Part shown: positions 1 through 64,000 of the stretch, piece by piece
How the letters are laid out: each line of letters opens with the position of its first letter
Numbering within the stretch: the first letter of the stretch is position 1
Assembly: GCA_013178125.1 (NCBI GenBank)
Contig: JABLXJ010000001.1
Span: 124,001-188,000, forward strand
Length of the DNA: 64,000 bases
Source of the DNA: Bacillota bacterium
GTDB lineage: Bacteria > Bacillota > SHA-98 > Ch115 > JABLXJ01
Direction of reading: 5' to 3'
Translations under genes and position numbers: made by a program
Notes under the pieces: generated by a model
The model's database searches: none
What the model was told of the DNA's origin: nothing
Seen by the model: only the letters and a program-made list of their open reading frames with translations

Positions 1-1
1 C

Positions 2-145
2 CTACCGGACCCCGCCAAGGCAAAGGGCCGGGAGGAGGAAATCATGGCCCAATTTCGCCGGGTAAGGGATGATATAAGAAGGCGAGTCGAGGAATTGCTG
101 GGTCTCAGTGATTCCTGTTGTTCGGGGGAGGGGCATATGGTATAA
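2..145 (+). CDS. C-terminal end of an ArsC-type arsenate reductase (5' end outside window)
   Basis: An open frame enters from the left edge and stops at TAA 143-145 after 47 residues. It reads DPAKAKGREEE, then FRRVRDDIRRRVEELL, the ending typical of thioredoxin-coupled, low-molecular-weight-phosphatase-type arsenate reductases, where a DPA.A.G.EEE segment precedes an FR.VRDEI helix. The catalytic N-terminal cysteine loop lies outside the window. The assignment rests on this C-terminal signature only. The last dozen residues do not match the family and overlap a promoter for the next gene, so the C terminus may be slightly extended. Confidence 0.6.
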   Translation, partial: LPDPAKAKGREEEIMAQFRRVRDDIRRRVEELLGLSDSCCSGEGHMV

Positions 146-146
146 T
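118..146 (+). promoter_or_regulatory. Sigma-A promoter of the ABC-sensor kinase gene
   Basis: TTGTTC (118-123), a 17-base spacer, then a perfect TATAAT (141-146). Transcription would start near 153 and give a leader of about 117 bases before the likely ATG at 270. The leader begins with a small hairpin, CTGCTG (154-159) and CAGCAG (166-171) around the six-base loop GTGGAA. Confidence 0.75.
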
Positions 147-269
147 AAAAGTACTGCTGGTGGAACAGCAGGCTCAATCCGGATTGGCCTAAGGTATCGC
201 ATCAACGACAGGGATTTCGAAGCAGAGCTTCTGATATCTGATAGCTTTAGGTTTCTGGTGGGGGGAACA

Positions 270-2150
270 ATGCAACCTTTACTCGAGATCAGGGGCTTGG
301 CAGCAGAAGGTCCGGCAAATGGTCAGGGGCTAAGTGATATAGACTTCGACCTTCACCCGAATGAAATCCATGCGATTATAGGCGAAAGTGGTAGTGGAAA
401 GTCCACTTTTGCAAGAGTATTATCAGGTTTACATCCATATTCGGCAGGAAGCCTATGCATAAAGGGTAGAAAGATTGAAATCAGGTCACTGAAAGATGCA
501 AGGAGGTACGGGATAAGCACTGTATACGAGGAACCCCCACTTCACCCGTTTCTCTCGGTAGAAGAGAATATATATTTGGGTTTGTTGCCGATTACTTTGC
601 CCACCAGAATTATTTCAGCGAAAAAGCTTAGAACCGACTGTCGAAAACTTCTTGATAATTTAGAGATAGACATTAATCCTGCTAAGCTAGTCAAAGAGCT
701 CAAATTGGGAGACAGACAACTCATCGCGATTGCGAAAGCATTAGCCTCCGACCCATCTATCTTAGTCATGGATGAACCATGTAATGGATTGGATGAAACT
801 CAAAAGGCTAAGCTTTTTCAATTGATACGAGGATGCGCTAACAAAGGATTAGGTGTTATCTATTTATCGCAGAGATTGGAAGAAGTGCTTCAGGTAGCTA
901 ATAGGGTTAGTGTTTTAAAGAATGGAATGCTGCGCGGGACATTGTCAGCAGCCGAGGCCCAGAGACATCCCGAGAGAATATTCCGAGTCATGCTCGACAA
1001 AAATCGGAGTGTTGTTCTCGATGATGATTATATGCAGCAAATGTTGCCCGAAAAGATGGGAGGGGTGGTCGACACTTTCTTTCGTACCACAGAGCTTCTT
1101 GCGTCGGAATATGAACTTCAGGATGTTCTAAATTTTATCTCAAAAAGAGCGATGTCCATAATGAATTCAGATTCATGCGTGATTCAGATTATAGATGAGG
1201 AAACGGGGAGTATAGTCAATAGGCGTAAATATGATGAAGGTAAATCTATTGAGGTTCAACTCAAGGAAAGTTTGATAAAGACCGTGATTGAAAACGGAAC
1301 TCCTTTTTACATTACCAACCTGGGTGGTAAAGATGATGCGGCTAGATATTTCATCGAAGAACCCGAAAGTTCCATCGGTGCCTTTTTATGTGTGCCCATA
1401 AAGATAAGATCCAGAATCGCTGGTGTCATAGAGGTTTTCTATACTTCTCTACACCAATTTACTCCCAGGGAAATTGAGGTCATATCGACCTTCGCTAACC
1501 AGGCAGCTCTTGCCATTGAAAATACTCGTTTACTGGGACGATCAGCCCTTTTACAGGAAGCACACCATAGAATAAAGAACAATCTTCAGTCGATAATTAG
1601 CCTACTCTCCCTCCAGCTCGATTTTATGGAATGTAAGTCTATTGAATCTGCAATCAACGATACTATATCTCGTATAAAGGCAATCGCCTTGGTACATGAT
1701 TTGCTTTCCAAAGATGAAAAAGGGATAGGCGTCATCAATGTAAAGAAAATCCTGGAGACGGTGATTTCGTCCCTTAAACATCCATTTTTGGAAAGCGGTA
1801 AAGTTAATTTGATCGTATCCGGGGAGGGTTCAATGCTTTCATATAGAAAAGCGGCCTCCCTTTCGTTGGTGGTCAATGAACTTGTATCTAATTGCTTGAA
1901 GCATGCTTTCCCGGACGGAAGGGGGGGTGAGATCATCGTGAGTACGTTTGTTATGAATAATAAGTTCATAATTGAAATCCGGGATAATGGTGTAGGTCTC
2001 CCGGATGGTTTTGACTGTGCGATACATGGCAACTTGGGGCTCTCCATTGTACAAACACTGGTAAACAAGGACCTTGAAGGGGAGGTTGTTCTTACAAGGG
2101 TTTCGCCAAATTTTGGTACTTTGGCTAGAATATGTTTGCCCAAAGATTAA
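270..2150 (+). CDS. Hybrid sensor: ABC-type ATPase domain fused to GAF and HisKA_2 histidine kinase
   Basis: ATG 270 is preferred over an upstream in-frame codon because it sits after a GGGGGG ribosome site and begins the ABC fold, giving 626 residues. Residues 1 to about 245 resemble the N-terminal ATPase half of RbsA-type sugar transporters: Walker A GESGSGKST (38-46) and Walker B ILVMDEP are intact, but the signature reads KLGDRQL and the switch histidine is Gln (LSQRLEE). A GAF-like region follows, then a HisKA_2 phospho-acceptor HHRIKNNLQ (His432/433) and an HATPase_c domain with NELVSN, DNGVGLP and NLGLSIV. There are no membrane segments, so it is probably cytosolic. The fusion suggests a kinase that senses a ligand or nucleotide state connected with the transporter encoded downstream. 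The partner regulator starts 26 bases after its stop. GAF-HisKA_2 kinases with ANTAR partners are known (EutW/EutV); an ABC domain on such a kinase is unusual. Confidence 0.85.
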   Translation: MQPLLEIRGLAAEGPANGQGLSDIDFDLHPNEIHAIIGESGSGKSTFARVLSGLHPYSAGSLCIKGRKIEIRSLKDARRYGISTVYEEPPLHPFLSVEENIYLGLLPITLPTRIISAKKLRTDCRKLLDNLEIDINPAKLVKELKLGDRQLIAIAKALASDPSILVMDEPCNGLDETQKAKLFQLIRGCANKGLGVIYLSQRLEEVLQVANRVSVLKNGMLRGTLSAAEAQRHPERIFRVMLDKNRSVVLDDDYMQQMLPEKMGGVVDTFFRTTELLASEYELQDVLNFISKRAMSIMNSDSCVIQIIDEETGSIVNRRKYDEGKSIEVQLKESLIKTVIENGTPFYITNLGGKDDAARYFIEEPESSIGAFLCVPIKIRSRIAGVIEVFYTSLHQFTPREIEVISTFANQAALAIENTRLLGRSALLQEAHHRIKNNLQSIISLLSLQLDFMECKSIESAINDTISRIKAIALVHDLLSKDEKGIGVINVKKILETVISSLKHPFLESGKVNLIVSGEGSMLSYRKAASLSLVVNELVSNCLKHAFPDGRGGEIIVSTFVMNNKFIIEIRDNGVGLPDGFDCAIHGNLGLSIVQTLVNKDLEGEVVLTRVSPNFGTLARICLPKD

Positions 2151-2176
2151 TAGATGAATGGGCAGGTGAATTATAG

Positions 2177-2734
2177 ATGTTCAGACGGTTAAAGGTTTTA
2201 GTTGCAGAGGACGAGTCGTTGGTCGCCATGGGGTTGAAGTCTGCTCTTAAACGCCTCGGTCATGAAGTGATAGGGCAAGCATTTGACGGTTTGGAGGCTG
2301 TTGAGATGTCTAAGCGGCTTCAACCAGAGCTTGTGCTGATGGATATTAATATGCCTAAATTAGACGGCATAGAAGCAGCGAAATTAATCAACGAGCATAA
2401 TCCTATTCCCGTAATTATTATTAGTGGATATTCTCAGGCCGATTTGATAAGCAGAGCAACGGAGGCAGGGGTTTATGGGTATTTGGTAAAGCCAGTCGAC
2501 AAAACGGACCTAGCTCCCGCTATAGATGTAGCTTTCGGTAGGTTCGAAGAAACGCTTAGATTTAAGCGAAGTTTAGAAGAACGGAAGCTCATTGAAAGAG
2601 CTAAGGGTGTGCTCATGGACAAAAGAGGCTTGAGGGAAAATGAAGCTATGAAGTACCTTGAAAGACAGAGCCAAAATACAAATGAGAAATTGGCGATTGT
2701 TGCAAAGAAGATATTGGAGGGGAATGATTACTAG
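2177..2734 (+). CDS. Response regulator with receiver and ANTAR RNA-binding domains
   Basis: A 185-residue protein with an N-terminal receiver (acidic pair near residues 11-12, phospho-acceptor Asp56 in LVLMDINMP, conserved Lys in LVKP) and a C-terminal ANTAR domain (ERKLIERAKGVLMDKRG, then EAMKYLERQ). ANTAR regulators such as EutV, NasR and AmiR bind nascent RNA and prevent transcription termination instead of binding DNA. The gene follows the sensor kinase by 26 bases, so the two form a two-component pair. An intrinsic terminator lies between this gene and the ABC transporter genes, which is where an antiterminator would act. No canonical dual AxxGxx hexaloop target was found by eye, so the exact RNA target stays open. 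Confidence 0.92.
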   Translation: MFRRLKVLVAEDESLVAMGLKSALKRLGHEVIGQAFDGLEAVEMSKRLQPELVLMDINMPKLDGIEAAKLINEHNPIPVIIISGYSQADLISRATEAGVYGYLVKPVDKTDLAPAIDVAFGRFEETLRFKRSLEERKLIERAKGVLMDKRGLRENEAMKYLERQSQNTNEKLAIVAKKILEGNDY

Positions 2735-2735
2735 A

Positions 2736-2775
2736 TTTTTCCTGAAATTATGTTGAGAAAAAATTTCAGGAGAAA
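2736..2775 (+). other. Stem-loop directly after the ANTAR gene
   Basis: CCTGAAATT (2741-2749) pairs perfectly with AATTTCAGG (2762-2770) around a 12-base loop. The stem extends by five more pairs, one of them G-U, through the flanking T-run and AGAAA. No U-tract follows, so this is not a classic terminator. It may protect the 3' end of the regulator mRNA or be part of the leader of the transporter operon. Confidence 0.55.
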
Positions 2776-2792
2776 GAAGGAATTTGGTTTTC

Positions 2793-2824
2793 GCTGTAGA
2801 ATATATAGGCTGTAGAATATATAG
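2793..2824 (+). repeat. Perfect 16-bp tandem duplication in the transporter leader
   Basis: GCTGTAGAATATATAG occurs twice back to back (2793-2808, 2809-2824) without mismatch. It lies in the untranslated stretch between the ANTAR regulator and the attenuator. It could be a duplicated protein or RNA binding site, or a recent slippage event. Confidence 0.8.
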
Positions 2825-2876
2825 AGTGGATGCATTGTGAGGTTTTAAATTAGTTATTGAAGATATTTATTTTTGT

Positions 2877-2916
2877 CAGGTGATGGATGCCTGTGCGAAG
2901 GCATCCTTTTATTTTT
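2877..2916 (+). terminator. Intrinsic terminator / probable attenuator upstream of the sugar ABC operon
   Basis: Stem GGATGCCT (2885-2892) with AGGCATCC (2899-2906), six-base loop GTGCGA, then TTTTATTTTT (2907-2916). It lies 150 bases after the ANTAR gene and 200 bases before the transporter ATPase. The upstream bases CAGG (2877-2880) can pair instead with CCTG (2890-2893), which would break the terminator's 5' arm, so a competing antiterminator fold is possible. This is the expected layout for control by an ANTAR protein. Which regulator acts here is inferred. Confidence 0.8.
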
Positions 2917-3113
2917 GCGCTGTTTCTCTTAATAGCTCTGTGTCGCTCACTATAGAAAAGGTTGCTGGCTAACTTTCAATCGTTATTAAGCATAAAAATA
3001 GTGAGGTTAGTGCCCTTTCCGGAATTGAGTTTGGGGGTATTTTAAAATGTTGTCCAGAGTTATCTACATCTGGTCTATCGATACACGAGCGTAGGGAAAA
3101 GGAGTCAATTATT

Positions 3114-4598
3114 ATGAATGATGATATTTTACTTAAAGCTGTTAATATTTTCAAATCCTTTCCTGGTGTAAAGGCTTTAGATGGTGTATCCTTAACATTA
3201 CGCAAAGGTACTATTCATGCCCTTTGTGGAGAAAATGGTGCCGGAAAATCAACTTTAATGAATATTTTAATTGGGCTGTATCGAAAAGATTCGGGACATT
3301 TGTTTTATAAGGGGAAGGAGGTTGACTTTTCTCATCCAAAACAAGCTCTAGATCTAGGTATTTCTATTATTGAGCAAGAACTAGCACCAATCTATGATAT
3401 GACAGTGGCAGAAAATATTTTTTTAGGACGAGAGCCCATTACTTCAGGTAAGCTTATTGATTACCCTCTTTTAAACAAAATGGCTGCAGAGCTTTTAGCT
3501 GACTTGGATGTACGTATTGACCCAACAAGAAAAATGAGATTCCTAAGTCTAGCTGAAATACAATTAGTGGAAATTGCTAAGGCGATTTCCCGAGATTCTG
3601 ATGTAATTATTATGGATGAACCAACATCGGCTATTGGGGAAAAGGAAGTTGATAATTTATTCAAAGTAATTAGACGGATGAAGGATAAAGGTAAAGGAAT
3701 AATCTACGTATCCCATAAATTAAAAGAGATTTTCGCAATTTCAGATGAGGTAACTATACTCCGGGATGGTAAATACATTGCTACAAAATCAATTGAAAAC
3801 ATCACGCCAGAAGAATTAATTACTCTCATGCTTGGGCGCAAGATTCAAGATCAGTTTATAAAAGATAGCTCTCCTCAGGGGACAACACTCCTGTCCGTTA
3901 ATGGATTCTCCAAACATGGTCAATTTCATGATATTAGCTTTAACCTAAAGAAGGGTGAAGTACTCGGAGTGTTTGGTCGAAAAGGTTCAGGAAGAACTGA
4001 ATTTCTTCGTACTCTTGTTGGTCTCGAAAAACCCGACAAGGGAGAAGTAGCTATCGAGGACAGAAAGGTTAAAATATCATCACCTCGAGACGCACTAAAG
4101 CTTGGAATAGCATTTGTACCGGAAGACAGGAAAGAAGAGGGTCTAGTTTTGACACGCTCCGTAAAAGAAAACTTGTCACTTTCTGCATTGGAACGATTTA
4201 TAACAGGTATGTTTATTAATGATAAAAAAGAAAAAATGCGTGTAATGGACATTATTGAAAAATTTGACATAAAGACTCCGGGCTTAGAACAGATAGTGAA
4301 ATACTTAAGTGGAGGAAACCAGCAGAAAGTGGCAATAGCTAGATGTATTTTAACGGGCCCCAAAATTCTGTTACTTGATGAACCGACAAGGGGCATTGAT
4401 GTAGGGGCAAAGAGGGAAATCTATAAGTTTATTGTGGAGTATGTAAAAGAGGGGAATGCAGTAGTTATGGTGTCTTCTGAAATCCCAGAGATACTTGGTG
4501 TAAGTGACCGGATTGTAATTTTTAGACAGGGGACAATAGTTGGTGAGCTGAGCAAAAAAGATGCAACCCAAGAGGATTTATTACGTTTAGCCTTATAA
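3114..4598 (+). CDS. Ribose/polyol-type ABC importer, duplicated ATPase subunit
   Basis: A 494-residue RbsA-family protein with two nucleotide-binding halves. The first has Walker A GENGAGKST, signature LSLAEIQ and Walker B VIIMDEP. The second has the usual degenerate Walker A GRKGSGRTE, a clear LSGGNQQK signature and LLLDEPTRGID. It drives uptake by the adjacent permease and binding protein (CUT2 class: ribose, xylose, inositol, tetritols). AAAAGGAG precedes ATG 3114. It is the first gene after the attenuator. Base composition is clearly AT-rich compared with the genes after 8 kb. Substrate cannot be read from the ATPase; the neighbours suggest a polyol. Confidence 0.93.
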   Translation: MNDDILLKAVNIFKSFPGVKALDGVSLTLRKGTIHALCGENGAGKSTLMNILIGLYRKDSGHLFYKGKEVDFSHPKQALDLGISIIEQELAPIYDMTVAENIFLGREPITSGKLIDYPLLNKMAAELLADLDVRIDPTRKMRFLSLAEIQLVEIAKAISRDSDVIIMDEPTSAIGEKEVDNLFKVIRRMKDKGKGIIYVSHKLKEIFAISDEVTILRDGKYIATKSIENITPEELITLMLGRKIQDQFIKDSSPQGTTLLSVNGFSKHGQFHDISFNLKKGEVLGVFGRKGSGRTEFLRTLVGLEKPDKGEVAIEDRKVKISSPRDALKLGIAFVPEDRKEEGLVLTRSVKENLSLSALERFITGMFINDKKEKMRVMDIIEKFDIKTPGLEQIVKYLSGGNQQKVAIARCILTGPKILLLDEPTRGIDVGAKREIYKFIVEYVKEGNAVVMVSSEIPEILGVSDRIVIFRQGTIVGELSKKDATQEDLLRLAL

Positions 4599-4635
4599 GC
4601 ATATAGTACCCAGTAACATTAAAAGGAGTGTGCTT

Positions 4636-5679
4636 ATGAACATCTCTACTTATCATAAAGGCGAACTAAAGAAAGGTCGTACGATATTAGCGTCAGTTGT
4701 TAATAAGGATATAGGCGATAGTTTTAGAATATTTATGGCAAATTATGGAATAATTATAGTATTTATAGTATTGTGCCTTATGCTTTCTGCGATAAGCCCC
4801 TATTTTTTTACAGAAAAAAACATAATGAACGTCCTTAGGCAAACATCAATAAATGGCCTACTATCTATTGGAATGACCTTTGTCATTTTAACTGGGGGAA
4901 TAGATCTTTCTGTTGGATCGATATTGGCGTTTGCTGGTATCGTTGGAGCTTCATTTTCAAGTTCTGCCTTTACTGCTTTAGGTAATCATATTTATCCAGC
5001 ACAATTTTCATTTTTTATTAGCTTGCTTGTAGGCATTACCTTAGGTTTAGTCAACGGGGCCTGTATTGCGAAATGGAAAATTCCTCCCTTTGTCATGACG
5101 CTTGGTATGCTTAGTATGGCACGCGGCTTAACATATATTTACACTGACGGTATGCCTATCCCCAATATCCATAAAGACTTCCTTGTTATAGGGCAGGGTC
5201 AGATATTTTCTATTCCAGTGCCAGTTATTATCTTTATTCTTGTAACGTGTATTGCATGGGTAGTACTTTATAAAACGCGGTTTGGTCGCTATGTTTATGC
5301 TGTGGGGGGTAATGAGAAAAGTGCTAAACTTTCAGGTATTAATACGAGACAAGTCATTTTATTGGTCTATGCAATTAGTGGACTTTTATCTGCTTTAGGA
5401 GGTCTCATCCTTACGGCAAGGACAACGGCTGGGTTACCGCAAGCCGGGGTTTCTTATGAGTTGGATGCTATTGCAGCAGTAGTAATTGGTGGTACAAGCT
5501 TAAGTGGGGGGCAAGGTACTTTAGTTGGAACGTTTTTCGGAGCGTTAATTATGGGTGTTATTAATAATGGGCTGGACCTACTTGGTGTGTCATCATATTT
5601 TCAGCAGTTAATTAAAGGAGCTATAATTGTTGTCGCTGTATTACTGGATTCTTTACAAAAAGCAAGAATGAAGGAATAA
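4636..5679 (+). CDS. Ribose/polyol-type ABC importer permease
   Basis: A hydrophobic RbsC-family permease of 347 residues when started at ATG 4636 (AAGGAG seven bases upstream; the GTG two codons earlier overlaps that site). It shows many membrane segments and the family motifs LTGGIDLSVGS and GGTSLSGGQGT with the GALIMGVINNGLDLLGV ending. It would form the homodimeric channel with the ATPase encoded 37 bases upstream. The gene is AT-rich like its neighbours, and the binding protein follows after a 178-base gap. Confidence 0.93.
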   Translation: MNISTYHKGELKKGRTILASVVNKDIGDSFRIFMANYGIIIVFIVLCLMLSAISPYFFTEKNIMNVLRQTSINGLLSIGMTFVILTGGIDLSVGSILAFAGIVGASFSSSAFTALGNHIYPAQFSFFISLLVGITLGLVNGACIAKWKIPPFVMTLGMLSMARGLTYIYTDGMPIPNIHKDFLVIGQGQIFSIPVPVIIFILVTCIAWVVLYKTRFGRYVYAVGGNEKSAKLSGINTRQVILLVYAISGLLSALGGLILTARTTAGLPQAGVSYELDAIAAVVIGGTSLSGGQGTLVGTFFGALIMGVINNGLDLLGVSSYFQQLIKGAIIVVAVLLDSLQKARMKE

Positions 5680-5857
5680 AAAAGATAGAATCCGAGATAG
5701 CGGAAATTCAATTATTAAGGGGGGTGTTCAAGAAATATATTAACAATGGGCAAAGTGCTAGTAGAGAAACAATGGTTAAGGCGTATGTGTAGACAGTTTA
5801 AGACGGTAGCCATCAGAGAGACATTACAAATGTAACCAAGAAAGGTGGAAGAAGGAA

Positions 5858-6886
5858 ATGAAGATGCCTGGAAAGCTTGCAGTAGTGTTTCTTCTTACGC
5901 TTACACTCGTGATTAGCGTATTAGGAATTGGTATTCCAGCTCAGGGAGAGGCTAAGAAAGTATATAAGATCGGTGCTGCTGTATATGGTTTAAAAGCTGA
6001 GTACATGCGCCTGTGGACACTTGCCCTTGAAAAACATCCAGCAGTAAAGAGTGGGCTTGTAAAGATAACCGTTTTTGACGGAAAGTACGATGCTTCTGTA
6101 CAGCAGAGCCAGTTTGAGACGATGGTAACTCAAGGATTTGATGCAATCATTTTTGTACCGATAGATATTCAAGCCGGTGCAGCGGCTGTTGCAGTTGCTG
6201 CTAAAGCTCACATACCTGTCATTGGTTCAAATACAAGAGTAAACAGCGATCTTTTGACTTCCTATATTGGTTCCGATGATGTCCAAGCCGGCGCAATAGA
6301 GGCCGAAGCGGTATGTAAAGCAATAGGCTATAAAGGTAATGTTGTAATTATTGAAGGTCCAATTGGACAATCCGCACAGATCGAGCGAAGGAAAGGCAAT
6401 CTGCAAGTAATTCAGAAATATCCGGATGTGAAAGTTCTTGAAATGAAGACAGCAAACTGGTCCAGAGCAGAGGCTTTGAGTCTTATGGAAAACTGGCTTA
6501 GTGCTTATCCAGGGAAAATAAATGGCGTCATAGGACAAAACGATGAGATGGCTCTAGGGGCAATACAGGCACTTAAAGCTGCGGGCATTGATCCAAAGAC
6601 AGTACCCACTGCAGGTATCGATGGTGTTACTGATGCATTAATTGCTATAAAGAACGGCGAAATGGCGAGCTGCACTTTACAGGATGCAACAGGACAGGCT
6701 CAAGGTGCACTAGATCTTGCTCTCAGAGCATTAATTGGAGAGAGTTATAAACCTCAGGCTGAATGCTGGAAGTATATGGATTGGGGCAAGTCAATGAAAA
6801 AAGTCTATAATGTGCCATGGGTTCCTGTTACTAAGGATAATGTGGACAAACTGCTAGCGCAAAGACGGGCTGATACCAAGAAGTAA
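5858..6886 (+). CDS. Periplasmic-binding-protein-like sugar/polyol receptor
   Basis: A 342-residue type-I periplasmic binding protein (Peripla_BP_4-like, related to ribose, inositol and rhizopine receptors). It has a signal sequence of about 30 residues ending near AQGEA, a first strand KIGAAVYG, the hinge-region pattern GFDAIIFVPID, then GVIGQNDEMALGA. A Gram-positive binding protein is normally a lipoprotein, but no lipobox cysteine is present after the signal sequence. It may therefore be secreted, retained by another means, or the host may have an outer membrane. It completes the importer; a 14-bp stem-loop follows. The start could also be ATG 5864. Confidence 0.9.
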   Translation: MKMPGKLAVVFLLTLTLVISVLGIGIPAQGEAKKVYKIGAAVYGLKAEYMRLWTLALEKHPAVKSGLVKITVFDGKYDASVQQSQFETMVTQGFDAIIFVPIDIQAGAAAVAVAAKAHIPVIGSNTRVNSDLLTSYIGSDDVQAGAIEAEAVCKAIGYKGNVVIIEGPIGQSAQIERRKGNLQVIQKYPDVKVLEMKTANWSRAEALSLMENWLSAYPGKINGVIGQNDEMALGAIQALKAAGIDPKTVPTAGIDGVTDALIAIKNGEMASCTLQDATGQAQGALDLALRALIGESYKPQAECWKYMDWGKSMKKVYNVPWVPVTKDNVDKLLAQRRADTKK

Positions 6887-6900
6887 TAAAAAGGTGTATG

Positions 6901-6945
6901 AGAAATGCCCGAAGTTATGTTACTTCTCCCCCTTCGGGCATTTCT
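6901..6945 (+). terminator. Strong stem-loop after the binding-protein gene
   Basis: AGAAATGCCCGAAG (6901-6914) pairs over 14 bases with CTTCGGGCATTTCT (6932-6945) around a 17-base loop. Only mixed bases follow, not a U-tract, so it may be a processing or stabilising element that raises binding-protein mRNA over the downstream genes, or a weak terminator. Confidence 0.55.
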
Positions 6946-7068
6946 CTAAAATGTGTGGGTAAGTGGCATCTATTATCGAGAATATCCAGGCCATTCTCTT
7001 AGCGGGGAGGCCTACCGTTCAAGCTGAAGAGGTCTCGAGTAAACAAATCAGCGAAGGAGACTTTAGTT

Positions 7069-7839
7069 ATGGAATTTAAAGGGTTTGATAAGAACTTTGG
7101 ATTAAAAAATAATGTAGCTTTGATAACAGGCGCTGCTCGGGGTATTGGTAAAGCCATTGCCACTCTTTTTGCTGAGAAGCAAGCTAATCTTATTCTTGTT
7201 GATATATTGGAGGAAGTAAAGGATGTGGCATCTTCACTTTCTAGTCTTGGTGTAAAAACCCTTCCACTAGTTGTCGATGTGAGTAATACGGCTCATATTC
7301 ACAAAATGGTGGAAGATAGCATTAAGGCATTTGGACGAATTGATATCCTTGTGAACTGCGCAGGCGTGGTTTTTCTAGATGATGCAGAAAGCATCTCCGA
7401 AGATTATTGGGATAAGACAATGGCAATTAATTTAAAGGCGCCTTTTATGATCTCTCAGGCTGTAGGGAGAGAGATGATAAGACAGAAACGTGGCAAGATC
7501 ATAAATATTGCATCTCAAGCTGGCATTATTGCGCTTGATAAACATGTTGCTTATTGTTCAAGCAAGGCCGCTATCATTGGAATGACAAAAGTCTTAGCAT
7601 TAGAGTGGGCTGAATTCAATATTAAAGTAAATGCTGTTTCCCCTACCGTTGTTCTGACAGAGCTTGGGAAAAAGGCCTGGGCTGGCGAGGTCGGAGAGGC
7701 TATGAAGAAAAAGATTCCAGTGGGTAGATTTGGTTATCCAGAGGAAATAGCTGCAGGAGTGCTTTTTTTGGCGAGTGATGCTGCTGATATGATAACTGGG
7801 GCAAACCTTGTAATAGACGGTGGATATACTATTCAGTAG
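7069..7839 (+). CDS. SDR-family polyol dehydrogenase, D-threitol/D-arabitol dehydrogenase-like
   Basis: A 256-residue classical short-chain dehydrogenase. The cofactor loop TGAARGIG is at residues 20-27, Asp45 after the second strand favours NAD over NADP, NCAG (96-99) replaces the usual NNAG, and the catalytic set is Ser149, Tyr162, Lys166 (YCSSK). The N terminus GFDKNFGLKN resembles the GolD / D-threitol dehydrogenase group, although this is a recollection, not a search result. With the DHA-kinase subunits and the RpiB-type isomerase downstream, the likely reaction is oxidation of a polyol to a ketose (for example D-threitol to D-erythrulose). AAGGAG precedes ATG 7069. Composition is AT-rich. 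Confidence 0.85.
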   Translation: MEFKGFDKNFGLKNNVALITGAARGIGKAIATLFAEKQANLILVDILEEVKDVASSLSSLGVKTLPLVVDVSNTAHIHKMVEDSIKAFGRIDILVNCAGVVFLDDAESISEDYWDKTMAINLKAPFMISQAVGREMIRQKRGKIINIASQAGIIALDKHVAYCSSKAAIIGMTKVLALEWAEFNIKVNAVSPTVVLTELGKKAWAGEVGEAMKKKIPVGRFGYPEEIAAGVLFLASDAADMITGANLVIDGGYTIQ

Positions 7840-7869
7840 AAATGATTCCCTACTACGAAAATAGTCTTC

Positions 7870-7928
7870 GGCCCCATTTTCGATGCTTCGATGGTGCCGG
7901 CCGAAAGCCGGCATGGGAGACTACCCTG
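7870..7928. repeat. Structured intergenic repeat, copy 1
   Basis: An element running from GGCCCCATTTTC to GGGAGACTACCCTG with an internal hairpin TGCCGGC / GCCGGCA around CGAAA. Copies 2 (7945-7996) and 3 (43622-43673) share the order ATTTTC, a central GCC/GGC stem, GGCATGGG and CTAC. No open reading frame matches. It lies at the junction between AT-rich and GC-rich DNA. Confidence 0.6.
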
Positions 7929-7944
7929 AAAATAATCTTGCAAA

Positions 7945-7996
7945 GGTCATTTTCATTCTCTACGGCGCCGTAAACGAGGCATGGGTGTCTACTCTG
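7945..7996. repeat. Structured intergenic repeat, copy 2
   Basis: Begins GGTCATTTTCATTC and ends GGCATGGGTGTCTAC-TCTG. It matches copy 3 at 43622-43673 at most positions but has a weaker central stem (GCC/GGC) than copies 1 and 3. It sits 17 bases after copy 1 in the same orientation. Confidence 0.6.
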
Positions 7997-8074
7997 TTAA
8001 TGGAGAGGAACTGTGTGTATAGGGTCATGAGAATTTTATGATGGACACCTGTAAATGAATGAGAGGTGTTTCCT

Positions 8075-8536
8075 TTGGGTATAGCCATTGGTTGCGATGA
8101 TGCGGGGTTTAAACTCAAGGAGATAATAAAGGGTTATCTGGTGGAGTCGGGATATGAGGTCGAGGATTATGGCTGCTATACCGAGGATCCCGTCGATTAC
8201 CCGGATATAGGCTATGCTGTGGCGGAGGGCGTGGCCTCTGGCAAACATGACCGCGGCATACTGATATGCGGTACCGGGATAGGCATGGCCATCACGGCAA
8301 ACAAGGTTGCGGGGATCCGGGCGGCGGTCTGTCATGACGTTTATTCAGCGGAGCGCGCCAGGAAGAGCAACGACGCCCAGATCATGACCCTTGGAGCGCG
8401 AGTTATTGGGCCTGAGCTTGCAAAGAAGCTGGTGTCCATATGGCTTGAATCCGAGTTTGCCGGGGGCAATTCCAAGAGAAAGGTCGACAAGATAATGCAG
8501 GTGGAGGCCAGGTACTTGCGGAGGGATGTGGGCTGA
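8075..8536 (+). CDS. LacAB/RpiB-family sugar-phosphate isomerase (tetrulose-4-P or pentose-P isomerase)
   Basis: TTG 8075 is chosen because GAGAGGTG lies just upstream and the product then begins MGIAIGCDDAGF, as RpiB proteins do, giving 153 residues. The catalytic cysteine motif LICGTGIGM is present (Cys65), as are DYPD, the NDAQ segment and the C-terminal R..R.DKI pattern. One departure is DD in GCDDAG where classical ribose-5-phosphate isomerase B has GCDH, so the histidine is replaced by Asp9. This fits a member acting on another phosphosugar, such as the D-erythrulose-4-phosphate isomerases of the same family. It is GC-rich, unlike the dehydrogenase upstream, and lies 158 bases before dhaK. 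Confidence 0.85.
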   Translation: MGIAIGCDDAGFKLKEIIKGYLVESGYEVEDYGCYTEDPVDYPDIGYAVAEGVASGKHDRGILICGTGIGMAITANKVAGIRAAVCHDVYSAERARKSNDAQIMTLGARVIGPELAKKLVSIWLESEFAGGNSKRKVDKIMQVEARYLRRDVG

Positions 8537-8694
8537 GCATAGCAAATTCCGGCCGTAATATCCCTGCGAGCTTATCTAAGCTCGTTTTAGGCACTTTCAA
8601 GGAGAGCGTAGCGCAGGTTAGTGTAGCATAGGTTATTTGGAAGACATATCTCCAAGGCCAATTCAGTAGAGATTTAGAACTGGGGTGGTAGATC

Positions 8695-9699
8695 TTGAAG
8701 AAGTTCATAAATAACCCTGATGTGGTTGTTGACGAAATGGTCGAGGGGTTTCTTTATGCGCACGGGGATCGCATAAGGAAGCTTGATGAGGCGAGGACCC
8801 TTGTGAGGGCCGATGCGCCGGTCAAGGGGAAGGTTGGGATAGTCACGGGCGGGGGCTCGGGCCATAAACCCTCGTTTATCGGGTATATAGGCAAGGGCAT
8901 GCTGGACGCCGTCGCAGTCGGGGAGATATTCACCTCGCCACCCCCTGGTGCGGTATATGAGGCCATCAAGGCCACCGACGGTGGCAAGGGGGTGCTCCTC
9001 CTGCTCGGCAACTACGCAGGGGATGTCATGAATTTTGACATGGCCGCGGAGCTTGCGAGGGGCGAGGGAATAGAGGTTGAGCAATCCATAGCAACAGACG
9101 ATGTGGGCTCGGGATTCAAGGATGATAAATCAAAGAGGAGGGGCGTAGTAGGGGAGTTTCTGATCTGGAAGATGACCGGGGCGATGGCTGAGCGCGGGGA
9201 GGGCTTATCTGAGGTTAAGAGGATAGCGGATAAGGTCAACCAGAACACCCGGACGATGGGGGTTGCGATATCCCCGTGCACTGTGCCCGCCGCAGGGAGG
9301 CCAACCTTTACGCTTGCAGATGATGAGATGGAGGTTGGGGTCGGCCACCACGGGGAGCCGGGGCTTAAGAGGGAGGAGCTAAGACCCGTGGATGAGATAG
9401 TGGATATGCTTTGTGCCGAGGTCATTCCCGATCTTCCATTTGAGGCTGGCGACGAGGTTGTAACGTTGATCAACGGCCTTGGAGCAACGCCCCAGCTCGA
9501 GCTCTACATAGCAAATAGGCGGCTCTTCAAGAACGTAACGGATAAGGGGATAAGGATATACAGGGCGCTTGTAGGGGAGTTTTTCACCGCCCTCGAGATG
9601 GCGGGATTCTCCATCACCCTGTGCAGGCTCGATGATGAACTGAAGGAGCTGCTTGATGCTGAGGCATATACCCCGTATTTCACTCAGGCCGGGAGATAA
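8695..9699 (+). CDS. dhaK: Dihydroxyacetone kinase subunit DhaK (ketose-binding subunit)
   Basis: A 334-residue DhaK. The phosphate-binding GGGSGH is at residues 52-57, and the substrate-binding histidine that forms the hemiaminal with the ketone is His219 in GHHGEPG. GGTGG precedes the TTG start. It works with the DhaL product encoded 23 bases downstream; no DhaM phosphotransferase subunit is in the window, so whether ATP or the PTS is the phosphate source is open. The symbol reflects the family. In this setting the substrate may be D-erythrulose, as in the mycobacterial D-threitol pathway where a DHA-type kinase makes D-erythrulose 4-phosphate. Confidence 0.92.
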   Translation: MKKFINNPDVVVDEMVEGFLYAHGDRIRKLDEARTLVRADAPVKGKVGIVTGGGSGHKPSFIGYIGKGMLDAVAVGEIFTSPPPGAVYEAIKATDGGKGVLLLLGNYAGDVMNFDMAAELARGEGIEVEQSIATDDVGSGFKDDKSKRRGVVGEFLIWKMTGAMAERGEGLSEVKRIADKVNQNTRTMGVAISPCTVPAAGRPTFTLADDEMEVGVGHHGEPGLKREELRPVDEIVDMLCAEVIPDLPFEAGDEVVTLINGLGATPQLELYIANRRLFKNVTDKGIRIYRALVGEFFTALEMAGFSITLCRLDDELKELLDAEAYTPYFTQAGR

Positions 9700-9721
9700 G
9701 GTTCAGGGGATCGGGAGAAAA

Positions 9722-10405
9722 ATGAGCATGGAGGCGCAAATGGGAGAGATGTGCATGGGCAACACGGGTGAGGTCGCGAAGATTACGAGTAAAGATGTGC
9801 TAGCCGCAATTTACAGGATATGCGATGCGGTTGAGGAGAATAAGGCATATCTCTGTGAGCTCGATGCCGCCCTGGGTGACGGGGATCACGGGGTGAGCAT
9901 GTCCAAGAGCTTCCGGGCCGTGAGGGATAAGCTCCCGTCCCTTGAGGGGAAGGATGTGGGGGCCATCCTGAAGGCGGTGGGCATGGCGCTCATCTCTACA
10001 GTGGGAGGGGCCATGGGCCCGCTTTTCGGGAGCGCGTTCTTGAAGGCTGGGGAGAGGGCGGCCGGCAAGCAAGAGATAGGGCTGGATGACATAGTTGATA
10101 TGTTCATTGCGGGTGAGGAGGCCATAGTAGCGCGGGGCAAGGCGAAGGTGGGGGATAAGACTCTTCTCGATACGGTGCATCCGGCGGTTGAGGCTATAAA
10201 GGAAGCGAGGGCGCGTGGATTATCGCTTGTTGAGGCCTTGAGAGAGGCTACTAAGGCTGCGGAGCTGGGCATGAAATCAACCGTAGGCATGATAGCCAGG
10301 GTGGGGCGGGCGAGCAGGCTGGGGGAGAGGACGATAGGCCACCAGGATCCGGGGGCGACGTCCGCGTATATCATTATAAAGGCTGCGGCGGGATTTGCTG
10401 ATTAA
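9722..10405 (+). CDS. dhaL: Dihydroxyacetone kinase subunit DhaL (nucleotide-binding subunit)
   Basis: ATG 9722 follows GGGAGA and gives 227 residues, close to the usual 210; a longer reading frame extends back into dhaK. The Mg-nucleotide motif LGDGDHG is at residues 51-57, followed by GGAMGPLFGS, GDKTLLD and a C-terminal DPGA segment, all standard for the ADP/ATP-binding DhaL fold. It pairs with DhaK to phosphorylate a short-chain ketose. It is the last gene of the catabolic locus, and a duplicated asnB tail begins 67 bases after its stop. Confidence 0.92.
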   Translation: MSMEAQMGEMCMGNTGEVAKITSKDVLAAIYRICDAVEENKAYLCELDAALGDGDHGVSMSKSFRAVRDKLPSLEGKDVGAILKAVGMALISTVGGAMGPLFGSAFLKAGERAAGKQEIGLDDIVDMFIAGEEAIVARGKAKVGDKTLLDTVHPAVEAIKEARARGLSLVEALREATKAAELGMKSTVGMIARVGRASRLGERTIGHQDPGATSAYIIIKAAAGFAD

Positions 10406-10471
10406 GAGCATTATTCGATACTTCCAGGGCGAGAGATGATGTTGCTGCTCTGCCGCACTTCAAGAATGAGA

Positions 10472-10563
10472 GGTTTGGTCAGCTTATGGGGGGCGCCCAG
10501 CTCTTCGCCTACCTAATCCAGGTGGATATCTGGTTAAGGGAATACAGGGTGCTGGTTCGTTGA
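10472..10563 (+). pseudogene. Displaced duplicate of the asnB 3' end
   Basis: Reads FGQLMGG then AYLIQVDIWLREYR and ends at TGA 10561-10563. This is almost base-for-base the last 30 codons of asnB, which lies in the opposite direction at 11890-11981; only a few mismatches separate them. There is no asnB sequence upstream of 10472, so this is an orphan fragment. It forms one arm of an inverted duplication around the MNT/HEPN pair. Confidence 0.88.
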
Positions 10564-10568
10564 GTGGG

Positions 10569-10612
10569 TTAGAGTTAGGCCGGTGGGCTAGAGTCCACCG
10601 GCCTAACTCTAA
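10569..10612. repeat. 18-bp perfect inverted repeat next to the asnB fragment
   Basis: TTAGAGTTAGGCCGGTGG (10569-10586) pairs perfectly with 10595-10612 around the loop GCTAGAGT. Most of this hairpin recurs in inverted orientation at 11819-11853, so it belongs to the same duplicated unit as the asnB tail. No U-tract follows. Confidence 0.85.
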
Positions 10613-10799
10613 GTAGGCCGAAGTTAGCTCGCCAAGTCTAATGCCAGGGCGGCCCGATGAATCTCCTCTTAGGCGAAGGCATCGGTTAAAACGCGTGGGG
10701 CTGTCTCATATTGGCTCGGGTGGGGTGGATCATAGTTTCATCCTTCTCAGGATTCTCGGCATGACTTTGACGTACTTCTGTCTAGCAGAGTTAAAAAGG

Positions 10800-10828
10800 T
10801 TGTAACCACCCACGCTGCGCGATATAAT
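10800..10828 (+). promoter_or_regulatory. Sigma-A promoter of the MNT/HEPN operon
   Basis: TTGTAA (10800-10805), 17-base spacer, perfect TATAAT (10823-10828). The MNT start codon at 10897 is about 60 bases beyond the expected start of transcription. Confidence 0.75.
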
Positions 10829-10896
10829 AAGTGTAACACCGATTAGCCCTCCCGATGATCCGTTCTGATGATCCGTCTCTTGGAAGGAGGAGCGGG

Positions 10897-11412
10897 ATGG
10901 TTACGGACGCCGTGGCCCAGTTGAAGACGTTTTCGCCTTTACACCGGAGCTATATCGTTGCGGTGCTAACGGAAATCTTGCAGCATTACAGGGATAATCT
11001 CTCTGGCCTGGCGATTTTTGGTTCATACGCACGTAGGGAAAACCGCAAAAATTCTGACCTTGATCTCTTGATCATCCTTCAGGAGGCGCCGCGGCGCCGG
11101 GAGCGTTTGGTGGAGTTTATCGATGAGATCGAGCTGAAACACGAGCATCTAGCCCAGCGTCTCTATGATGAGGAAGATATCCTTTGCGAGTTATCGCCGT
11201 ATATTTTACGGGAGGCGGAAGCTCTCAGGGTACAACCTATCTACTTTGACCTCGTCTCTCACCATGTCGTTGTAAGTGATCCTAAGGGGATAGTAGCGCG
11301 TATTATTGCGTCGATGTGGGCTCTCCTACGAGATGTAGGAGCACATCGAGTCAGGCGCAACAATACCTGGGAATGGCAAACTAGGAGGTTCCTAGGGGGG
11401 ATAAAGTTATGA
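10897..11412 (+). CDS. MNT-type nucleotidyltransferase (antitoxin of an MNT/HEPN module)
   Basis: ATG 10897 follows GGAAGGAGG by six bases, giving 171 residues. The minimal nucleotidyltransferase motif GSx10DxD is exact (Gly42-Ser43, Asp54, Asp56, in FGSYARRENRK-NSDLDLL). In characterised MNT/HEPN systems the nucleotidyltransferase modifies and silences the HEPN ribonuclease. The stop overlaps the HEPN start by four bases (ATGA), so translation is coupled. The pair has its own promoter and sits between inverted copies of the asnB tail. Antitoxin activity is inferred from family and operon layout. Confidence 0.85.
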   Translation: MVTDAVAQLKTFSPLHRSYIVAVLTEILQHYRDNLSGLAIFGSYARRENRKNSDLDLLIILQEAPRRRERLVEFIDEIELKHEHLAQRLYDEEDILCELSPYILREAEALRVQPIYFDLVSHHVVVSDPKGIVARIIASMWALLRDVGAHRVRRNNTWEWQTRRFLGGIKL

Positions 11413-11846
11413 GAATTGACGAGCTCACTTCGGCTTATCTTGAAAAGGCCGGGGTTAGAATGGAGGGTCTATATTTTTTTAGAGACCGCGGGGCCTATTC
11501 TGATGTGGTGAGGGACGCGCAAAGCGTGGTAGAGCTATCTCTAAAAGCAGTGTTGAGGGCTATCGGCGTTGAGGTGCCGAAGATACATGATGTTGGTAGG
11601 ACATTGGAAAGCAACAGAGACTTACTACCAGTTCAAATTGTTGCCAACCTACCGGAGATCAAGAGCATCTCCAAGAGGCTCCGAAAAGAACGTGAACTGA
11701 GCTTCTACGGGGCGGAGGATTTCATTCCGACGGAGGAATATGATCTGACTGATGCCGAGCAGGCAATCAAGGATGCAAGCTTTGTGTTACAGGTTGTGCG
11801 GCAGGTATTGCTGGGAAAGCCGGTGGACTCTAGCCCACCGGCCTAA
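11409..11846 (+). CDS. HEPN-domain protein (partner/toxin of the MNT/HEPN module)
   Basis: A 145-residue helical HEPN protein. The conserved region reads DAQSVVELSLKAVLRAIGV then PKIHDVGRTL, as in the PF05168-type HEPN proteins that travel with nucleotidyltransferases. HEPN proteins are often ribonucleases with an R-x4-6-H motif; here the nearest Arg and His are further apart, so catalytic activity is uncertain. The last eight or so residues (PVDSSPPA) and the stop codon are encoded by the inverted repeat and the first hexamer of the microsatellite, so the natural C terminus may have been replaced by the rearrangement. Confidence 0.72.
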   Translation: MRIDELTSAYLEKAGVRMEGLYFFRDRGAYSDVVRDAQSVVELSLKAVLRAIGVEVPKIHDVGRTLESNRDLLPVQIVANLPEIKSISKRLRKERELSFYGAEDFIPTEEYDLTDAEQAIKDASFVLQVVRQVLLGKPVDSSPPA

Positions 11847-11891
11847 CTCTAACTCTAACTCTAACTCTAACTCTAATTTTAACTCTAACTC
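11844..11891. repeat. Hexamer microsatellite (TAACTC)8
   Basis: Eight consecutive six-base units starting at 11844; seven are TAACTC and one, at 11874, is TAATTT. The run links the end of the HEPN gene to the asnB stop codon. The other arm of the inverted duplication (10569-10612) carries only one to two units, so the tract has expanded or contracted since duplication. Confidence 0.92.
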
Positions 11892-13734
11892 AACGAACCA
11901 ACACCCTGTATTCCCTCAACCAGATATCCACCTGGATTAGGTAGGCGAAGAGCTGGGCGCCCCCCATAAGCTGACCAAACCACGTAGGACCGAATCCGGG
12001 CCCGCCCGACCGGGCGATGGCGCGGACGGCGTCCACATTGACCAACTGGAGCAGGGGCGAGGCGGGGTCATTAAAGATATCCAGGAGCCGGTCGCGAACG
12101 GCCGCAAGGTAAGCGGGATTGTGCGTCTTAGGATACGGGCTCTTGCGCCGCCCCAGTACGTCATGGGGCAGCACGCCCGAGAGCGCCCGCCTCAGGATTC
12201 CTTTCCCCTGATGATCGCAACTCTTCATTGCCCAGGGGATATTCCAGGCGTACTCAACCAGGCGGTGGTCGCAATAAGGGACACGGACCTCGAGGCCGGC
12301 AGCCATGCTCATGCGATCCTTGCGGTCGAGGAGAGTGGGCATGAATCGCGTGATATTCAGGTATACCATTTCGCGCATGCGCGCTTCCATAGGCTCTTCA
12401 CCTGGGAGGCGGGGCACTTCTGCTATGGCCTCCCTGTAGCGCTGAGCCATGTATTCCTCGGGCTTGATCAGCTCGATCAAGTCGGGCGAGAGCAGGCGTG
12501 TTCGCTCCCTTGCCGCTCGAGCCCATGGGAATGTGCCGGCGGCCAGGGCCTCCGGGTTGTGAAACCAGGGGTAGCCTCCGAATATCTCGTCAGCGCATTC
12601 GCCTGATAGGGCGACGGTAGCCTCCCTTTTTACCTCGCGGGAGAATAAATAGAGAGACGCGTCTACATCCGCCATACCGGGCAGGTCTCGCGCCCGGACG
12701 GCCGCCTCCAGGCCCTCTACCAACTCGGGCGTGTCGATTGTGACGGTGCGGTGGCTCGTGCCAAGGAAGCTCGAGACGCGCCGCACCCACGGGGAGTCGG
12801 AGTTGGGCTGGAATTCGCTGGGCTGAAAATAGAGATCATTGCCGGCATAATCCACCGAGTAGGTGTGTGGCGGACCGAGTCCGGCCCGCCGGAATGCGCC
12901 GGCGGTGAAGGCCGTCACAGCGCTCGAGTCCAGGCCGCCTGAAAGCAGCGTGCAGATGGGGACGTCGGCTACGAGCTGCCGTTCGACCGCGTCCTGTAAG
13001 AGCTCACGCACCCTGGCGGCAGTAGTATCCAGGTCATCCGTGTGGGGCCTGCTTTCCAGGACCCAGTAGCGGTAATCGTGAATCCCGTTCTGGTCATATA
13101 GGATATAGTGGCCGGGCTTCACCTCGTGGACGTCCCGGAAAACCCCGTGACCTGGGGTGCGGGCGGGACCCATGGCCAACACCTCGGCCAGCCCCTCTGC
13201 GTCAACCTCCGGCTGGACCAGGGGATGGGTGAGCAAGGCTTTTAGCTCAGAGCCGAATAAAAAGGCGCTGCCGCGTCGGGCGTAGAATAGGGGTTTGACC
13301 CCAAGGCGGTCCCGGACGATGAACAGCTTCTGGCCGGCCTCATCCCAGATGGCGAAGGCGAATATACCGTTGAGGCGTTCCAGGCATTTCGTCCCCCATT
13401 CCATGAATGCAACTAGGAGCGCTTCGGTATCAGAGCGACTCCGAAAGGAATGCCCGCGCGCCTCTAGCTCCCGCCGCAGCTCAGAGGTGTTGTAGAGCTC
13501 GCCATTATAGGTTATGATGTAGGTTTTATTCCCATTCTGGCGGATCATTGGTTGGTACCCGCCCTCCGGGTCAACCACGATCAGGCGGCGGTGGGCCAGG
13601 GCTGCGCGCGGTGATATCCAGGCCCCGGCAGCGTCCGGTCCCCGGGAGGATAACGTCCTGCTCATCGCCTCGAGGATGGAATGTTGTTGGGAGAGATCCC
13701 TTTCCCAGTCTACCCAACCTGCGATCCCGCACAT
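11890..13734 (-). CDS. asnB: Asparagine synthetase (glutamine-hydrolysing)
   Basis: A 614-residue class-II glutamine amidotransferase fused to an asparagine synthetase. The protein starts MCGIAGW with nucleophile Cys2, carries RGPD and YNGELYN in the glutaminase half, and has the pyrophosphatase loop SGGLDSS and SGECADEIFGGY in the synthetase half. It makes asparagine from aspartate, ATP and glutamine. It is transcribed alone on the minus strand; a leader terminator lies about 60 bases upstream of the start. Its last 30 codons are duplicated in inverted orientation at 10472-10563. Confidence 0.95.
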   Translation of the reverse strand: MCGIAGWVDWERDLSQQHSILEAMSRTLSSRGPDAAGAWISPRAALAHRRLIVVDPEGGYQPMIRQNGNKTYIITYNGELYNTSELRRELEARGHSFRSRSDTEALLVAFMEWGTKCLERLNGIFAFAIWDEAGQKLFIVRDRLGVKPLFYARRGSAFLFGSELKALLTHPLVQPEVDAEGLAEVLAMGPARTPGHGVFRDVHEVKPGHYILYDQNGIHDYRYWVLESRPHTDDLDTTAARVRELLQDAVERQLVADVPICTLLSGGLDSSAVTAFTAGAFRRAGLGPPHTYSVDYAGNDLYFQPSEFQPNSDSPWVRRVSSFLGTSHRTVTIDTPELVEGLEAAVRARDLPGMADVDASLYLFSREVKREATVALSGECADEIFGGYPWFHNPEALAAGTFPWARAARERTRLLSPDLIELIKPEEYMAQRYREAIAEVPRLPGEEPMEARMREMVYLNITRFMPTLLDRKDRMSMAAGLEVRVPYCDHRLVEYAWNIPWAMKSCDHQGKGILRRALSGVLPHDVLGRRKSPYPKTHNPAYLAAVRDRLLDIFNDPASPLLQLVNVDAVRAIARSGGPGFGPTWFGQLMGGAQLFAYLIQVDIWLREYRVLVR

Positions 13735-13796
13735 TTCAGTTCATCCCTCCAGCTCCAGAACATAACAAACCATAATGACCGTGATAATAGAACACA

Positions 13797-13836
13797 ATAA
13801 AAACGGCCCCCACTTCTCTCAGAGGTAGGCGCCGTT
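13797..13836 (-). terminator. Leader terminator (possible attenuator) upstream of asnB
   Basis: On the minus strand AACGGC (13831-13836) pairs with GCCGTT (13802-13807), with two further G-C pairs inside after one mismatch, and is followed by TTTTATT. It lies between any upstream promoter and the asnB start at 13734, so it would attenuate asnB. The sequence GTGGCAACGGCG just upstream faintly resembles a T-box core, and TGGC would match the G discriminator of tRNA-Asn, but no Stem I or specifier could be placed. Confidence 0.5.
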
Positions 13837-13956
13837 GCCACAATTAGAAGATGCCTCATTGCACCTTCTTGGACTTCTAATCTTAGGATATGCAATACGC
13901 TGGTAATGTTGCCAGTCCAGGCGCTTCCGTGGCTCAGGTCATAACCCTTGTGATGG

Positions 13957-14052
13957 GCAACGATGCTGGTGGCAGGCATCGTTCCCGACGGACGATGCTG
14001 ATGGCAAGCACTGTTCCCGATGGACAATGCTGGTGGCAGACATCGTGTGGGA
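13957..14052. repeat. Three imperfect tandem copies of a 32-base unit
   Basis: ATGCTGRTGGCA recurs at exact 32-base spacing (ATG at 13963, 13995 and 14027), with TTCCCGA or its variant closing each unit. The first unit can fold (ACGATGC / GCATCGT). It lies in the 560-base gap between the divergent asnB and ferritin-like genes; no supported reading frame crosses it. Confidence 0.7.
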
Positions 14053-14123
14053 TGGATGAAGCTGACATTGGATACTTTCTTATCCCAGACCTTATGCGCG
14101 CTGAGATAATTTTGGATGGAAGC

Positions 14124-14152
14124 TTGTGCATTTGTGACACAAGTGATAAAAT
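14124..14152 (+). promoter_or_regulatory. Promoter with palindromic operator before the ferritin-like gene
   Basis: TTGTGC (14124-14129), 17-base spacer, TAAAAT (14147-14152). Within the spacer is the palindrome TTGTG-A-CACAA (14132-14142), overlapped by CTTGTG (14123-14128) and CACAAG (14138-14143). The half-sites resemble those of CRP/FNR-family or Rex-type redox regulators, but the spacing fits neither consensus exactly. Confidence 0.6.
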
Positions 14153-14295
14153 AGAAAAAGATGGTTATTCAGGGAAGATGCTTTCGTACCGATGCCGCAG
14201 AGGAATTCCCATCTTTCCTTTCTGTAATGTATGCAGATAGACAGGCCCGTGAGGATTCCTTGGGATGAATCCTGTTTCATGGAGGGGTGTATAGA

Positions 14296-15213
14296 GTGCT
14301 AGATGGGACTAGAAAGGAAAAAGCGGCGAGGCTGCTCGCTGACGATGCCAGGGACGAACATGCTGCTATTGTGCAGTATCTTCGCCATGCCTGGGCTTTT
14401 CAAGATGAGGGCTTGAGGGCAAAACTCGAGGGTATAGCTAGAGACGAGATGTGGCATTTTGACTGGCTATCGGAGAAGATCGTGGAGCTTGGTGGCAAGC
14501 CTTCCTCCGAGAGGAGCAGGATCGAGGTCGGAGGCGTCCTGCTGGATTTGATTGATGTGGACATAAAGGCAGAAGAGGCGGCGATAGCTCAATATCAGAA
14601 GCATTTATCCGAAATCGATGATGAAGGGATCAAGCTCCTGATTCGGAAGATAATCTCCGACGAAACGAGACACCGGGAAACCTTCAAGAAGATCAAGGAA
14701 TTGCTCGAGGGGCCGGGAGCTTCGAGTGCAGCGATAGTCGTGGAGGCGGCGCCGGCCGGAGGCACCGGTGATGATGGGCCGGCTGACCTTCTCGGAAGGC
14801 TCGACCAGGGTGTCAGGCATGAATATACCGTGATACTTAAATACCTGATGCAATCCTATGCTTCGGGTGACTGCGAAGCCGGGCATGAGATATGGGAATC
14901 CGCAATTGACGAGATGAAGCATCTCGGCTGGCTCGCTGAGAGCCTGGTGGAACACGGAGGAGTGCCGAAGGTAGAACACACGCCCCTGGGAGAGGTCGAA
15001 GTGCTGGAGAAGGCCCTGAGCGAGAATCTCCAGGAGGAAGAAAAAGTCATCGCCCAATATGGTGGTAATATTGCATCGCTAGAAGATCCCGAGTTCAAGG
15101 CGCTTTTTGAGAAACTCAGGCTGGATGAGGTTCAGCATCAATATGTTTTCAATGAAATCCTGGAGAAATTGAAGCTGTCAAAGGCTGAAGTAAATGCCAT
15201 TGAGCGGTCTTGA
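14296..15213 (+). CDS. Tandem ferritin-like (bacterioferritin/rubrerythrin fold) di-iron protein
   Basis: GTG 14296 fits the GGAGGGG site better than the GTG nine bases upstream, which overlaps it; this gives 305 residues. Two ferritin-like four-helix units repeat in tandem. The first has DEHAAIVQYL, DEMWHFDWL, EAAIAQY and DETRHRETF; the second has HEYTVILKYL, DEMKHLGWL, EEKVIAQY and DEVQHQYVF. Each supplies the usual Glu, ExxH, Glu, ExxH iron ligands. Likely role: iron handling or peroxide detoxification. A rubredoxin-like protein follows. Its promoter carries a possible redox operator. Confidence 0.85.
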   Translation: MLDGTRKEKAARLLADDARDEHAAIVQYLRHAWAFQDEGLRAKLEGIARDEMWHFDWLSEKIVELGGKPSSERSRIEVGGVLLDLIDVDIKAEEAAIAQYQKHLSEIDDEGIKLLIRKIISDETRHRETFKKIKELLEGPGASSAAIVVEAAPAGGTGDDGPADLLGRLDQGVRHEYTVILKYLMQSYASGDCEAGHEIWESAIDEMKHLGWLAESLVEHGGVPKVEHTPLGEVEVLEKALSENLQEEEKVIAQYGGNIASLEDPEFKALFEKLRLDEVQHQYVFNEILEKLKLSKAEVNAIERS

Positions 15214-15319
15214 GGGATGCTCTGTATGTCGGGCGCAGGGATAATTAGGATGATACCTGACCGGTACCTAGCTGATAAAGGCGCCAGATACACAAAAAGC
15301 ATATTGGAGGGAGAAGAAC

Positions 15320-15655
15320 ATGGCAAAGTGGCGCTGCACCGTATGTGGTTTCGTTTTTGACGGGGATAACCCGCCTGAAAGGTGTCCCAAATGTGGGGCG
15401 CCCGCAGAGAAGTTCGAGAAGGTGGATGATGAGAAAGCCGGGTTGATAGAAAGGTCGCGCCTCTCAAACTACCTCCATCAAAAGCTCTTTACTCTGCTCG
15501 AGGAGGTCAAGACCGTCGGGGAGCAGGGAATCGTGGATAACCTCGACCCAGGCTGTGTCAAAATCTTTACGGAAGCCCGTGAAAACGCGAAAACCATCCA
15601 GCAGATGATCAAGGCCGAGATCCAGACTCACATTCAAAAGGGTAAGTGGGGTTAA
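15320..15655 (+). CDS. Rubredoxin-like domain protein with helical C terminus
   Basis: A 111-residue protein. The first 40 residues hold a rubredoxin-like iron site (CTVCG, then CPKCG) like the C-terminal domain of rubrerythrins. The remainder is predicted helical and was not recognised as a named family. GGAGGGAGAAG precedes ATG 15320. Encoded about 100 bases after the ferritin-like gene, it is a plausible electron donor to that protein or to peroxide-reducing partners. Confidence 0.85.
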   Translation: MAKWRCTVCGFVFDGDNPPERCPKCGAPAEKFEKVDDEKAGLIERSRLSNYLHQKLFTLLEEVKTVGEQGIVDNLDPGCVKIFTEARENAKTIQQMIKAEIQTHIQKGKWG

Positions 15656-15697
15656 ACCTCGGGGAAAGTATCCTCCTTTGGCCTTGGCTGGGGGGGT

Positions 15698-15850
15698 CTT
15701 ATCAAGGAATTGAGGCTCCTGCAAAGGGCTGTCTTCGTCGTAGATCGAAATGATGTAGTTCGCTATGTGGAGTACGTCAAGGAAATGACCAACCAGCCTG
15801 ATTATGATGCCGCGCTAGGCGCCGTAAGAGACGCGGTTGGGCTCCAATAA
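15698..15850 (+). pseudogene. C-terminal remnant of thiol peroxidase (tpx)
   Basis: In one frame the DNA encodes LIKELRLLQRAVFVVDRN, then VRYVEYVKEMTNQPDYDAAL and a stop at 15848-15850. This is the C terminus of Tpx-type peroxiredoxins (usual wording RAVFVVD..G.VRYVEYV.E...EPDYEAAL). No start codon, ribosome site or catalytic cysteine region precedes it, so only about 50 codons of about 165 remain. It adjoins other oxidative-stress genes, which fits local decay by deletion. Confidence 0.82.
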
Positions 15851-15875
15851 CTCGTGCCGCAGCTATGAGCTTCTA

Positions 15876-15898
15876 GGCCCGCCCCTGCGCGGGCCTTT
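15876..15898 (+). terminator. Terminator-like hairpin after the tpx remnant
   Basis: GGCCCGC (15876-15882) and GCGGGCC (15889-15895) around CCCTGC, followed by only three T residues. Weak U-tract, so termination strength is uncertain. Confidence 0.5.
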
Positions 15899-15923
15899 CA
15901 CATATGTGGGAGGGAGAGATTCA

Positions 15924-16181
15924 ATGATGAGATATATTATAGTGGGTGGCGGTGTTGCTGGTGTCAATGCTGCGAAAGTGCTGCGCGACGAGGACTCGGA
16001 GGGCGATATAACTATCATCTCAGGCGAACCGCGGCTCCCGTATCTGCGACCGCAGTTTATTGACGAAAGTAGCTGGGAGGGATTGGTGTCCGGCCCCCTG
16101 CAGGATAAAAGCTCTATCCTCCTGAAGGAATGCTACCGGGAGCGTCGAATTTTTAAATCATCGGTAAAGAATTCCGGATAG
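15924..16181 (+). pseudogene. N-terminal fragment of an FAD-dependent NAD(P)H oxidoreductase
   Basis: From ATG 15924 the frame gives MMRYIIVGGGVAGVNAAKVL with the Rossmann GGGVAG dinucleotide-binding loop, followed by ITIISGEP and LPYLRPQFID, as in the first 60 to 70 residues of NADH oxidase or rubredoxin-reductase-like flavoproteins (about 400 residues). It stops after 85 residues without the NAD domain. GGGAGAGA precedes the start, so it may be translated, but it cannot be a working enzyme. Confidence 0.8.
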
Positions 16182-16242
16182 TAGGAAATCAAGGTTGACG
16201 GGGGTAAAAGGAAAGACAAAAAAGGAAAAGGAGTATCAGCGA

Positions 16243-17157
16243 ATGGGGAAACTTGAAGGCGTCATCTGTCCCCTTGTTACCCCGCTGGATGAGGAGGAGA
16301 GGGTTGATGAGTGGGATGTCAGGAGCCTGGTCGAGCATGTGATCGGTGGCGGGGTCTCGGTGATCTTCCCGCTGGGCAGCATGGGAGAGGGCATACTGCT
16401 TGCTGAGGAAGAAAAAGGGCGTTTGGTCGAAATCGTTGTAGATCAGGCGCGGGGTAGGGTGCCGGTGATGGTTGGCGTCGCCGATACCTCGACGGAGAGG
16501 ATTATCAGGAACGCCAAGCGCGCCAGGGCTTTGGGCGCTGATGGAATTGTGATTTCGGCACCCTGCTATTTCGGGATCGGGAGGCAGGAGGAGGTAGTCG
16601 ATTTTCACAGGAGGGTCCTGGATAGCGTTGACCTGCCTGCGCTGCTTTACTACCTGCCGGGCCGCACCCACACCTTTATGACGATCGATACCATCGTTGA
16701 GCTCAGTGAAGACCCGCGCGTCCTCGGAATCAAGGATAGCTGCGGTGACTTCACGTTTTTCCGGCGTCTCGTGGCCGCCATGGAGGGGAGGGAGGACTTC
16801 TCGGTTTTCCAGGGTAACGAGTGGGTGTTCGATGCATCGCTCTTGGTTGGCGCCGACGGGATTGCCCCGGGGGTTTCGAGCCTGGTGCCACGCCTCTGCC
16901 ATGAGCTCTTTATTGCGGGGAAGTCCGGCGATATCAGCGAGGCTCGAAGGCTGCAGGTAAAGCTACTGAGAATCTTTGATATCTATGGCGCAAATGCAGA
17001 GACGTGGGCCGCGGGCATGAAGGAGGCTCTGAGAGCGGCGGGCATATGCAAGACGGCCAATCCCGCGAGGCCCTTTGTCGCACTGGATGATGCCGGGCTC
17101 AGGGGGGTGCGGGACGTCCTTGAGCGTGAGGGAATACTCGAAAGCCAGCAGTTATAG
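16243..17157 (+). CDS. DapA-family aldolase (dihydrodipicolinate synthase / N-acetylneuraminate lyase superfamily)
   Basis: ATG 16243 follows AAAAGGAG and gives 304 residues, the standard length; an upstream in-frame extension is not homologous. The (beta/alpha)8 family features are GVICPLVTPLD at the start, LGSMGEG (in place of GTTGE in DapA), the catalytic Tyr in LLYYLPGRT and the Schiff-base Lys in LGIKDSCGD. The superfamily cleaves or forms pyruvate-type aldols. The substitution in the substrate loop and the lack of lysine genes nearby argue for a catabolic or orphan aldolase, not DapA itself. Confidence 0.85.
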   Translation: MGKLEGVICPLVTPLDEEERVDEWDVRSLVEHVIGGGVSVIFPLGSMGEGILLAEEEKGRLVEIVVDQARGRVPVMVGVADTSTERIIRNAKRARALGADGIVISAPCYFGIGRQEEVVDFHRRVLDSVDLPALLYYLPGRTHTFMTIDTIVELSEDPRVLGIKDSCGDFTFFRRLVAAMEGREDFSVFQGNEWVFDASLLVGADGIAPGVSSLVPRLCHELFIAGKSGDISEARRLQVKLLRIFDIYGANAETWAAGMKEALRAAGICKTANPARPFVALDDAGLRGVRDVLEREGILESQQL

Positions 17158-17238
17158 GGCGTGATGTGTGGGCCGTGAGCTATGCGAGCTCACGCTGCCT
17201 GTAAAAAACTTAGCGTTACAAGGTCGCGCAATTCGCTC

Positions 17239-17268
17239 TTGACACGAGTTTGCCCTTCTTGCTATAAT
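17239..17268 (+). promoter_or_regulatory. Consensus sigma-A promoter of the tRNA-Gly-Cys-Val cluster
   Basis: Perfect TTGACA (17239-17244), 18-base spacer, perfect TATAAT (17263-17268), 51 bases before the first tRNA. Confidence 0.9.
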
Positions 17269-17319
17269 AACAGTGTCCGAAGGGACATTTCGTGGATGAT
17301 TTGATATTCGAGAAAACGG

Positions 17320-17394
17320 GCGGAAGTGGCTCAGGGGTAGAGCATCGCCTTGCCAAGGCGAGGGTCGCGGGTTCAAATCCCGTCTTCCGCTCCA
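17320..17394 (+). tRNA. tRNA-Gly (GCC)
   Basis: Complete cloverleaf: acceptor GCGGAAG/CTTCCGC, anticodon GCC at 17352-17354 in the loop TTGCCAA, T-arm GGTTCAAATCC, discriminator T and encoded CCA. Confidence 0.97.
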
Positions 17395-17402
17395 TAATTT
17401 TT

Positions 17403-17477
17403 GGCGACATAGCCAAGTGGTAAGGCAGCGGTCTGCAAAACCGCTATTCCCCGGTTCGAATCCGGGTGTCGCCTCCA
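17403..17477 (+). tRNA. tRNA-Cys (GCA)
   Basis: Acceptor GGCGACA/TGTCGCC, anticodon GCA at 17435-17437, T-arm GGTTCGAATCC, discriminator T and encoded CCA. It lies eight bases after tRNA-Gly. Confidence 0.97.
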
Positions 17478-17484
17478 GGGTCGT

Positions 17485-17561
17485 GGGCGGCTAGCTCAGT
17501 TGGTTAGAGTGCAGCGTTGACATCGCTGAGGTCACTGGTTCGATTCCAGTGCCGCCCACCA
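17485..17561 (+). tRNA. tRNA-Val (GAC)
   Basis: Acceptor GGGCGGC/GCCGCCC, anticodon GAC at 17519-17521 in TTGACAT, T-arm GGTTCGATTCC, discriminator A and encoded CCA. Last of three tRNAs sharing one promoter. Confidence 0.97.
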
Positions 17562-17671
17562 TTTTTATGCCTGTATATCCTGTATATATAGGGTAAAACC
17601 GCAGGTGCTAGGATGACTTGCAACAGTACCAGCGGCTTCCTCCTGACGGCAGGTATTCAAATTCGCGCTTC

Positions 17672-17695
17672 AGGGCCGGACATGGCCCCTTTTTT
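17672..17695 (+). terminator. Probable terminator of the tRNA cluster
   Basis: GGGCC (17673-17677) and GGCCC (17684-17688) around GGACAT, followed by C and six T residues (17690-17695). The stem is short, but the T-run is good. Confidence 0.55.
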
Positions 17696-17696
17696 G

Positions 17697-18018
17697 TTGC
17701 CTCCTCTTGGCGGAGGTGTTGCCTGCTATAGCCACGCCAGTTCTCCTGGCTCCTCCGGTGGCGCTCCCGCCAGTGCCCCCGGCCTCGCCCCCGCGCCTGT
17801 CGGCGAAACTCTGCCCCGCAGAGCGGCCACCGCAAGCAAGCCAATAAGCGCCGCCATGCGGCGGCTTGCGGACGAGGTCGTGGTTGTGGGTCAGGTCAGG
17901 GAGGCCCGGAACCTCGAGGAGGTCCTGGATGGCATCTTAAACGGTGATACGCCTGTATTATGTTATCGCTATGCCCAGGGTCGGGCTGGGCAGGTACATC
18001 GAGGATGCCCTCGAGCCT
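17697..18018 (+). other. Stretch without a confident gene between tRNA cluster and yigZ
   Basis: A plus-strand frame runs 17613-18044 but begins before the tRNA terminator and has Pro/Ala/Gly-rich, non-conserved content. Its segment from 17855 (VVVVGQVREARNLEEVLDGILNGDT, here shown only to indicate position) faintly recalls the start of GerA-type germination proteins, then loses any likeness. A second short frame at 17971-18051 (MPRVGLGRYIEDALEPL) is also open. No ribosome site supports either. This may be gene debris. Confidence 0.3.
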
Positions 18019-18762
18019 CTAGCCCGGATCATCCTGGGGCCTGAGAAGTGAGCGTCCGGGAATCGAGCAGAGTCGCCCGTCGGGAGCCATGGGCCAGAAC
18101 GTCTCGCGGGTGACGCTGACGGTTCCCCTGCCTGCTGAGATATCCGCGACCCTGCCTGCGAGGTTGTGGAGGTCATCTCGCGAGATGGCGACCTCGAGGG
18201 CCACGCCCTTGCCATAGGATGCGCCGATGACAGGATAGCCCCCGGAGCGCAGGAAGCTCTCGAGCTTTCCAGATGTCTGGTAATCAACCAACAGGAGCAC
18301 CACGCACGCCGGGACATAGGTCACGACCTGCGCCCTGTCGAGCCCGGCCTTCGCGGCCTGGCTGTATGCACGGACGAGTCCATTTGCGCCGAGGAGGATG
18401 CCGCCGAAGTAGCGGGTCACTACAGCCGCAATATTGGTCAGGCCATCCCGCTCCCGCCTCAGGGCCTCAAGAACGGGCTTGCCGGCCGTGCCTCCGGGCT
18501 CGCCGTCGTCGCTCTGTCTCTCGATTTCCCCTGCGTGGCCGATCCTGAAGGCATACACATTGTGGGTCGCATCCCTGTGATCCTCCTTGACACGGCCGAT
18601 AAAGCGCATGGCCTCGGCCTCGGATTCGACATGGGCGATTGTGGCTATGAATCTCGATTTCCTAACGACGATCTCGGCTGTGGCGGCTCCAAGGACCGTT
18701 GTATACGATTGTCCCCGCGATTGTCTCTGCGATTTCCCCTGCGGCGGGTATCCCTGTCTCAT
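18019..18762 (-). CDS. yigZ: YigZ/IMPACT-family protein
   Basis: The family signature DDGEPGGTAGKPVLE is present together with KSRFIA, VTRYFGG and LGANGLVRAYS. The start is taken at 18762 because its ATG overlaps the miaB stop as ATGA, which implies translational coupling; a longer frame reaches 18786 within miaB. The bacterial members are of uncertain function, with proposed roles in stress or ribosome-associated regulation. It is the second gene of a minus-strand pair with miaB. Confidence 0.88.
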   Translation of the reverse strand: MRQGYPPQGKSQRQSRGQSYTTVLGAATAEIVVRKSRFIATIAHVESEAEAMRFIGRVKEDHRDATHNVYAFRIGHAGEIERQSDDGEPGGTAGKPVLEALRRERDGLTNIAAVVTRYFGGILLGANGLVRAYSQAAKAGLDRAQVVTYVPACVVLLLVDYQTSGKLESFLRSGGYPVIGASYGKGVALEVAISRDDLHNLAGRVADISAGRGTVSVTRETFWPMAPDGRLCSIPGRSLLRPQDDPG

Positions 18763-20108
18763 ACCAGCTCTCCCCTGAGAAGCCACGTCTGTGGCTCGGT
18801 TATCTTCACGCTCACGAGCCTGCCATAAAGGACGTCCTTGTCGCCTGGGAAGAGAACGAGCTTATTTGTCCGGGTGCGGCCCTGCAGGAGCGCCGAGCTG
18901 GTCTCGCTCTCGCCCTCGACGAGCACCTCGACGGTCTTGCCCCGGAGCGCCTCGTTCTTTCTCAGGCTTATCTCGTTTTGGACCGCGATGAGGCGGTAGA
19001 TGCGATCACGCTTTTCGTCCTCGGACACCTGGTCGGGCATATTCGCGGCAGCCGTGCCGCGCCGCGGCGAGTAGATGAATGTGAAGGCCGAATCAAATTC
19101 GACCTTGCGGACCATGTCAAGCGTATCCTGGAAATCCTCCTCCGCCTCGCCGGGGAACCCAACTATCAAGTCGGTGGTGATGCTCGAGTCCGGCACATGC
19201 TTCCTTATCTCGGCGACGAGGTCCAGATACCTCTGCGCGGTGTAGCCCCTATTCATCCTGCGCAGTATCTTATCGCTGCCGGCCTGGAGGGGCAGGTGGA
19301 AATGCTCGCAGACCTTGCGGGATGCCGCGATCGACTGAATGAGCTTTAATGAAAAATCGCGCGGGTGTGATGTTGTGTAACGAATCCGCTCTATACCTGG
19401 GACGCCATCCAGCGCCGCCAGCAGGTCGGCGAAGTCGATCCTTTCCGGCAGGCCCTTGCCGTAGGCGTTGACATTCTGGCCAAGCAGAGTTACCTCCTTG
19501 TAGCCTTCCCTCCCGAGCTCCGTCACCTCCGCGATGATATCTTCAAGGGGCCTGCTCCTCTCGCGGCCTCTGACGTAGGGCACTATACAATAGGAGCAGA
19601 AATTGTCGCAGCCGTACATGATAGTGACCCATGCCTTGAGGTCGCCCTCGCGCTTGACGGGGAGCCCCTCGACCAGGTCCTCCTTTTCCGCTCTTTCCAC
19701 ATCCCAGACCTCATACGCCTGCCTGAGGCCAGCCTCGACCCGGTGAAGGAGCTCCGGGAGGCGGTGAATGTTATGGGTGCCAAAGACCAGGTCCACATGG
19801 GGGAGCTGCTCCCTGATCTTCTCCAGCTCGCCCTCCTGCTGGACCATGCAGCCGCAGATCCCTATGACCAGGCCTGGGTTCTTCTCCTTGAGGCGCTTGA
19901 GGTCGCCGGCCCTCCCATAAACCTTGCGCTCGGGGTTTTCTCTGACGCAGCATGTATTAAAAAGTATGAGATCGGCCTCCTCAGGGTCCTCGGTCGGTAT
20001 ATAGCCCTCCTTCTCGAGGATGCCTGCGATGGTCTCGGAATCGTGGACGTTCATCTGGCAGCCAAAGGTCTGGAGAAGGTACTTACGCCGGTGATCCTGC
20101 ATCTTCAT
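18759..20108 (-). CDS. miaB: tRNA-2-methylthio-N6-dimethylallyladenosine synthase MiaB
   Basis: A 449-residue radical-SAM methylthiotransferase. The N-terminal UPF0004 domain begins QTFGCQMNVHDSE and includes NTCCVRENPERK and GCMVQQ, giving the auxiliary cluster cysteines. The radical-SAM cluster is CDNFCSYCIVPYVRG. A C-terminal TRAM-like domain closes the protein. It adds the methylthio group to i6A37 of tRNAs that read UNN codons. In many Firmicutes miaB is followed by mutS and mutL; here yigZ follows and neither mismatch-repair gene is in the window. Confidence 0.96.
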   Translation of the reverse strand: MKMQDHRRKYLLQTFGCQMNVHDSETIAGILEKEGYIPTEDPEEADLILFNTCCVRENPERKVYGRAGDLKRLKEKNPGLVIGICGCMVQQEGELEKIREQLPHVDLVFGTHNIHRLPELLHRVEAGLRQAYEVWDVERAEKEDLVEGLPVKREGDLKAWVTIMYGCDNFCSYCIVPYVRGRERSRPLEDIIAEVTELGREGYKEVTLLGQNVNAYGKGLPERIDFADLLAALDGVPGIERIRYTTSHPRDFSLKLIQSIAASRKVCEHFHLPLQAGSDKILRRMNRGYTAQRYLDLVAEIRKHVPDSSITTDLIVGFPGEAEEDFQDTLDMVRKVEFDSAFTFIYSPRRGTAAANMPDQVSEDEKRDRIYRLIAVQNEISLRKNEALRGKTVEVLVEGESETSSALLQGRTRTNKLVLFPGDKDVLYGRLVSVKITEPQTWLLRGELV

Positions 20109-20293
20109 CCCCCAATCCTTGAATAAATCCTCGATATTTCAGCCCTCGATCGTATCATATCAATAGTATACCACATATAGCGTAATGGATGGAATTATAC
20201 AATTAATCCATAATATGGGAATAATGGGTTCCCTGAGCTGTATACAAAAATTCCCCGTCACATATAATAGTCGTGAGAAAGGGCGTGATCTTC

Positions 20294-21199
20294 ATGGAGG
20301 TCGTTTCTATCGGGACTCAGAATCACATCGACAGGCTTCGCCAGTGTTTTGAACAGGAACTACCACTCTTCGCCAGAGATGGCATAAATATCGCTCTAAC
20401 CGAGAAGGCAAAGGGAAGGCTGAGATTCCTTGCTTTCGACGTGCCCGAAACGGTCGCGCCCGGTAATCGAGACCTGAACCTCATGGTCAGGAGATGGATA
20501 GCCCAGGTTCTTGCCAGGGCGATCGTACATGATATGCAAAAAGCGTTCACGCTTGCTATATTGAGGGAACGCTACAAGAGCTTCAATGATTCGGAGCTTG
20601 CTCAGATAGCCGATGATACTGTGCAGATGATGCAGGAGCAGGAACAAGAACAGGAAGATGGATCGGCGAAGGAGCAGGTCAGCGAGATTGCGGCAAAGCT
20701 GCTTGATTACCTTAATGCCAATAACGAGCTCGTGCTCGAGGGCTTTATGCGGTTCAGGCTTAAGGAGTATTACGCCGGACTGCGGAGCGCGGTTGATAGA
20801 GCCGTGGATAACTTCATGGTCGAGCGAGAATACAGGGAGTTCATCCGGCTCCTTAAGTATTTCGTCGATATCCAGGAGCCGAAGATTGACGAAGTGCACG
20901 TGATAATCCGGCCAAATGGCGCTTTCCGGCTGCTGGATTCGAGATACAGGGTTATAGAGAATGACTATCTCGAAGGCTTCATCGCAGATCTTGGTTCAGA
21001 CGATGTAGACTACGAGGACCTGCTCATAAGCGCCCTTATAACCGTCGCGCCGGCCAGGGTCATCCTGCATTTCGATGAAACCAGGGCGGTGGTTGAAACC
21101 ATCGTGGGGGTGTTCGAGGATAAGGTCTCGATGTGCCCGGGCTGCCCGCTATGCTCATCCTCGGCCACCAATTCCAGGGGCAGGCTTGACAACGTCTAG
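20294..21199 (+). CDS. ytxC: YtxC-family sporulation-associated protein
   Basis: A protein of 301 residues from ATG 20294 (a GTG seven codons upstream is the alternative and lies on the expected transcription start after a TATAAT at 20263). It matches the YtxC type: a helical middle part, FMRFRLKEYYAGL, DEVHVIIRPNGAF, and a short Cys-rich end CPGCPLC. YtxC genes commonly precede thrS in sporulating clostridia, as here. Molecular function is unknown. A strong terminator separates it from thrS. An unusual run of Glu and Gln (EQEQEQED) occurs near residue 120. Confidence 0.82.
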   Translation: MEVVSIGTQNHIDRLRQCFEQELPLFARDGINIALTEKAKGRLRFLAFDVPETVAPGNRDLNLMVRRWIAQVLARAIVHDMQKAFTLAILRERYKSFNDSELAQIADDTVQMMQEQEQEQEDGSAKEQVSEIAAKLLDYLNANNELVLEGFMRFRLKEYYAGLRSAVDRAVDNFMVEREYREFIRLLKYFVDIQEPKIDEVHVIIRPNGAFRLLDSRYRVIENDYLEGFIADLGSDDVDYEDLLISALITVAPARVILHFDETRAVVETIVGVFEDKVSMCPGCPLCSSSATNSRGRLDNV

Positions 21200-21244
21200 G
21201 ATCAAGTTTACAATAAAGTATAGTTGGTAGACTGAGGCGAGTCC

Positions 21245-21275
21245 CTCGTCCCTGGGATGTCAGGGACGAGTTTTT
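21245..21275 (+). terminator. Terminator between ytxC and thrS
   Basis: Ten-base perfect stem CTCGTCCCTG (21245-21254) / CAGGGACGAG (21261-21270), loop GGATGT, then TTTTT. It precedes the thrS start by 54 bases. Confidence 0.9.
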
Positions 21276-21328
21276 GTATGCGTTTGCATTTTGTTTGTAT
21301 GAGGTCGGGAAAGGAGAGAGTGCTTTTT

Positions 21329-23143
21329 ATGTCGAGTTCCCATGCTCTAAGCGAGCCTTCCCTAAACGAGCCTTCCGCCTTGAACGATGTTGATGCGAGT
21401 GGGGTTGATCTCGAGGTCTACAGGCATTCTACCTCTCACATCCTTGCCCAGGCGGTAAAGCGTCTTTTCCCCGATGTAAAGCTCGCGATAGGTCCCGCTA
21501 TCGAAAACGGGTTTTATTACGATTTTGAGCGGGCAACCCCTTTCACGCCAGATGATCTGGATAGAATCGAGAAGGAGATGAGAAAGATCATCGGCGAGGA
21601 CCTCCCGATTGTCCGGGAGGAGGTATCAAAGGAGGATGCTGTAAGGCTCTTCCAGAAGCTGGGCGAGGAGTACAAGCTCGAGCTCCTGGAGGATATCCCT
21701 GATGATGCGGTGAGCCTCTACTGGCAGGGCGAGTTTGTCGACCTTTGCCGCGGTCCTCACCTCCCATCGACAGGGAAAGTCAAGGCCTTCAAGCTCCTGA
21801 ATGTGGCGGGGGCCTACTGGCGCGGGGATGAGAAGCGGGAGATGCTCCAGCGGATATACGGCACGGCCTTCCCCAGGGAGTCCGAGCTCGAGGCCTACTT
21901 GAAGACCCTTGAGGAGGCAGCCCGGCGCGATCACCGGAAGCTCGGAAAGGAGCTGGATCTCTTCAGCCTTCACGAGGAGGCTGGAGCCGGACTGGTTTAC
22001 TGGCACCCCAAGGGTGCAAGCGTCAGGAGGATCATAGAGGATTTCTGGCGCTCCGAGCATATAAAGCGCGGGTATGATATAGTCTACTCCCCGCACATCG
22101 CAAGGCGGGATCTGTGGGAAATCTCGGGGCACTGGGGATGGTACCGCGAGAATATGTACTCCCCCATAGATATAGATGGGGTGGAGTACCTGCTAAAGCC
22201 GATGAACTGCCCATTCCACATCCTGATGTACAAGTCGCGCACCAGGTCCTACAGGGAGCTCCCGATACGCTGGGCCGAGCTCGGCACGGTCTACCGGTAT
22301 GAGAGGAGCGGCGTGCTTCATGGGTTGCAGAGGGTGAGGGGCTTCACCCAGGATGACGCACATCTCTTTGTGCGACCGGACCAGCTGGAGGATGAGATTG
22401 TCGGAGTCATAGACTTGATGCAGTTCATGATGAAATCATTCGGCTATTCGGAATACCTTATCGAGTTATCAGTGCGCGACCCGCAGAACAAGGAGAAGTA
22501 CGCAGGCTCGGATGAAATATGGGATCTCGCAGAGAGCGCGCTGGTGCGGGCCCTGGAGAGGGTTGACCTCCCGTACACGCGCATGGAAGGTGAGGCCAAG
22601 TTCTACGGGCCGGCGATTGACGTTAAAATCAAGGATGCCATTGGCCGCGCGTGGCAGGGCCCGACGATCCAGGTAGACTTCAACCTGCCGGAGCGTTTTG
22701 ATCTTGAATACACGGGCGAGGATAACGCGCCCCACCGGCCTGTTATGATTCACAGGACCGTTCTGGGCTCCATGGAGCGCTTCTTCGCCGGGCTTATCGA
22801 GCATTATGCGGGAGCCTTCCCAGTATGGCTCGCGCCGGTCCAGGTGAGGGTAATGCCCATAGCGGAGAGGCACATCGATAGAGCCCGGGAGATACAGAGG
22901 GATTTAATGGTAGCCGGCCTCAGGGTCGAGGTCGACTCGAGGAATGAGAAGATCGGCTATAAGGTGCGCGATGCGGAACTCCAGCGGATTCCGTATATGA
23001 TCGTGATAGGAGATAGGGAAATCGAGAATAACCTCGTCTCGGTTCGGAGCCGCAGGGGAGGTGACCTCGGCCGGATGAAGCTCGATGGGATCAGGGAGCG
23101 CATCCTATCCGAGGTGGCGTCCAAATCTGGAAATTCTGATTGA
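21329..23143 (+). CDS. thrS: Threonyl-tRNA synthetase lacking the N-terminal TGS domain
   Basis: Catalytic core is complete: the editing domain with HSTSHILAQAV, class-II motifs with RYERSGVLHG and VMIHRTVLGS, the zinc ligands in MNCPFHI and DDAHLF, and a C-terminal anticodon-binding domain. The usual N-terminal TGS (N1) domain of about 60 residues is absent; only a short unrelated leader precedes VDLEVYRHSTSH. ATG 21329 is a reasonable start; GTG 21320, right after AAGGAG, is the alternative. Longer starts run back into the terminator. No T-box is visible in the short leader. It charges tRNA-Thr. Confidence 0.96.
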   Translation: MSSSHALSEPSLNEPSALNDVDASGVDLEVYRHSTSHILAQAVKRLFPDVKLAIGPAIENGFYYDFERATPFTPDDLDRIEKEMRKIIGEDLPIVREEVSKEDAVRLFQKLGEEYKLELLEDIPDDAVSLYWQGEFVDLCRGPHLPSTGKVKAFKLLNVAGAYWRGDEKREMLQRIYGTAFPRESELEAYLKTLEEAARRDHRKLGKELDLFSLHEEAGAGLVYWHPKGASVRRIIEDFWRSEHIKRGYDIVYSPHIARRDLWEISGHWGWYRENMYSPIDIDGVEYLLKPMNCPFHILMYKSRTRSYRELPIRWAELGTVYRYERSGVLHGLQRVRGFTQDDAHLFVRPDQLEDEIVGVIDLMQFMMKSFGYSEYLIELSVRDPQNKEKYAGSDEIWDLAESALVRALERVDLPYTRMEGEAKFYGPAIDVKIKDAIGRAWQGPTIQVDFNLPERFDLEYTGEDNAPHRPVMIHRTVLGSMERFFAGLIEHYAGAFPVWLAPVQVRVMPIAERHIDRAREIQRDLMVAGLRVEVDSRNEKIGYKVRDAELQRIPYMIVIGDREIENNLVSVRSRRGGDLGRMKLDGIRERILSEVASKSGNSD

Positions 23144-23168
23144 CCTCGGGTGAGACTTATGCTATACT
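23140..23168 (+). promoter_or_regulatory. Sigma-A promoter of infC-rpmI-rplT
   Basis: TTGACC (23140-23145), 17-base spacer, TATACT (23163-23168), overlapping the thrS stop codon. It gives an infC leader of about 300 bases. Confidence 0.88.
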
Positions 23169-23174
23169 AAACAC

Positions 23175-23430
23175 TGCTACCACAGGACTGCTCAGGCAGG
23201 GCTGCCTGGAAGAGTCTCAAAAAGACAAAAAGGATGTCTAAAAGAAGAAGCCATCCGCTTCTCACCCTGCGGCGCTCCCAGGTGCCGTACTATGATCCCA
23301 GGGGCCAGGTTTGCTGCCAGCAGGGTATTATGTTGTGTATCAAGAGCCAATCCCGAGCTCATCTCGGGTTATATTTGGTTGAGGTTTGCTAGCTTTTGCG
23401 GGGCGGGTGGAATCTACCTGCCCATTTTTT
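23175..23430 (+). promoter_or_regulatory. infC operon leader with terminator (L20/IF3-type attenuator)
   Basis: A long leader ends in an intrinsic terminator: GGGCGGGT (23401-23408) pairs with ACCTGCCC (23416-23423), one G-U, followed by A and six T residues. A second hairpin, CCCGAG / CTCGGG near 23352-23368, lies upstream. In Bacillus the infC-rpmI-rplT leader is bound by L20, which promotes termination; the position and form here are the same, though the L20-binding fold itself was not traced. Confidence 0.72.
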
Positions 23431-23477
23431 ACGGATTTGGGTTCTCATTGTTTTTAAAAATCAGGGGGTGACGCGCC

Positions 23478-23990
23478 ATCAGCAAAGACTTGAGAGTGAA
23501 CGAGGAAATCCGCGCCAGGGAAATCCGGGTCATAGGGGACCAGGGCGAGCAACTAGGGGTCATGCCCTTCAGGGAAGCGCTTCGTCTGGCCGAGGAGAAA
23601 GGGCTCGACCTGGTGGAGGTTGCGCCTACGGCAAAACCGCCTGTATGCAGGGTCATGGATTATGGAAAGTATAGGTACGAACAGGCGAAGCGTGAGAGGG
23701 AAGCCAGGAAGAAACAGCGCATAATCGATATCAAGGAGATAAGGATGACCCCAAAGATCGAGGGGCATGATTTCGAGGTCAAGGTCAGGAACGCCCAGAG
23801 GTTTCTCAAGGATGGCGACAAGGTTAAAGCCACGATCAAGTTTCGTGGCCGGGAGATCGTTCACGCCGATATAGGGAAGGCTTTGCTAGAGGATCTTGCA
23901 GAGGAGTTAAAGGATGTTGCTATTATAGAGAGAGCGCCGAGGGTCGAGGGCAAGAGCATGATCATGATTCTCTCGCCGAGACAGGCTTAA
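23478..23990 (+). CDS. infC: Translation initiation factor IF-3, probably started at AUC
   Basis: The IF3 N terminus expected from Bacillus-type proteins is ISKD(..)NEEIRARE. Here ATC 23478 begins exactly ISKDLRVNEEIRARE and lies eight bases after AGGGGGTG; the first ordinary start codon in frame, TTG 23490, would cut off four conserved residues and has no ribosome site. infC is known for non-AUG starts (AUU, AUC, AUA) used for autoregulation by IF3. The 171 residues include PPVCRVMDYGKY and KVKATIKFRGRE. First gene of the infC-rpmI-rplT operon. Confidence 0.92.
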   Translation: MSKDLRVNEEIRAREIRVIGDQGEQLGVMPFREALRLAEEKGLDLVEVAPTAKPPVCRVMDYGKYRYEQAKREREARKKQRIIDIKEIRMTPKIEGHDFEVKVRNAQRFLKDGDKVKATIKFRGREIVHADIGKALLEDLAEELKDVAIIERAPRVEGKSMIMILSPRQA

Positions 23991-24073
23991 TATTCTAGGG
24001 GTCACGAATCAGGCCATTGTTCATGCCGTGATTCATCCATGATTCATTCTAGATTTTTCAAGGGGGAAGTACT

Positions 24074-24271
24074 TTGCCTAAGCTTAAGACTCACCGTGGA
24101 GCCGCCAAACGCTTCAAGGTCAGCGGTAGTGGGAAGATTATAAGGTTCAAGGCTTTTAAGAGCCATATCCTGGAGAAAAAGTCGCCCAAGACCAAGAGGA
24201 ACCTGCGAAAGCAGGCGGTCATGAGCCCTGGGGACGCAAAGAAGGTAAAGAAATTGGTGCCCTACCTGTGA
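24074..24271 (+). CDS. rpmI: Ribosomal protein bL35
   Basis: 65 residues, TTG start, sequence [18 protein letters not shown] characteristic of bL35, with a very basic remainder. Lies between infC and rplT as in most bacteria. Confidence 0.97.
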
Positions 24272-24326
24272 CTGCAGCCTCTAGCGCGGTCTCTAACGAT
24301 ATTGGATCCACACATCACATATCCGT

Positions 24327-24379
24327 CCCGGCATGCATGCCCAGCGTGCATGTCCAGTATGCGTGCTCCAAATGCCGGG
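24327..24379 (+). other. rpmI-rplT stem-loop carrying a 13-base triple repeat
   Basis: CCCGGCAT (24327-24334) pairs with ATGCCGGG (24372-24379). The intervening stretch consists of three imperfect tandem units: GCATGCATGCCCA, GCGTGCATGTCCA, GTATGCGTGCTCCA (24331-24370). It lies just upstream of the rplT ribosome site. It could be a structured intercistronic RNA used in translational control, or neutral repeat expansion. Confidence 0.55.
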
Positions 24380-24404
24380 TGTAGTGTAATGGAGGGAAAG
24401 TGTA

Positions 24405-24764
24405 ATGCCAAGGGCGAAGGGCGGGTTTGTAACCCGTAGGAGACATAAGAAGATATTGAAGCTTGCCAAGGGCTTCACGGGTGCGAAGAGCAAGATTTTC
24501 AGGCGCGCCAATGAGGCGGTCATGAAATCCCTGCAATATGCATACAGGGACCGGAGAAATAGGAAACGCGATTTCCGGAGGCTCTGGATCGCGCGGATTA
24601 ACGCTGCGGCCAGGGTGAACGGCATTTCGTATAGCAGGCTGATCGATGGGCTGAAGAAGGCTGGCGTTGAGGTAAACCGGAAGATGCTTGCCGAGCTTGC
24701 TATCAATGACATGGCTGCCTTCAGTGAGCTTGTTCAGGTTGCAAAAGGCAGTTCCGGGGAGTAG
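24405..24764 (+). CDS. rplT: Ribosomal protein bL20
   Basis: 119 residues, full length, beginning [19 protein letters not shown], with the conserved [14 protein letters not shown] core. bL20 is an assembly protein of the large subunit and, in Firmicutes, represses its own operon through the leader upstream of infC. GGAGGG precedes ATG 24405. Confidence 0.98.
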
Positions 24765-24772
24765 GATCAGGC

Positions 24773-25606
24773 ATGGTACCTGGTGGCTGTGCTGGTAGCC
24801 ATCTACCTCAGATAACGAGCGTTCGAAACCCGCGGGTACAATATATTCGAAAGCTTTACCAGAAGAAATACCGCGACAGGGAGGGAAGGTTTGCGATTGA
24901 AGGGGTTCGCTTCATCGAAGAGGCCCTGGCGAGCGGTGCCAGGCTTCACGCAGCCTTCTTCGCGCCCGACCTCCTTGAGAGCGACCGGGGCCGCCTCCTC
25001 GCCGAACGGTTGAGGGAGCGGCCTGTTGATTGTTTCACAGTATCCCGCCATGTCCTCGATGCGGTCGCCGATGTCGCCACGACGCAGGGTATATGCGCGG
25101 TTGCGGAGAAGCTCGAGCCGCGGCTGGATGAGGTGGTGACCCAACCCAGCCCCCTCATTGTAGTGCTTCATAACCTCCAGGATCCAGGAAATGTTGGAAC
25201 CATTATACGCACGGCCTCCGCCGCCGGGGCGAGCGGGGTTATTCTTACCGGGTCGACTGCCGATGAATACAATCCGAAGACGCTGCGCGCGACCATGGGG
25301 GCGATTTTCAATATCCCCACCGTGCGCGTTGCCAGCCTGCTGGAGTTGCTACAGACGCTCAGGTCCGCCGGTATAAGCACCGTCGCGGGCGACGCTGGGG
25401 CCAAAACTATGTATTTCAACCATGATTTTCGCGTACCCGTCGCGATCCTCGTGGGCAACGAAGGTTCGGGACTCCGGGGCGATATCTTGAATTCTGTGGA
25501 GGAAGCCGTGGCTATTCCCATGCCTGGGCGGGCAGAATCCTTGAACGTGGCGGTTGCTGCATCGCTTTTAATCTATGAAGCCTTGCGGCAGAGGATGAAC
25601 GTGTGA
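24773..25606 (+). CDS. TrmH/SpoU-family RNA 2'-O-methyltransferase
   Basis: 277 residues. The N-terminal substrate-binding part begins ITSVRNPRVQYIRKL and GRFAIEGVRFIEEAL. The C-terminal SPOUT knot domain has motif 1 LQDPGNVGTIIRTA, motif 2 ILVGNEGSGL and motif 3 IPMPGRAESLNVAVA. These define an SAM-dependent ribose methyltransferase acting on 23S rRNA or tRNA. It follows rplT by eight bases, as in many Firmicutes where it lies upstream of pheST. Confidence 0.93.
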   Translation: MVPGGCAGSHLPQITSVRNPRVQYIRKLYQKKYRDREGRFAIEGVRFIEEALASGARLHAAFFAPDLLESDRGRLLAERLRERPVDCFTVSRHVLDAVADVATTQGICAVAEKLEPRLDEVVTQPSPLIVVLHNLQDPGNVGTIIRTASAAGASGVILTGSTADEYNPKTLRATMGAIFNIPTVRVASLLELLQTLRSAGISTVAGDAGAKTMYFNHDFRVPVAILVGNEGSGLRGDILNSVEEAVAIPMPGRAESLNVAVAASLLIYEALRQRMNV

Positions 25607-25659
25607 TATAATTCAACGTAAAGATTTCCCCAGAAGCCTCGAAAGGGTGTGGTTCCTGG

Positions 25660-25752
25660 ATGCTGCTGACCGCCGATTTCTTTTGGAGGATCTTTGAGGC
25701 AACGGGTTCCATCACTGCATACCTCATCTATCGACGGCTCAGGACGCAGTAG
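25660..25752 (+). CDS. yqzL: YqzL-family small protein
   Basis: A 30-residue frame preceded by AAGGGTG. It reads FFWRIFEATGSITAYLIYRR, the pattern of YqzL proteins (aromatic FW.+F..TG.+.AYL+Y+.L), which are very short proteins of unknown function conserved in sporulating Firmicutes. It lies 53 bases after the methyltransferase gene and before the pheST T-box. Assigned by sequence pattern; the short length limits certainty. Confidence 0.72.
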   Translation: MLLTADFFWRIFEATGSITAYLIYRRLRTQ

Positions 25753-25865
25753 AAACGATGGGGGCGGCTGGAGGAGGGGCCTTGCTGCAATAAGACACAC
25801 AGGAACACGGTTAACACGGTTTAAGTGATTCAAGGCGTGATATATTTCGTAACAAATTGAAGAAA

Positions 25866-26110
25866 GGCGATGACGGGGAAGAGTAGGTGGACGGCGGCCC
25901 GCAAGGGAGGGGGCACCGGAGACTGCAAGTGTCCCTAGGGCCTGGTCCGCTGAAGTTCGCCCCCGAGCTGCAGGCTGAAAGCCGCGGGCAAGTAGGCCGC
26001 GCCGGGCACCGGCCGTTACACGGGGTACGTACATACATTAGAGCATCACCGGTCAGGGTGGTAATACGGGGTTTACAGCCCCCGTCCTTGTGACGGGGGC
26101 TGTAATTTTT
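25866..26110 (+). promoter_or_regulatory. T-box riboswitch, tRNA-Phe specific, of the pheST operon
   Basis: Stem I begins GGCGATGACGGGGAAGAGTA (25866-25885), the AGTA element typical of T-boxes. A likely specifier codon TTC (Phe) is at 25956-25958 in GAAGTTCGCC. AAGTAGG and CCGTTACA, also typical, follow. The T-box core AGGGTGGTAATACGGG is at 26055-26070; TGGT would pair with the ACCA end of uncharged tRNA-Phe. The terminator has a 14-base stem (26073-26086 / 26092-26105) and TTTTT. Uncharged tRNA-Phe would favour the antiterminator, turning on pheS and pheT. Confidence 0.95.
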
Positions 26111-26207
26111 GGTGTAGGGTTTTCCTGGTGGACTTGGTGTAGGAGTTTAGAAAAAGGGGAAGGATTTCTAGGAGAATAGGAGAAGGGGAAGAACAGGAGG
26201 CGAGTCT

Positions 26208-27227
26208 ATGCGCGACGAGGTTCAACGAATTATTACGCAAGCATTGCAGGAGCTCGATGCTGCCCGGACCCTCAACGATCTCGAGGGTCTCAGGGTGAAA
26301 TATCTCGGCCGCAAGGGTTTTATAACGCTCCTCCTGAGGAGGCTGGGTGAGCTTTCCCCGGATCAGAGGCCGGAGGTCGGCAGGCTCATCAATGACGCTC
26401 GCACATCTTTTGAGGAAAGGCTCCAGAGCCGCAGGAGGGAGCTTGCAGCCATTGAGCGCGAGAGGGCGCTCGCGAGCGAGATAATTGATATAACCATGCC
26501 AGGAAGACGCCCAGCTATTGGAGGCATGCACCCTGTGACCATAATCTACAATGAGCTTGAGCGCATCTTTTCGCGACTAGGTTTTGAGGTTGTCACGGGC
26601 CCTGAAATCGAGCTGGATTACTATAATTTTGAAGCCTTGAATGTGCCCAAGTATCATCCCGCGCGCGATATCCAGGATACGTTCTATATCGCAGAAGATG
26701 TGGTGCTCAGGACCCATACCTCCCCCATGCAGGTGCGGGCAATGGAAAAGCGTAAACCCCCTATCAGGATCGTCGTCCCTGGCAGGGTCTACAGGTCAGA
26801 CGCCAGCGACGCGTCGCACTCCCCGATGTTTCACCAGCTCGAAGGCCTGGCCGTGGATGAGGATGTGACCTTCGCCGACCTCAAGGGCACGCTTGCGGTA
26901 TTCGCGCGTGAGCTTTTCGGCCCTCAGACCGATGTTCGCTTCAGGCCGAGCTACTTCCCGTTTACAGAGCCCAGCGCCGAGGTGGACATCTCGTGCATGA
27001 TCTGTGGGGGCAGGGGGTGCCGCGTCTGCAAGAACACAGGCTGGCTCGAGGTGCTGGGGTCGGGGATGGTGCACCCCAATGTGCTCCGCAATGTGGGTTA
27101 CGACCCCGAAGAAGTGAGCGGGTTTGCATTTGGCATGGGCGTCGATAGGATCGCCATGCTCAAGTTCGGTATAGATGATATGAGGCTGCTCTTCGAGAAT
27201 GATGTGAGATTGTTGAGGCAGTTCTGA
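26208..27227 (+). CDS. pheS: Phenylalanyl-tRNA synthetase alpha subunit
   Basis: 339 residues with an N-terminal coiled-coil arm, then the class-II core: IGGMHPVT, RTHTSPMQVRAM, the motif FHQLEGLAVD, and a C-terminal GFAFGMGVDRIAML. The cysteine cluster MICGGRGCRVCKNTGW is the variant seen in many Firmicutes and thermophiles. It forms an alpha2-beta2 enzyme with pheT downstream and is controlled by the T-box upstream. Confidence 0.97.
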   Translation: MRDEVQRIITQALQELDAARTLNDLEGLRVKYLGRKGFITLLLRRLGELSPDQRPEVGRLINDARTSFEERLQSRRRELAAIERERALASEIIDITMPGRRPAIGGMHPVTIIYNELERIFSRLGFEVVTGPEIELDYYNFEALNVPKYHPARDIQDTFYIAEDVVLRTHTSPMQVRAMEKRKPPIRIVVPGRVYRSDASDASHSPMFHQLEGLAVDEDVTFADLKGTLAVFARELFGPQTDVRFRPSYFPFTEPSAEVDISCMICGGRGCRVCKNTGWLEVLGSGMVHPNVLRNVGYDPEEVSGFAFGMGVDRIAMLKFGIDDMRLLFENDVRLLRQF

Positions 27228-27343
27228 GCGGCGTTCATTATTTGCTGATTCAGCATTTGATTTATTAGCTTATCATTTGTCATTTGCCGATTTTCGCAGG
27301 TTTTTAGCATACTGATTTAGCCGTGGGAGGTTGGGATGGCGAG

Positions 27344-29449
27344 ATGCTTGTTCCATCGAAATGGCTCAGGGAATTGGTAGATTATGATATAACAGACGAG
27401 GAGCTTGCGAAACGCCTCACGATGGCGGGCACGCAGCTCGAGGCGTTTCAGCGATCGGACGATGGTGAGCTGGTATTCGACTTCGACATCATGCCAAACA
27501 GGCCTGATTGCCTTTCCATTGTTGGGATCGCCCGGGAGGCGTCAGCCGTAACCGGCAAGCCCCTGGTCCTGCCCGAGGTCACGGTGAGGGAAGGGGAGAG
27601 AACGGCCGGGGACATGACCTCGGTCGCTGTTGAGGATGCCGGCCTGTGCCCGCGCTATATCGCCAGGATCATCTATGATGTAAAAGTCGGCCCATCTCCC
27701 TTGTGGATGCAGAGGCGGCTTCAGGCTTGCGGCGTGCGACCAATAAATAATGTGGTTGATATTACCAACTACGTAATGCTTGAATTAAACCAGCCGCTCC
27801 ACGCATTCGACTATGACCTGCTTTCTGAAAACAGGATAATCGTCAGGCGTGCACGACCGGGAGAGAGGATTGTGACCCTGGATGGCGAGGAACGCCCCCT
27901 TGATCACGATGTGCTCGTGATAGCGGACGCCACAAGGCCGGTGGCGATCGCCGGGGTGATGGGTGGCCTGGAGTCAGAGGTGAGGGATGACTCGCGCACG
28001 ATCCTCCTGGAATCGGCCAATTTTGACAGGGTGAGCATCTGGAGGACATCAAGGAGGCTCAAGCTTCGCACCGAGGCGTCTACGAGGTTTGAGAAGGGGC
28101 TGGACCCCAACAATGCCAGGCTCGGAGCCGACAGGGCATGCCAGCTTATGGAGGAGCTTGGCGTCGGCAAGGTGGCGCGGGGAGCCGTGGACATATACCC
28201 TTCGCCTGAGGAGCCGAAGGTATTCACGCTGAGATCAGGGAGGATCGGCCGTCTTCTCGGCATCGATATATCGGCGGACGAGATAGCGGAGATTCTGGGG
28301 AGGCTCTCCATGAGCGTTGAAAGGCTTGGGGACCATGAAGGGCTTGGGGAGCATGATCTGAGGGTGACCGTCCCGACCTTCAGGCGCGATATATCGGGGG
28401 AGGCGGATTTCGTTGAGGAGGTCGCCCGCATCCATGGTTATGAGCGGATCAACGCAAGCATGCTCACAGGTGCTGTGCCGGAGAGGGAGCCCGGCCGGGC
28501 CAGGCGGCTTATGGGCCTGGTCCGCGATATCGTCAGGGGATGCGGGTTTTCTGAGGCGATAACTTTCAGCTTCACAAGTCCGAAGATGTTTGATGTGCTC
28601 AGGCTGCCGCAGGATAGCCCCTGCAGGGATGCAATCGCGATTATGAACCCACTGACCGAGGAGCAGTCGATCATGAGGACGACCCTCCTCGGGAGCATGC
28701 TTGAGGTTCTCGAGCTTAATATCTCGAGGGGAAACAGAGATGTCGCCGTCTTCGAGCTCGGACGTCGCTTCCTCAAGGACAGTAGGGAGCCCTCGGGCTG
28801 TAAGGAAAGGGAAACCCTGGCAGGGGCGGCAATGGGGTCGCTCTCCATTCCTTCGTGGGGTGTCGCGCGAAGAGAGGTCGATTTCTATGATATCAAGGGT
28901 GTGATAGAGGAGCTCCTGTCACGCATGGGTGTGAGAGGCTTCGCATTTGAGAGGTGCGATCACCCGAGCTTTCACCCGGGGAGATGTGCGAGGGTGGTCC
29001 TCGGCGGCACAGGTTCCGGAGGGACCGAGCTTGGCGTCTTTGGCGAGCTTCATCCCGAAGTCAGGGCCGGCATGGGTTTCCCGGGCAGGCCTTACCTGTT
29101 CGAGCTCGACCTGGATGAGCTGGTGCGCGTGGCAGATCCTGCCGGGCATGTCAGGCCGCTCCCGAGACACCCGTCGGTTGTGAGGGACATCGCGGTCATC
29201 GCTGTGAAGGACCTGCCCTGCGAGGCCATCGAGGAGGCCATAAGAAGCGTGGGGGGCGATCTCGTGGAGGATGTGAGGCTGTTCGACGTCTACGAAGGAA
29301 GCCAGATCCCTGAGGGACACCGTAGCCTGGCTTTCTCCGTAACATACCGGGCTCAGGATCGCACCCTGACAGACGAGGAAGTGAACGCCATCTGGTCGCA
29401 GGTAAGGGATAAACTAGTTGCTGGGCTCGGCGTGAGCGTGAGACAGTGA
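27344..29449 (+). CDS. pheT: Phenylalanyl-tRNA synthetase beta subunit without the EMAP-like tRNA-binding domain
   Basis: ATG 27344 begins MLVPSKWLRELVDYDIT as PheT normally does; a GTG seven codons upstream is possible. The product is about 701 residues, against about 800 usually. After TMAGTQLEAF it passes within about 15 residues to DIMPNRPDCLSIVGIARE, so the EMAP-II/tRBD insertion of about 110 residues is missing. The B3/B4 editing domain, B5, the catalytic-like core and the C-terminal anticodon-binding FDX domain (YEGSQIPEGHRSLAFSVTYR) are present. It overlaps no other gene and follows pheS by 116 bases. Confidence 0.95.
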   Translation: MLVPSKWLRELVDYDITDEELAKRLTMAGTQLEAFQRSDDGELVFDFDIMPNRPDCLSIVGIAREASAVTGKPLVLPEVTVREGERTAGDMTSVAVEDAGLCPRYIARIIYDVKVGPSPLWMQRRLQACGVRPINNVVDITNYVMLELNQPLHAFDYDLLSENRIIVRRARPGERIVTLDGEERPLDHDVLVIADATRPVAIAGVMGGLESEVRDDSRTILLESANFDRVSIWRTSRRLKLRTEASTRFEKGLDPNNARLGADRACQLMEELGVGKVARGAVDIYPSPEEPKVFTLRSGRIGRLLGIDISADEIAEILGRLSMSVERLGDHEGLGEHDLRVTVPTFRRDISGEADFVEEVARIHGYERINASMLTGAVPEREPGRARRLMGLVRDIVRGCGFSEAITFSFTSPKMFDVLRLPQDSPCRDAIAIMNPLTEEQSIMRTTLLGSMLEVLELNISRGNRDVAVFELGRRFLKDSREPSGCKERETLAGAAMGSLSIPSWGVARREVDFYDIKGVIEELLSRMGVRGFAFERCDHPSFHPGRCARVVLGGTGSGGTELGVFGELHPEVRAGMGFPGRPYLFELDLDELVRVADPAGHVRPLPRHPSVVRDIAVIAVKDLPCEAIEEAIRSVGGDLVEDVRLFDVYEGSQIPEGHRSLAFSVTYRAQDRTLTDEEVNAIWSQVRDKLVAGLGVSVRQ

Positions 29450-29647
29450 TGGATGGTAGGTCTGGGAGGCAATTTTGTTTTCCTCATCCCTTGAGGCAGG
29501 AATTTGGGGTTTTCTCGCTAAATCTATGTTAGAGTTGGGTGTCAGAAGAGTCAGGTGTTAGATGTGATAGTGCGGCGGGAGCACCGGGAATGCCGGGGCC
29601 TGTTGGTTGCGGGGTCTGCCCCTTGCGGCTACGAGGGGGTGAGGTGA

Positions 29648-29923
29648 TTGTCTATCGACAAGACCGATAGAGCTGAGAAGAAGGTGCGCGTGGCCGTCAG
29701 GATCCTGGGTGATGAGTATACTATCCGGGGGGATGCCGACCCGGAGCACATCAAGAGGCTGGCGGCGGATATCGACGCCCGGGTGCGGGCGGCCATGGAG
29801 TTCAACCCGAAGCTCGGGCGCAGCCAGGCTGTGATTCTCGCGTTTTTGAATATCGCGGAGGAGCTCGAGAGGCTCAAGAGCCAGTACGAGGAGCTGATGG
29901 AGTTCATCGAGGAGGCGAGGTGA
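29648..29923 (+). CDS. zapA: Cell division protein ZapA
   Basis: 91 residues starting at TTG 29648 after GGGGGTGAGG. The N-terminal ZapA domain has VAVRILGDEYTIRGDADPEH, followed by a C-terminal helix for coiled-coil dimerisation. ZapA promotes FtsZ bundling. It precedes the CvpA-like gene with near-overlap, a common arrangement downstream of pheT. Confidence 0.92.
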   Translation: MSIDKTDRAEKKVRVAVRILGDEYTIRGDADPEHIKRLAADIDARVRAAMEFNPKLGRSQAVILAFLNIAEELERLKSQYEELMEFIEEAR

Positions 29924-29928
29924 AACAC

Positions 29929-30498
29929 ATGGATTGGGTGAGCCTGGTGATTCTCGCCACCCTGGGCCTTTTCGCGATAAACGGCGCGCAGCGGGGCTTT
30001 GTGAGGCAGGTCCTGGGGCTCGCGGGGACGGTCATCGCCCTCATCCTCGCGTTCCAGAACTTCGAGGAGGTCGGCGACCTGATAATGTATTATGCGAGCA
30101 TGCCCAGAACTATCGCTAATGTTCTGGGGTTTGCTATAGTTTGTGCAATAGTCATCGGGGTGGTTTCAATTATAGGTCACATTTGGTCGAGGTTCATCCG
30201 CCTGTCGCCGGTATCTATCCTTGATAGCCTGGGCGGGGCGGGTTTTGGGCTCTTGAAGGGTTTTCTCATCGTGTGTATTATACTGATCATCCTGACCTCG
30301 CTCCCGTTCAAGGGCGTAACCGACGTTGTGGGGCAGTCTGTGGTAGCCCGGCAGATACTGGCGGCTGCACCCCTCTTCTATGAGCAGGTGGAGAAGCTCC
30401 TCCCGCCAGGGGCGCCAAGGCTTATAATCACCCCCGATGGGATCAGGCTCGTGCCGGCCGGGCCCGCAGTTGGGAGTCAGTTGATTAGAGTTAGGTGA
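29929..30498 (+). CDS. CvpA-family membrane protein
   Basis: About 190 residues with four predicted membrane helices and the family pattern at the N terminus (MDWVSLVIL, GAQRGFVRQVLGLAG), RLSPVSILDSLGGAGFGLLKG in the middle. ATG 29929 follows AGGTG; GTG 29920 overlapping the zapA stop is an alternative. Family members relate to colicin V production in E. coli and to envelope or division functions elsewhere; the precise role here is unknown. Confidence 0.85.
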   Translation: MDWVSLVILATLGLFAINGAQRGFVRQVLGLAGTVIALILAFQNFEEVGDLIMYYASMPRTIANVLGFAIVCAIVIGVVSIIGHIWSRFIRLSPVSILDSLGGAGFGLLKGFLIVCIILIILTSLPFKGVTDVVGQSVVARQILAAAPLFYEQVEKLLPPGAPRLIITPDGIRLVPAGPAVGSQLIRVR

Positions 30499-30546
30499 TA
30501 TTGTAAGCGATATGATGAGCGAATAGGACGGCAAGGGGGAAAGGGT

Positions 30547-30717
30547 ATGAGTCTCGGAGACATTATAACTGGCGTTGTGCTTGGTGCCCTGGTGATATTT
30601 GCGATCTATGGCTATATCATAGTGGATAAGCGCCTGAAGGCGACTGCAGAGGCGGAGCGGGCCGAGAAGGAAAAGGAGAAGGCTCAGGCAGCTGCCGGTA
30701 AGAAGAAGAGCCGGTGA
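30547..30717 (+). CDS. Small single-pass membrane protein, unknown function
   Basis: A 56-residue frame started by ATG 30547 after AAGGGGGAAAGG. It has one hydrophobic segment (VVLGALVIFAIYGYIIV) and a highly charged Lys/Glu/Ala tail (AEAERAEKEKEKAQ) likely to be an alpha helix in the cytosol. It lies between the CvpA-like gene and polX in the same direction. Not recognised as a named family; strong ribosome site and coding pattern support it. Confidence 0.72.
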   Translation: MSLGDIITGVVLGALVIFAIYGYIIVDKRLKATAEAERAEKEKEKAQAAAGKKKSR

Positions 30718-30787
30718 GGGAGTCGGTGAGCGTGGGCATGAACATGAGCCGTAGGCATGAACATGGGCGGGGCGGGGAGCTGGTCGC

Positions 30788-32527
30788 GTGGTGCATGATA
30801 TGGTGCGTAATGATGTGAGCAACGCGGAGATTGCGGCGCTCCTCTGGGAGATTTCTGAGCTGCTTGAGCTATCTGGTGATAACCCCTTTAAGGCCAGGGC
30901 GTACCGGCATGCTGCGGAGAAGATCGAGAGCCTCCCGGAGGCCCTCTCGAGCGTCTATGCGGAGGGAAGGCTCGGGGAGATCGAGGGCATCGGTGAAGCC
31001 CTGAGGAAGAAGCTCGAGGAGATCATAACCACGGGAGGGCTCCGGTATTATGAAGACCTGAAGGAGAAGGTTCCGCGGGTCCTGGTTGAGCTCGTGGATA
31101 TACCGGGCGTGGGCCCGAAGACCGCGCGCGTCCTGTATGAGCGCCTTCATGTCGGCGGAATAGAGGAGCTCGAGGCCGCGGCGAGGGCCGGGAAGATTCG
31201 CGAGCTGCCCGGCATGGGCGTGAAAACGGAGCAAAACATACTGCGTGGCATACAGATGCTGAGGGGCCGCCTCAACCGCATCCCGCTGGGCGTGGCCGCG
31301 CCCATCGCTCAGGATTTCATTGAAAGCATACGGCGCATGCCCTGGGTGCTTGAGGTCCGGGCCGCAGGGAGCTTGAGGCGCAGGAAGGAAAGCGTAGGGG
31401 ACATCGACCTCGTCGTGGCGAGCGGGGATGCCATCGCTGTTATGGATGCCATCGAGAAGCTGCCCAGGTCGCGCGAAGTCCTGTCCAGGGGCGGGACCAG
31501 GATGGTCGTCATGGCCAGGGACGGCATCAAGGTAGATATCTGGGTCGTGGATCCTTCTTTTTTCTGGTCGGCCCTGCATCATTCCACGGGTTCCAAACCG
31601 CATAATGTGAAACTGCGCGGGATGGCGAGGGAGATGGGCCTGAAGATCAACGAGTACGGCATATCCCGGGAGGATGGAATCAGGATCCCGGTCACCGGAG
31701 AGGAGGATATATACTGGTCCCTGGGCCTTGATTTCATACCCCCCGAGCTGCGTGAGGATGCAGGTGAGGTTGAAGCGGCGAGGGAGGGGAGGCTGCCGAC
31801 GCTGCTGGAGCCCGGAGATATCCGGGGCGACCTCCATATACACTCCACGTGGAGCGATGGCGTCACGAGCATCGAGGAGATGGTCGAGGCGGCCCGGCGC
31901 CGGGGCTATGACTACATCGCTATCTGCGATCACTCGAAATCCCTCGGCGTTGCCAGGGGGTTGTCGGAGGAGGCCCTCCGGCGCCAGATAGGGATTATCC
32001 GGGAACTGAATGAGGCATCGCCTGGAGTGAGGGTTCTCGCCGGGATTGAGACGGATATACGGAGGGATGGCACGCTCGATTACCCCGATGAACTCCTGGC
32101 CGAGCTGGATGTCGTGGTGGCGTCGGTTCACTCGGGCTTCCGGCAGGATGAGGACACGATGACCGCAAGGATCATTGCGGCGATGAAAAATCCCCATGTG
32201 GATATCATAGGGCACCCGACCGGCAGGCTTCTCGGCCGGCGCGAGCCCTACGCCGTAAACATCGATGCCGTGATCGATGCCGCGGTGGAGACCGGGACTG
32301 CCCTGGAAATAAATTCATACCCGGACCGCCTCGACCTCTCGGACATTCATGCCAGGATGGCAAAGGAACGGGGTGTGAAGCTCGCCATAAACACGGATGC
32401 GCACTCGAGAGAGCAGCTGAGCTACATGGGGTATGGAGTTTCGGTTGCCAGGCGCGCGTGGCTCAGCAAGGAGGATGTCATAAACGCCTGGGATGCCGGG
32501 CTCTTGTTGAGATTTTTAGACGAATAA
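30788..32527 (+). CDS. polX: DNA polymerase X family protein with PHP domain
   Basis: 579 residues. An N-terminal helix-hairpin-helix region (NPFKARAYRHAAEKIESL, IPGVGPKTARVLYERL, LPGMGVKTEQNIL) is followed by a Pol-beta nucleotidyltransferase site (GSLRRRKESVGDIDLVV) and a C-terminal PHP phosphoesterase (DLHIHSTWSDG, ICDHSKSL, INTDAHS). Such enzymes fill gaps in base-excision repair; the PHP domain gives 3'-5' exonuclease and AP-endonuclease activity in B. subtilis PolX. GTG 30788 has GGGGAG eight bases upstream. Confidence 0.95.
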   Translation: MVHDMVRNDVSNAEIAALLWEISELLELSGDNPFKARAYRHAAEKIESLPEALSSVYAEGRLGEIEGIGEALRKKLEEIITTGGLRYYEDLKEKVPRVLVELVDIPGVGPKTARVLYERLHVGGIEELEAAARAGKIRELPGMGVKTEQNILRGIQMLRGRLNRIPLGVAAPIAQDFIESIRRMPWVLEVRAAGSLRRRKESVGDIDLVVASGDAIAVMDAIEKLPRSREVLSRGGTRMVVMARDGIKVDIWVVDPSFFWSALHHSTGSKPHNVKLRGMAREMGLKINEYGISREDGIRIPVTGEEDIYWSLGLDFIPPELREDAGEVEAAREGRLPTLLEPGDIRGDLHIHSTWSDGVTSIEEMVEAARRRGYDYIAICDHSKSLGVARGLSEEALRRQIGIIRELNEASPGVRVLAGIETDIRRDGTLDYPDELLAELDVVVASVHSGFRQDEDTMTARIIAAMKNPHVDIIGHPTGRLLGRREPYAVNIDAVIDAAVETGTALEINSYPDRLDLSDIHARMAKERGVKLAINTDAHSREQLSYMGYGVSVARRAWLSKEDVINAWDAGLLLRFLDE

Positions 32528-32631
32528 ACACCATGGCTTTTTACCAATACTAGCGCGTGTAGCCCGCAGCACTGAGTCAGGGCGCATAAAGAAAGCACGT
32601 ATTATATTGATGGTATAGGACGGTGCCATGC

Positions 32632-33333
32632 GTGTTCAAGGTTATCGGTAAGACCATCGCAATGTACATCTTCGTCTTATTTATTACGAGGATTATGGGT
32701 AAGCGGGAGGTCGGCCAGCTTTCCCCGTTTGACCTTGTTGTTGCCGTGATGATCGCCGACCTGGCATCACTGCCGCTCGAGGAGAAGAAGATCACCCTGG
32801 TGGATGGGATTGTTCCAATAGCCGTCCTCGCCGCCGCTGAGATATTGACCGCGTTTATCTCGCTGAAGAGCGATACCGCCAGGCGCGTGATCTCCGGGAG
32901 TCCGAGCATCCTGGTTGAAAACGGGCGGATCATAGAATCCAATCTCCGCAAGTCCAGGTATAACCTGGATGACCTCCTCGCGCAGCTGCGGGAGAAGGAT
33001 ATACCGAATATCGCTGATGTGGAATACGCGATTCTTGAGACATCGGGGGATTTAAGCGTGATCCCGAAATCTCAAAAGAGGCCGGTCACGCCGCAGGACC
33101 TTGGCATTCCAACTTCATATGAGGGGTTGCCTTTCCCCCTCGTGACAGATGGCCAGATACAGTATAAGAACCTGGAGAGGCTCAACCTCTCCGTGAAGTG
33201 GCTGGAGGACAGGCTCCATAAACACGGCGTCGATAAGATCGACGAGGTCCTCCTCGCCAGCCTCGATGGAGAGGGAAACCTTTACGTCTCGCTCAAGGAA
33301 TCCAAGGTCATCGATAAGACGCAGCTTGGTTGA
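32632..33333 (+). CDS. DUF421/YetF-family membrane protein
   Basis: About 233 residues with three membrane helices at the N terminus, then the soluble DUF421 domain with ARRVISGSPSILVENG and NLRKSRYNLDDLLAQLREK. GTG 32632 follows GGACGG by eight bases; GTG 32623 is three codons upstream. Related YetF and YrbG/YdfS-type proteins occur in spore formers and some are linked to the spore membrane, but their function is undefined. It is closed by a strong terminator. Confidence 0.88.
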   Translation: MFKVIGKTIAMYIFVLFITRIMGKREVGQLSPFDLVVAVMIADLASLPLEEKKITLVDGIVPIAVLAAAEILTAFISLKSDTARRVISGSPSILVENGRIIESNLRKSRYNLDDLLAQLREKDIPNIADVEYAILETSGDLSVIPKSQKRPVTPQDLGIPTSYEGLPFPLVTDGQIQYKNLERLNLSVKWLEDRLHKHGVDKIDEVLLASLDGEGNLYVSLKESKVIDKTQLG

Positions 33334-33357
33334 TAAGCTAGGTTGATAAGATTGACT

Positions 33358-33409
33358 CTACCTCCTATTACTGTTATCATGGTAGCAGTAATGGGAGGTA
33401 GATTTTTTT
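33358..33409 (+). terminator. Terminator/attenuator whose 3' arm contains the mutS2 ribosome site
   Basis: CTACCTCC-T-ATTACTG (33358-33373) pairs with CAGTAAT-G-GGAGGTAG (33386-33401) around a 12-base loop, followed by seven T residues. The only Shine-Dalgarno-like sequence before mutS2, GGGAGGT, is in the 3' arm, so the fold would both end upstream transcription and hide the ribosome site. Confidence 0.9.
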
Positions 33410-33412
33410 ATC

Positions 33413-35962
33413 ATGATCGATCCAAGAACGCTGAGGGTTCTTGAATTTGATAAAATCAAGACTTTGTTACGAGGGCTTGCGACCAGTAGTCTTGGGGCAG
33501 AGCTTGCTGACCGGCTGGCTCCGGCTACTGACCTGGAGGAGGCCCGGGCCCTCCAGGCTGAGACAACCGAGGCCAGGGGGATTCTGCGCCTTCACCCAGG
33601 GATCCCGCTCGGCGGCGTGAGGGATGTACGTGAGGCCGTGCGCAGGGCACGCATAGGGTCGACGCTCGAGCCGGGCGTGCTTCTCGATATAGCTCACACC
33701 CTCGCTGCAGCTCGAAAGCTCAGGAGGTTCCTGCTTGAGCTGCGAGAAGATTTTAAGGTAATTGCGGGGCTTGCCGGCGGACTCAAGCCGCCCAAGGACT
33801 TGGAGGACGCGGTCTTCGAGTGCATTGATGAAAACGGCGAGCTCTACGACTCCGCGAGCCCGAGGCTGAAGCATATCAGGGCCGGGATAAGGTCCTTGAA
33901 CGGGCGGATCAGGGATAGGCTGGACTCACTCATCCGCTCCTCAGAAACCCAGCGATATCTCCAGGATGCTATCATCACCATACGCAACGACCGGTTTGTC
34001 GTGCCTGTGAAGCAGGAGTTCAGGTCCTACCTGCCGGGCATAGTGCATGATCAGTCGGCGAGCGGTCAGACGCTGTTCATCGAGCCGATGCCGGTAGTGG
34101 ATATGAACAACAGGCTGCGCGAGCTCTGCGCGGAGGAACGCGAGGAGATCGCCAGGATCCTTGGGAAGCTTAGCGCAAAGGTGGCGAGCGCCGCTGGCGC
34201 GTTGGATGAGACGCTTGAAACCCTCGGGCGGATCGATTTCGCCTTTGCAAAGGCGCGCATGAGCGAAGAGCTTGATGCCGTCGAGCCAGAGCTCAATGGC
34301 GAGGGGCATATCAATATCCGGAAGGGGAGGCACCCGCTGCTTAAGGGCGATGTCGTCCCCATAGACCCATCCCTGGGGCGTGAGTTTAGCACAATGGTCA
34401 TAACCGGGCCCAACACCGGCGGCAAGACTGTGACCCTGAAGACGATAGGACTCCTAACGTTGATGGCCCAGGCCGGCCTGCATGTCCCCGCCGATTATGG
34501 AACTACGCTTGCCGTATTCAGTCAAGTCTTCGCCGATATTGGGGATGAGCAGAGCATAGAACAGAGCCTGAGCACCTTTTCGTCGCACATGACGCATATT
34601 GTGCGCATCCTGCGCGAAGCCGGAGATAATTCCCTTGTCCTGCTGGATGAACTGGGCGCCGGGACCGATCCCCAGGAGGGGGCAGCCCTGGCCATGGCGA
34701 TCCTCGAGTACCTCCATGACAGGAATGCCCGGACGGTCGCCACGACGCACTACAGTGAATTGAAGACATTCGCATACCGCAGAGATGGCGTCCGGAACGC
34801 GTCTGTGGAGTTCGACGATATCACCCTGCGCCCTACCTACCGGCTCTTGATAGGTCTCCCGGGGCGGAGCAATGCCTTCGCGATCGCATCGCGGCTTGGC
34901 CTGCCTGATGAGGTTATCGCGCGCGCCAGGTCCATGATGGCCCCGGACGCGACTCGCGTAGAAGATATGATAGCTGACATAGCCGAGAACATGCGAAGCT
35001 CGGAGCTTCAACGCCGCGATGCTGAGGCGCTCAGGGTGCGGGCGGAGCAGCTCAAGCGCGAGCATGAGGAGGAAGCCAGGCGTGTCAGGGAAAAGCGTGC
35101 TGAGATCATCGAAAAGGCTAGAGAAGAGGCGAGGCAGATCCTGAGAAAGGCCAGGCTTCAGGCAGAAGAAACGATAAGGGCGGTGCGGGAGCTTGAAAGG
35201 AAGGCGAGCCTCGCTGGCAAGGCCAGGACGGAGCTGGAGGATGCCATCAGGGAGATACGCGAGGGCCTCGAAAATGCCAGCGGTGAGCTGCTCGATGGCG
35301 AGGAGGCGTATCTCGCGCCTGCAGACGGAGATTGGCAGCAGGGCGCGGCCCAGGGCGATGGCGCAGGCGATATGGGCCTGCCACTGTCCCCGGATGATCC
35401 GGATGACGCCAGGGCCGGGGTCGTGGTGTTTGTGCCTAGATTCAAGCAACAGGGCTGCATAGTCGCTGGCCCCAACGCCAGGGGTGAGGTGCAGGTCCAG
35501 ATAGGAGTCGTCAAGGTCATGCTTCCCATGGGGGAGCTCCTGAAGGTTGCCGATACCGGGCACGCGGCAACGGCACCCGCGGGATTGCTTACACCCGCCA
35601 CACGCGGCCCTCACGCCCAGAGACAGAGCCAGGCTCAGGCTCAAGCTCAGGATCAGATCCAGGTCCGGGCCGGGGTTGATCAGATTTCGCGCGAGAAGGC
35701 GCGGGAGATAGCAACAGAGCTTGACCTCAGGGGGCTCAGGGTCGAGGATGCCCTCGAAAGGGTGGATAAGTACCTGGATGATGCGATCCTCGCGGGCCTT
35801 CCGAGGGCGCGGATAATACACGGGAAAGGCACGGGCGCCCTCAGGCAGGCTGTGCGCGAGTATCTAAAGAATCACTCCGGCGTCGCCGGATTCAGATTTG
35901 GAGAGGCGGGGGAGGGCGGCGACGGAGTCACCGTAGTATCGCTCTGCGTGGACGGCGCCTGA
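33413..35962 (+). CDS. mutS2: MutS2 endonuclease / ribosome-splitting ATPase
   Basis: 849 residues. Order: core and lever domains, the MutS ATPase with Walker A GPNTGGKT and LVLLDELGAGTDPQEG, a long charged coiled coil (from about residue 530), a KOW-like segment, a Gln-rich linker (QRQSQAQAQAQDQ) and a C-terminal Smr nuclease (LDLRGLRVEDALERV, IIHGKGTGALR). MutS2 suppresses recombination or rescues collided ribosomes. ATG 33413 follows the terminator by a few bases; its ribosome site lies in the stem. The 3' end overlaps the minus-strand PBP gene by about 90 bases. Confidence 0.96.
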   Translation: MIDPRTLRVLEFDKIKTLLRGLATSSLGAELADRLAPATDLEEARALQAETTEARGILRLHPGIPLGGVRDVREAVRRARIGSTLEPGVLLDIAHTLAAARKLRRFLLELREDFKVIAGLAGGLKPPKDLEDAVFECIDENGELYDSASPRLKHIRAGIRSLNGRIRDRLDSLIRSSETQRYLQDAIITIRNDRFVVPVKQEFRSYLPGIVHDQSASGQTLFIEPMPVVDMNNRLRELCAEEREEIARILGKLSAKVASAAGALDETLETLGRIDFAFAKARMSEELDAVEPELNGEGHINIRKGRHPLLKGDVVPIDPSLGREFSTMVITGPNTGGKTVTLKTIGLLTLMAQAGLHVPADYGTTLAVFSQVFADIGDEQSIEQSLSTFSSHMTHIVRILREAGDNSLVLLDELGAGTDPQEGAALAMAILEYLHDRNARTVATTHYSELKTFAYRRDGVRNASVEFDDITLRPTYRLLIGLPGRSNAFAIASRLGLPDEVIARARSMMAPDATRVEDMIADIAENMRSSELQRRDAEALRVRAEQLKREHEEEARRVREKRAEIIEKAREEARQILRKARLQAEETIRAVRELERKASLAGKARTELEDAIREIREGLENASGELLDGEEAYLAPADGDWQQGAAQGDGAGDMGLPLSPDDPDDARAGVVVFVPRFKQQGCIVAGPNARGEVQVQIGVVKVMLPMGELLKVADTGHAATAPAGLLTPATRGPHAQRQSQAQAQAQDQIQVRAGVDQISREKAREIATELDLRGLRVEDALERVDKYLDDAILAGLPRARIIHGKGTGALRQAVREYLKNHSGVAGFRFGEAGEGGDGVTVVSLCVDGA

Positions 35963-38187
35963 GCGGAGGATGGCGCCTGAGCTGAGGACTCAGCAGATGG
36001 TTTATGCACATCGCAGTATTCCTCCGGGAGTCTGCTGCCAAATAATACTGTGCCATCAGGGGCGACCTCGAGCTTGGAATCCTTGAGATACGTCCTCGTC
36101 TCGACCCTGTCCGGCGGACAATCCGGGGTCGCGAGCTTCCCTGAATCCAGGCAGACCCTGGCGTGTATGAAGTTGCCGTGGAGGTTGCAATAGTCGGTTG
36201 GCTCCGTGCCTTTGACGAATACCTCCGTCCGGGTCTCAGGGCAGGCGGGCGTCGCCAGGAGACCTGATTCCTTGCATATCTTCACGCCGAGCACAACCCC
36301 GCTGGGGACGGGGAACTCGCGGGGTTGGATTATGCCATTCTGGAGCGCCTCCCTGACAAAGACGCCCCATATTTGGGCGGCTTTTGCGCTGCCTATCCTG
36401 ACCCCGCCATATACGAGGGGCCGGGCCTGCACATCGTTGCCGATCCACACCGAGGCCACAAGATCAGGGGTAAAGCCCACGAACCACGCATTCGTGTTGT
36501 CGCTTGTCGTGCCTGTCTTGCCGGCGGCTGGCACCCCAACATTGGCCGCTTTTCCCGTCCCTCGCTCGATGACGCCCCTCAGCATATCTGTCATTACATA
36601 ACATGTTGTCTCGCCCAGGACGATCTCCTTTTGGGGGATGTTGCGCTCGAGCACGGCGCCATTTGCGTCCTCAACACGGATGATCGCCATGGGGCTAACC
36701 TTTATCCCCTGGTTGGCCAGCACAGCATATGCGGCGGCCATCTCCAGCGGCGTTACGCCCCTCGTGAGCCCACCAAGGACCAGCGAGAGGTTGCGATCGT
36801 TTACGCGGCCCGTCTCGACGAGGGAGGTTATCCCCATGAGCTTGGCGTACCGGACTGCTGTATCGATGCCGATCTCATCGAGGAGCTTAACCGATGCCAC
36901 GTTGATGGACTCCTCCAGAGCCTGGCGTATGGTAACCAGACCATGAAATTTATTATCGTAATTCCGCGGGACCCAGCGTTTATTTCCAGTCATGACGAAT
37001 TCGGTTGGTGAATCGTTGATGGTGGTAGCCGGCGTGTAGCCATTATCGATCGCAGCCGTGTAGACGAATGGCTTGAACGCCGAGCCTGGTTGGCGGTATG
37101 ATTGAACCGCACGGTTGAATTCATCCTCGCCGCGCCCGCCGGCCATCGCCTTTATGTAACCTGTTTGCGGGTCCAGGGCCACAAGCGCCCCCTGGGGTTG
37201 CGTCAGACCCTTGGAATCCACCTTGCCTTTAGGCAGGTTTTGGACCAGCGCTTTCTCGGCGATACGTTGGAGCCTCAGATCGAGGGTGGTGTAAACCCTG
37301 AGCCCCCCCTTGTAGACCGTATCCTGACCGTAGCGCGCGAGGAGCTGCTGGAGCACGTAATCCGCAAAATACCGCCCGATGTGCCTCTTGGGCTTGAGCC
37401 CCGCGAGGAATATGGGCGCCTCGTTAGCATGTTTCTCTTGATCCTTTGTTATATACCCGAGGAGCGCCATCCTCGCTAGCACTGTGGCCCTGCGATCCCT
37501 TGCGGCCTTCATGTCTTCATATGGGGAATAATATGATGGCCCCCTGGGTATGCCCGCGAGCATGGCCGATTCGGCGAGGGTGAGGTCTTTGACATCCTTC
37601 CCGAAATATATCTGAGCGGCAGCTTGGACTCCATACGCCCCGTGTCCGAAGTATATCTCATTCAGGTAGAGCTCGAGGATCTGGTCCTTGGTGTAGCGCC
37701 GCTCGAGCTGTATTGCATATAATACCTCCTGAATCTTCCGGGTCAGAGTCTTTTCATGCGTGAGAAAGGCGTTCTTGGCGAGCTGCTGGGTTATGGTGCT
37801 GCCTCCCTGGACTTTTCGACCGCTTCTCAGATCGGCGAGGAGCGCCCGGACTATGGCCGTCACGTCGATCCCATGATGTTCGTAAAAATGAGCATCCTCC
37901 ACGGCTATGACTGCGTGTTGAAGGTCCTTTGGTATCTGGGACAGAGGCGCCCACACCCTGTTTTCCACATAGAATTGGGTTATGAGCTTGCCGTTTATAT
38001 CAAAGACCTTTGTCGTCTGACTCGGTCTGTATTCTATGTCGTCAGGGCTCGGCATGCTCTTCAGGGCGCCCGCCATGATCCCCATTACCCCGCCGGCGGC
38101 GATGCACATGAGGAGCACAATGAGGATAGCCAGGCCTACGAGGATGCCCCCACCATGGCCCTGGTTCCCGGTCCGCATCCTTTTCAT
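35872..38187 (-). CDS. Class A penicillin-binding protein (PBP1A type)
   Basis: 771 residues: a short cytosolic start, one membrane helix, a glycosyltransferase domain (EDAHFYEHHGID, GGSTITQQLAKNAFL, RKIQEVLYAIQLER) and a transpeptidase domain with SxxK in PGSAFKPF, SxN in SINVAS and KTGT in AGKTGTTSD. Two C-terminal Cys-containing segments (CPETRTEVF, CPPDRVETR) and a Ser/Ala/Pro-rich tail follow. It polymerises and crosslinks peptidoglycan. The tail is antisense to the end of mutS2. Confidence 0.95.
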   Translation of the reverse strand: MKRMRTGNQGHGGGILVGLAILIVLLMCIAAGGVMGIMAGALKSMPSPDDIEYRPSQTTKVFDINGKLITQFYVENRVWAPLSQIPKDLQHAVIAVEDAHFYEHHGIDVTAIVRALLADLRSGRKVQGGSTITQQLAKNAFLTHEKTLTRKIQEVLYAIQLERRYTKDQILELYLNEIYFGHGAYGVQAAAQIYFGKDVKDLTLAESAMLAGIPRGPSYYSPYEDMKAARDRRATVLARMALLGYITKDQEKHANEAPIFLAGLKPKRHIGRYFADYVLQQLLARYGQDTVYKGGLRVYTTLDLRLQRIAEKALVQNLPKGKVDSKGLTQPQGALVALDPQTGYIKAMAGGRGEDEFNRAVQSYRQPGSAFKPFVYTAAIDNGYTPATTINDSPTEFVMTGNKRWVPRNYDNKFHGLVTIRQALEESINVASVKLLDEIGIDTAVRYAKLMGITSLVETGRVNDRNLSLVLGGLTRGVTPLEMAAAYAVLANQGIKVSPMAIIRVEDANGAVLERNIPQKEIVLGETTCYVMTDMLRGVIERGTGKAANVGVPAAGKTGTTSDNTNAWFVGFTPDLVASVWIGNDVQARPLVYGGVRIGSAKAAQIWGVFVREALQNGIIQPREFPVPSGVVLGVKICKESGLLATPACPETRTEVFVKGTEPTDYCNLHGNFIHARVCLDSGKLATPDCPPDRVETRTYLKDSKLEVAPDGTVLFGSRLPEEYCDVHKPSAESSAQAPSSAQAPSTQSDTTVTPSPPSPASPNLNPATPE

Positions 38188-38310
38188 GGTTCAATGCCCC
38201 TTTCGTCTTGACTCTTCACTTCGAGTTGATGGGCTCGCGATGTATAAACGTGCATTAGCTCACTTCTCGAGGGCCTACCCAAGGCCTATTATATCATATA
38301 GCCTCAAACG

Positions 38311-38339
38311 TTGACACTTGTCCCTGTGTCTGATACGAT
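38311..38339 (+). promoter_or_regulatory. Sigma-A promoter of tyrS
   Basis: Perfect TTGACA (38311-38316), 17-base spacer, TACGAT (38334-38339). It lies inside the longest tyrS reading frame, showing that the frame's first 16 or more codons are not translated. Confidence 0.82.
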
Positions 38340-38451
38340 ACTTCCATGGAAAGGTATTATGAAACAGGCGAGGGCTTTGCGGGGTAGGGCGAAGGATCAC
38401 GAAGGATATGATAGCGAAGGATATGTTAGCGGAAGGAGCATGGGGTTATCT

Positions 38452-39672
38452 ATGGAGCCCGAGAAACAGCTGGAGATAATCAAGAGGAAGACCGCGGAGA
38501 TCGTCTCGGAGGAGGACCTGCTGGATAAATTCGAGAAGGCGCAAGAGGAGAACCGGCCGCTTCGCATAAAGCTGGGGCTGGATCCCTCGGCGCCCGACAT
38601 CCACCTCGGCCACGCCGTCGCATTGCGCAAGCTGAAGGAATTCCAGGACCTGGGACACGAGGTTACGCTCGTGGTTGGGGATTTTACCGGAAGGATCGGC
38701 GACCCGACAGGGAAATCGGAAACCCGGAAACAGCTCTCCGAGGCCGAGGTCCTCGCCAACGCCAGGACCTACCAGGAGCAGGCGTTCAAGATCCTCGACC
38801 CCGGTAAGACCAGGGTGGTCTTCAACAGCTCCTGGCTTGCCCCTTTGAAGTTCGAAGATGTCATCGTCCTAGCATCGAAATATACTGTGGCAAGGATGCT
38901 GGAGCGCGAGGAATTCGCCCAGAGGTTTGATGAGGGAAGGCCCATATATATTCATGAATTTTTTTACCCGTTTATGCAGGGCTACGATTCCGTTGCCCTC
39001 CATTCCGACGTCGAGCTCGGCGGGACGGATCAAAAGTTCAACATCCTGATGGGGAGGATGCTCCAGCGGGAGTATGGGCAGGATTCTCAGGTCGCGGTGC
39101 TCATGCCCATATTGACGGGCATCGACGGTGAAAAGAAGATGAGCAAGAGCCTGGGCAACTATATCGGGGTGAACGACCCGCCTGCCGAGATGTACGGGAA
39201 GACGATGTCCATACCGGATGAGCTCATGATCATGTATTATGACCTCGCAACGGACCTCACAGAGGATGAGGTCCGGAGGATTGAGGACGGTCTCCAGGCC
39301 GGCAGGCTCCACCCGAGGGATGCCAAGCGGAGGCTTGCGCGGGAGATCGTAGCACTCTACCACGGGCCCGGGGCGGCGCAGGAGGCTGAGGAGGAGTTTG
39401 ACCTCATATTCAAGAGCGGCGACGTGCCTGACGACGTGCCCGAGGTCTCGATCGACAGGGGTGAGCTTTCGGAGGGCAGGATATGGGCGCCGAAGCTCCT
39501 GGCCCTGGCGGGGCTCGCGAAGAGCAGCAGCGAAGGTAAGAGGCTCATTGAGCAGGGCGCGGTGCGGATAGGGAGCGAGAGGATCCTGGACCCGGCGGCG
39601 ACGGTGGAGCTGAGGGACGACATGCTCGTGAGGGTCGGGAAGAGGAGGTTTGCCGTCATCCGCCTGGCCTAA
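38452..39672 (+). CDS. tyrS: Tyrosyl-tRNA synthetase
   Basis: 406 residues from ATG 38452, the length and start ([17 protein letters not shown]) expected of the thermophile-type TyrRS. HIGH-like [14 protein letters not shown] in KKMSKSLGN, and a C-terminal S4 RNA-binding domain ([13 protein letters not shown]) are present. GGAAGGAG lies 13 bases upstream; ATG 38440 and ATG 38359 (with GGAAAGG) are alternatives. It has its own promoter and is divergent from the PBP gene. Confidence 0.95.
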
Positions 39673-39875
39673 GGCGGGAAGGGCACCGTGCAAGCGTATA
39701 AATTCCCGGGCCTTTCGCATAGAATTTAATGCACGGGAATCGGACGCCATCCGTGGGTCAATTCCCGGCTTTGCCTCTAGCGGTCTCGTGGCCGGGGGTG
39801 TTTGGCGTGGCGTGGTTTGGGCGACGGAGGCGGCGGGCCCCGGTACCCTACTGGGGTTATACGAGGACCTTCAGA

Positions 39876-40544
39876 TTGATAAGGAGAACATGGATAAGGA
39901 GGCGAAGGCTGATTGCCGGAGCCTTCCTTGCGCTTTTACTGGGGTTTTTGATATTTGTCGTCATTGACCGGCGCCTGAAGCCGACCCTGCAGCAGATAGC
40001 CGAGGCCAAGGCCCGGGTTATAGCCACTGAGGCCATAAACGAGGCCGTCAGCCGGAAAGTGGCAGGCACCATCAAATGGGAGGACCTCTATGCCCTGCGA
40101 CCAGACAGCCGCGGCCGCGTTGTGCTGGTGCAGCCCAATACGGGAGAGATAAGCCGTCTCACATCGGATGTAGCAATAGCAGTGCAGGATACGCTCAAGA
40201 AGATTACGGAGACGGAGGTCTGGATTCCTCTCGGCCAGGCGTTCGGCAGCCAGATATTGGCAAACGTGGGGCCCAGGATTCGCATCAGCGTGGTGCCGAT
40301 GGGAACGGTGCGGACGGAGATAAGCAGCAAGTTTGAGCAGGCCGGGATCAACCAGATCAGGCACCGGATATACCTTGACGTAATCGCCCGCATCAAGATC
40401 GTGGTCCCGCTCGTAAGCTCCGATATAGAGGTGAGGAGCCAGGTCCCCATAACAGAGGTAATGATAATGGGCGAGGTGCCCCAGGTCTACTTCGGCCTGG
40501 ATGGTTCACAGAATAACAATAACGGCACGGTCCTAGGCAGATAG
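39876..40544 (+). CDS. yunB: Sporulation protein YunB
   Basis: Recognised by one N-terminal membrane helix (LIAGAFLALLLGFLIFVVI) followed by KPTLQQIAEAKARVIATEAIN, then GTVRTEISSKFEQAGINQIRH and VVPLVSSDIEVRSQVPITEV, the YunB family core. The family is SigE-controlled in B. subtilis and linked to spore coat or germination; biochemical role unknown. Start uncertain: the frame is open upstream to 39729 but that part is Arg/Pro-rich and unlike the family; TTG 39876 yields about 222 residues. A bidirectional terminator follows. Confidence 0.85.
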   Translation: MIRRTWIRRRRLIAGAFLALLLGFLIFVVIDRRLKPTLQQIAEAKARVIATEAINEAVSRKVAGTIKWEDLYALRPDSRGRVVLVQPNTGEISRLTSDVAIAVQDTLKKITETEVWIPLGQAFGSQILANVGPRIRISVVPMGTVRTEISSKFEQAGINQIRHRIYLDVIARIKIVVPLVSSDIEVRSQVPITEVMIMGEVPQVYFGLDGSQNNNNGTVLGR

Positions 40545-40637
40545 CAGCTAGCAGCAGCTAAGTCAATACGCAGGAGTTCACTTGGTTTTTCCAGATAGCA
40601 ATTGAGTAGTTATCGCATTATGCGTGACCGGGCAAAG

Positions 40638-40671
40638 AAAAGGCGCGGAGTCGTCCCCTCCGCGCCTTTTT
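40638..40671. terminator. Bidirectional terminator between yunB and groEL
   Basis: GGCGCGGAG (40642-40650) / CTCCGCGCC (40658-40666), extended by A-T pairs on both sides, so each strand has a T-run after the stem. It serves convergent yunB (plus) and groEL (minus). Confidence 0.92.
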
Positions 40672-40689
40672 CCGCCCGCCTCAAGCGTT

Positions 40690-42318
<1,629 letters not shown>

Positions 42319-42429
42319 TTATGTACCTCCTCACGCTACGTTATTGATTAAAGCCCGTTATCGATTATGGATTTACTGTAGACCAACCTGTAGCAAATTG
42401 AAAGCCTGCTTTGGTCGAAAGCTAGTTTT

Positions 42430-42711
42430 TTACTTTAGGGCGAGGATGTCGCTTTGTCTGAGGATCAGGTACTCCTCCCCATCGATCTTGACCTCGGTGC
42501 CGCCGTATTTGGCGTAGATCACCTTATCTCCAGGTTTCACATCCATAGGAGCCCTCTGGCCGTTTTCAAGAAGTTTACCCGGCCCGACGGCTATCACCTC
42601 ACCCTCCTGGGGACGCTCCTTGGCTGTGTCAGGCAACACGATACCGCCCTTGGTTCTTTCCTCTTGCATGCTTGCCTTTACCACGACCCTGTCCTCTAAC
42701 GGCTTTATCAT
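42430..42711 (-). CDS. groES: Co-chaperonin GroES
   Basis: 93 residues, full length: [13 protein letters not shown], mobile loop around [22 protein letters not shown] and [17 protein letters not shown]. First gene of the groES-groEL operon; GGAGG precedes the start. Heat-inducible through the CIRCE element upstream. Confidence 0.98.
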
Positions 42712-42738
42712 TAGATCGTACCTCCTTTACACCCGGGT

Positions 42739-42765
42739 TTAGCACTCACTAGAGGAGAGTGCTAA
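42739..42765. promoter_or_regulatory. CIRCE operator (HrcA binding site)
   Basis: Perfect TTAGCACTC-N9-GAGTGCTAA, the consensus HrcA operator, between the groES start and its promoter. Confidence 0.98.
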
Positions 42766-42777
42766 CAATCTAATCAC

Positions 42778-42807
42778 ATATTACATGAAGGCTTTTTGAG
42801 TTGTCAA
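42778..42807 (-). promoter_or_regulatory. Sigma-A promoter of groES-groEL
   Basis: On the minus strand TTGACA (complement of 42802-42807), 18-base spacer and TAATAT (complement of 42778-42783). CIRCE begins about 13 bases after the -10 box, where HrcA would block initiation. Confidence 0.82.
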
Positions 42808-42844
42808 GTAGGGTGATCCAAATTTTTAATACTGATGGTAAGTC

Positions 42845-43486
42845 TTAATTCTGGAGGTCGGACAGACCTTCGAGTATCCCGAGGAGCCCGGCTTCCGAGT
42901 CAACGGGGATGCCTGCCATGAGGTCTTTCACTTCCTTCGCCGGGAGTCTCCGCGCGAGGATCCTGGTGATGCTTTTCACCCGGCACGGCCTTTCGGGTGT
43001 GCCGTAAAAGACGGTCACAAAACCATCCTTCACGCCCACAAACATTGATCTCAGACACTGCGGCGCCATCCCCGGCCTCCGCTGGAACAAGACCACGCTA
43101 TCCGGGCCAAATGAGGTGATTTCCCAGTCACTGCACTCCTTCGCCAGCTCATCCCTTGTCAGGCCGATCATCTCCGGCGGAGCCTCACGGACGGATATCT
43201 CCTCGTGCCCGCATTCATAGAGGACCTTTGTCGTGATTCTTGTGCGGGAATCTATCCTGGAAACCGTAGCCCCATATTTTCCAGGCAAACGGAACAGGGA
43301 GACCGGCTCGCGTCCCGGAATAGGCCCTTTTCCGATGTGACCCGGCCTTGCAAATGCGTAGATGAAGCTGGCGGCGAAGAGCACCAGCCCCGCGTAGAGA
43401 ATGAGCCTGCCTCGCCCCCCGGACAATATCTTCAACATCTTCAACCTCATTTCTGAGCTCCTGCCTTGAAACTCGAGTTGGCGCAC
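42845..43486 (-). CDS. BofC C-terminal-domain-like protein (sporulation)
   Basis: 213 residues: a membrane helix near residues 28-46 (LILYAGLVLFAASFIYAFA), then an extracytoplasmic domain with LYECGHEEIS, PPEMIGLTRDELAKECSDW, FVGVKDGFVTVFYG and SEAGLLGILEGL, the pattern of the BofC C-terminal family. In B. subtilis, BofC in the intermembrane space controls SpoIVB and so SigK activation. The N-terminal BofC domain is absent, so function is by family analogy. Single gene, minus strand. Confidence 0.75.
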   Translation of the reverse strand: MRQLEFQGRSSEMRLKMLKILSGGRGRLILYAGLVLFAASFIYAFARPGHIGKGPIPGREPVSLFRLPGKYGATVSRIDSRTRITTKVLYECGHEEISVREAPPEMIGLTRDELAKECSDWEITSFGPDSVVLFQRRPGMAPQCLRSMFVGVKDGFVTVFYGTPERPCRVKSITRILARRLPAKEVKDLMAGIPVDSEAGLLGILEGLSDLQN

Positions 43487-43548
43487 GCGGGGTGTATTCC
43501 GCGTATCACGTCCTTATCTATCTTGCGCAGGATTCAGAGGAATATGCC

Positions 43549-43590
43549 AAAAAGACATAGGACATGGCATCTCCTACCATGTCCTATGTC
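43549..43590 (-). terminator. Terminator of yebC
   Basis: Perfect 14-base stem (43554-43567 / 43577-43590; GACATAGGACATGG) around a nine-base loop, followed on the minus strand by TTTTTGG. Placed downstream of yebC. Confidence 0.85.
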
Positions 43591-43621
43591 CTACCTAGAA
43601 AATAGACATTACCCCAGCTAA

Positions 43622-43673
43622 GGCCATTTTCATTCCCTGCTGGTGCCGCTGAAGGCGGCATGGGCGTCTACCC
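43622..43673. repeat. Structured intergenic repeat, copy 3
   Basis: GGCCATTTTCATTC through GGCATGGGCGTCTACCCG, with central hairpin TGCCGC / GCGGCA around TGAAG. Same element as at 7870-7928 and 7945-7996. It is followed by an irregular ATCTAC-rich stretch, and GTCTACCCG (43665-43673) has an inverted copy CGGGTAGAC about 50 bases later. Confidence 0.6.
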
Positions 43674-43791
43674 GGGTATCTACCCGCATATCTACTATCT
43701 ACTACCTGCATAGCTACTATTCGGGTAGACCTCACCAACTGGTCACTAGGCCGCCCACAGGCAGGCTCAGCAGGCCTTACATGCCTAAGCT

Positions 43792-44553
43792 TCAGGCCTC
43801 AGCCAGCTGCTCCATGAGCTCCTCGGGAATATCAAAATTCGCGTAAACCTGCTGGACGTCATCATGATCCTCGAGTGACTCGACAAGCTCGAGGACCTGG
43901 CGGGCCTCCTTGCCTGAAACGGGGATGGTGGTCTTGGGGACCATCGTCACCTCGGCTGTGGCCAGCTTGAGGCCCTTGGAGGCCAGGAATTCCCTGACGC
44001 TCTCGAGATCCTCATAATTCGTGATTATCTCCACGGTCTCCTCATCGGCCTTGAAATCCTCGGCGCCGGCCTCGACGGCATAGTTCATCAGGTCATCCTC
44101 GCTGAGACTAGTATCGCTCCGATTCATGGTTATAAGTCCGCGTTTTTCGAACATCCAAGCAACGCACCCAGCCTCTCCCAGGTTGCCACCATGCTTTGAG
44201 AAAATATACCGGATATCCGAGGCAGTCCTGTTCTTGTTATCCGTCATGACATCGAGAAGCACGGCAACGCCGCCAGGGCCGTAGCCCTCGTAAGTCAGTT
44301 CTTCATAATTGGAGCCCTCGCCACCCTCGCCAGTGCCCCGCTTGATGGCCCGGACTATGCTTTCGTTGGGCATATTGACATCCCGGGCTTTTTGAATAGC
44401 CATGCGCAGGCGGAAATTTGCCTCGGGGTCCCCGCCACCCTGCCGGGCTGCCACAATGATTTCCCGCGCAACTCGGGTGAAAACCCTTCCCCTCATCGCA
44501 TCGGCCTTGGCTTTTTTATGTTTGATGTTCGCCCATTTGGAATGGCCAGACAT
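43792..44553 (-). CDS. yebC: YebC/PmpR-family transcription or translation factor
   Basis: 253 residues, standard length, starting MSGHSKWANIKHKKAKADA and including GYGPGGVAVLLDVMTDNKNRT and the acidic end. Members act as DNA-binding regulators in some bacteria and, as recently reported for YebC-type proteins, in relieving ribosome stalling at proline stretches. In Firmicutes the gene often lies near ruvCAB, as here. Confidence 0.96.
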   Translation of the reverse strand: MSGHSKWANIKHKKAKADAMRGRVFTRVAREIIVAARQGGGDPEANFRLRMAIQKARDVNMPNESIVRAIKRGTGEGGEGSNYEELTYEGYGPGGVAVLLDVMTDNKNRTASDIRYIFSKHGGNLGEAGCVAWMFEKRGLITMNRSDTSLSEDDLMNYAVEAGAEDFKADEETVEIITNYEDLESVREFLASKGLKLATAEVTMVPKTTIPVSGKEARQVLELVESLEDHDDVQQVYANFDIPEELMEQLAEA

Positions 44554-44655
44554 ATTTGCCGCATTCCCCCTTTCTTTTTGGCCTCACAAATTTATTTTAT
44601 CATATGGCCTGCTTATTTGGAATAGGGGGATGAAATGGCCGTATTTCTTGAATCC

Positions 44656-45345
44656 CTATTTCTTGAATGGCGAGAGATTCTCTGCCAGAGCAAGCTTCCT
44701 GGAGAGATAGAGATATACGCCGGCTACCATCACCACTGCGAAGGATGGGGGGAGGATGCCACCTAGAATGAGGAAATCATAGACGCCGTGAAAAACCACA
44801 GCGAGGCCGAGGCCCTTCAGGATAAAACGCTGTGCCCTGTCAGGATCGAACCTGGCCCTCCCGAGATAATAACCGGCTATGCCGGAAAAGGACGCGTGGG
44901 CAAGGCAGGTTATGACCGCTCTTACGAGGCCGACAGCCATGCCAAACGCCCCGGCGTAGAGGAGATTCTCCAGGGCGGCGAACCCCAGCCCGCTGGAGAC
45001 AGAGTAGATTATACCATCCATGACCTCATTGAAATCCGGTGAGTCGTAGATCGAGACCCAGGTTGCGAGGAGCTTCAGCCCTTCCTCTACAAGCCCGACC
45101 ACGAGAATGGTCACCGGCAGGAGCAGGATGAGGTTGAGCTGGCCGATACGGAGTAGGGGCCGGAATGGTGTTTCGATCATGGCCGCGGGGAAGACGGCGA
45201 GGGCGCCGTAGAGGAACGTCCGTATTACGAGATTCTTGGGTTCGGGCTCGAACCTATCTTTCCTGTAAAAGAAGCCGACCCAGAAAAGGCCGGGCAGGAA
45301 TGAGACGATTAGGAGCGGGATCAGACCAACCTTCGTTTCAATCAT
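44656..45345 (-). CDS. PrsW-family intramembrane metalloprotease
   Basis: ATG 45345 follows AGGGGGT by eight bases and begins MIETKVGLIPLLIVSFLPG; longer starts add non-hydrophobic, unconserved sequence. 229 residues, multiple membrane helices. Metal and catalytic motifs: VEEGLKLLA, FNEVMDGIIYSVSSGLGFAALEN, HASFSGIAGYYLG and FHGVYDF. PrsW cleaves the anti-sigma factor RsiW in B. subtilis; target here unknown. Confidence 0.9.
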   Translation of the reverse strand: MIETKVGLIPLLIVSFLPGLFWVGFFYRKDRFEPEPKNLVIRTFLYGALAVFPAAMIETPFRPLLRIGQLNLILLLPVTILVVGLVEEGLKLLATWVSIYDSPDFNEVMDGIIYSVSSGLGFAALENLLYAGAFGMAVGLVRAVITCLAHASFSGIAGYYLGRARFDPDRAQRFILKGLGLAVVFHGVYDFLILGGILPPSFAVVMVAGVYLYLSRKLALAENLSPFKK

Positions 45346-45599
45346 GATTCTGTACCCCCTTTCCGCCGGGCCGGCCGGGCGTATAGCCGGGCGCATATGC
45401 CGGGGCATAGATGATGGCCCGCCAAGCAGAAGTATACCCGAAACAGCACCAGGATATTTGATTTCCGGCCCGTAAATGATACAATAAGACCGTAAGCCCA
45501 TGGATGTGATACTGGCCGGACCGGGCCGCGGGGATCTGTGAAGGACCTGCGGGGATACCTGCGGGGATGTGGATACGGGGATGTGGAGATGATGCAGGA

Positions 45600-46166
45600 A
45601 TGCTTGTTATCGGTATAGATCCTGGCACCGCTACGACGGGCTATGGAGTCGTCCGCAATAGCGCAGACAGGCTCATAGCTGTTGATTATGGGTACATAAA
45701 GACCCCGGCCCGGGAGAAGCCGGGGGCCCGGCTCGAGGAGGTGTACCTTGGGGTCCGGGCGCTCATCGACCGGTACAGGCCTGATGCAGTTGCCGTGGAG
45801 GAGCTTTTCTTCAACAGGAACACCAAGACGGCCCTCGCCGTTGGGCAGGCGAGGGGGGTCATCTTGCTCGCGGTCGCCCGCTCGCGTGTCGAGCTCTTTG
45901 AGTATACGCCCCTCCAGGTAAAACAGGCCATAGCGGGCTACGGCCGGGCTGATAAGACCCAGATGCAGCGGATGATCAAGCTCCTGCTGGGTTTGACTGA
46001 GATACCGTCGCCGGATGATGCGGCCGACGCGCTGGCCATTGCCGTATGCCACCTCCACTCGGTGAGATTTGCGGCCACAGTCAGGACGGCAAGCGGGACG
46101 ACAAGGTCGAGTGGTGGGGCCACAACGATCAGGCCGATCGAGCATAGCGAGGAGATAAGCACATGA
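45600..46166 (+). CDS. ruvC: Holliday junction resolvase RuvC
   Basis: ATG 45600 gives 188 residues beginning MLVIGIDPGTATTGYG with catalytic Asp7; the VEELFFNRN segment (Glu) and DDAADALAIAVCH (two Asp) complete the active site. A longer upstream frame lacks homology. It cleaves Holliday junctions moved by RuvAB. The stop overlaps ruvA by four bases. Confidence 0.96.
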   Translation: MLVIGIDPGTATTGYGVVRNSADRLIAVDYGYIKTPAREKPGARLEEVYLGVRALIDRYRPDAVAVEELFFNRNTKTALAVGQARGVILLAVARSRVELFEYTPLQVKQAIAGYGRADKTQMQRMIKLLLGLTEIPSPDDAADALAIAVCHLHSVRFAATVRTASGTTRSSGGATTIRPIEHSEEIST

Positions 46167-46822
46167 TAGCGTCCATCAAGGGGAAACTGGCGTATGCCGG
46201 GACGGACTTCGCTGTTGTAGATGTTGGCGGCATAGGCTTTCATGTCAACCTGCCGCTTCGGGTGCGCCAGTCCCTCCCGGCGGTAGGGGAGGATATCTCC
46301 CTGTGCACCCACATGCTTGTGCGTGAGGATGACATAAGCCTTTACGGATTCCGCAGCCCCGAGGAGAGGGAATTCTTCCTGCGGCTCTTGTCAGTGAGCG
46401 GGGTGGGTCCCAAGGTTGCGCTGGCCGTCATTTCCGCGATGGCTTTCCCGGCGTTTCGAGCTGCCGTTTTGAGCGAGGATATCCAGGCTCTTACCAGGAT
46501 CTCCGGCGTTGGGAATAAGCTTGCGCGCAGGCTCGTCGTTGAATTGAAGGATAAGTTGAGCCGGGGAGCCGGTGCTGATAGAGAGGCGGCCATTCTCGAT
46601 GCGGGTGACAGCGGGCCGGAGGGGGATGCCATCCGCGCCCTGATGGGCCTTGGGTATACCTCCGCAGAGGCGGCCAGGGCTGTTTCCGAGGCGAAATCGG
46701 GGCTCGCAGGCGGTGGAGAGGCAATCGAGACAGTCGAGGCAGGCGGCGGGCCGGGCACTGGGGCCTTGAGCGCCGAGGTCTTGATAAAGGAGGCGTTGAA
46801 GGCTATTGCCAGGAAGAAGTAA
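46163..46822 (+). CDS. ruvA: Holliday junction branch migration protein RuvA
   Basis: 219 residues: [13 protein letters not shown]-fold, two HhH motifs ([26 protein letters not shown]), a Gly/Ala linker and the C-terminal RuvB-binding domain ([16 protein letters not shown]). Overlaps ruvC by ATGA, so translation is coupled. Confidence 0.97.
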
Positions 46823-46856
46823 GCCGAAACTTGAGGATCAACCGGAGGGTTATTCT

Positions 46857-47951
46857 ATGTCGCAGGACAGAATCGTTTCCAGGAGCCAGCCACGCGACAG
46901 GCTCGTCTCGAATGAGGCGCAGGAGGACGACCTTGCGTTGGATGTGGGCCTTCGCCCGAGGCGGCTCACCGACTATATAGGGCAGGAAAAAGTGAGGGAA
47001 AATCTTAGTATATTTATACGGGCGGCGAGGGAGCGAAAGGAAGCGCTGGACCACGTCCTTCTCTATGGGCCGCCCGGGCTTGGCAAGACAACGCTTGCTT
47101 ATATCATCGCTAACGAGCTTGGGGTTGATATAAAGACGACATCAGGGCCGGCGATCGAGCGGCCAGGCGATATCGCGGCCATACTGACCAACCTGGCCCC
47201 CGGAGATGTGCTCTTCATTGACGAGATACACCGCCTCAACAGGACTGTTGAGGAGGTTCTCTATCCCGCGATGGAGGATTTTTCGCTGGATATCATGATA
47301 GGCAAGGGACCGAGCGCACGCTCCATTCGTATCGACCTCCCCAGGTTTACGCTTGTCGGAGCCACGACCCGGGCCGGGCTCCTCACGTCGCCGCTGCGTG
47401 ACAGATTCGGGGTTATACACAGGCTGGAATTCTACAAGGCGAGGGACCTCCGGAAGATCGTCGAGCGCTCGGCGCATATTTTGAATATAGAGATGGAACC
47501 GCAGGCGTCGGAGGAGATTGCGCGAAGGTCCAGGGGCACGCCCAGGGTGGCCATACGCCTCCTCAAGCGGGTACGGGACTATGCCCAGATCAAGGCCGGG
47601 GGCGTCATAACTCGCGAGGTTGCCTGCGCCGCCCTGGATATGTTCGAAATTGATGAGCTTGGCCTTGACAAGATCGACAGGACCTTGCTCCTGACTGTGA
47701 TAGAGAAGTTTGGGGGAGGGCCCGTCGGGATTGATACCATAGCGGCCGCCATCGGAGAGGAAAGGGATACTATCGAGGATCTCTACGAGCCCTATCTCCT
47801 CCAGTTGGGATACATCGATAGGACCCCCCGCGGCAGGGCTGCGACCAGGCTCGCATATAATCATTTCGGCCTGGAATATCCGGGTGAGCTTGGAGCGGGC
47901 GCGGCTGCGGCTGCAGCCGGGCCAGGGGAGGACGGGCAGGATACCAGATAG
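46857..47951 (+). CDS. ruvB: Holliday junction branch migration helicase RuvB
   Basis: ATG 46857, seven bases after GGAGGG, gives 364 residues. AAA+ features: Walker [10 protein letters not shown], Walker [10 protein letters not shown], sensor VGATTRAG; C-terminal winged helix ending YNHFGLEYP. Drives branch migration with RuvA. An Ala/Gly-rich tail of about 20 residues is extra. Third gene of ruvCAB. Confidence 0.97.
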
Positions 47952-48009
47952 GATTGGCAGGAGTCCAGCCAGATATCAGATAGGGTCAGCCAGATAGGAT
48001 CAGGAGGCG

Positions 48010-48243
48010 ATGAGTATCATGGGCGAACTCGGTCCACTTGGGAGGATGCTTATAATCATGGGCATCATCCTCGCCGGGGTGGGCGCGCTTTTCTTGCTTG
48101 CAGGCAAGCTGCCGGGGATCGGCCGCCTCCCGGGTGACATATATATTAGAAGGGGTAATTTCACTTTCTACTTCCCCCTCATGACCAGTATTTTAGTAAG
48201 CATCATATTATCCATCATCCTTGGGGTGCTGCTGCGCAGGTGA
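48010..48243 (+). CDS. DUF2905-family small membrane protein
   Basis: 77 residues, two membrane helices flanking the family motif GKLPGIGRLPGDIYIRRGNF. Function unknown; commonly downstream of ruvB in Firmicutes, as here. AGGAGG precedes the start. Confidence 0.9.
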   Translation: MSIMGELGPLGRMLIIMGIILAGVGALFLLAGKLPGIGRLPGDIYIRRGNFTFYFPLMTSILVSIILSIILGVLLRR

Positions 48244-48292
48244 TGCGCATCGCTGCTGCTCGGGTTGGTGCGCGGGTGACGCTCATCGATGT

Positions 48293-48321
48293 GCACATAT
48301 GCGGAATGCGCGCATATGTGC
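48293..48321. other. Perfect 11-bp hairpin between DUF2905 gene and recO
   Basis: GCACATATGCG (48293-48303) / CGCATATGTGC (48311-48321), loop GAATGCG, no T-run on either strand. Embedded in alternating GC/GCGC sequence. Possible mRNA processing or stability element. Confidence 0.5.
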
Positions 48322-48417
48322 GTGTGCGCGACACGGGCGCGCGGGGGAAGAAGGGGTCGAATATTCTCTCAACCCCGGGGAAGGATAAATTATGATAGTC
48401 TAAGGGGCAATACCTGA

Positions 48418-49185
48418 ATGTCCTTATACAAGACGGAAGGGATCGTCTTAAGAAACAGGGATCTGGGCGAGGCCGACAGGATTGTGACCATCTATACCCG
48501 GGAGCGCGGAAAGGTGAGGGGCGTCGCGAAAGGCGCCAGGCGCCCCAGGAGCAGGTTCGTCGGGTCCACGCTCGTTTTTACTTACGCTGATTTCCTCATA
48601 TTCAAGGGCAGGGGCCTTGACAATATCAGCCAGGTGGCCATTATCGAACCCTTCTCGCGGCTTCGCTCCGACCTTGCGCTTATGGCGTATGCCAGTTACA
48701 TGGCGGAGCTCGTTGACATCTCCACAGAGGAGGAAGAAAAGAACGATGACATTTTTCCCCTGCTCCTGACGGCTTTTCGGGTCCTCCCTGAGCTCCCGGA
48801 CCCTGAAATGTTGCGTTTCGCGTTTGAGATGCGGCTCATGACCTGCCTGGGGTATAAACCGGTCCTGGACCGGTGCGCCAGGTGCGGTGGGGTCCTGGAG
48901 GCGGCGGAGCTTGCTTTTGGGGCTGCGGCCGGCGGTGCCCTGTGCCTCGAATGTGCCGGGGCGCCGGGTGGCGGAGCAGTCAGGGTGTCCAGGGGGGCGG
49001 TGGAGCTCTTAAAGCGGATTTTGAATCATGATCTAAAGCGGATCGGGCAGCTCAAGGCCTCAGTTGAGGCAAAGCGCCAGCTCGATGCAGCGCTCAAGTC
49101 CCATATTGATTACCATCTCGGCAGGGCGCTCAAGTCTCGTGAGTTCCTTGAGATGGTGAGGCATACTGGGCGCGCGACAAGCTAA
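48418..49185 (+). CDS. recO: DNA repair protein RecO
   Basis: 255 residues: N-terminal OB fold (YKTEGIVLRNRDLGEADRIVTIYT, KGARRPRSRF), helical domain and a zinc-binding pair (CARCGG, CLECAG). RecO loads RecA onto SSB-coated DNA in the RecFOR pathway. Confidence 0.96.
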   Translation: MSLYKTEGIVLRNRDLGEADRIVTIYTRERGKVRGVAKGARRPRSRFVGSTLVFTYADFLIFKGRGLDNISQVAIIEPFSRLRSDLALMAYASYMAELVDISTEEEEKNDDIFPLLLTAFRVLPELPDPEMLRFAFEMRLMTCLGYKPVLDRCARCGGVLEAAELAFGAAAGGALCLECAGAPGGGAVRVSRGAVELLKRILNHDLKRIGQLKASVEAKRQLDAALKSHIDYHLGRALKSREFLEMVRHTGRATS

Positions 49186-49242
49186 GCGCAACCAGGCCAG
49201 CGAGCGTCTTGAAGGAGCATCTTGAAGGAGGGAGTGAAGGGT

Positions 49243-49695
49243 ATGAACGCGAATATGGATGCGAGCGGAGGTGCGGAAATAACGCTCGAGAAGGTTGATT
49301 GTATAAGGGAAAGAGCCGGACTGTCGTATGAGGACGCAGTGGAATACCTGCGCCAGGCGGGTGGAGACGTTGTCCAGGCGCTCGTATTGATTGAGAGGGA
49401 TACGTCCGCGCAGCGCACCAGGTTCCTCGACAAGGGGTCCGAGGTTCTCGAGGCGATCAAGGACATCATCCACAAAGGCAATGAGACCAGGATCAAGGTG
49501 AGGCAGGATGATAGGACCCTGGTGGAGCTCCCGGTCACAGCAGGCGTTATCGGGGCCGTGATCGCCCCCCAGCTCGCCGCCCTCGGCGCCATAGCGGCGC
49601 TTGTCACGAGGTGCTCCATCTCCCTCGAGGGACCGGAGCGGGGCGCGGCCGGGACCCCGGCACCCGGGAACCCGGGGGGTGGCGTTGACAACTGA
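49243..49695 (+). CDS. DUF4342 protein with UBA-like N terminus
   Basis: ATG 49243 follows GAAGGAGGGAG and gives 150 residues. The first 55 residues resemble a UBA/TS-N helix bundle (LEKVDCIRERAGLSYEDAVEYL, GGDVVQALVLIE). A DUF4342 domain follows (IKDIIHKGNETRIKV, ELPVTAGVIGAVIAPQLAALGAIAAL) with a hydrophobic segment, then a Gly/Pro tail. Function unknown. Confidence 0.85.
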   Translation: MNANMDASGGAEITLEKVDCIRERAGLSYEDAVEYLRQAGGDVVQALVLIERDTSAQRTRFLDKGSEVLEAIKDIIHKGNETRIKVRQDDRTLVELPVTAGVIGAVIAPQLAALGAIAALVTRCSISLEGPERGAAGTPAPGNPGGGVDN

Positions 49696-49791
49696 TGGGG
49701 CGTCTGGTATATTTATGGCCGGGGCCCTGGCTCGATGTTTCCGGACAGGGGCTGACAGGGGAGAGAAGAGGCACCGAGAGGAGGCCCTGGT

Positions 49792-50442
49792 ATGAGGGCC
49801 CTCGCCTTCTTATATTGTGTGCGCATTCCGCGGATCCTGCGGGCGGGGAGACGCTACATAGCATTTGCGACGCTCCTCTTTGTAATCGGGGTGTTGAGCG
49901 GGTTCTGGCTTTACAGGTTTCACCCGCTCCCGACCTTCGGGGCTGTCCAAGGCATTGTTGAGAAATTCAAGCACCTTGGAAACAGCGTCGAAGACCTGCG
50001 AATGCAGGAGCGCATAATCGCCATCTTCTGGAACAACCTCCGGGCTGTTTTGCTATGCGTGGCGTCGGGGGTCGCGTTCGGCATCTTCCCCATCATCGCC
50101 ATATTCCTGAACGGTTTCTTCATCGGGGTTATATCTAGCAATGCGGCCTCGCGCGGATTGGATGTCGCCACATTCCTCCTGGTCGGAGTCCTTCCCCACG
50201 GGGTTTTCGAGATACCGGCGTTTATTCTCGGCGGCGTCCTGGGGATCAGACTCGGGCTCAATATTCTTGCATATGAACGCGGGAGGCAGCAGGGCAGGGT
50301 GATCATGAAGGTGGTCTACGACGCGCTTGTAATCCTGCTGGCCCTCGTGATCCCGCTTCTCTTCATCGCAGCTTTCGTTGAGATGACAGTAACCCGTTTC
50401 CTGGTTGAATGGGTTCTCGGCCCCGGCCTGGGCGCTCGCTAA
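49792..50442 (+). CDS. spoIIM: Stage II sporulation protein M-family membrane protein
   Basis: 216 residues, about five membrane helices, with IFWNNLRAVLLCVASGVAFGIFPI, GFFIGVISSNA and LLVGVLPHGVFEIPAFILGGVLGIRLG, the SpoIIM family core. In B. subtilis SpoIIM works with SpoIID and SpoIIP in engulfment. Members also occur outside sporulation, so the name is by family. Confidence 0.88.
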   Translation: MRALAFLYCVRIPRILRAGRRYIAFATLLFVIGVLSGFWLYRFHPLPTFGAVQGIVEKFKHLGNSVEDLRMQERIIAIFWNNLRAVLLCVASGVAFGIFPIIAIFLNGFFIGVISSNAASRGLDVATFLLVGVLPHGVFEIPAFILGGVLGIRLGLNILAYERGRQQGRVIMKVVYDALVILLALVIPLLFIAAFVEMTVTRFLVEWVLGPGLGAR

Positions 50443-50490
50443 TTCCTAACTCAGGGTGCGCCCAAAGGGGATGGAAGGAGAGGATTTTTT

Positions 50491-51366
50491 GTGACATTTC
50501 AGGATATCATAATGGCCCTCCAGGGGTTTTGGGCCAAAAACGGCTGCGTAATCGCCCAGCCATATGACGTGGAGGTCGGCGCGGGGACCATGGCGCCCCA
50601 GACCTTCCTGAGGGCCCTGGGACCGGAGCCGTGGCGGGTCGCTTATGTGCAGCCTTCGCGGCGCCCTGCGGATGGCCGCTATGGAGAGAATCCTAACAGG
50701 CTGTTTCAACACCACCAGTACCAGGTTATCCTGAAGCCATCACCTGATGATGTCCAGGATCTCTACCTGGAGAGCTTGAAGTCGCTGGGGATTCACCCGC
50801 GGGAGCATGATATACGGTTTGTGGAGGATAACTGGGAATCTCCAACGCTGGGGGCGTGGGGCACGGGCTGGGAAGTCTGGCTCGACGGGATGGAGATAAC
50901 CCAGTTTACATATTTTCAACAGGTCGGCGGCATCGACGTAAAGCCCGTCTCGGCAGAGATAACTTACGGCCTCGAGCGCCTGGCCATGTATATTCAGAAT
51001 GTCGATAACGTATTCAATGTTGCCTGGGTGCAGGGAGTTAGTTATGGTGAGGTCTACCACCAGTTCGAGTTCGAGCATTCGAAGTACGGATTTGAGGTCG
51101 CAGATGTAGACAGGCTCCTGCTTTTCTTCAATTCTTACGAGGATGAGGCCAGGCAGGCGCTGGCGGGAGGGCTCGTCCTGCCGGCCTACGACTATGTACT
51201 GAAATGCTCCCATGTATTTAACCTGTTGGATGCCCGCGGGGCGCTGAGCGTTGCGGAGCGGACAGGCTATATCGGCAGGGTGCGGGCGCTTGCCAGGACG
51301 TGCGCCCAGGCTTATGTGGCCGAGAGGGAGAGGCTCGGCTATCCGCTGCTGGCCAGGGCTTCATGA
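50491..51366 (+). CDS. glyQ: Glycyl-tRNA synthetase alpha subunit
   Basis: 291 residues from GTG 50491 (GGAAGGAG upstream): [26 protein letters not shown]-type start, [28 protein letters not shown], and [18 protein letters not shown]. Forms the alpha2-beta2 GlyRS with glyS 84 bases downstream. No T-box was seen upstream. Confidence 0.97.
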
Positions 51367-51450
51367 CGGCCCGGGTCAATTCGCTCGCATGTTACTTGCT
51401 CGTCTCTGTCTCTGGTAGATGAGAACGCGGTGAGGGGGATAAGCCAGTTG

Positions 51451-53574
51451 ATGTTTCCAAAGAGGGATGCTGTCTTGGAGATTGGTGCAGAGGAGATGCC
51501 TGCACGCTTTATGCCCGACGCGCTCAGGTCTTTGAGGGAGCTTGGGGAGAGGTTTCTGGGCATAGAGAGGGTTGAATACGAAGATGTCAAGACCTATGGG
51601 ACCCCGCGGCGCCTCGTTCTTTATATAACGGGCGTGAGCGGGAGGCAAAAGGAGCTGGTCCGGGAGGCCAGGGGCCCGGCCAGGCGGGTCGCGTTCTCTG
51701 AAGATGGCCGGCCCACCAGGGCTGCAGAGGGTTTTGCCAGGTCCCAGGGCGTTTCTGTCGGGGATCTCGCCATCCGGACCGACGAGAAGGGCGAGTACGT
51801 GTGGGCGGTCAGGCACGAGGAGGGTGGGCCCGTAGGGGCGGCGCTTGCGGCCGCATTTCCGGGGATCATAGGCGATATGAGCTTCCCCAAATCCATGAGA
51901 TGGGGTGACAGGGAGTTCAGGTTTGTGCGGCCTATAAGGTGGATCCTGGCGCTCTGGGGCGATGACCCGGTTGAGTTTGATGTGGATGGCATAGCCTCAG
52001 GACGCACGACCTTTGGGCACCGGTTCTTTGGCGGAGATGGCCCGGTCGCAGTTGGGGCGGCGGAGGATTATATCGCCCTGTTGCGGGAGGGCTTCTGTAT
52101 CGTCGACCAGGAGGAGCGGATGCGGTCCATACGGAACCAGGTTGATGCGCTGGCGGCTCAGAAGGGTGGTCGGGCCCTGGTAGATGACGAGTTGCTGTCC
52201 GAGGTCACATATCTCGTGGAATATCCCACCGCATTCCTGGGGGGCTTCGACCCGAGGTACCTTTCCTTGCCGCGCGATGTCTTGATTACCACAATGAAGG
52301 AGCACCAGAGGTATTTCCCGGTATTTGGCCAGGACGGCCAGCTCATGGCGGCTTTCATAGGGGTGAGGGATGGCACCGGTCAAAACCTCGATATCGTCCG
52401 CCGCGGCAACGAGCGCGTGTTGTGCGCCAGGCTCTCTGATGCTGAATTCTTCTTCGACGAGGATCGCAAGGTTCCCCTCGAGCGCCAGGTAGAAAAGCTC
52501 AAGGGCATAATGTTTCATGAGCGCCTCGGCACGATGTTTGATAAGACGCAAAGGCTTGTCAGGCTTGCAGGATGGCTCTGCGGGGCTCTAGGCGCGGGCG
52601 ATGACGTCTCGCGCGTGGCGGAGCGGGCCGCGTTTCTCGCCAAGGCGGACCTCCCGACGAATATGGTAAAGGAGTTCACGGAGCTCCAGGGCACCATGGG
52701 GAGGGAATATGCCATCCTATCCGGGGAGAGCGACGACGTGGCGAGGGCCATTTTCGAGCATTACCTTCCGCGATATGCAGGCGACCTCCTGCCGGAGAGC
52801 CCGGCAGGCAGCATCGTCGCCCTTGCGGACAAAATGGATACCCTGGCGGGCTTTTTCAGGATCGGCATCCAGCCCACGGGGTCAGAGGACCCTTATGCCC
52901 TCAGGCGAATGGGATCGGGCCTTGTTGAGATCTTAGCCGGCGCGGGCCTGGTGTTATCGCTCAGGGGGTTCGCATCAAGGGCGTTTGAACAATTTGATGC
53001 GCACTTTGGCGCGTCCGTCGACCCTGCAGCCGCCCGCGACTTGATGGCCTTCCTCGAGCAGAGGGTAAGGGGGCTGCTTGCTTCGCGCAATATAAGATAC
53101 GACATTATAGATGCCGTGGTCGCCGCCGGATTTGATGACGTGCTATCCTGCGTGAAGCGCGCCCAGGCCTTTACCAGCGTTGTTGGGACACAAGCATTTG
53201 AGCTCGTGGTTACGGGCTTCACGCGCGCCAGGAACATCGCCGGTGAGCGCGGGCCGGGGCCCGTCGATACAGGGCTCCTGATCGAGCCGGCAGAGCGGGC
53301 GTTATTTGGTGAATACCAGAGGATCCGCCAGGAGGTGGATAATGCCCTCCTTAGAGAGGATTATGAAGGGGCGCTCAACGCCTTTGCCACCCTCGCGGGC
53401 CCTATTGATCGTTTCTTCAAGGAAGTGCTGGTGATGGCCAGGGATGAAGCAGTGAGGGAGAACCGGCTTGCCCTCCTGGCTCTTATCGCAGACATTATGA
53501 GGGGCATCGGGGACCTCTCCAAAATAGTAATTCCCTCAGAAGGAAATCAAAAGTTCTTGTCGAACAAAATCTAA
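51451..53574 (+). CDS. glyS: Glycyl-tRNA synthetase beta subunit
   Basis: About 707 residues. Contains LEIGAEEMPARFM, FPKSMRWGDREFRFVRPIRW, an HD-like domain, and a C-terminal anticodon-binding domain (FFKEVLVMARDEAVRENRLALL). ATG 51451 or TTG 51448 after GAGGGGG are the likely starts; the GTG at 51430 overlaps that site. Confidence 0.96.
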   Translation: MFPKRDAVLEIGAEEMPARFMPDALRSLRELGERFLGIERVEYEDVKTYGTPRRLVLYITGVSGRQKELVREARGPARRVAFSEDGRPTRAAEGFARSQGVSVGDLAIRTDEKGEYVWAVRHEEGGPVGAALAAAFPGIIGDMSFPKSMRWGDREFRFVRPIRWILALWGDDPVEFDVDGIASGRTTFGHRFFGGDGPVAVGAAEDYIALLREGFCIVDQEERMRSIRNQVDALAAQKGGRALVDDELLSEVTYLVEYPTAFLGGFDPRYLSLPRDVLITTMKEHQRYFPVFGQDGQLMAAFIGVRDGTGQNLDIVRRGNERVLCARLSDAEFFFDEDRKVPLERQVEKLKGIMFHERLGTMFDKTQRLVRLAGWLCGALGAGDDVSRVAERAAFLAKADLPTNMVKEFTELQGTMGREYAILSGESDDVARAIFEHYLPRYAGDLLPESPAGSIVALADKMDTLAGFFRIGIQPTGSEDPYALRRMGSGLVEILAGAGLVLSLRGFASRAFEQFDAHFGASVDPAAARDLMAFLEQRVRGLLASRNIRYDIIDAVVAAGFDDVLSCVKRAQAFTSVVGTQAFELVVTGFTRARNIAGERGPGPVDTGLLIEPAERALFGEYQRIRQEVDNALLREDYEGALNAFATLAGPIDRFFKEVLVMARDEAVRENRLALLALIADIMRGIGDLSKIVIPSEGNQKFLSNKI

Positions 53575-53722
53575 TTGTGTGTATGAGGGCTTTTTACGGC
53601 CTGCAGGCCCTCGATCCAGGAAAATCAAGGTTCCAGAAGCTTACCCGGGAGCTTTTGATCTTTTGATCTTATCGAAGAAGTCTTATGGTCCAGGGTGGCA
53701 GATTAAGAGGAGGTAGAATGCA

Positions 53723-56422
53723 ATGTCAGGGAAGAAATACGTATATTTCTTCGGCAACGGAAAGGCAGAAGGTACGGCCGGCATGAAGAACCTTCTGGGC
53801 GGTAAGGGCGCGAACCTCGCTGAGATGACAAACCTTGGAGTGCCTGTGCCTCCAGGTTACACGATTACAACCGAGGTGTGCACCATTTTCTATGAGAATA
53901 ACAGCCAGTACCCGCCTGAGCTTGCTGAGCAAGTCGAGGAGAACCTGAAGAAGCTCGAGGATGCCATGGGCGCCAAATTCGGAGATCCCGAGAACCCGCT
54001 TCTCGTCTCGGTCCGGTCTGGCGCGAGGGTTTCGATGCCTGGTATGATGGACACGATCCTGAACCTCGGGCTCAACGATGAGACAGTCAAGGGGCTCATC
54101 AAGCGGACAGGGAATGAGAGGTTCGCATACGACGCCTACAGGCGCTTCGTCCAGATGTTTGGGAATGTGGTGCTCGGCGTGTCACACGATGACTTCGAGG
54201 AGATCCTCGATGAGAAGAAGAAGGAGCTCGGCGTCAAGCTAGATACAGAGCTGGATGCGGCAGCGCTGAAGGACATCGTCGGGAAGTTCAAGGCCATGAT
54301 AAAGGAGAAGAAGGGCATTGATTTCCCTGAGGACCCGAGGAAGCAACTGGACATGGCGCGCGATGCAGTATTTGGTTCGTGGAATAACCCGAGGGCGATC
54401 ACCTACCGCAAGATCCATAATATCCCTGGCAACTGGGGGACCGCGGTGAATGTCCAGGCTATGGTCTTCGGCAATATGGGTGATGATTCCGGCACGGGCG
54501 TTGCCTTCACGCGCGACCCCGCCACAGGCGAGCGCAAGTACTATGGTGAATACCTCAAGAACGCCCAGGGTGAAGACGTCGTTGCCGGCATCAGGACGCC
54601 CAAGCCCATTGCCGAGCTTGAGAAGGAGATGCCTGAGATATATAAGCAGCTGGCCGACATCTTCGAGAGGCTCGAGAAGCATTACCGGGATATGCAGGAC
54701 GTCGAATTCACGATACAGCAGGGAAGGCTCTTCATGCTCCAGACCCGCAATGGCAAGCGCACTGCTCCGGCAGCCGTGAAGATCGCCGTCGACATGGTGA
54801 AGGAGGGCCTGATCACCAAGGAGGAGGCTCTCCTCAGGGTGGAGCCCGCCCAGCTTGATCAACTCCTTCATAAGAGGATCGATCCCAGCGCCAAGGTGCA
54901 GGTCATTGCCTCTGGCGTTGCCGCATCGCCCGGCGCGGCCGTCGGGTCGGTGGTGTTTACGGCTGATGAGGCGGCGGAGCTGGGAGGTCAGGGTAAAAGG
55001 ATCATCCTGGTCCGCAAGGAGACCTCGCCGGACGATATTCATGGTATGGCAGCATCACAAGGCATTTTGACCACGCGCGGGGGCAAGACGAGCCACGCGG
55101 CCGTTGTAGCTAGAGGAATGGGTATCCCGTGCGTTTCAGGGTGCGAGGCCATCACAGTGATAGAGGCGGAGAAGAAATTCATCGTTGGCGATGTGACCGT
55201 CAAGGAGGGCGATACCATTACCCTTGACGGGAGCCAGGGCAAGGTTATCCTGGGCGCCGCCCCTCTCATTGACCCGACCATCGGCGGTGATTTCAAGACC
55301 CTCATGGAATGGGCTGATGAGGTAAGGAGCCTCGAGGTGAGGGCGAACGGCGATACGCCCACCGATGCCCGGACGGCCCGTGGTTTTGGGGCTCAGGGCA
55401 TCGGGCTCTGCCGGACCGAGCACATGTTCTTCGCCGCGGAGAGGGTCCCGATAGTTCAAGAGATGATCCTGGCGGAGACCACCGAGGCGAGAAAGCGGGC
55501 GCTTGACAAGCTGCTCCCCATGCAGAAGGATGACTTTGTCGGCATACTGAGGGAAATGAATGGCCTTCCCGTCATCATCAGGCTCCTCGATCCCCCGCTC
55601 CATGAGTTCTTGCCCAGCCATGAGGAGCTCCTGGTCGAGGTGACCAAGCTCAAGATGAGCGGGGGCTCGGAGGTGGAGATCAAGGAGAAGGAGGCCCTGC
55701 TCGCCAGGGTTGATAAGCTGCGCGAGATCAATCCGATGCTTGGGCACAGGGGATGCCGGCTCGGTATAACCTACCCTGAGATCACGGAGATGCAGGCCCG
55801 GGCCATCTTTGAGGCCGCGTGCGAGCTGACGAAACAGGGTTATAAGATACTGCCCGAGGTCATGATCCCTGTGGTTGGCCACGTGAATGAGATCGCCATC
55901 GCAAAGGAGATAGTGGACAGGGTTGCTAAGGAGGTCATTGGGAGCTACGGCGTGAAGCTCGACTACAAGGTCGGGACGATGATAGAGCTTCCTCGGGCTG
56001 CGCTGACCGCGGATGAGATCGCCAAAGAGGCGGAGTTCTTCTCCTTTGGGACGAACGACCTTACCCAGACCACGTTTGGATACAGTCGTGATGATGCCGA
56101 AGGAAAGTTCCTGCCATACTACCTGGAGCACAACATCCTCGAGCACAACCCGTTTGAGGTGTTGGACCGCAGGGGCGTTGGTGAGCTGATCAAGATCGCC
56201 GTGGAGAGGGGCCGCAAGACCAGGCCCGACCTTGAGGTTGGTATATGCGGTGAGCACGGCGGCGAGCCGAGCTCGGTCGAGTTCTGCCACATGAACGGCC
56301 TGGATTATGTGAGTTGCTCACCCTACCGGGTGCCGATTGCCAGGCTGGCGGCGGCCCAGGCTGAGCTCCGTCACCCGCGCAGGGGCGCTCAGGCCGTGAA
56401 GGCTGAGTACACGACCGCCTAA
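53723..56422 (+). CDS. ppdK: Pyruvate, phosphate dikinase
   Basis: 899 residues, full length: N-terminal nucleotide-binding domain ([25 protein letters not shown]), swivelling domain with the catalytic His in [13 protein letters not shown], and a C-terminal PEP/pyruvate TIM barrel with the catalytic Cys in [13 protein letters not shown]. It interconverts pyruvate, ATP and Pi with PEP, AMP and PPi, typical of anaerobic glycolysis or gluconeogenesis. AGGAGGT precedes ATG 53723. The PDRP regulator gene often found between glyS and ppdK is absent here. Confidence 0.98.
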
Positions 56423-56459
56423 GCTGAAGCGGAAAGCCCTTCATTCAAGGCGAGCATAC

Positions 56460-56488
56460 GGGGGCCCGGGCATCCGGGCCCCCGTTTT
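56460..56488 (+). terminator. Terminator of ppdK
   Basis: GGGGGCCCGG (56460-56469) / CCGGGCCCCC (56474-56483), loop GCAT, then GTTTT. Very stable stem. Confidence 0.88.
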
Positions 56489-56872
56489 GGATGCGCAATG
56501 TGGGGTGCAATGGTCTTGGTGTCGAGCGCGTGCGGTGGGGGAGGCACCTTTGGGGCCGCCGGGGCATATGTTATTGCATATTAACCATAATAATTAAGGC
56601 ATGTAGTTTTCAATATCGCGCTCGCATCGTGCTCGAAACGGTGTGTTTCTTACTGGTCCGGGCGGGTCCGGGCAATGCGGCCCGGTGAAAAATATTCCGG
56701 CTCTATGCAGGAAAATTTTTCGCACCGTCGAATAATCTAGCAAGTCTTGAGGTGTAGTCTGATGGATCTAGTCATATCTCATCCTCGCGGGCGGGAGGAA
56801 AATTCCCCAGCATGGCGAAGTTTTTAATCGGAGCCCCGGGTTATCCGGATTTGGCTCGTGAAGGTGATCAGA
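56489..56872 (+). other. Upstream region of dnaG-rpoD, no gene seen
   Basis: A 380-base gap. A plus-strand frame of 65 codons (56491-56688) has no ribosome site or recognisable content. Two AT-rich stretches stand out: 56565-56612 and GCAGGAAAATTTTTCG (56687-56702) followed by CACCGTCGAATAATC. The latter could be a regulatory site for dnaG-rpoD; no clear -35/-10 pair could be fixed. The rest shows nothing supported. Confidence 0.45.
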
Positions 56873-58756
56873 ATGCGGGGCCAGCTGGGAGAGGATCTCT
56901 TACGAGAAATCCGCTCGCGAAACGACATAGTGGAGGTTATCTCCGAATATGTTCTTTTAAAACAGAGCGGCAGGAACTATAAGGCGCTGTGCCCGTTTCA
57001 CACCGAGCGCACACCGTCATTTATGGTTTCGCCTGAGAGGCAGCTATTTCGCTGCTTCGGGTGCGGCGTGAGTGGCGACGTTTTTGCATTCATAATGAAG
57101 ATGGAGAATGTGGGCTTCCCCGAGGCTGCAAGGATGCTCGCCGAGCGCGCCGGCATCGATATCCCGGGCGATGGAGCACCAGGCCCCGGGCGGGAGAGCG
57201 ATATCAGGGCCCTCGTTTTTGAGGCCAATAAGGCCGCGGCCGAGTATTTCAGCTGGGTCCTGCTCCGGACGCGCCAGGGCTCCGCGGCGCTGGACTATCT
57301 CAGGGGTCGGGGAATAGGTGAGGATGATATCCAGATGTTCAAGCTTGGATATGCCCCACCTGGCTGGGATTCCCTTCACAGGGCCCTTACCCGTAAAGGC
57401 CTGACTCCCGAAATCCTCGAGGCTGCCGGCCTTGTCATAAGGAGAAGGGAGTCGCAGGGGTTTTACGATCGGTTTCGTAATCGCGTGATGTTCACCATCT
57501 TCGATCCACACGGGAGGGTAGTGGGGTTTGGCGGCAGGGTTCTCGACGACTCGCAGCCCAAGTACCTCAACTCGCCTGAGACGGTGGTCTTCAGCAAGGG
57601 GGGCAACCTCTATGGTATATCGGCTGCCAGGGAGGAAATCAGGGCCTCGGGACGAGCGGTTATCGTAGAGGGTTATACCGATGTTATCGCGGCGCACCGG
57701 GCCGGGGTTCGCACGGCCGTGGCATCGCTCGGGACGGCCCTGACCCAAAACCAGGCGCGGTTGCTTGCCAGGTATGCAAAGGAGGTCGTGCTTGCCTACG
57801 ATGCTGATTTTGCGGGTGAGGCCGCCACACTCAGAGGGATGGACCTCCTGAGCGCGGCGGGGCTCCAGGTCAGGGTCGCTGTCTTCCCGGGTGGCAAAGA
57901 CCCGGACGAGGTTATCCGGAGCGAAGGCCGCGACGCGTTTGTTGCGATGCTGGATGGGGCCCGGCCACTCGTGGAATACAAGCTTGACCTCGCTCTGAAG
58001 AATACTGATCTCTCCACCATGGAGGGTCGTGTTTCCGCCGCTGCCCGGGCCGCGACCGTTGTTGCATCCATTCAAAATGCGGTCGAGAGACTGGAATACT
58101 CCAGGGTTGCCGCTGAGCGGCTGGGGGTGCCGGAGGAGGCATTTATCGAGGAGGTCAGGAAGCTCGGGCGGGCCGGCGTAGCTTCGCGGGTTCCATTAAA
58201 GGATAAATTTGCCCAAAAAAGGAATACTACTGGTAACACCCAAAGTGAAGAGGCTTTCCCTCTGCGGCAGGGGGTTCCCGCGAAGGTCATCAAGGCCGAG
58301 CGCGGCCTGCTTCGCTTGATGCTGGATGAGCCGGGTGTTTATATAGCAGTCCGCCAGGAGCTGGGGCAAGATATCTTCTCCTGCGAGGAGCACAGGAGCA
58401 TAGCTGCCGCTATCGTGGATGAAGCGAGAAACAGGGCAAGGGATGGGATCAGCGGCAGCGTGGATGCCGCATCCGTTATCTCGAGACTCGTCGATGACAA
58501 AGCAAAGGCGATGGCGGCCGGGGTTTTCATGGAAAGCGCACCTGTTTTACTAGAGGGGCGTAATGAGTTGCTCCCTGATTATATAAAGGTTCTGAAGGAA
58601 CACCTGCTGCGCAGGCGCATTCGCCAGATGGAGGGAGAGCTGAAGGCGCTTGAGGCAAAAGGGGATACTGCTGGATTTCAGGAGTTGCTGGTCGAGTGGC
58701 AAGAGCTACGATCGAAATTGGATCGAGAATTCGCATCCTTCGGCGGATTCATGTAG
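56873..58756 (+). CDS. dnaG: DNA primase DnaG
   Basis: ATG 56873 follows GAAGGTGA and gives 627 residues; GTG 56858 is the alternative. Zinc-binding CHC2 domain CPFHTERTPSF with RCFGCG, catalytic TOPRIM with IVEGYTDVIAAHRAG and AYDADFAGEAATLRG, then a DnaB-binding helical end (RRIRQMEGELKALEAKGD). Primes replication forks. rpoD follows 91 bases later, the common macromolecular-synthesis arrangement. Confidence 0.97.
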   Translation: MRGQLGEDLLREIRSRNDIVEVISEYVLLKQSGRNYKALCPFHTERTPSFMVSPERQLFRCFGCGVSGDVFAFIMKMENVGFPEAARMLAERAGIDIPGDGAPGPGRESDIRALVFEANKAAAEYFSWVLLRTRQGSAALDYLRGRGIGEDDIQMFKLGYAPPGWDSLHRALTRKGLTPEILEAAGLVIRRRESQGFYDRFRNRVMFTIFDPHGRVVGFGGRVLDDSQPKYLNSPETVVFSKGGNLYGISAAREEIRASGRAVIVEGYTDVIAAHRAGVRTAVASLGTALTQNQARLLARYAKEVVLAYDADFAGEAATLRGMDLLSAAGLQVRVAVFPGGKDPDEVIRSEGRDAFVAMLDGARPLVEYKLDLALKNTDLSTMEGRVSAAARAATVVASIQNAVERLEYSRVAAERLGVPEEAFIEEVRKLGRAGVASRVPLKDKFAQKRNTTGNTQSEEAFPLRQGVPAKVIKAERGLLRLMLDEPGVYIAVRQELGQDIFSCEEHRSIAAAIVDEARNRARDGISGSVDAASVISRLVDDKAKAMAAGVFMESAPVLLEGRNELLPDYIKVLKEHLLRRRIRQMEGELKALEAKGDTAGFQELLVEWQELRSKLDREFASFGGFM

Positions 58757-58847
58757 CCGGGGAGCCCTTCGCTGGGGCGAGGGATGATGGTAATATGAAT
58801 TCGAGTCGGGAAGGGCTTCAATCTGCGGTCAGGAAGGAGGGAGTTAG

Positions 58848-59942
58848 ATGGTAAAGGCTGATTACTTGAACATTTCTGAGGTTCAGGAGCTCATCCAGCG
58901 AGGCAAGAAAAGGGGGAGCCTGACTTACCAGGAAGTCATGGATGCGCTCCAGAACATCGAGCTAACTCCCGAGCAGATCGACGGCATTTATGAAGTCCTG
59001 GCTGAGAACGGGGTCGATGTCATCCCCGAGGGCGGGGAGATAGAGCTCCTCGATCACGACGATGGTGAGCCTCATGAAGAGTCAGATATAGATCTCACCA
59101 TACCCGAGGGGATCCCCATCGATGATCCCGTAAGGATGTACTTGAAGGAAATCGGGCGCGTGCCGCTCCTCACCGCTGAAGAGGAGATCGAGCTGGCAAA
59201 GCGGATAGAGAAGGGCGACGAGGAGGCAAAGCGCCGCCTGGCCGAGGCGAACCTGAGGCTGGTCGTGAGCATAGCTAAGCGTTACGTCGGCCGCGGCATG
59301 CTTTTCCTCGACCTCATCCAGGAGGGGAACCTCGGGCTCATCAAGGCCGTTGAGAAGTTCGACTACAGGAAGGGCTATAAGTTCAGCACCTATGCAACGT
59401 GGTGGATAAGGCAGGCCATAACACGGGCCATTGCGGACCAGGCCCGGACCATCCGGATCCCCGTGCACATGGTGGAGACCATAAATAAGCTCATACGCGT
59501 GTCCCGCCAGCTCCTGCAGGAGCTCGGCCGCGAGCCGACCGCGGAGGAGATTGCCAGGGAGATGGATATGAGCGTGGAGCGGGTCCGCGAGATCATGAAG
59601 GTCGCGCAGGAGCCGGTGTCGCTCGAGACGCCGATAGGGGAAGAGGAGGACAGCCATCTCGGGGATTTCATAGAGGATGAGGATGCGCTGGCTCCCGCGG
59701 AGGCAGCTTCATACCGCCTCCTGAAGGAGCAGATCGAGGACGTCCTCGAGACCCTGACTCCCCGCGAGGAAAAGGTCCTGCGCTTGAGGTTTGGCCTGGA
59801 TGATGGCCGCTCGAGGACGCTTGAGGAGGTGGGCCAGATATTCGGGGTGACCCGGGAGCGGATACGCCAGATAGAGGCCAAGGCGCTGCGGAAGCTCAGG
59901 CATCCCAGCAGGAGTCGGAAGCTGAAGGATTACCTCGAATAG
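58848..59942 (+). CDS. rpoD: RNA polymerase primary sigma factor SigA
   Basis: 364 residues. Region 1.1-like start, region 1.2 ([17 protein letters not shown]), region 2 with [20 protein letters not shown] and [13 protein letters not shown], region 3, region 4.2 helix-turn-helix ([18 protein letters not shown]). Consistent with the TTGACA/TATAAT promoters seen across the window. GGAAGGAGGG precedes the start. Confidence 0.98.
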
Positions 59943-60052
59943 GGTAGTGTAGATTATTTGCGGCATTGCGAGGAAGATAGAGCCCGGGTGAGTAGGGCCT
60001 ATAAAAGCGGGTATAGATCATATTATATAGCCTGTGGTAGGGTGAAAAGGTG

Positions 60053-60081
60053 TTGACCAATGCGGCGTGTTATTGTAAAAT
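60053..60081 (+). promoter_or_regulatory. Sigma-A promoter of tRNA-Asn/tRNA-Met
   Basis: TTGACC (60053-60058), 17-base spacer, TAAAAT (60076-60081), 24 bases before tRNA-Asn. Confidence 0.82.
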
Positions 60082-60105
60082 AAATGATGTAGATTAGAGG
60101 GGTGT

Positions 60106-60180
60106 TCCCTGGTAGCTCAATGGTAGAGCAACCGGCTGTTAACCGGTAGGTTGCAGGTTCGAGACCTGCCCAGGGAGCCA
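60106..60180 (+). tRNA. tRNA-Asn (GTT)
   Basis: Acceptor TCCCTGG/CCAGGGA, anticodon GTT at 60138-60140 in CTGTTAA, T-arm GGTTCGAGACC, discriminator G, encoded CCA. Confidence 0.97.
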
Positions 60181-60187
60181 TTTTTTC

Positions 60188-60262
60188 GGGCCCATAGCTC
60201 AGCGGTAGAGCGACCGGCTCATAACCGGTTGGTCCCTGGTTCGAATCCGGGTGGGCCCACCA
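60188..60262 (+). tRNA. tRNA with CAT anticodon (elongator Met, or Ile2)
   Basis: Acceptor GGGCCCA/TGGGCCC, anticodon CAT at 60220-60222, T-arm GGTTCGAATCC, discriminator A, encoded CCA. The paired G1-C72 and the lack of three consecutive G-C pairs in the anticodon stem exclude the initiator. Whether C34 is converted to lysidine (tRNA-Ile2) cannot be told from sequence alone. Confidence 0.95.
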
Positions 60263-60279
60263 TATTACGAGGTCTTTGA

Positions 60280-60311
60280 GGTGAGTTGATCGAGGGCAAC
60301 TCACCTTTTTT
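60280..60311 (+). terminator. Terminator of the tRNA-Asn/Met unit
   Basis: GGTGAGTTG (60280-60288) / CAACTCACC (60297-60305), loop ATCGAGGG, then six T residues. Confidence 0.92.
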
Positions 60312-60367
60312 GATGTATTCTTTATATGGCAGCATAACATGCCAGGAGAGGGATAGGTGATCGACAC

Positions 60368-61837
60368 GTGGCATACAGGATAGAAACGGACCCATTCGGA
60401 GAGCTCGAAATACCACAGGATGCCTACTACGGCATCCACTCCGCCAGGGCGGCGCAGAACTTCCCCATCTCCCGCCTCGCAGTCCACCCAACCCTGATCT
60501 GGGCCTTCGCCATGGTCAAGCGGGCTGCGGCCCAGGCGAACATGGAGGTCGGCCTCCTCCCCCAGCGTATCGGGCAGGCTATAGTAAAAGCCGCATCGGA
60601 GCTGGCCGAGGGGCGATTCGCAGACCAGATAATCGTCGACGCCTACCAGGGAGGGGCCGGTACCTCAACCAACATGAACGTAAACGAGGTCCTGGCCAAC
60701 AGGGCGATCGAGCTTCTCGGCGGGGAAAAGGGCGATTACACCATTGTCCACCCCATCGATCACGTCAACCTCTCGCAATCGACCAACGATGTGTATCCCA
60801 CCGCCCTTCGCGTCGCTGCCATCAAATCCATCCGTGAGGTCAGCCAGGCTATGGCCGGGCTCCAGGGGGCGCTCCAGGCCAAGGAGCGGGAATTCGCTGC
60901 GATCCTGAAAATAGGCCGCACCGAGCTCCAGGACGCCGTCCCTATCACCCTTGGGCAGGAATTCGGGGCATGGGCCGAGGCCGTCGCTCGTGACTGGTGG
61001 CGCCTGTACAAGGCGGAGGAGCGGCTGAGGCAGGTGAATCTCGGCGGGACTGCCGTGGGAACGGGCCTCAACGCCAGCCGCCGCTACATCTTTACCGTTG
61101 TGGAGCGGCTTCGCGAGCTTACAGGGTTCGGCCTCGCCAGGGCCGAGAACTCCGTTGAGGTTACGCAGAATGCAGATGTCTTTGCGGAGGTATCAGGTTT
61201 CCTGAAGACGGCTGCAGTGAACCTGGCCAAGATAGCGGGGGATATGAGGCTGCTCAGCTCGGGCCCTCGCGCCGGCATCGGCGAGATAAGGCTTCCCCAG
61301 CTCCAGGTGGGCTCCTCTATAATGCCGGGGAAGGTGAACCCTGTGGCAACCGAGATGGTTACGCAGGTGGCCTACCAGGTCATGGCGAATGATGTGGCCA
61401 TAAATCTCGCTGCTGCATCGGGCCAGCTCGAGCTCAATGCATTTCTGCCGCTCATTGCGCAGAACCTCCTTCAATCCATGGAGGTGCTGGCCAACGCCGC
61501 CATGGTGTTCTCCGAGGGATGCGTCAAGGGTATAACGGCGGATGAGGAGCGATGCCGGGAGCTCCTGAGCATGAGCTATGGAGTTGTAACCGCCCTCGTG
61601 CCTTATATCGGCTATGATCGCGCTGCGGAATTGGTGAAAAGGGCCCAGGAGAGCGGCGAGGCGATTGAGGATGTCGTGCGCGCAGAGAGCGGCTTCAGCC
61701 CTGAGGAGCTCTCGGCGATATTCGAGCCCCGGGAGCTCACGACCCCGGGCATAGCAGGCCTCAAGCTCTTGGCGAGAAGGCTCAGGGAGAAGGGGAAAGA
61801 GAACGAAAACGAGAAGAAGAAGGAGAAAGAGAACTAG
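60368..61837 (+). CDS. aspA: Aspartate ammonia-lyase (fumarase/aspartase superfamily)
   Basis: 489 residues from GTG 60368: RIETDPFGELEIPQDAYYGIHSARA, SQSTNDVYPTALR, GRTELQDAVPITLGQEF and the signature loop GSSIMPGKVNPV. These define the aspartase/class-II fumarase superfamily; the tail ESGFSPEELSAIFEPRELT and the neighbouring hydF favour aspartase, which in several anaerobes is encoded with the hydrogenase maturase genes. It ends in a Lys/Glu/Asn-rich tail. Ammonia from aspartate feeds fumarate production; recent work links aspartase to making the hydrogenase dithiomethylamine ligand, so co-location may be functional. Confidence 0.9.
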   Translation: MAYRIETDPFGELEIPQDAYYGIHSARAAQNFPISRLAVHPTLIWAFAMVKRAAAQANMEVGLLPQRIGQAIVKAASELAEGRFADQIIVDAYQGGAGTSTNMNVNEVLANRAIELLGGEKGDYTIVHPIDHVNLSQSTNDVYPTALRVAAIKSIREVSQAMAGLQGALQAKEREFAAILKIGRTELQDAVPITLGQEFGAWAEAVARDWWRLYKAEERLRQVNLGGTAVGTGLNASRRYIFTVVERLRELTGFGLARAENSVEVTQNADVFAEVSGFLKTAAVNLAKIAGDMRLLSSGPRAGIGEIRLPQLQVGSSIMPGKVNPVATEMVTQVAYQVMANDVAINLAAASGQLELNAFLPLIAQNLLQSMEVLANAAMVFSEGCVKGITADEERCRELLSMSYGVVTALVPYIGYDRAAELVKRAQESGEAIEDVVRAESGFSPEELSAIFEPRELTTPGIAGLKLLARRLREKGKENENEKKKEKEN

Positions 61838-61854
61838 ACCGAGGGGTGAGAGCG

Positions 61855-63192
61855 GTGAGTCTGAATACGACGCCCAGGGGGCAGCGTCTTCATATTGCGA
61901 TTTTCGGCAGGCGGAATGCTGGGAAGTCGAGTTTGATAAATGCGCTTACGAATCAGGATGTGGCCATAGTCTCAGATGTTCCTGGCACCACCACCGATCC
62001 CGTTTACAAATCAATGGAGATCCTGCCCATTGGGCCTGTGGTCATCATAGATACAGCCGGGATAGACGATACAGGCGAGCTGGGGGAGCTCCGCATCAGG
62101 AAGACTCTCGATGTATTCAAGAAGGCTGACCTCGCGCTCCTGGTCGTGGATCCCGGACAGGGCTCCGGAGCCGACGGCGAGGACCGTTATGGCTACGAGC
62201 GGGAGGTGGTGGCACGCGCCCGCAACGAGAACGTAAACGTGATCGGGGTTATTAACAAGGCCGACCTTTACGCGGGCCAGGACCTTGATGTCAGTGCGTG
62301 GTCCGGGGGGCTCGGCATCCCGTGCGTGGCTGTAAGCGCCCTGAAGCGGCAAGGTATTGAGGAGCTCAAACGCCTGATCGTGCAGTTCGCGCCTAAAGAC
62401 TGGACGGCTCCGACGATCGTCGGGGATTTAATCGCGCCGGGCGATCTTGTTATCCTGGTCATCCCCATTGACAAGGCGGCGCCCAGGGGGAGGTTGATCC
62501 TGCCTCAGCAGCAGGTCATCCGCGATGTCCTCGAGAGCGATGCCGTGGCCGTGATGGTCAAGGAACGCGAGCTAAGGCATGTTATGGAGAATCTTGCCGG
62601 TAAGCCGCGGCTCGTCATAACAGACTCCTCCGTGTTTATGAAGGCCGCCGCGGATACGCCGCAGGACGTGCTATTTACGTCGTTCTCCATTCTCTTTGCG
62701 CGTTTCAAGGGCGATCTCGTGGCCCTGGCTGCGGGCATAAGAGCGGTGGACGACCTCAAGCCCGGCGACAGGGTCCTGATCGCCGAGGCGTGCACGCATC
62801 ACGCAGTGGAGGATGACATCGGGAGGGTCAAGATACCCAGGTGGCTCCGCCAGGCAGCTGGCGGGGATATAACCTTCGATGTCGTGAGTGGGGGGGATAT
62901 GCTACCTGAGAACCTGAATGATTACAAGCTGGTCGTTCACTGCGGGGCTTGCATGCTCAACCGCAGGGAGATGCTTTCCCGGATTATGCAGGCCCAGGGG
63001 GCGGGCGTGCCGATAGTCAATTACGGAGTCTTAATGGCCCATATCCACGGCGTGCTCAGGCGGGCCCTCTCGCCTTTCCCCGCGGCCCTGGCCGCGCTGG
63101 GGACTGGGGGGGAGGAGGATGAGGCAGCGGAGCTTGAACTTCTCAAAAAGATGCCCCTCGTAAGCCAGATTGCCGGTAAGATCAAAATTTGA
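61855..63192 (+). CDS. hydF: [FeFe]-hydrogenase H-cluster maturation GTPase HydF
   Basis: About 445 residues; GTG 61855 after GAGGGG, or GTG 61846. GTPase domain: GRRNAGKSS, TTDPVYK, DTAGIDD, NKAD. Dimerisation domain, then a cluster-binding domain with EACTHH and HCGACML holding the 4Fe-4S ligands. HydF is the scaffold that delivers the diiron subcluster to apo-hydrogenase, so the organism should have an [FeFe]-hydrogenase. HydE and HydG are not in the window. Confidence 0.96.
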   Translation: MSLNTTPRGQRLHIAIFGRRNAGKSSLINALTNQDVAIVSDVPGTTTDPVYKSMEILPIGPVVIIDTAGIDDTGELGELRIRKTLDVFKKADLALLVVDPGQGSGADGEDRYGYEREVVARARNENVNVIGVINKADLYAGQDLDVSAWSGGLGIPCVAVSALKRQGIEELKRLIVQFAPKDWTAPTIVGDLIAPGDLVILVIPIDKAAPRGRLILPQQQVIRDVLESDAVAVMVKERELRHVMENLAGKPRLVITDSSVFMKAAADTPQDVLFTSFSILFARFKGDLVALAAGIRAVDDLKPGDRVLIAEACTHHAVEDDIGRVKIPRWLRQAAGGDITFDVVSGGDMLPENLNDYKLVVHCGACMLNRREMLSRIMQAQGAGVPIVNYGVLMAHIHGVLRRALSPFPAALAALGTGGEEDEAAELELLKKMPLVSQIAGKIKI

Positions 63193-63310
63193 TTACGTAT
63201 ATGCGAGATGGAGCAGGAACGTTGCGCGATATATAGAAATAGTATATGAATGATAATGATAGATGAGGTTGGGTCTTGCATATGCGGAGAAGAGGCTTTT
63301 TGCTTCCGTG

Positions 63311-63355
63311 ATCCGCTGTGGTGAAGAGAGCGATATAAGATACGCCGCAGCGGAT
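63311..63355 (+). other. Stem-loop downstream of hydF
   Basis: ATCCGCTGTGG (63311-63321) pairs with CCGCAGCGGAT (63345-63355), one G-U, around a 23-base loop, followed by TTTCC. It may end or protect the hydF transcript. The 227-base gap before the next gene holds nothing else that I can support. Confidence 0.45.
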
Positions 63356-63419
63356 TTCCTTACCTGTCACCCGGAGGGGTGCCACCCAGAGGCGCGGAAG
63401 CACGGGGGGGAGCCGGAAG

Positions 63420-63602
63420 ATGCAAAAGAAGTGTGAAATTTGCGGTAAAACTATCCCTGAGGAGCGACTCCGGATCCTGCCAGAGACCAAACGATGTGTT
63501 GAATGCGCCGAGAAAAACGGACCGGATGTCCATGCCAAGCGCAGGGACGTCGGCATGGATATCGATACTTACAAGGACTTGCTTGGCGCAATTCGAAGCT
63601 GA
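63420..63602 (+). CDS. Small TraR/DksA-type C4 zinc-finger protein
   Basis: 60 residues from ATG 63420 after GGGGGGAGC. Four cysteines in CEICGKTIPEERLRILPET and CVECAEK form the zinc finger of the TraR/DksA family, of which only the finger is present. DksA proteins modulate RNA polymerase; members this small are uncharacterised. Followed by a zinc-ribbon coiled-coil gene 48 bases later. Confidence 0.8.
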   Translation: MQKKCEICGKTIPEERLRILPETKRCVECAEKNGPDVHAKRRDVGMDIDTYKDLLGAIRS

Positions 63603-63650
63603 CCGGTTGAAACTCAGGGTTCTTGAGCTTTAGACCAGGGGAAGGTTTTG

Positions 63651-64000
63651 ATGAGTGATATGGATGGAGAACTGGGCCGGCTTCTCAAACTCCAGGAGCT
63701 GGACAAACGCAGGATGGAGCTTAACCGTAGGCTGAATTCCCTGCCCGTAGCTGAGCAAGTGCGTGAAATCGCCGGGATCGTTTCTGGCGAGGAAGCTATT
63801 ATTCGCGAGATGACAGGCGAGCTTGCGGCCATGAAGAAGGCCCAGAAAGAGAAGGAATGGGAGCTTGCGGAGATCACAAGGAATCAAGATGTGATCCGCA
63901 AGAAATTATATGGAGGAGAGGTAACCAACCCGAGGGAGATCGGGGGGCTGGAGGCAAAGCTGGGGAACATAGAAGCAAACAAGAGGAAGTTGGAGGACGA
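63651..64000 (+). CDS. Coiled-coil zinc-ribbon protein (DUF164/CdsZ type), N-terminal part
   Basis: ATG 63651 follows GGGGAAGG; the frame runs off the window after 116 codons. A long heptad-rich helical region (LGRLLKLQELDKRRMELNRR and following) contains VIRKKLYGGEVTNPREI, a segment diagnostic of the C4-type zinc-ribbon protein family in which a coiled coil precedes a C-terminal ribbon (beyond the window). Function poorly defined. Confidence 0.88.
   Translation, partial: MSDMDGELGRLLKLQELDKRRMELNRRLNSLPVAEQVREIAGIVSGEEAIIREMTGELAAMKKAQKEKEWELAEITRNQDVIRKKLYGGEVTNPREIGGLEAKLGNIEANKRKLED

What the first reader, a model, noticed from the sequence alone, without database searches (positions are those of the whole stretch)
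7870..7996. A new structured repeat family (two tandem copies here, one at 43622-43673)
Three intergenic elements of 52-59 bases share ATTTTC, a central GCC..GGC hairpin and GGCATGGG-N-G(T/A)CTAC. Copies 1 and 3 keep the stem with different bases (TGCCGGC/GCCGGCA versus TGCCGC/GCGGCA), which indicates selection or insertion of a folded unit. It may be a REP-like mobile repeat, a small RNA or a binding site.
Basis: seen in the sequence. Interest (0 to 1): 0.6.

Follow-up and report, generated by a model that had tools for sequence, protein, structure and literature searches.

The report
Miniature elements derived from RNA-guided IS110
The three short repeats are tiny mobile DNA elements, stripped-down copies of an IS110-type jumping gene that uses a guide RNA to choose its landing site; about 60 copies sit in this genome, and the same end structure occurs in about a quarter of the sampled genomes of its phylum.

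Summary
The repeats are real, but the unit is longer than reported: 68-77 bp (window 7852-7922, 7923-7990, 43593-43669). About 60 copies lie in the host genome, 47 of 56 outside open reading frames. Each unit follows a CT and ends in CT. Joined flanks match uninterrupted paralogous sites that keep a single CT, so it inserts precisely. Its two ends are the ends of an IS110-family insertion sequence. On the transposase strand the left end is AG|ACCCCCATG-stem-loop-CACCATCAGAGGATGAAAAT and the right end is ATTTTCAGGGT|AG. Full-length elements with these ends (421-aa transposase, related to IS621) occur in this genome and in many others of the phylum; two copies split CRISPR repeats exactly at the predicted ends. 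Between the left end and the transposase gene lies an RNA that folds with two loops. One loop matches the chosen target (29 elements, permutation 0/100,000). The other matches the element's own right end (at least 7 nt exact in 17 of 30). These are the features of bridge-RNA-guided IS110. The repeats are therefore best explained as IS110-derived miniature elements (MITEs) without transposase or bridge RNA. The stem-loop covaries strongly. A Y1 (RAYT) REP origin is not supported. I found no published IS110-derived MITE in the literature searched. Mobilisation in trans is inferred, not shown.

The parts
7850..7851 (.). CT core dinucleotide of the target, left of element 1
   Evidence: CT precedes the left end in 81 of 101 anchored units, background CT 6%; empty-site comparison
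7852..7922 (-). Element 1 (71 bp), IS110-derived MITE; on the minus (transposase-sense) strand it runs left end to right end
   Evidence: near-identical copies with other flanks are L167 in the same genome and L120 in G001
7852..7862 (-). Right-end half of element 1 (ACTACGAAAAT = reverse complement of ATTTTCGTAGT)
   Evidence: Same position and form as the right end of full IS110 copies, ATTTTC + donor sequence + AG
7895..7913 (-). Left-end stem-loop of element 1 (TGCCGGC/GCCGGCA)
   Evidence: Model R2 hit 7876-7920; covariation
7923..7990 (-). Element 2 (68 bp), head-to-tail with element 1, sharing the CT junction at 7921-7922
   Evidence: R2 hit 7949-7988
7923..7933 (-). Right-end half of element 2 (ACCCTGAAAAT = reverse complement of ATTTTCAGGGT)
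   Evidence: Has the same form as the right ends of full copies L292 (ATTTTTCAGGGTAG) and L314 (GTTTTCAGGGTAG)
7967..7980 (-). Decayed left-end stem-loop of element 2 (GCC/GGC)
   Evidence: Sequence; low R2 score, 31.6 bits
43593..43669 (-). Element 3 (77 bp), subtype A; identical unit from ACC to GTCT in L092 with unrelated flanks
   Evidence: R2 hit 43626-43667, 54.9 bits
43593..43603 (-). Right-end half of element 3 (ACCTAGAAAAT)
43644..43660 (-). Left-end stem-loop of element 3 (TGCCGC/GCGGCA)

Best explanation
The repeats are miniature, non-autonomous derivatives (MITEs) of an IS110-family insertion sequence. Each keeps only the element's right-end donor half (about 11-20 bp, ATTTTCAGGGT|AG on the transposase strand) and the first 45-50 bp of its left end, which forms a stem-loop (AG|ACCCCCATG-stem-loop-CACCATCAGAGGATGAAAAT). 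The transposase gene and the bridge-RNA gene are missing. Proposed mechanism: a full IS110 element supplies recombinase and bridge RNA in trans. The donor loop of the bridge RNA pairs with the right end and core of the miniature element. The target loop pairs with a genomic site ending in (mostly) AG. Recombination at the two-base core inserts the unit so that it is preceded by CT and ends in CT. Because each unit's end presents ...TTCAGGGTAG again, a later insertion can land at an existing copy, which gives the head-to-tail arrays. Shown here: the ends, precise insertion, identity with IS110 ends, guide-target and guide-donor matching in full elements, and stem covariation. Inferred: mobilisation in trans, the insertion route to arrays, and any role of the stem-loop in transposition.
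For: (1) Unit ends: near-identical copies diverge exactly at CT|ACC..GTCT|; CT at the left end in 81/101 and at the right end in 102/120, background 6%; ungapped empty sites for L094 and L095. (2) Parent: right-half-only hits lie about 200 bp upstream of genes with PF01548+PF02371; NCBIfam names the host copy 'IS110 family RNA-guided transposase'; closest solved structures are IS621 and ISCro4. (3) The half belongs to the IS: in G052 two 95.7%-identical 1.68-kb copies split CRISPR repeats at ACCT|ATCC...GGGAGTCT|ATGAGGG. (4) Target guide matches actual target: 29 elements, mean 3.98 of 5 against 2.04 permuted, 0/100,000. (5) Donor guide equals own right end, at least 7 nt exact in 17/30, directly after (A)TTTTC in nearly all. 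(6) Two-loop RNA fold with covarying stems. (7) Left-end stem-loop covaries across 49 IS and MITE sequences: 96.9% paired, 32 double changes against 4.9 shuffled. (8) Genomes with the left-end model also carry the transposase: odds ratio 9.2, p=7e-15. Published assays: short donor with bridge RNA in trans (PMC11208160) and IS1111-type ends moved with transposase and non-coding region in trans (PMC11187229).
Against: The one intact IS110 of this subfamily in the host has target guide GAAGTAG, which does not match most of the local MITE target flanks, and donor guide CAGGGCAG, which differs from the dominant MITE right ends (CTAGGTAG, CGGGGTAG). So the helper that moved them is not identified and may be lost. 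53 genomes carry the left-end model without a close transposase. No transposition was observed. The model-based count in other genomes includes the ends of full IS copies.
Confidence: 0.88

Rival explanations
1. The repeat is an independent family that IS110 elements use as a landing site, as IS621 uses REP elements in E. coli and IS1111 uses QMITE2 in Coxiella; the halves beside the transposase gene are then interrupted target.
For: Such cases are published (PMC11208160, PMC5896051). Some IS copies here sit inside arrays of the repeat, e.g. L293.
Against: Two G052 copies carry the half to different CRISPR repeats, with the CRISPR sequence split directly outside it. In about 20 further elements the target guide matches the sequence outside the half, not inside. 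The donor guide matches the other half.
Confidence: 0.04
2. REP-type palindrome moved by a Y1 (RAYT) transposase; on the minus strand the unit starts near a GTAG followed by a hairpin.
For: GTAG foot and hairpin resemble REPs; RAYT-like proteins occur in some carrier genomes, e.g. G018, G036, G043, G048, G059.
Against: No PF01797 in G000, G001 or G003, the three richest carriers by R1 counts, nor in G008, G028 or G052. No R1 or R2 hit in the fetched Y1 loci. The IS110 origin explains both ends.
Confidence: 0.03
3. Functional RNA or regulatory element (small RNA, riboswitch-like or protein-binding hairpin) kept by selection rather than a transposon remnant.
For: Strong stem covariation; mostly intergenic.
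Against: Copies spread to unrelated contexts with precise boundaries, tandem arrays, IS identity of both ends, no Rfam match. Covariation is equally present in full IS copies, so it reflects constraint on the IS end. Individual copies could still be co-opted.
Confidence: 0.05

Closest known systems
IS110-family insertion sequences with bridge RNA (IS621; PMC11208160)
   Same: DEDD transposase (PF01548/PF02371, E=5e-17 to IS621 chain 8wt6), non-coding left end with two-loop RNA, guides matching target and donor, two-base core, right end and left end carrying the donor halves
   Different: The repeats lack transposase and bridge RNA. The parent subfamily has a conserved 45-bp terminal stem-loop ahead of the bridge RNA; the published IS621 left end is 191 bp with about 177 of them RNA. 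The core on the transposase strand is mostly AG (AA in L333, L339), not CT.
Bacterial MITEs (review PMC10969869)
   Same: Short, coding-free, multi-copy, share both ends with a resident or related IS, precise insertion
   Different: No terminal inverted repeat or duplicated target beyond the two-base core; derived from an RNA-guided family for which I found no MITE in the papers searched
QMITE2 / IS1111 in Coxiella (PMC5896051)
   Same: Short palindromic repeat associated with an IS110-superfamily element
   Different: There the MITE is the landing site interrupted by the IS; here the repeat is made of the IS's own ends
REP/BIME palindromes with RAYT transposases
   Same: Intergenic hairpin near GTAG, tens of copies, arrays
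   Different: No Y1 transposase link; direct rather than alternating arrays; ends and core are those of IS110

Membership tests
MITE (miniature non-autonomous transposon) | Short, no coding capacity, multiple dispersed copies | tested here: met
   68-85 bp, about 60 copies in the genome
MITE (miniature non-autonomous transposon) | Both ends shared with an autonomous element | tested here: met
   Left and right ends equal those of full IS110 copies
MITE (miniature non-autonomous transposon) | Precise insertion with empty sites | tested here: met
   Ungapped paralogous empty sites for L094 and L095
MITE (miniature non-autonomous transposon) | Terminal inverted repeats and target duplication | tested here: not met
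   Only a short inverted TGAAAAT/ATTTTCA and a two-base core; expected, since IS110-type elements lack the subterminal inverted repeats of IS1111 (PMC11187229). The name MITE is therefore used in the wide sense of a miniature non-autonomous derivative.
MITE (miniature non-autonomous transposon) | Moved in trans by the parent transposase | not testable with these tools
   Needs a transposition assay
IS110 with bridge RNA (parent element) | DEDD + Transposase_20 domains | tested here: met
   PF01548 9e-40, PF02371 1e-22; NF033542
IS110 with bridge RNA (parent element) | Two-loop non-coding RNA in the long end | tested here: met
   Consensus fold of 12 left ends
IS110 with bridge RNA (parent element) | Target-loop guide matches the target | tested here: met
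   Permutation 0/100,000; right target guide inspected only by eye
IS110 with bridge RNA (parent element) | Donor-loop guide matches the element end | tested here: met
   At least 7 nt exact in 17/30
RAYT-associated REP | Y1 transposase flanked by the repeat | tested here: not met
Rfam family | Score above gathering threshold | tested here: not met
   Only tRNAs in the window

The most novel reading that the evidence does not exclude
A class of RNA-guided miniature transposons: units with neither enzyme nor guide RNA that are moved by whichever IS110 recombinase and bridge RNA match their donor end, with a covarying terminal stem-loop outside the bridge RNA that is a required, previously undescribed cis part of IS110 transposition in this subfamily.
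Probability: 0.45. Interest if true: 0.75.

Novelty: new variant of a known kind. Interest (0 to 1): 0.58.

Why it matters
IS110 recombinases are RNA-guided DNA recombinases that are being developed for large-scale genome editing. Natural miniature derivatives show which end sequences evolution keeps when enzyme and guide are lost: a short right-end donor half plus about 45 bp of left end with a conserved stem-loop. That makes the minimal cargo and the role of the stem-loop directly testable. The family is common, and it also explains a set of otherwise anonymous intergenic repeats in many genomes of the phylum, with arrays plausibly built by insertion at the element's own end.

Tried and rejected
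RAYT/REP origin: PF01797 searched in 61 genomes and the Y1 loci scanned with both models, no association. IS91-type rolling-circle origin: PF04986 absent in the carrier genomes except G018. Rfam: no match. RNAalifold of the first 13 copies gave only the short stem, because the internal spacer differs between subtypes. An early idea of a three-way junction (TAGAC/GTCTA outer stem, CCAGC/GCTGG) fitted single copies but not the family and was dropped. Matching MITE target flanks to the resident IS guide: mostly no match. The paper library holds no preprints and few subscription journals, so novelty is limited to what was searchable.

Full report
Observation. The three elements are present. The exact pattern GGCATGGGNGWCTAC occurs nine times in the 3.48-Mb host genome and never reversed. 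A covariance model from 13 copies (R1) finds about 65 places at E<0.05 in the genome, 43 in a genome of the same genus, 47 in one of the same order, and copies in 16 of 61 sampled relatives. Of 56 host copies, 47 lie outside open reading frames of 110 codons or more, although 74% of the fetched sequence is covered by such frames (approximate gene calling).

Unit and ends. Near-identical copies at unrelated places diverge exactly before ACC(C/T)xGAAAAT and after GTCT. The unit follows a CT in 81 of 101 anchored cases and ends in CT in 102 of 120, against a background of 6%. Removing the unit with one CT from L094 and L095 gives sequences that align without gaps to paralogous copies of another repeat in the same genome, so insertion is precise. 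Tandem copies share the CT between them. In the window the units are 7852-7922, 7923-7990 and 43593-43669.

Parent element. Hits to only the right half of the unit lie about 200 bp upstream of, and opposite to, genes for IS110-family transposases. The host copy (G000:C2:163414-164676, outside the window) has PF01548 and PF02371 and resembles IS621. The decisive case is genome G052: two 1.68-kb copies, 95.7% identical, interrupt CRISPR repeats of two arrays; the repeat is split directly outside ATCC... and ...GGCATGGGAGTCT. The hairpin half therefore travels with the IS. L292, L293 and L294 show the same two ends. A phylum-wide protein search gave 69 of 399 genomes with close transposases. Nearly all of the left ends read from these loci start with a core, then (A)CCCCCATG-stem-loop-CACCA..GATGAAAA; a few relatives diverge or lack it.

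Guide RNA. Between this stem-loop and the transposase start lies a conserved region that folds into an outer stem and two loop-bearing arms, with several compensatory pairs. In the first loop the bases after GAGCCCG match the target next to the element: CTATTTAG (L315), TAACCAG (L316), CAAATAG (L319), GAAGTAG (L310), AGAGCAG (L313). For 29 elements the mean match outside the core is 3.98 of 5, against 2.04 (sd 0.18) after permuting targets; none of 100,000 permutations reached it. Targets were read off by eye from the left-end consensus, a source of bias that the permutation does not remove completely. In the second loop the bases equal the element's own right end, at least 7 nt exact in 17 of 30, in nearly all directly after (A)TTTTC, including covarying cases such as CATGGCAG, CGGGATAG, CGAGGGAG, CAGATCAG and CGTAATAA. 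In L333 and L339 the core is AA in the target and the right end. This is the published logic of bridge RNAs (PMC11208160).

What the repeats are. The left end of the unit as written on the window's + strand, ACCCTGAAAAT, is the reverse complement of the IS right end ATTTTCAGGGT. The rest is the reverse complement of the IS left-end stem-loop. The unit is an IS110 with everything between removed, including the bridge RNA. Several subtypes differ in the short internal spacer and in the donor bases; each has several copies, so the units multiplied as such.

Stem-loop. In 49 left ends from full elements and miniature copies, the six pairs are kept in 96.9% of cells; 32 cells have both bases changed against 4.9 in shuffles, and sliding the partners destroys the signal. 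A model of this 42-nt end (R2) finds matches in 97 of 399 sampled genomes of the phylum. 44 of these are among the 69 with a close transposase (odds ratio 9.2, p=7e-15). The counts include the ends of full copies. In several elements (e.g. L290, L316, L322) a TATAAT-like box lies between the stem-loop and the RNA, so the stem-loop is probably outside the bridge RNA (inference).

How it probably works. A full element supplies recombinase and bridge RNA. Published experiments support the feasibility of trans action: a short donor works with bridge RNA supplied separately (PMC11208160), and IS1111-type ends with foreign cargo move when enzyme and non-coding region are supplied in trans (PMC11187229). 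Weak point: the single intact relative in the host has guides that do not match most of the local miniature copies, so their helper is unknown.

Literature. Searches for IS110 or IS1111 with MITE or non-autonomous returned no IS110-derived MITE. The nearest report, QMITE2 of Coxiella, is a landing site for IS1111 rather than a derivative. The library lacks preprints and many journals.

Noticed in passing
L290 and L291 (G052), L311 (G084): IS110 copies inserted inside CRISPR arrays, splitting the repeat. In G052 the target guide (CTTATAG) matches the CRISPR repeat; in G084 it matches only partly. An RNA-guided element aimed at CRISPR repeats may deserve a study of its own.
   Followed up: partly
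L094:1579-1913, L155:144-464, L162:1077-1302, L167:1076-1289 (host genome): A second repeat family made of palindromes like GCCAAGAAACTTGGCAGG in arrays; at least four of the miniature elements are inserted in it at CT|GCCAAGAA. Identity not worked out.
   Followed up: partly
L333 and L339: IS110 relatives whose core is AA instead of AG, in the target guide, the target and the right end.
   Followed up: partly
window 43554-43590: Perfect 14-bp inverted repeat GACATAGGACATGG/CCATGTCCTATGTC directly upstream of element 3; possibly a terminator or another repeat.
   Followed up: no
G000:C44:5884-5926: Second copy of the intact IS left end at the end of a short contig, suggesting a collapsed or cut second IS110 copy in the assembly.
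   Followed up: no
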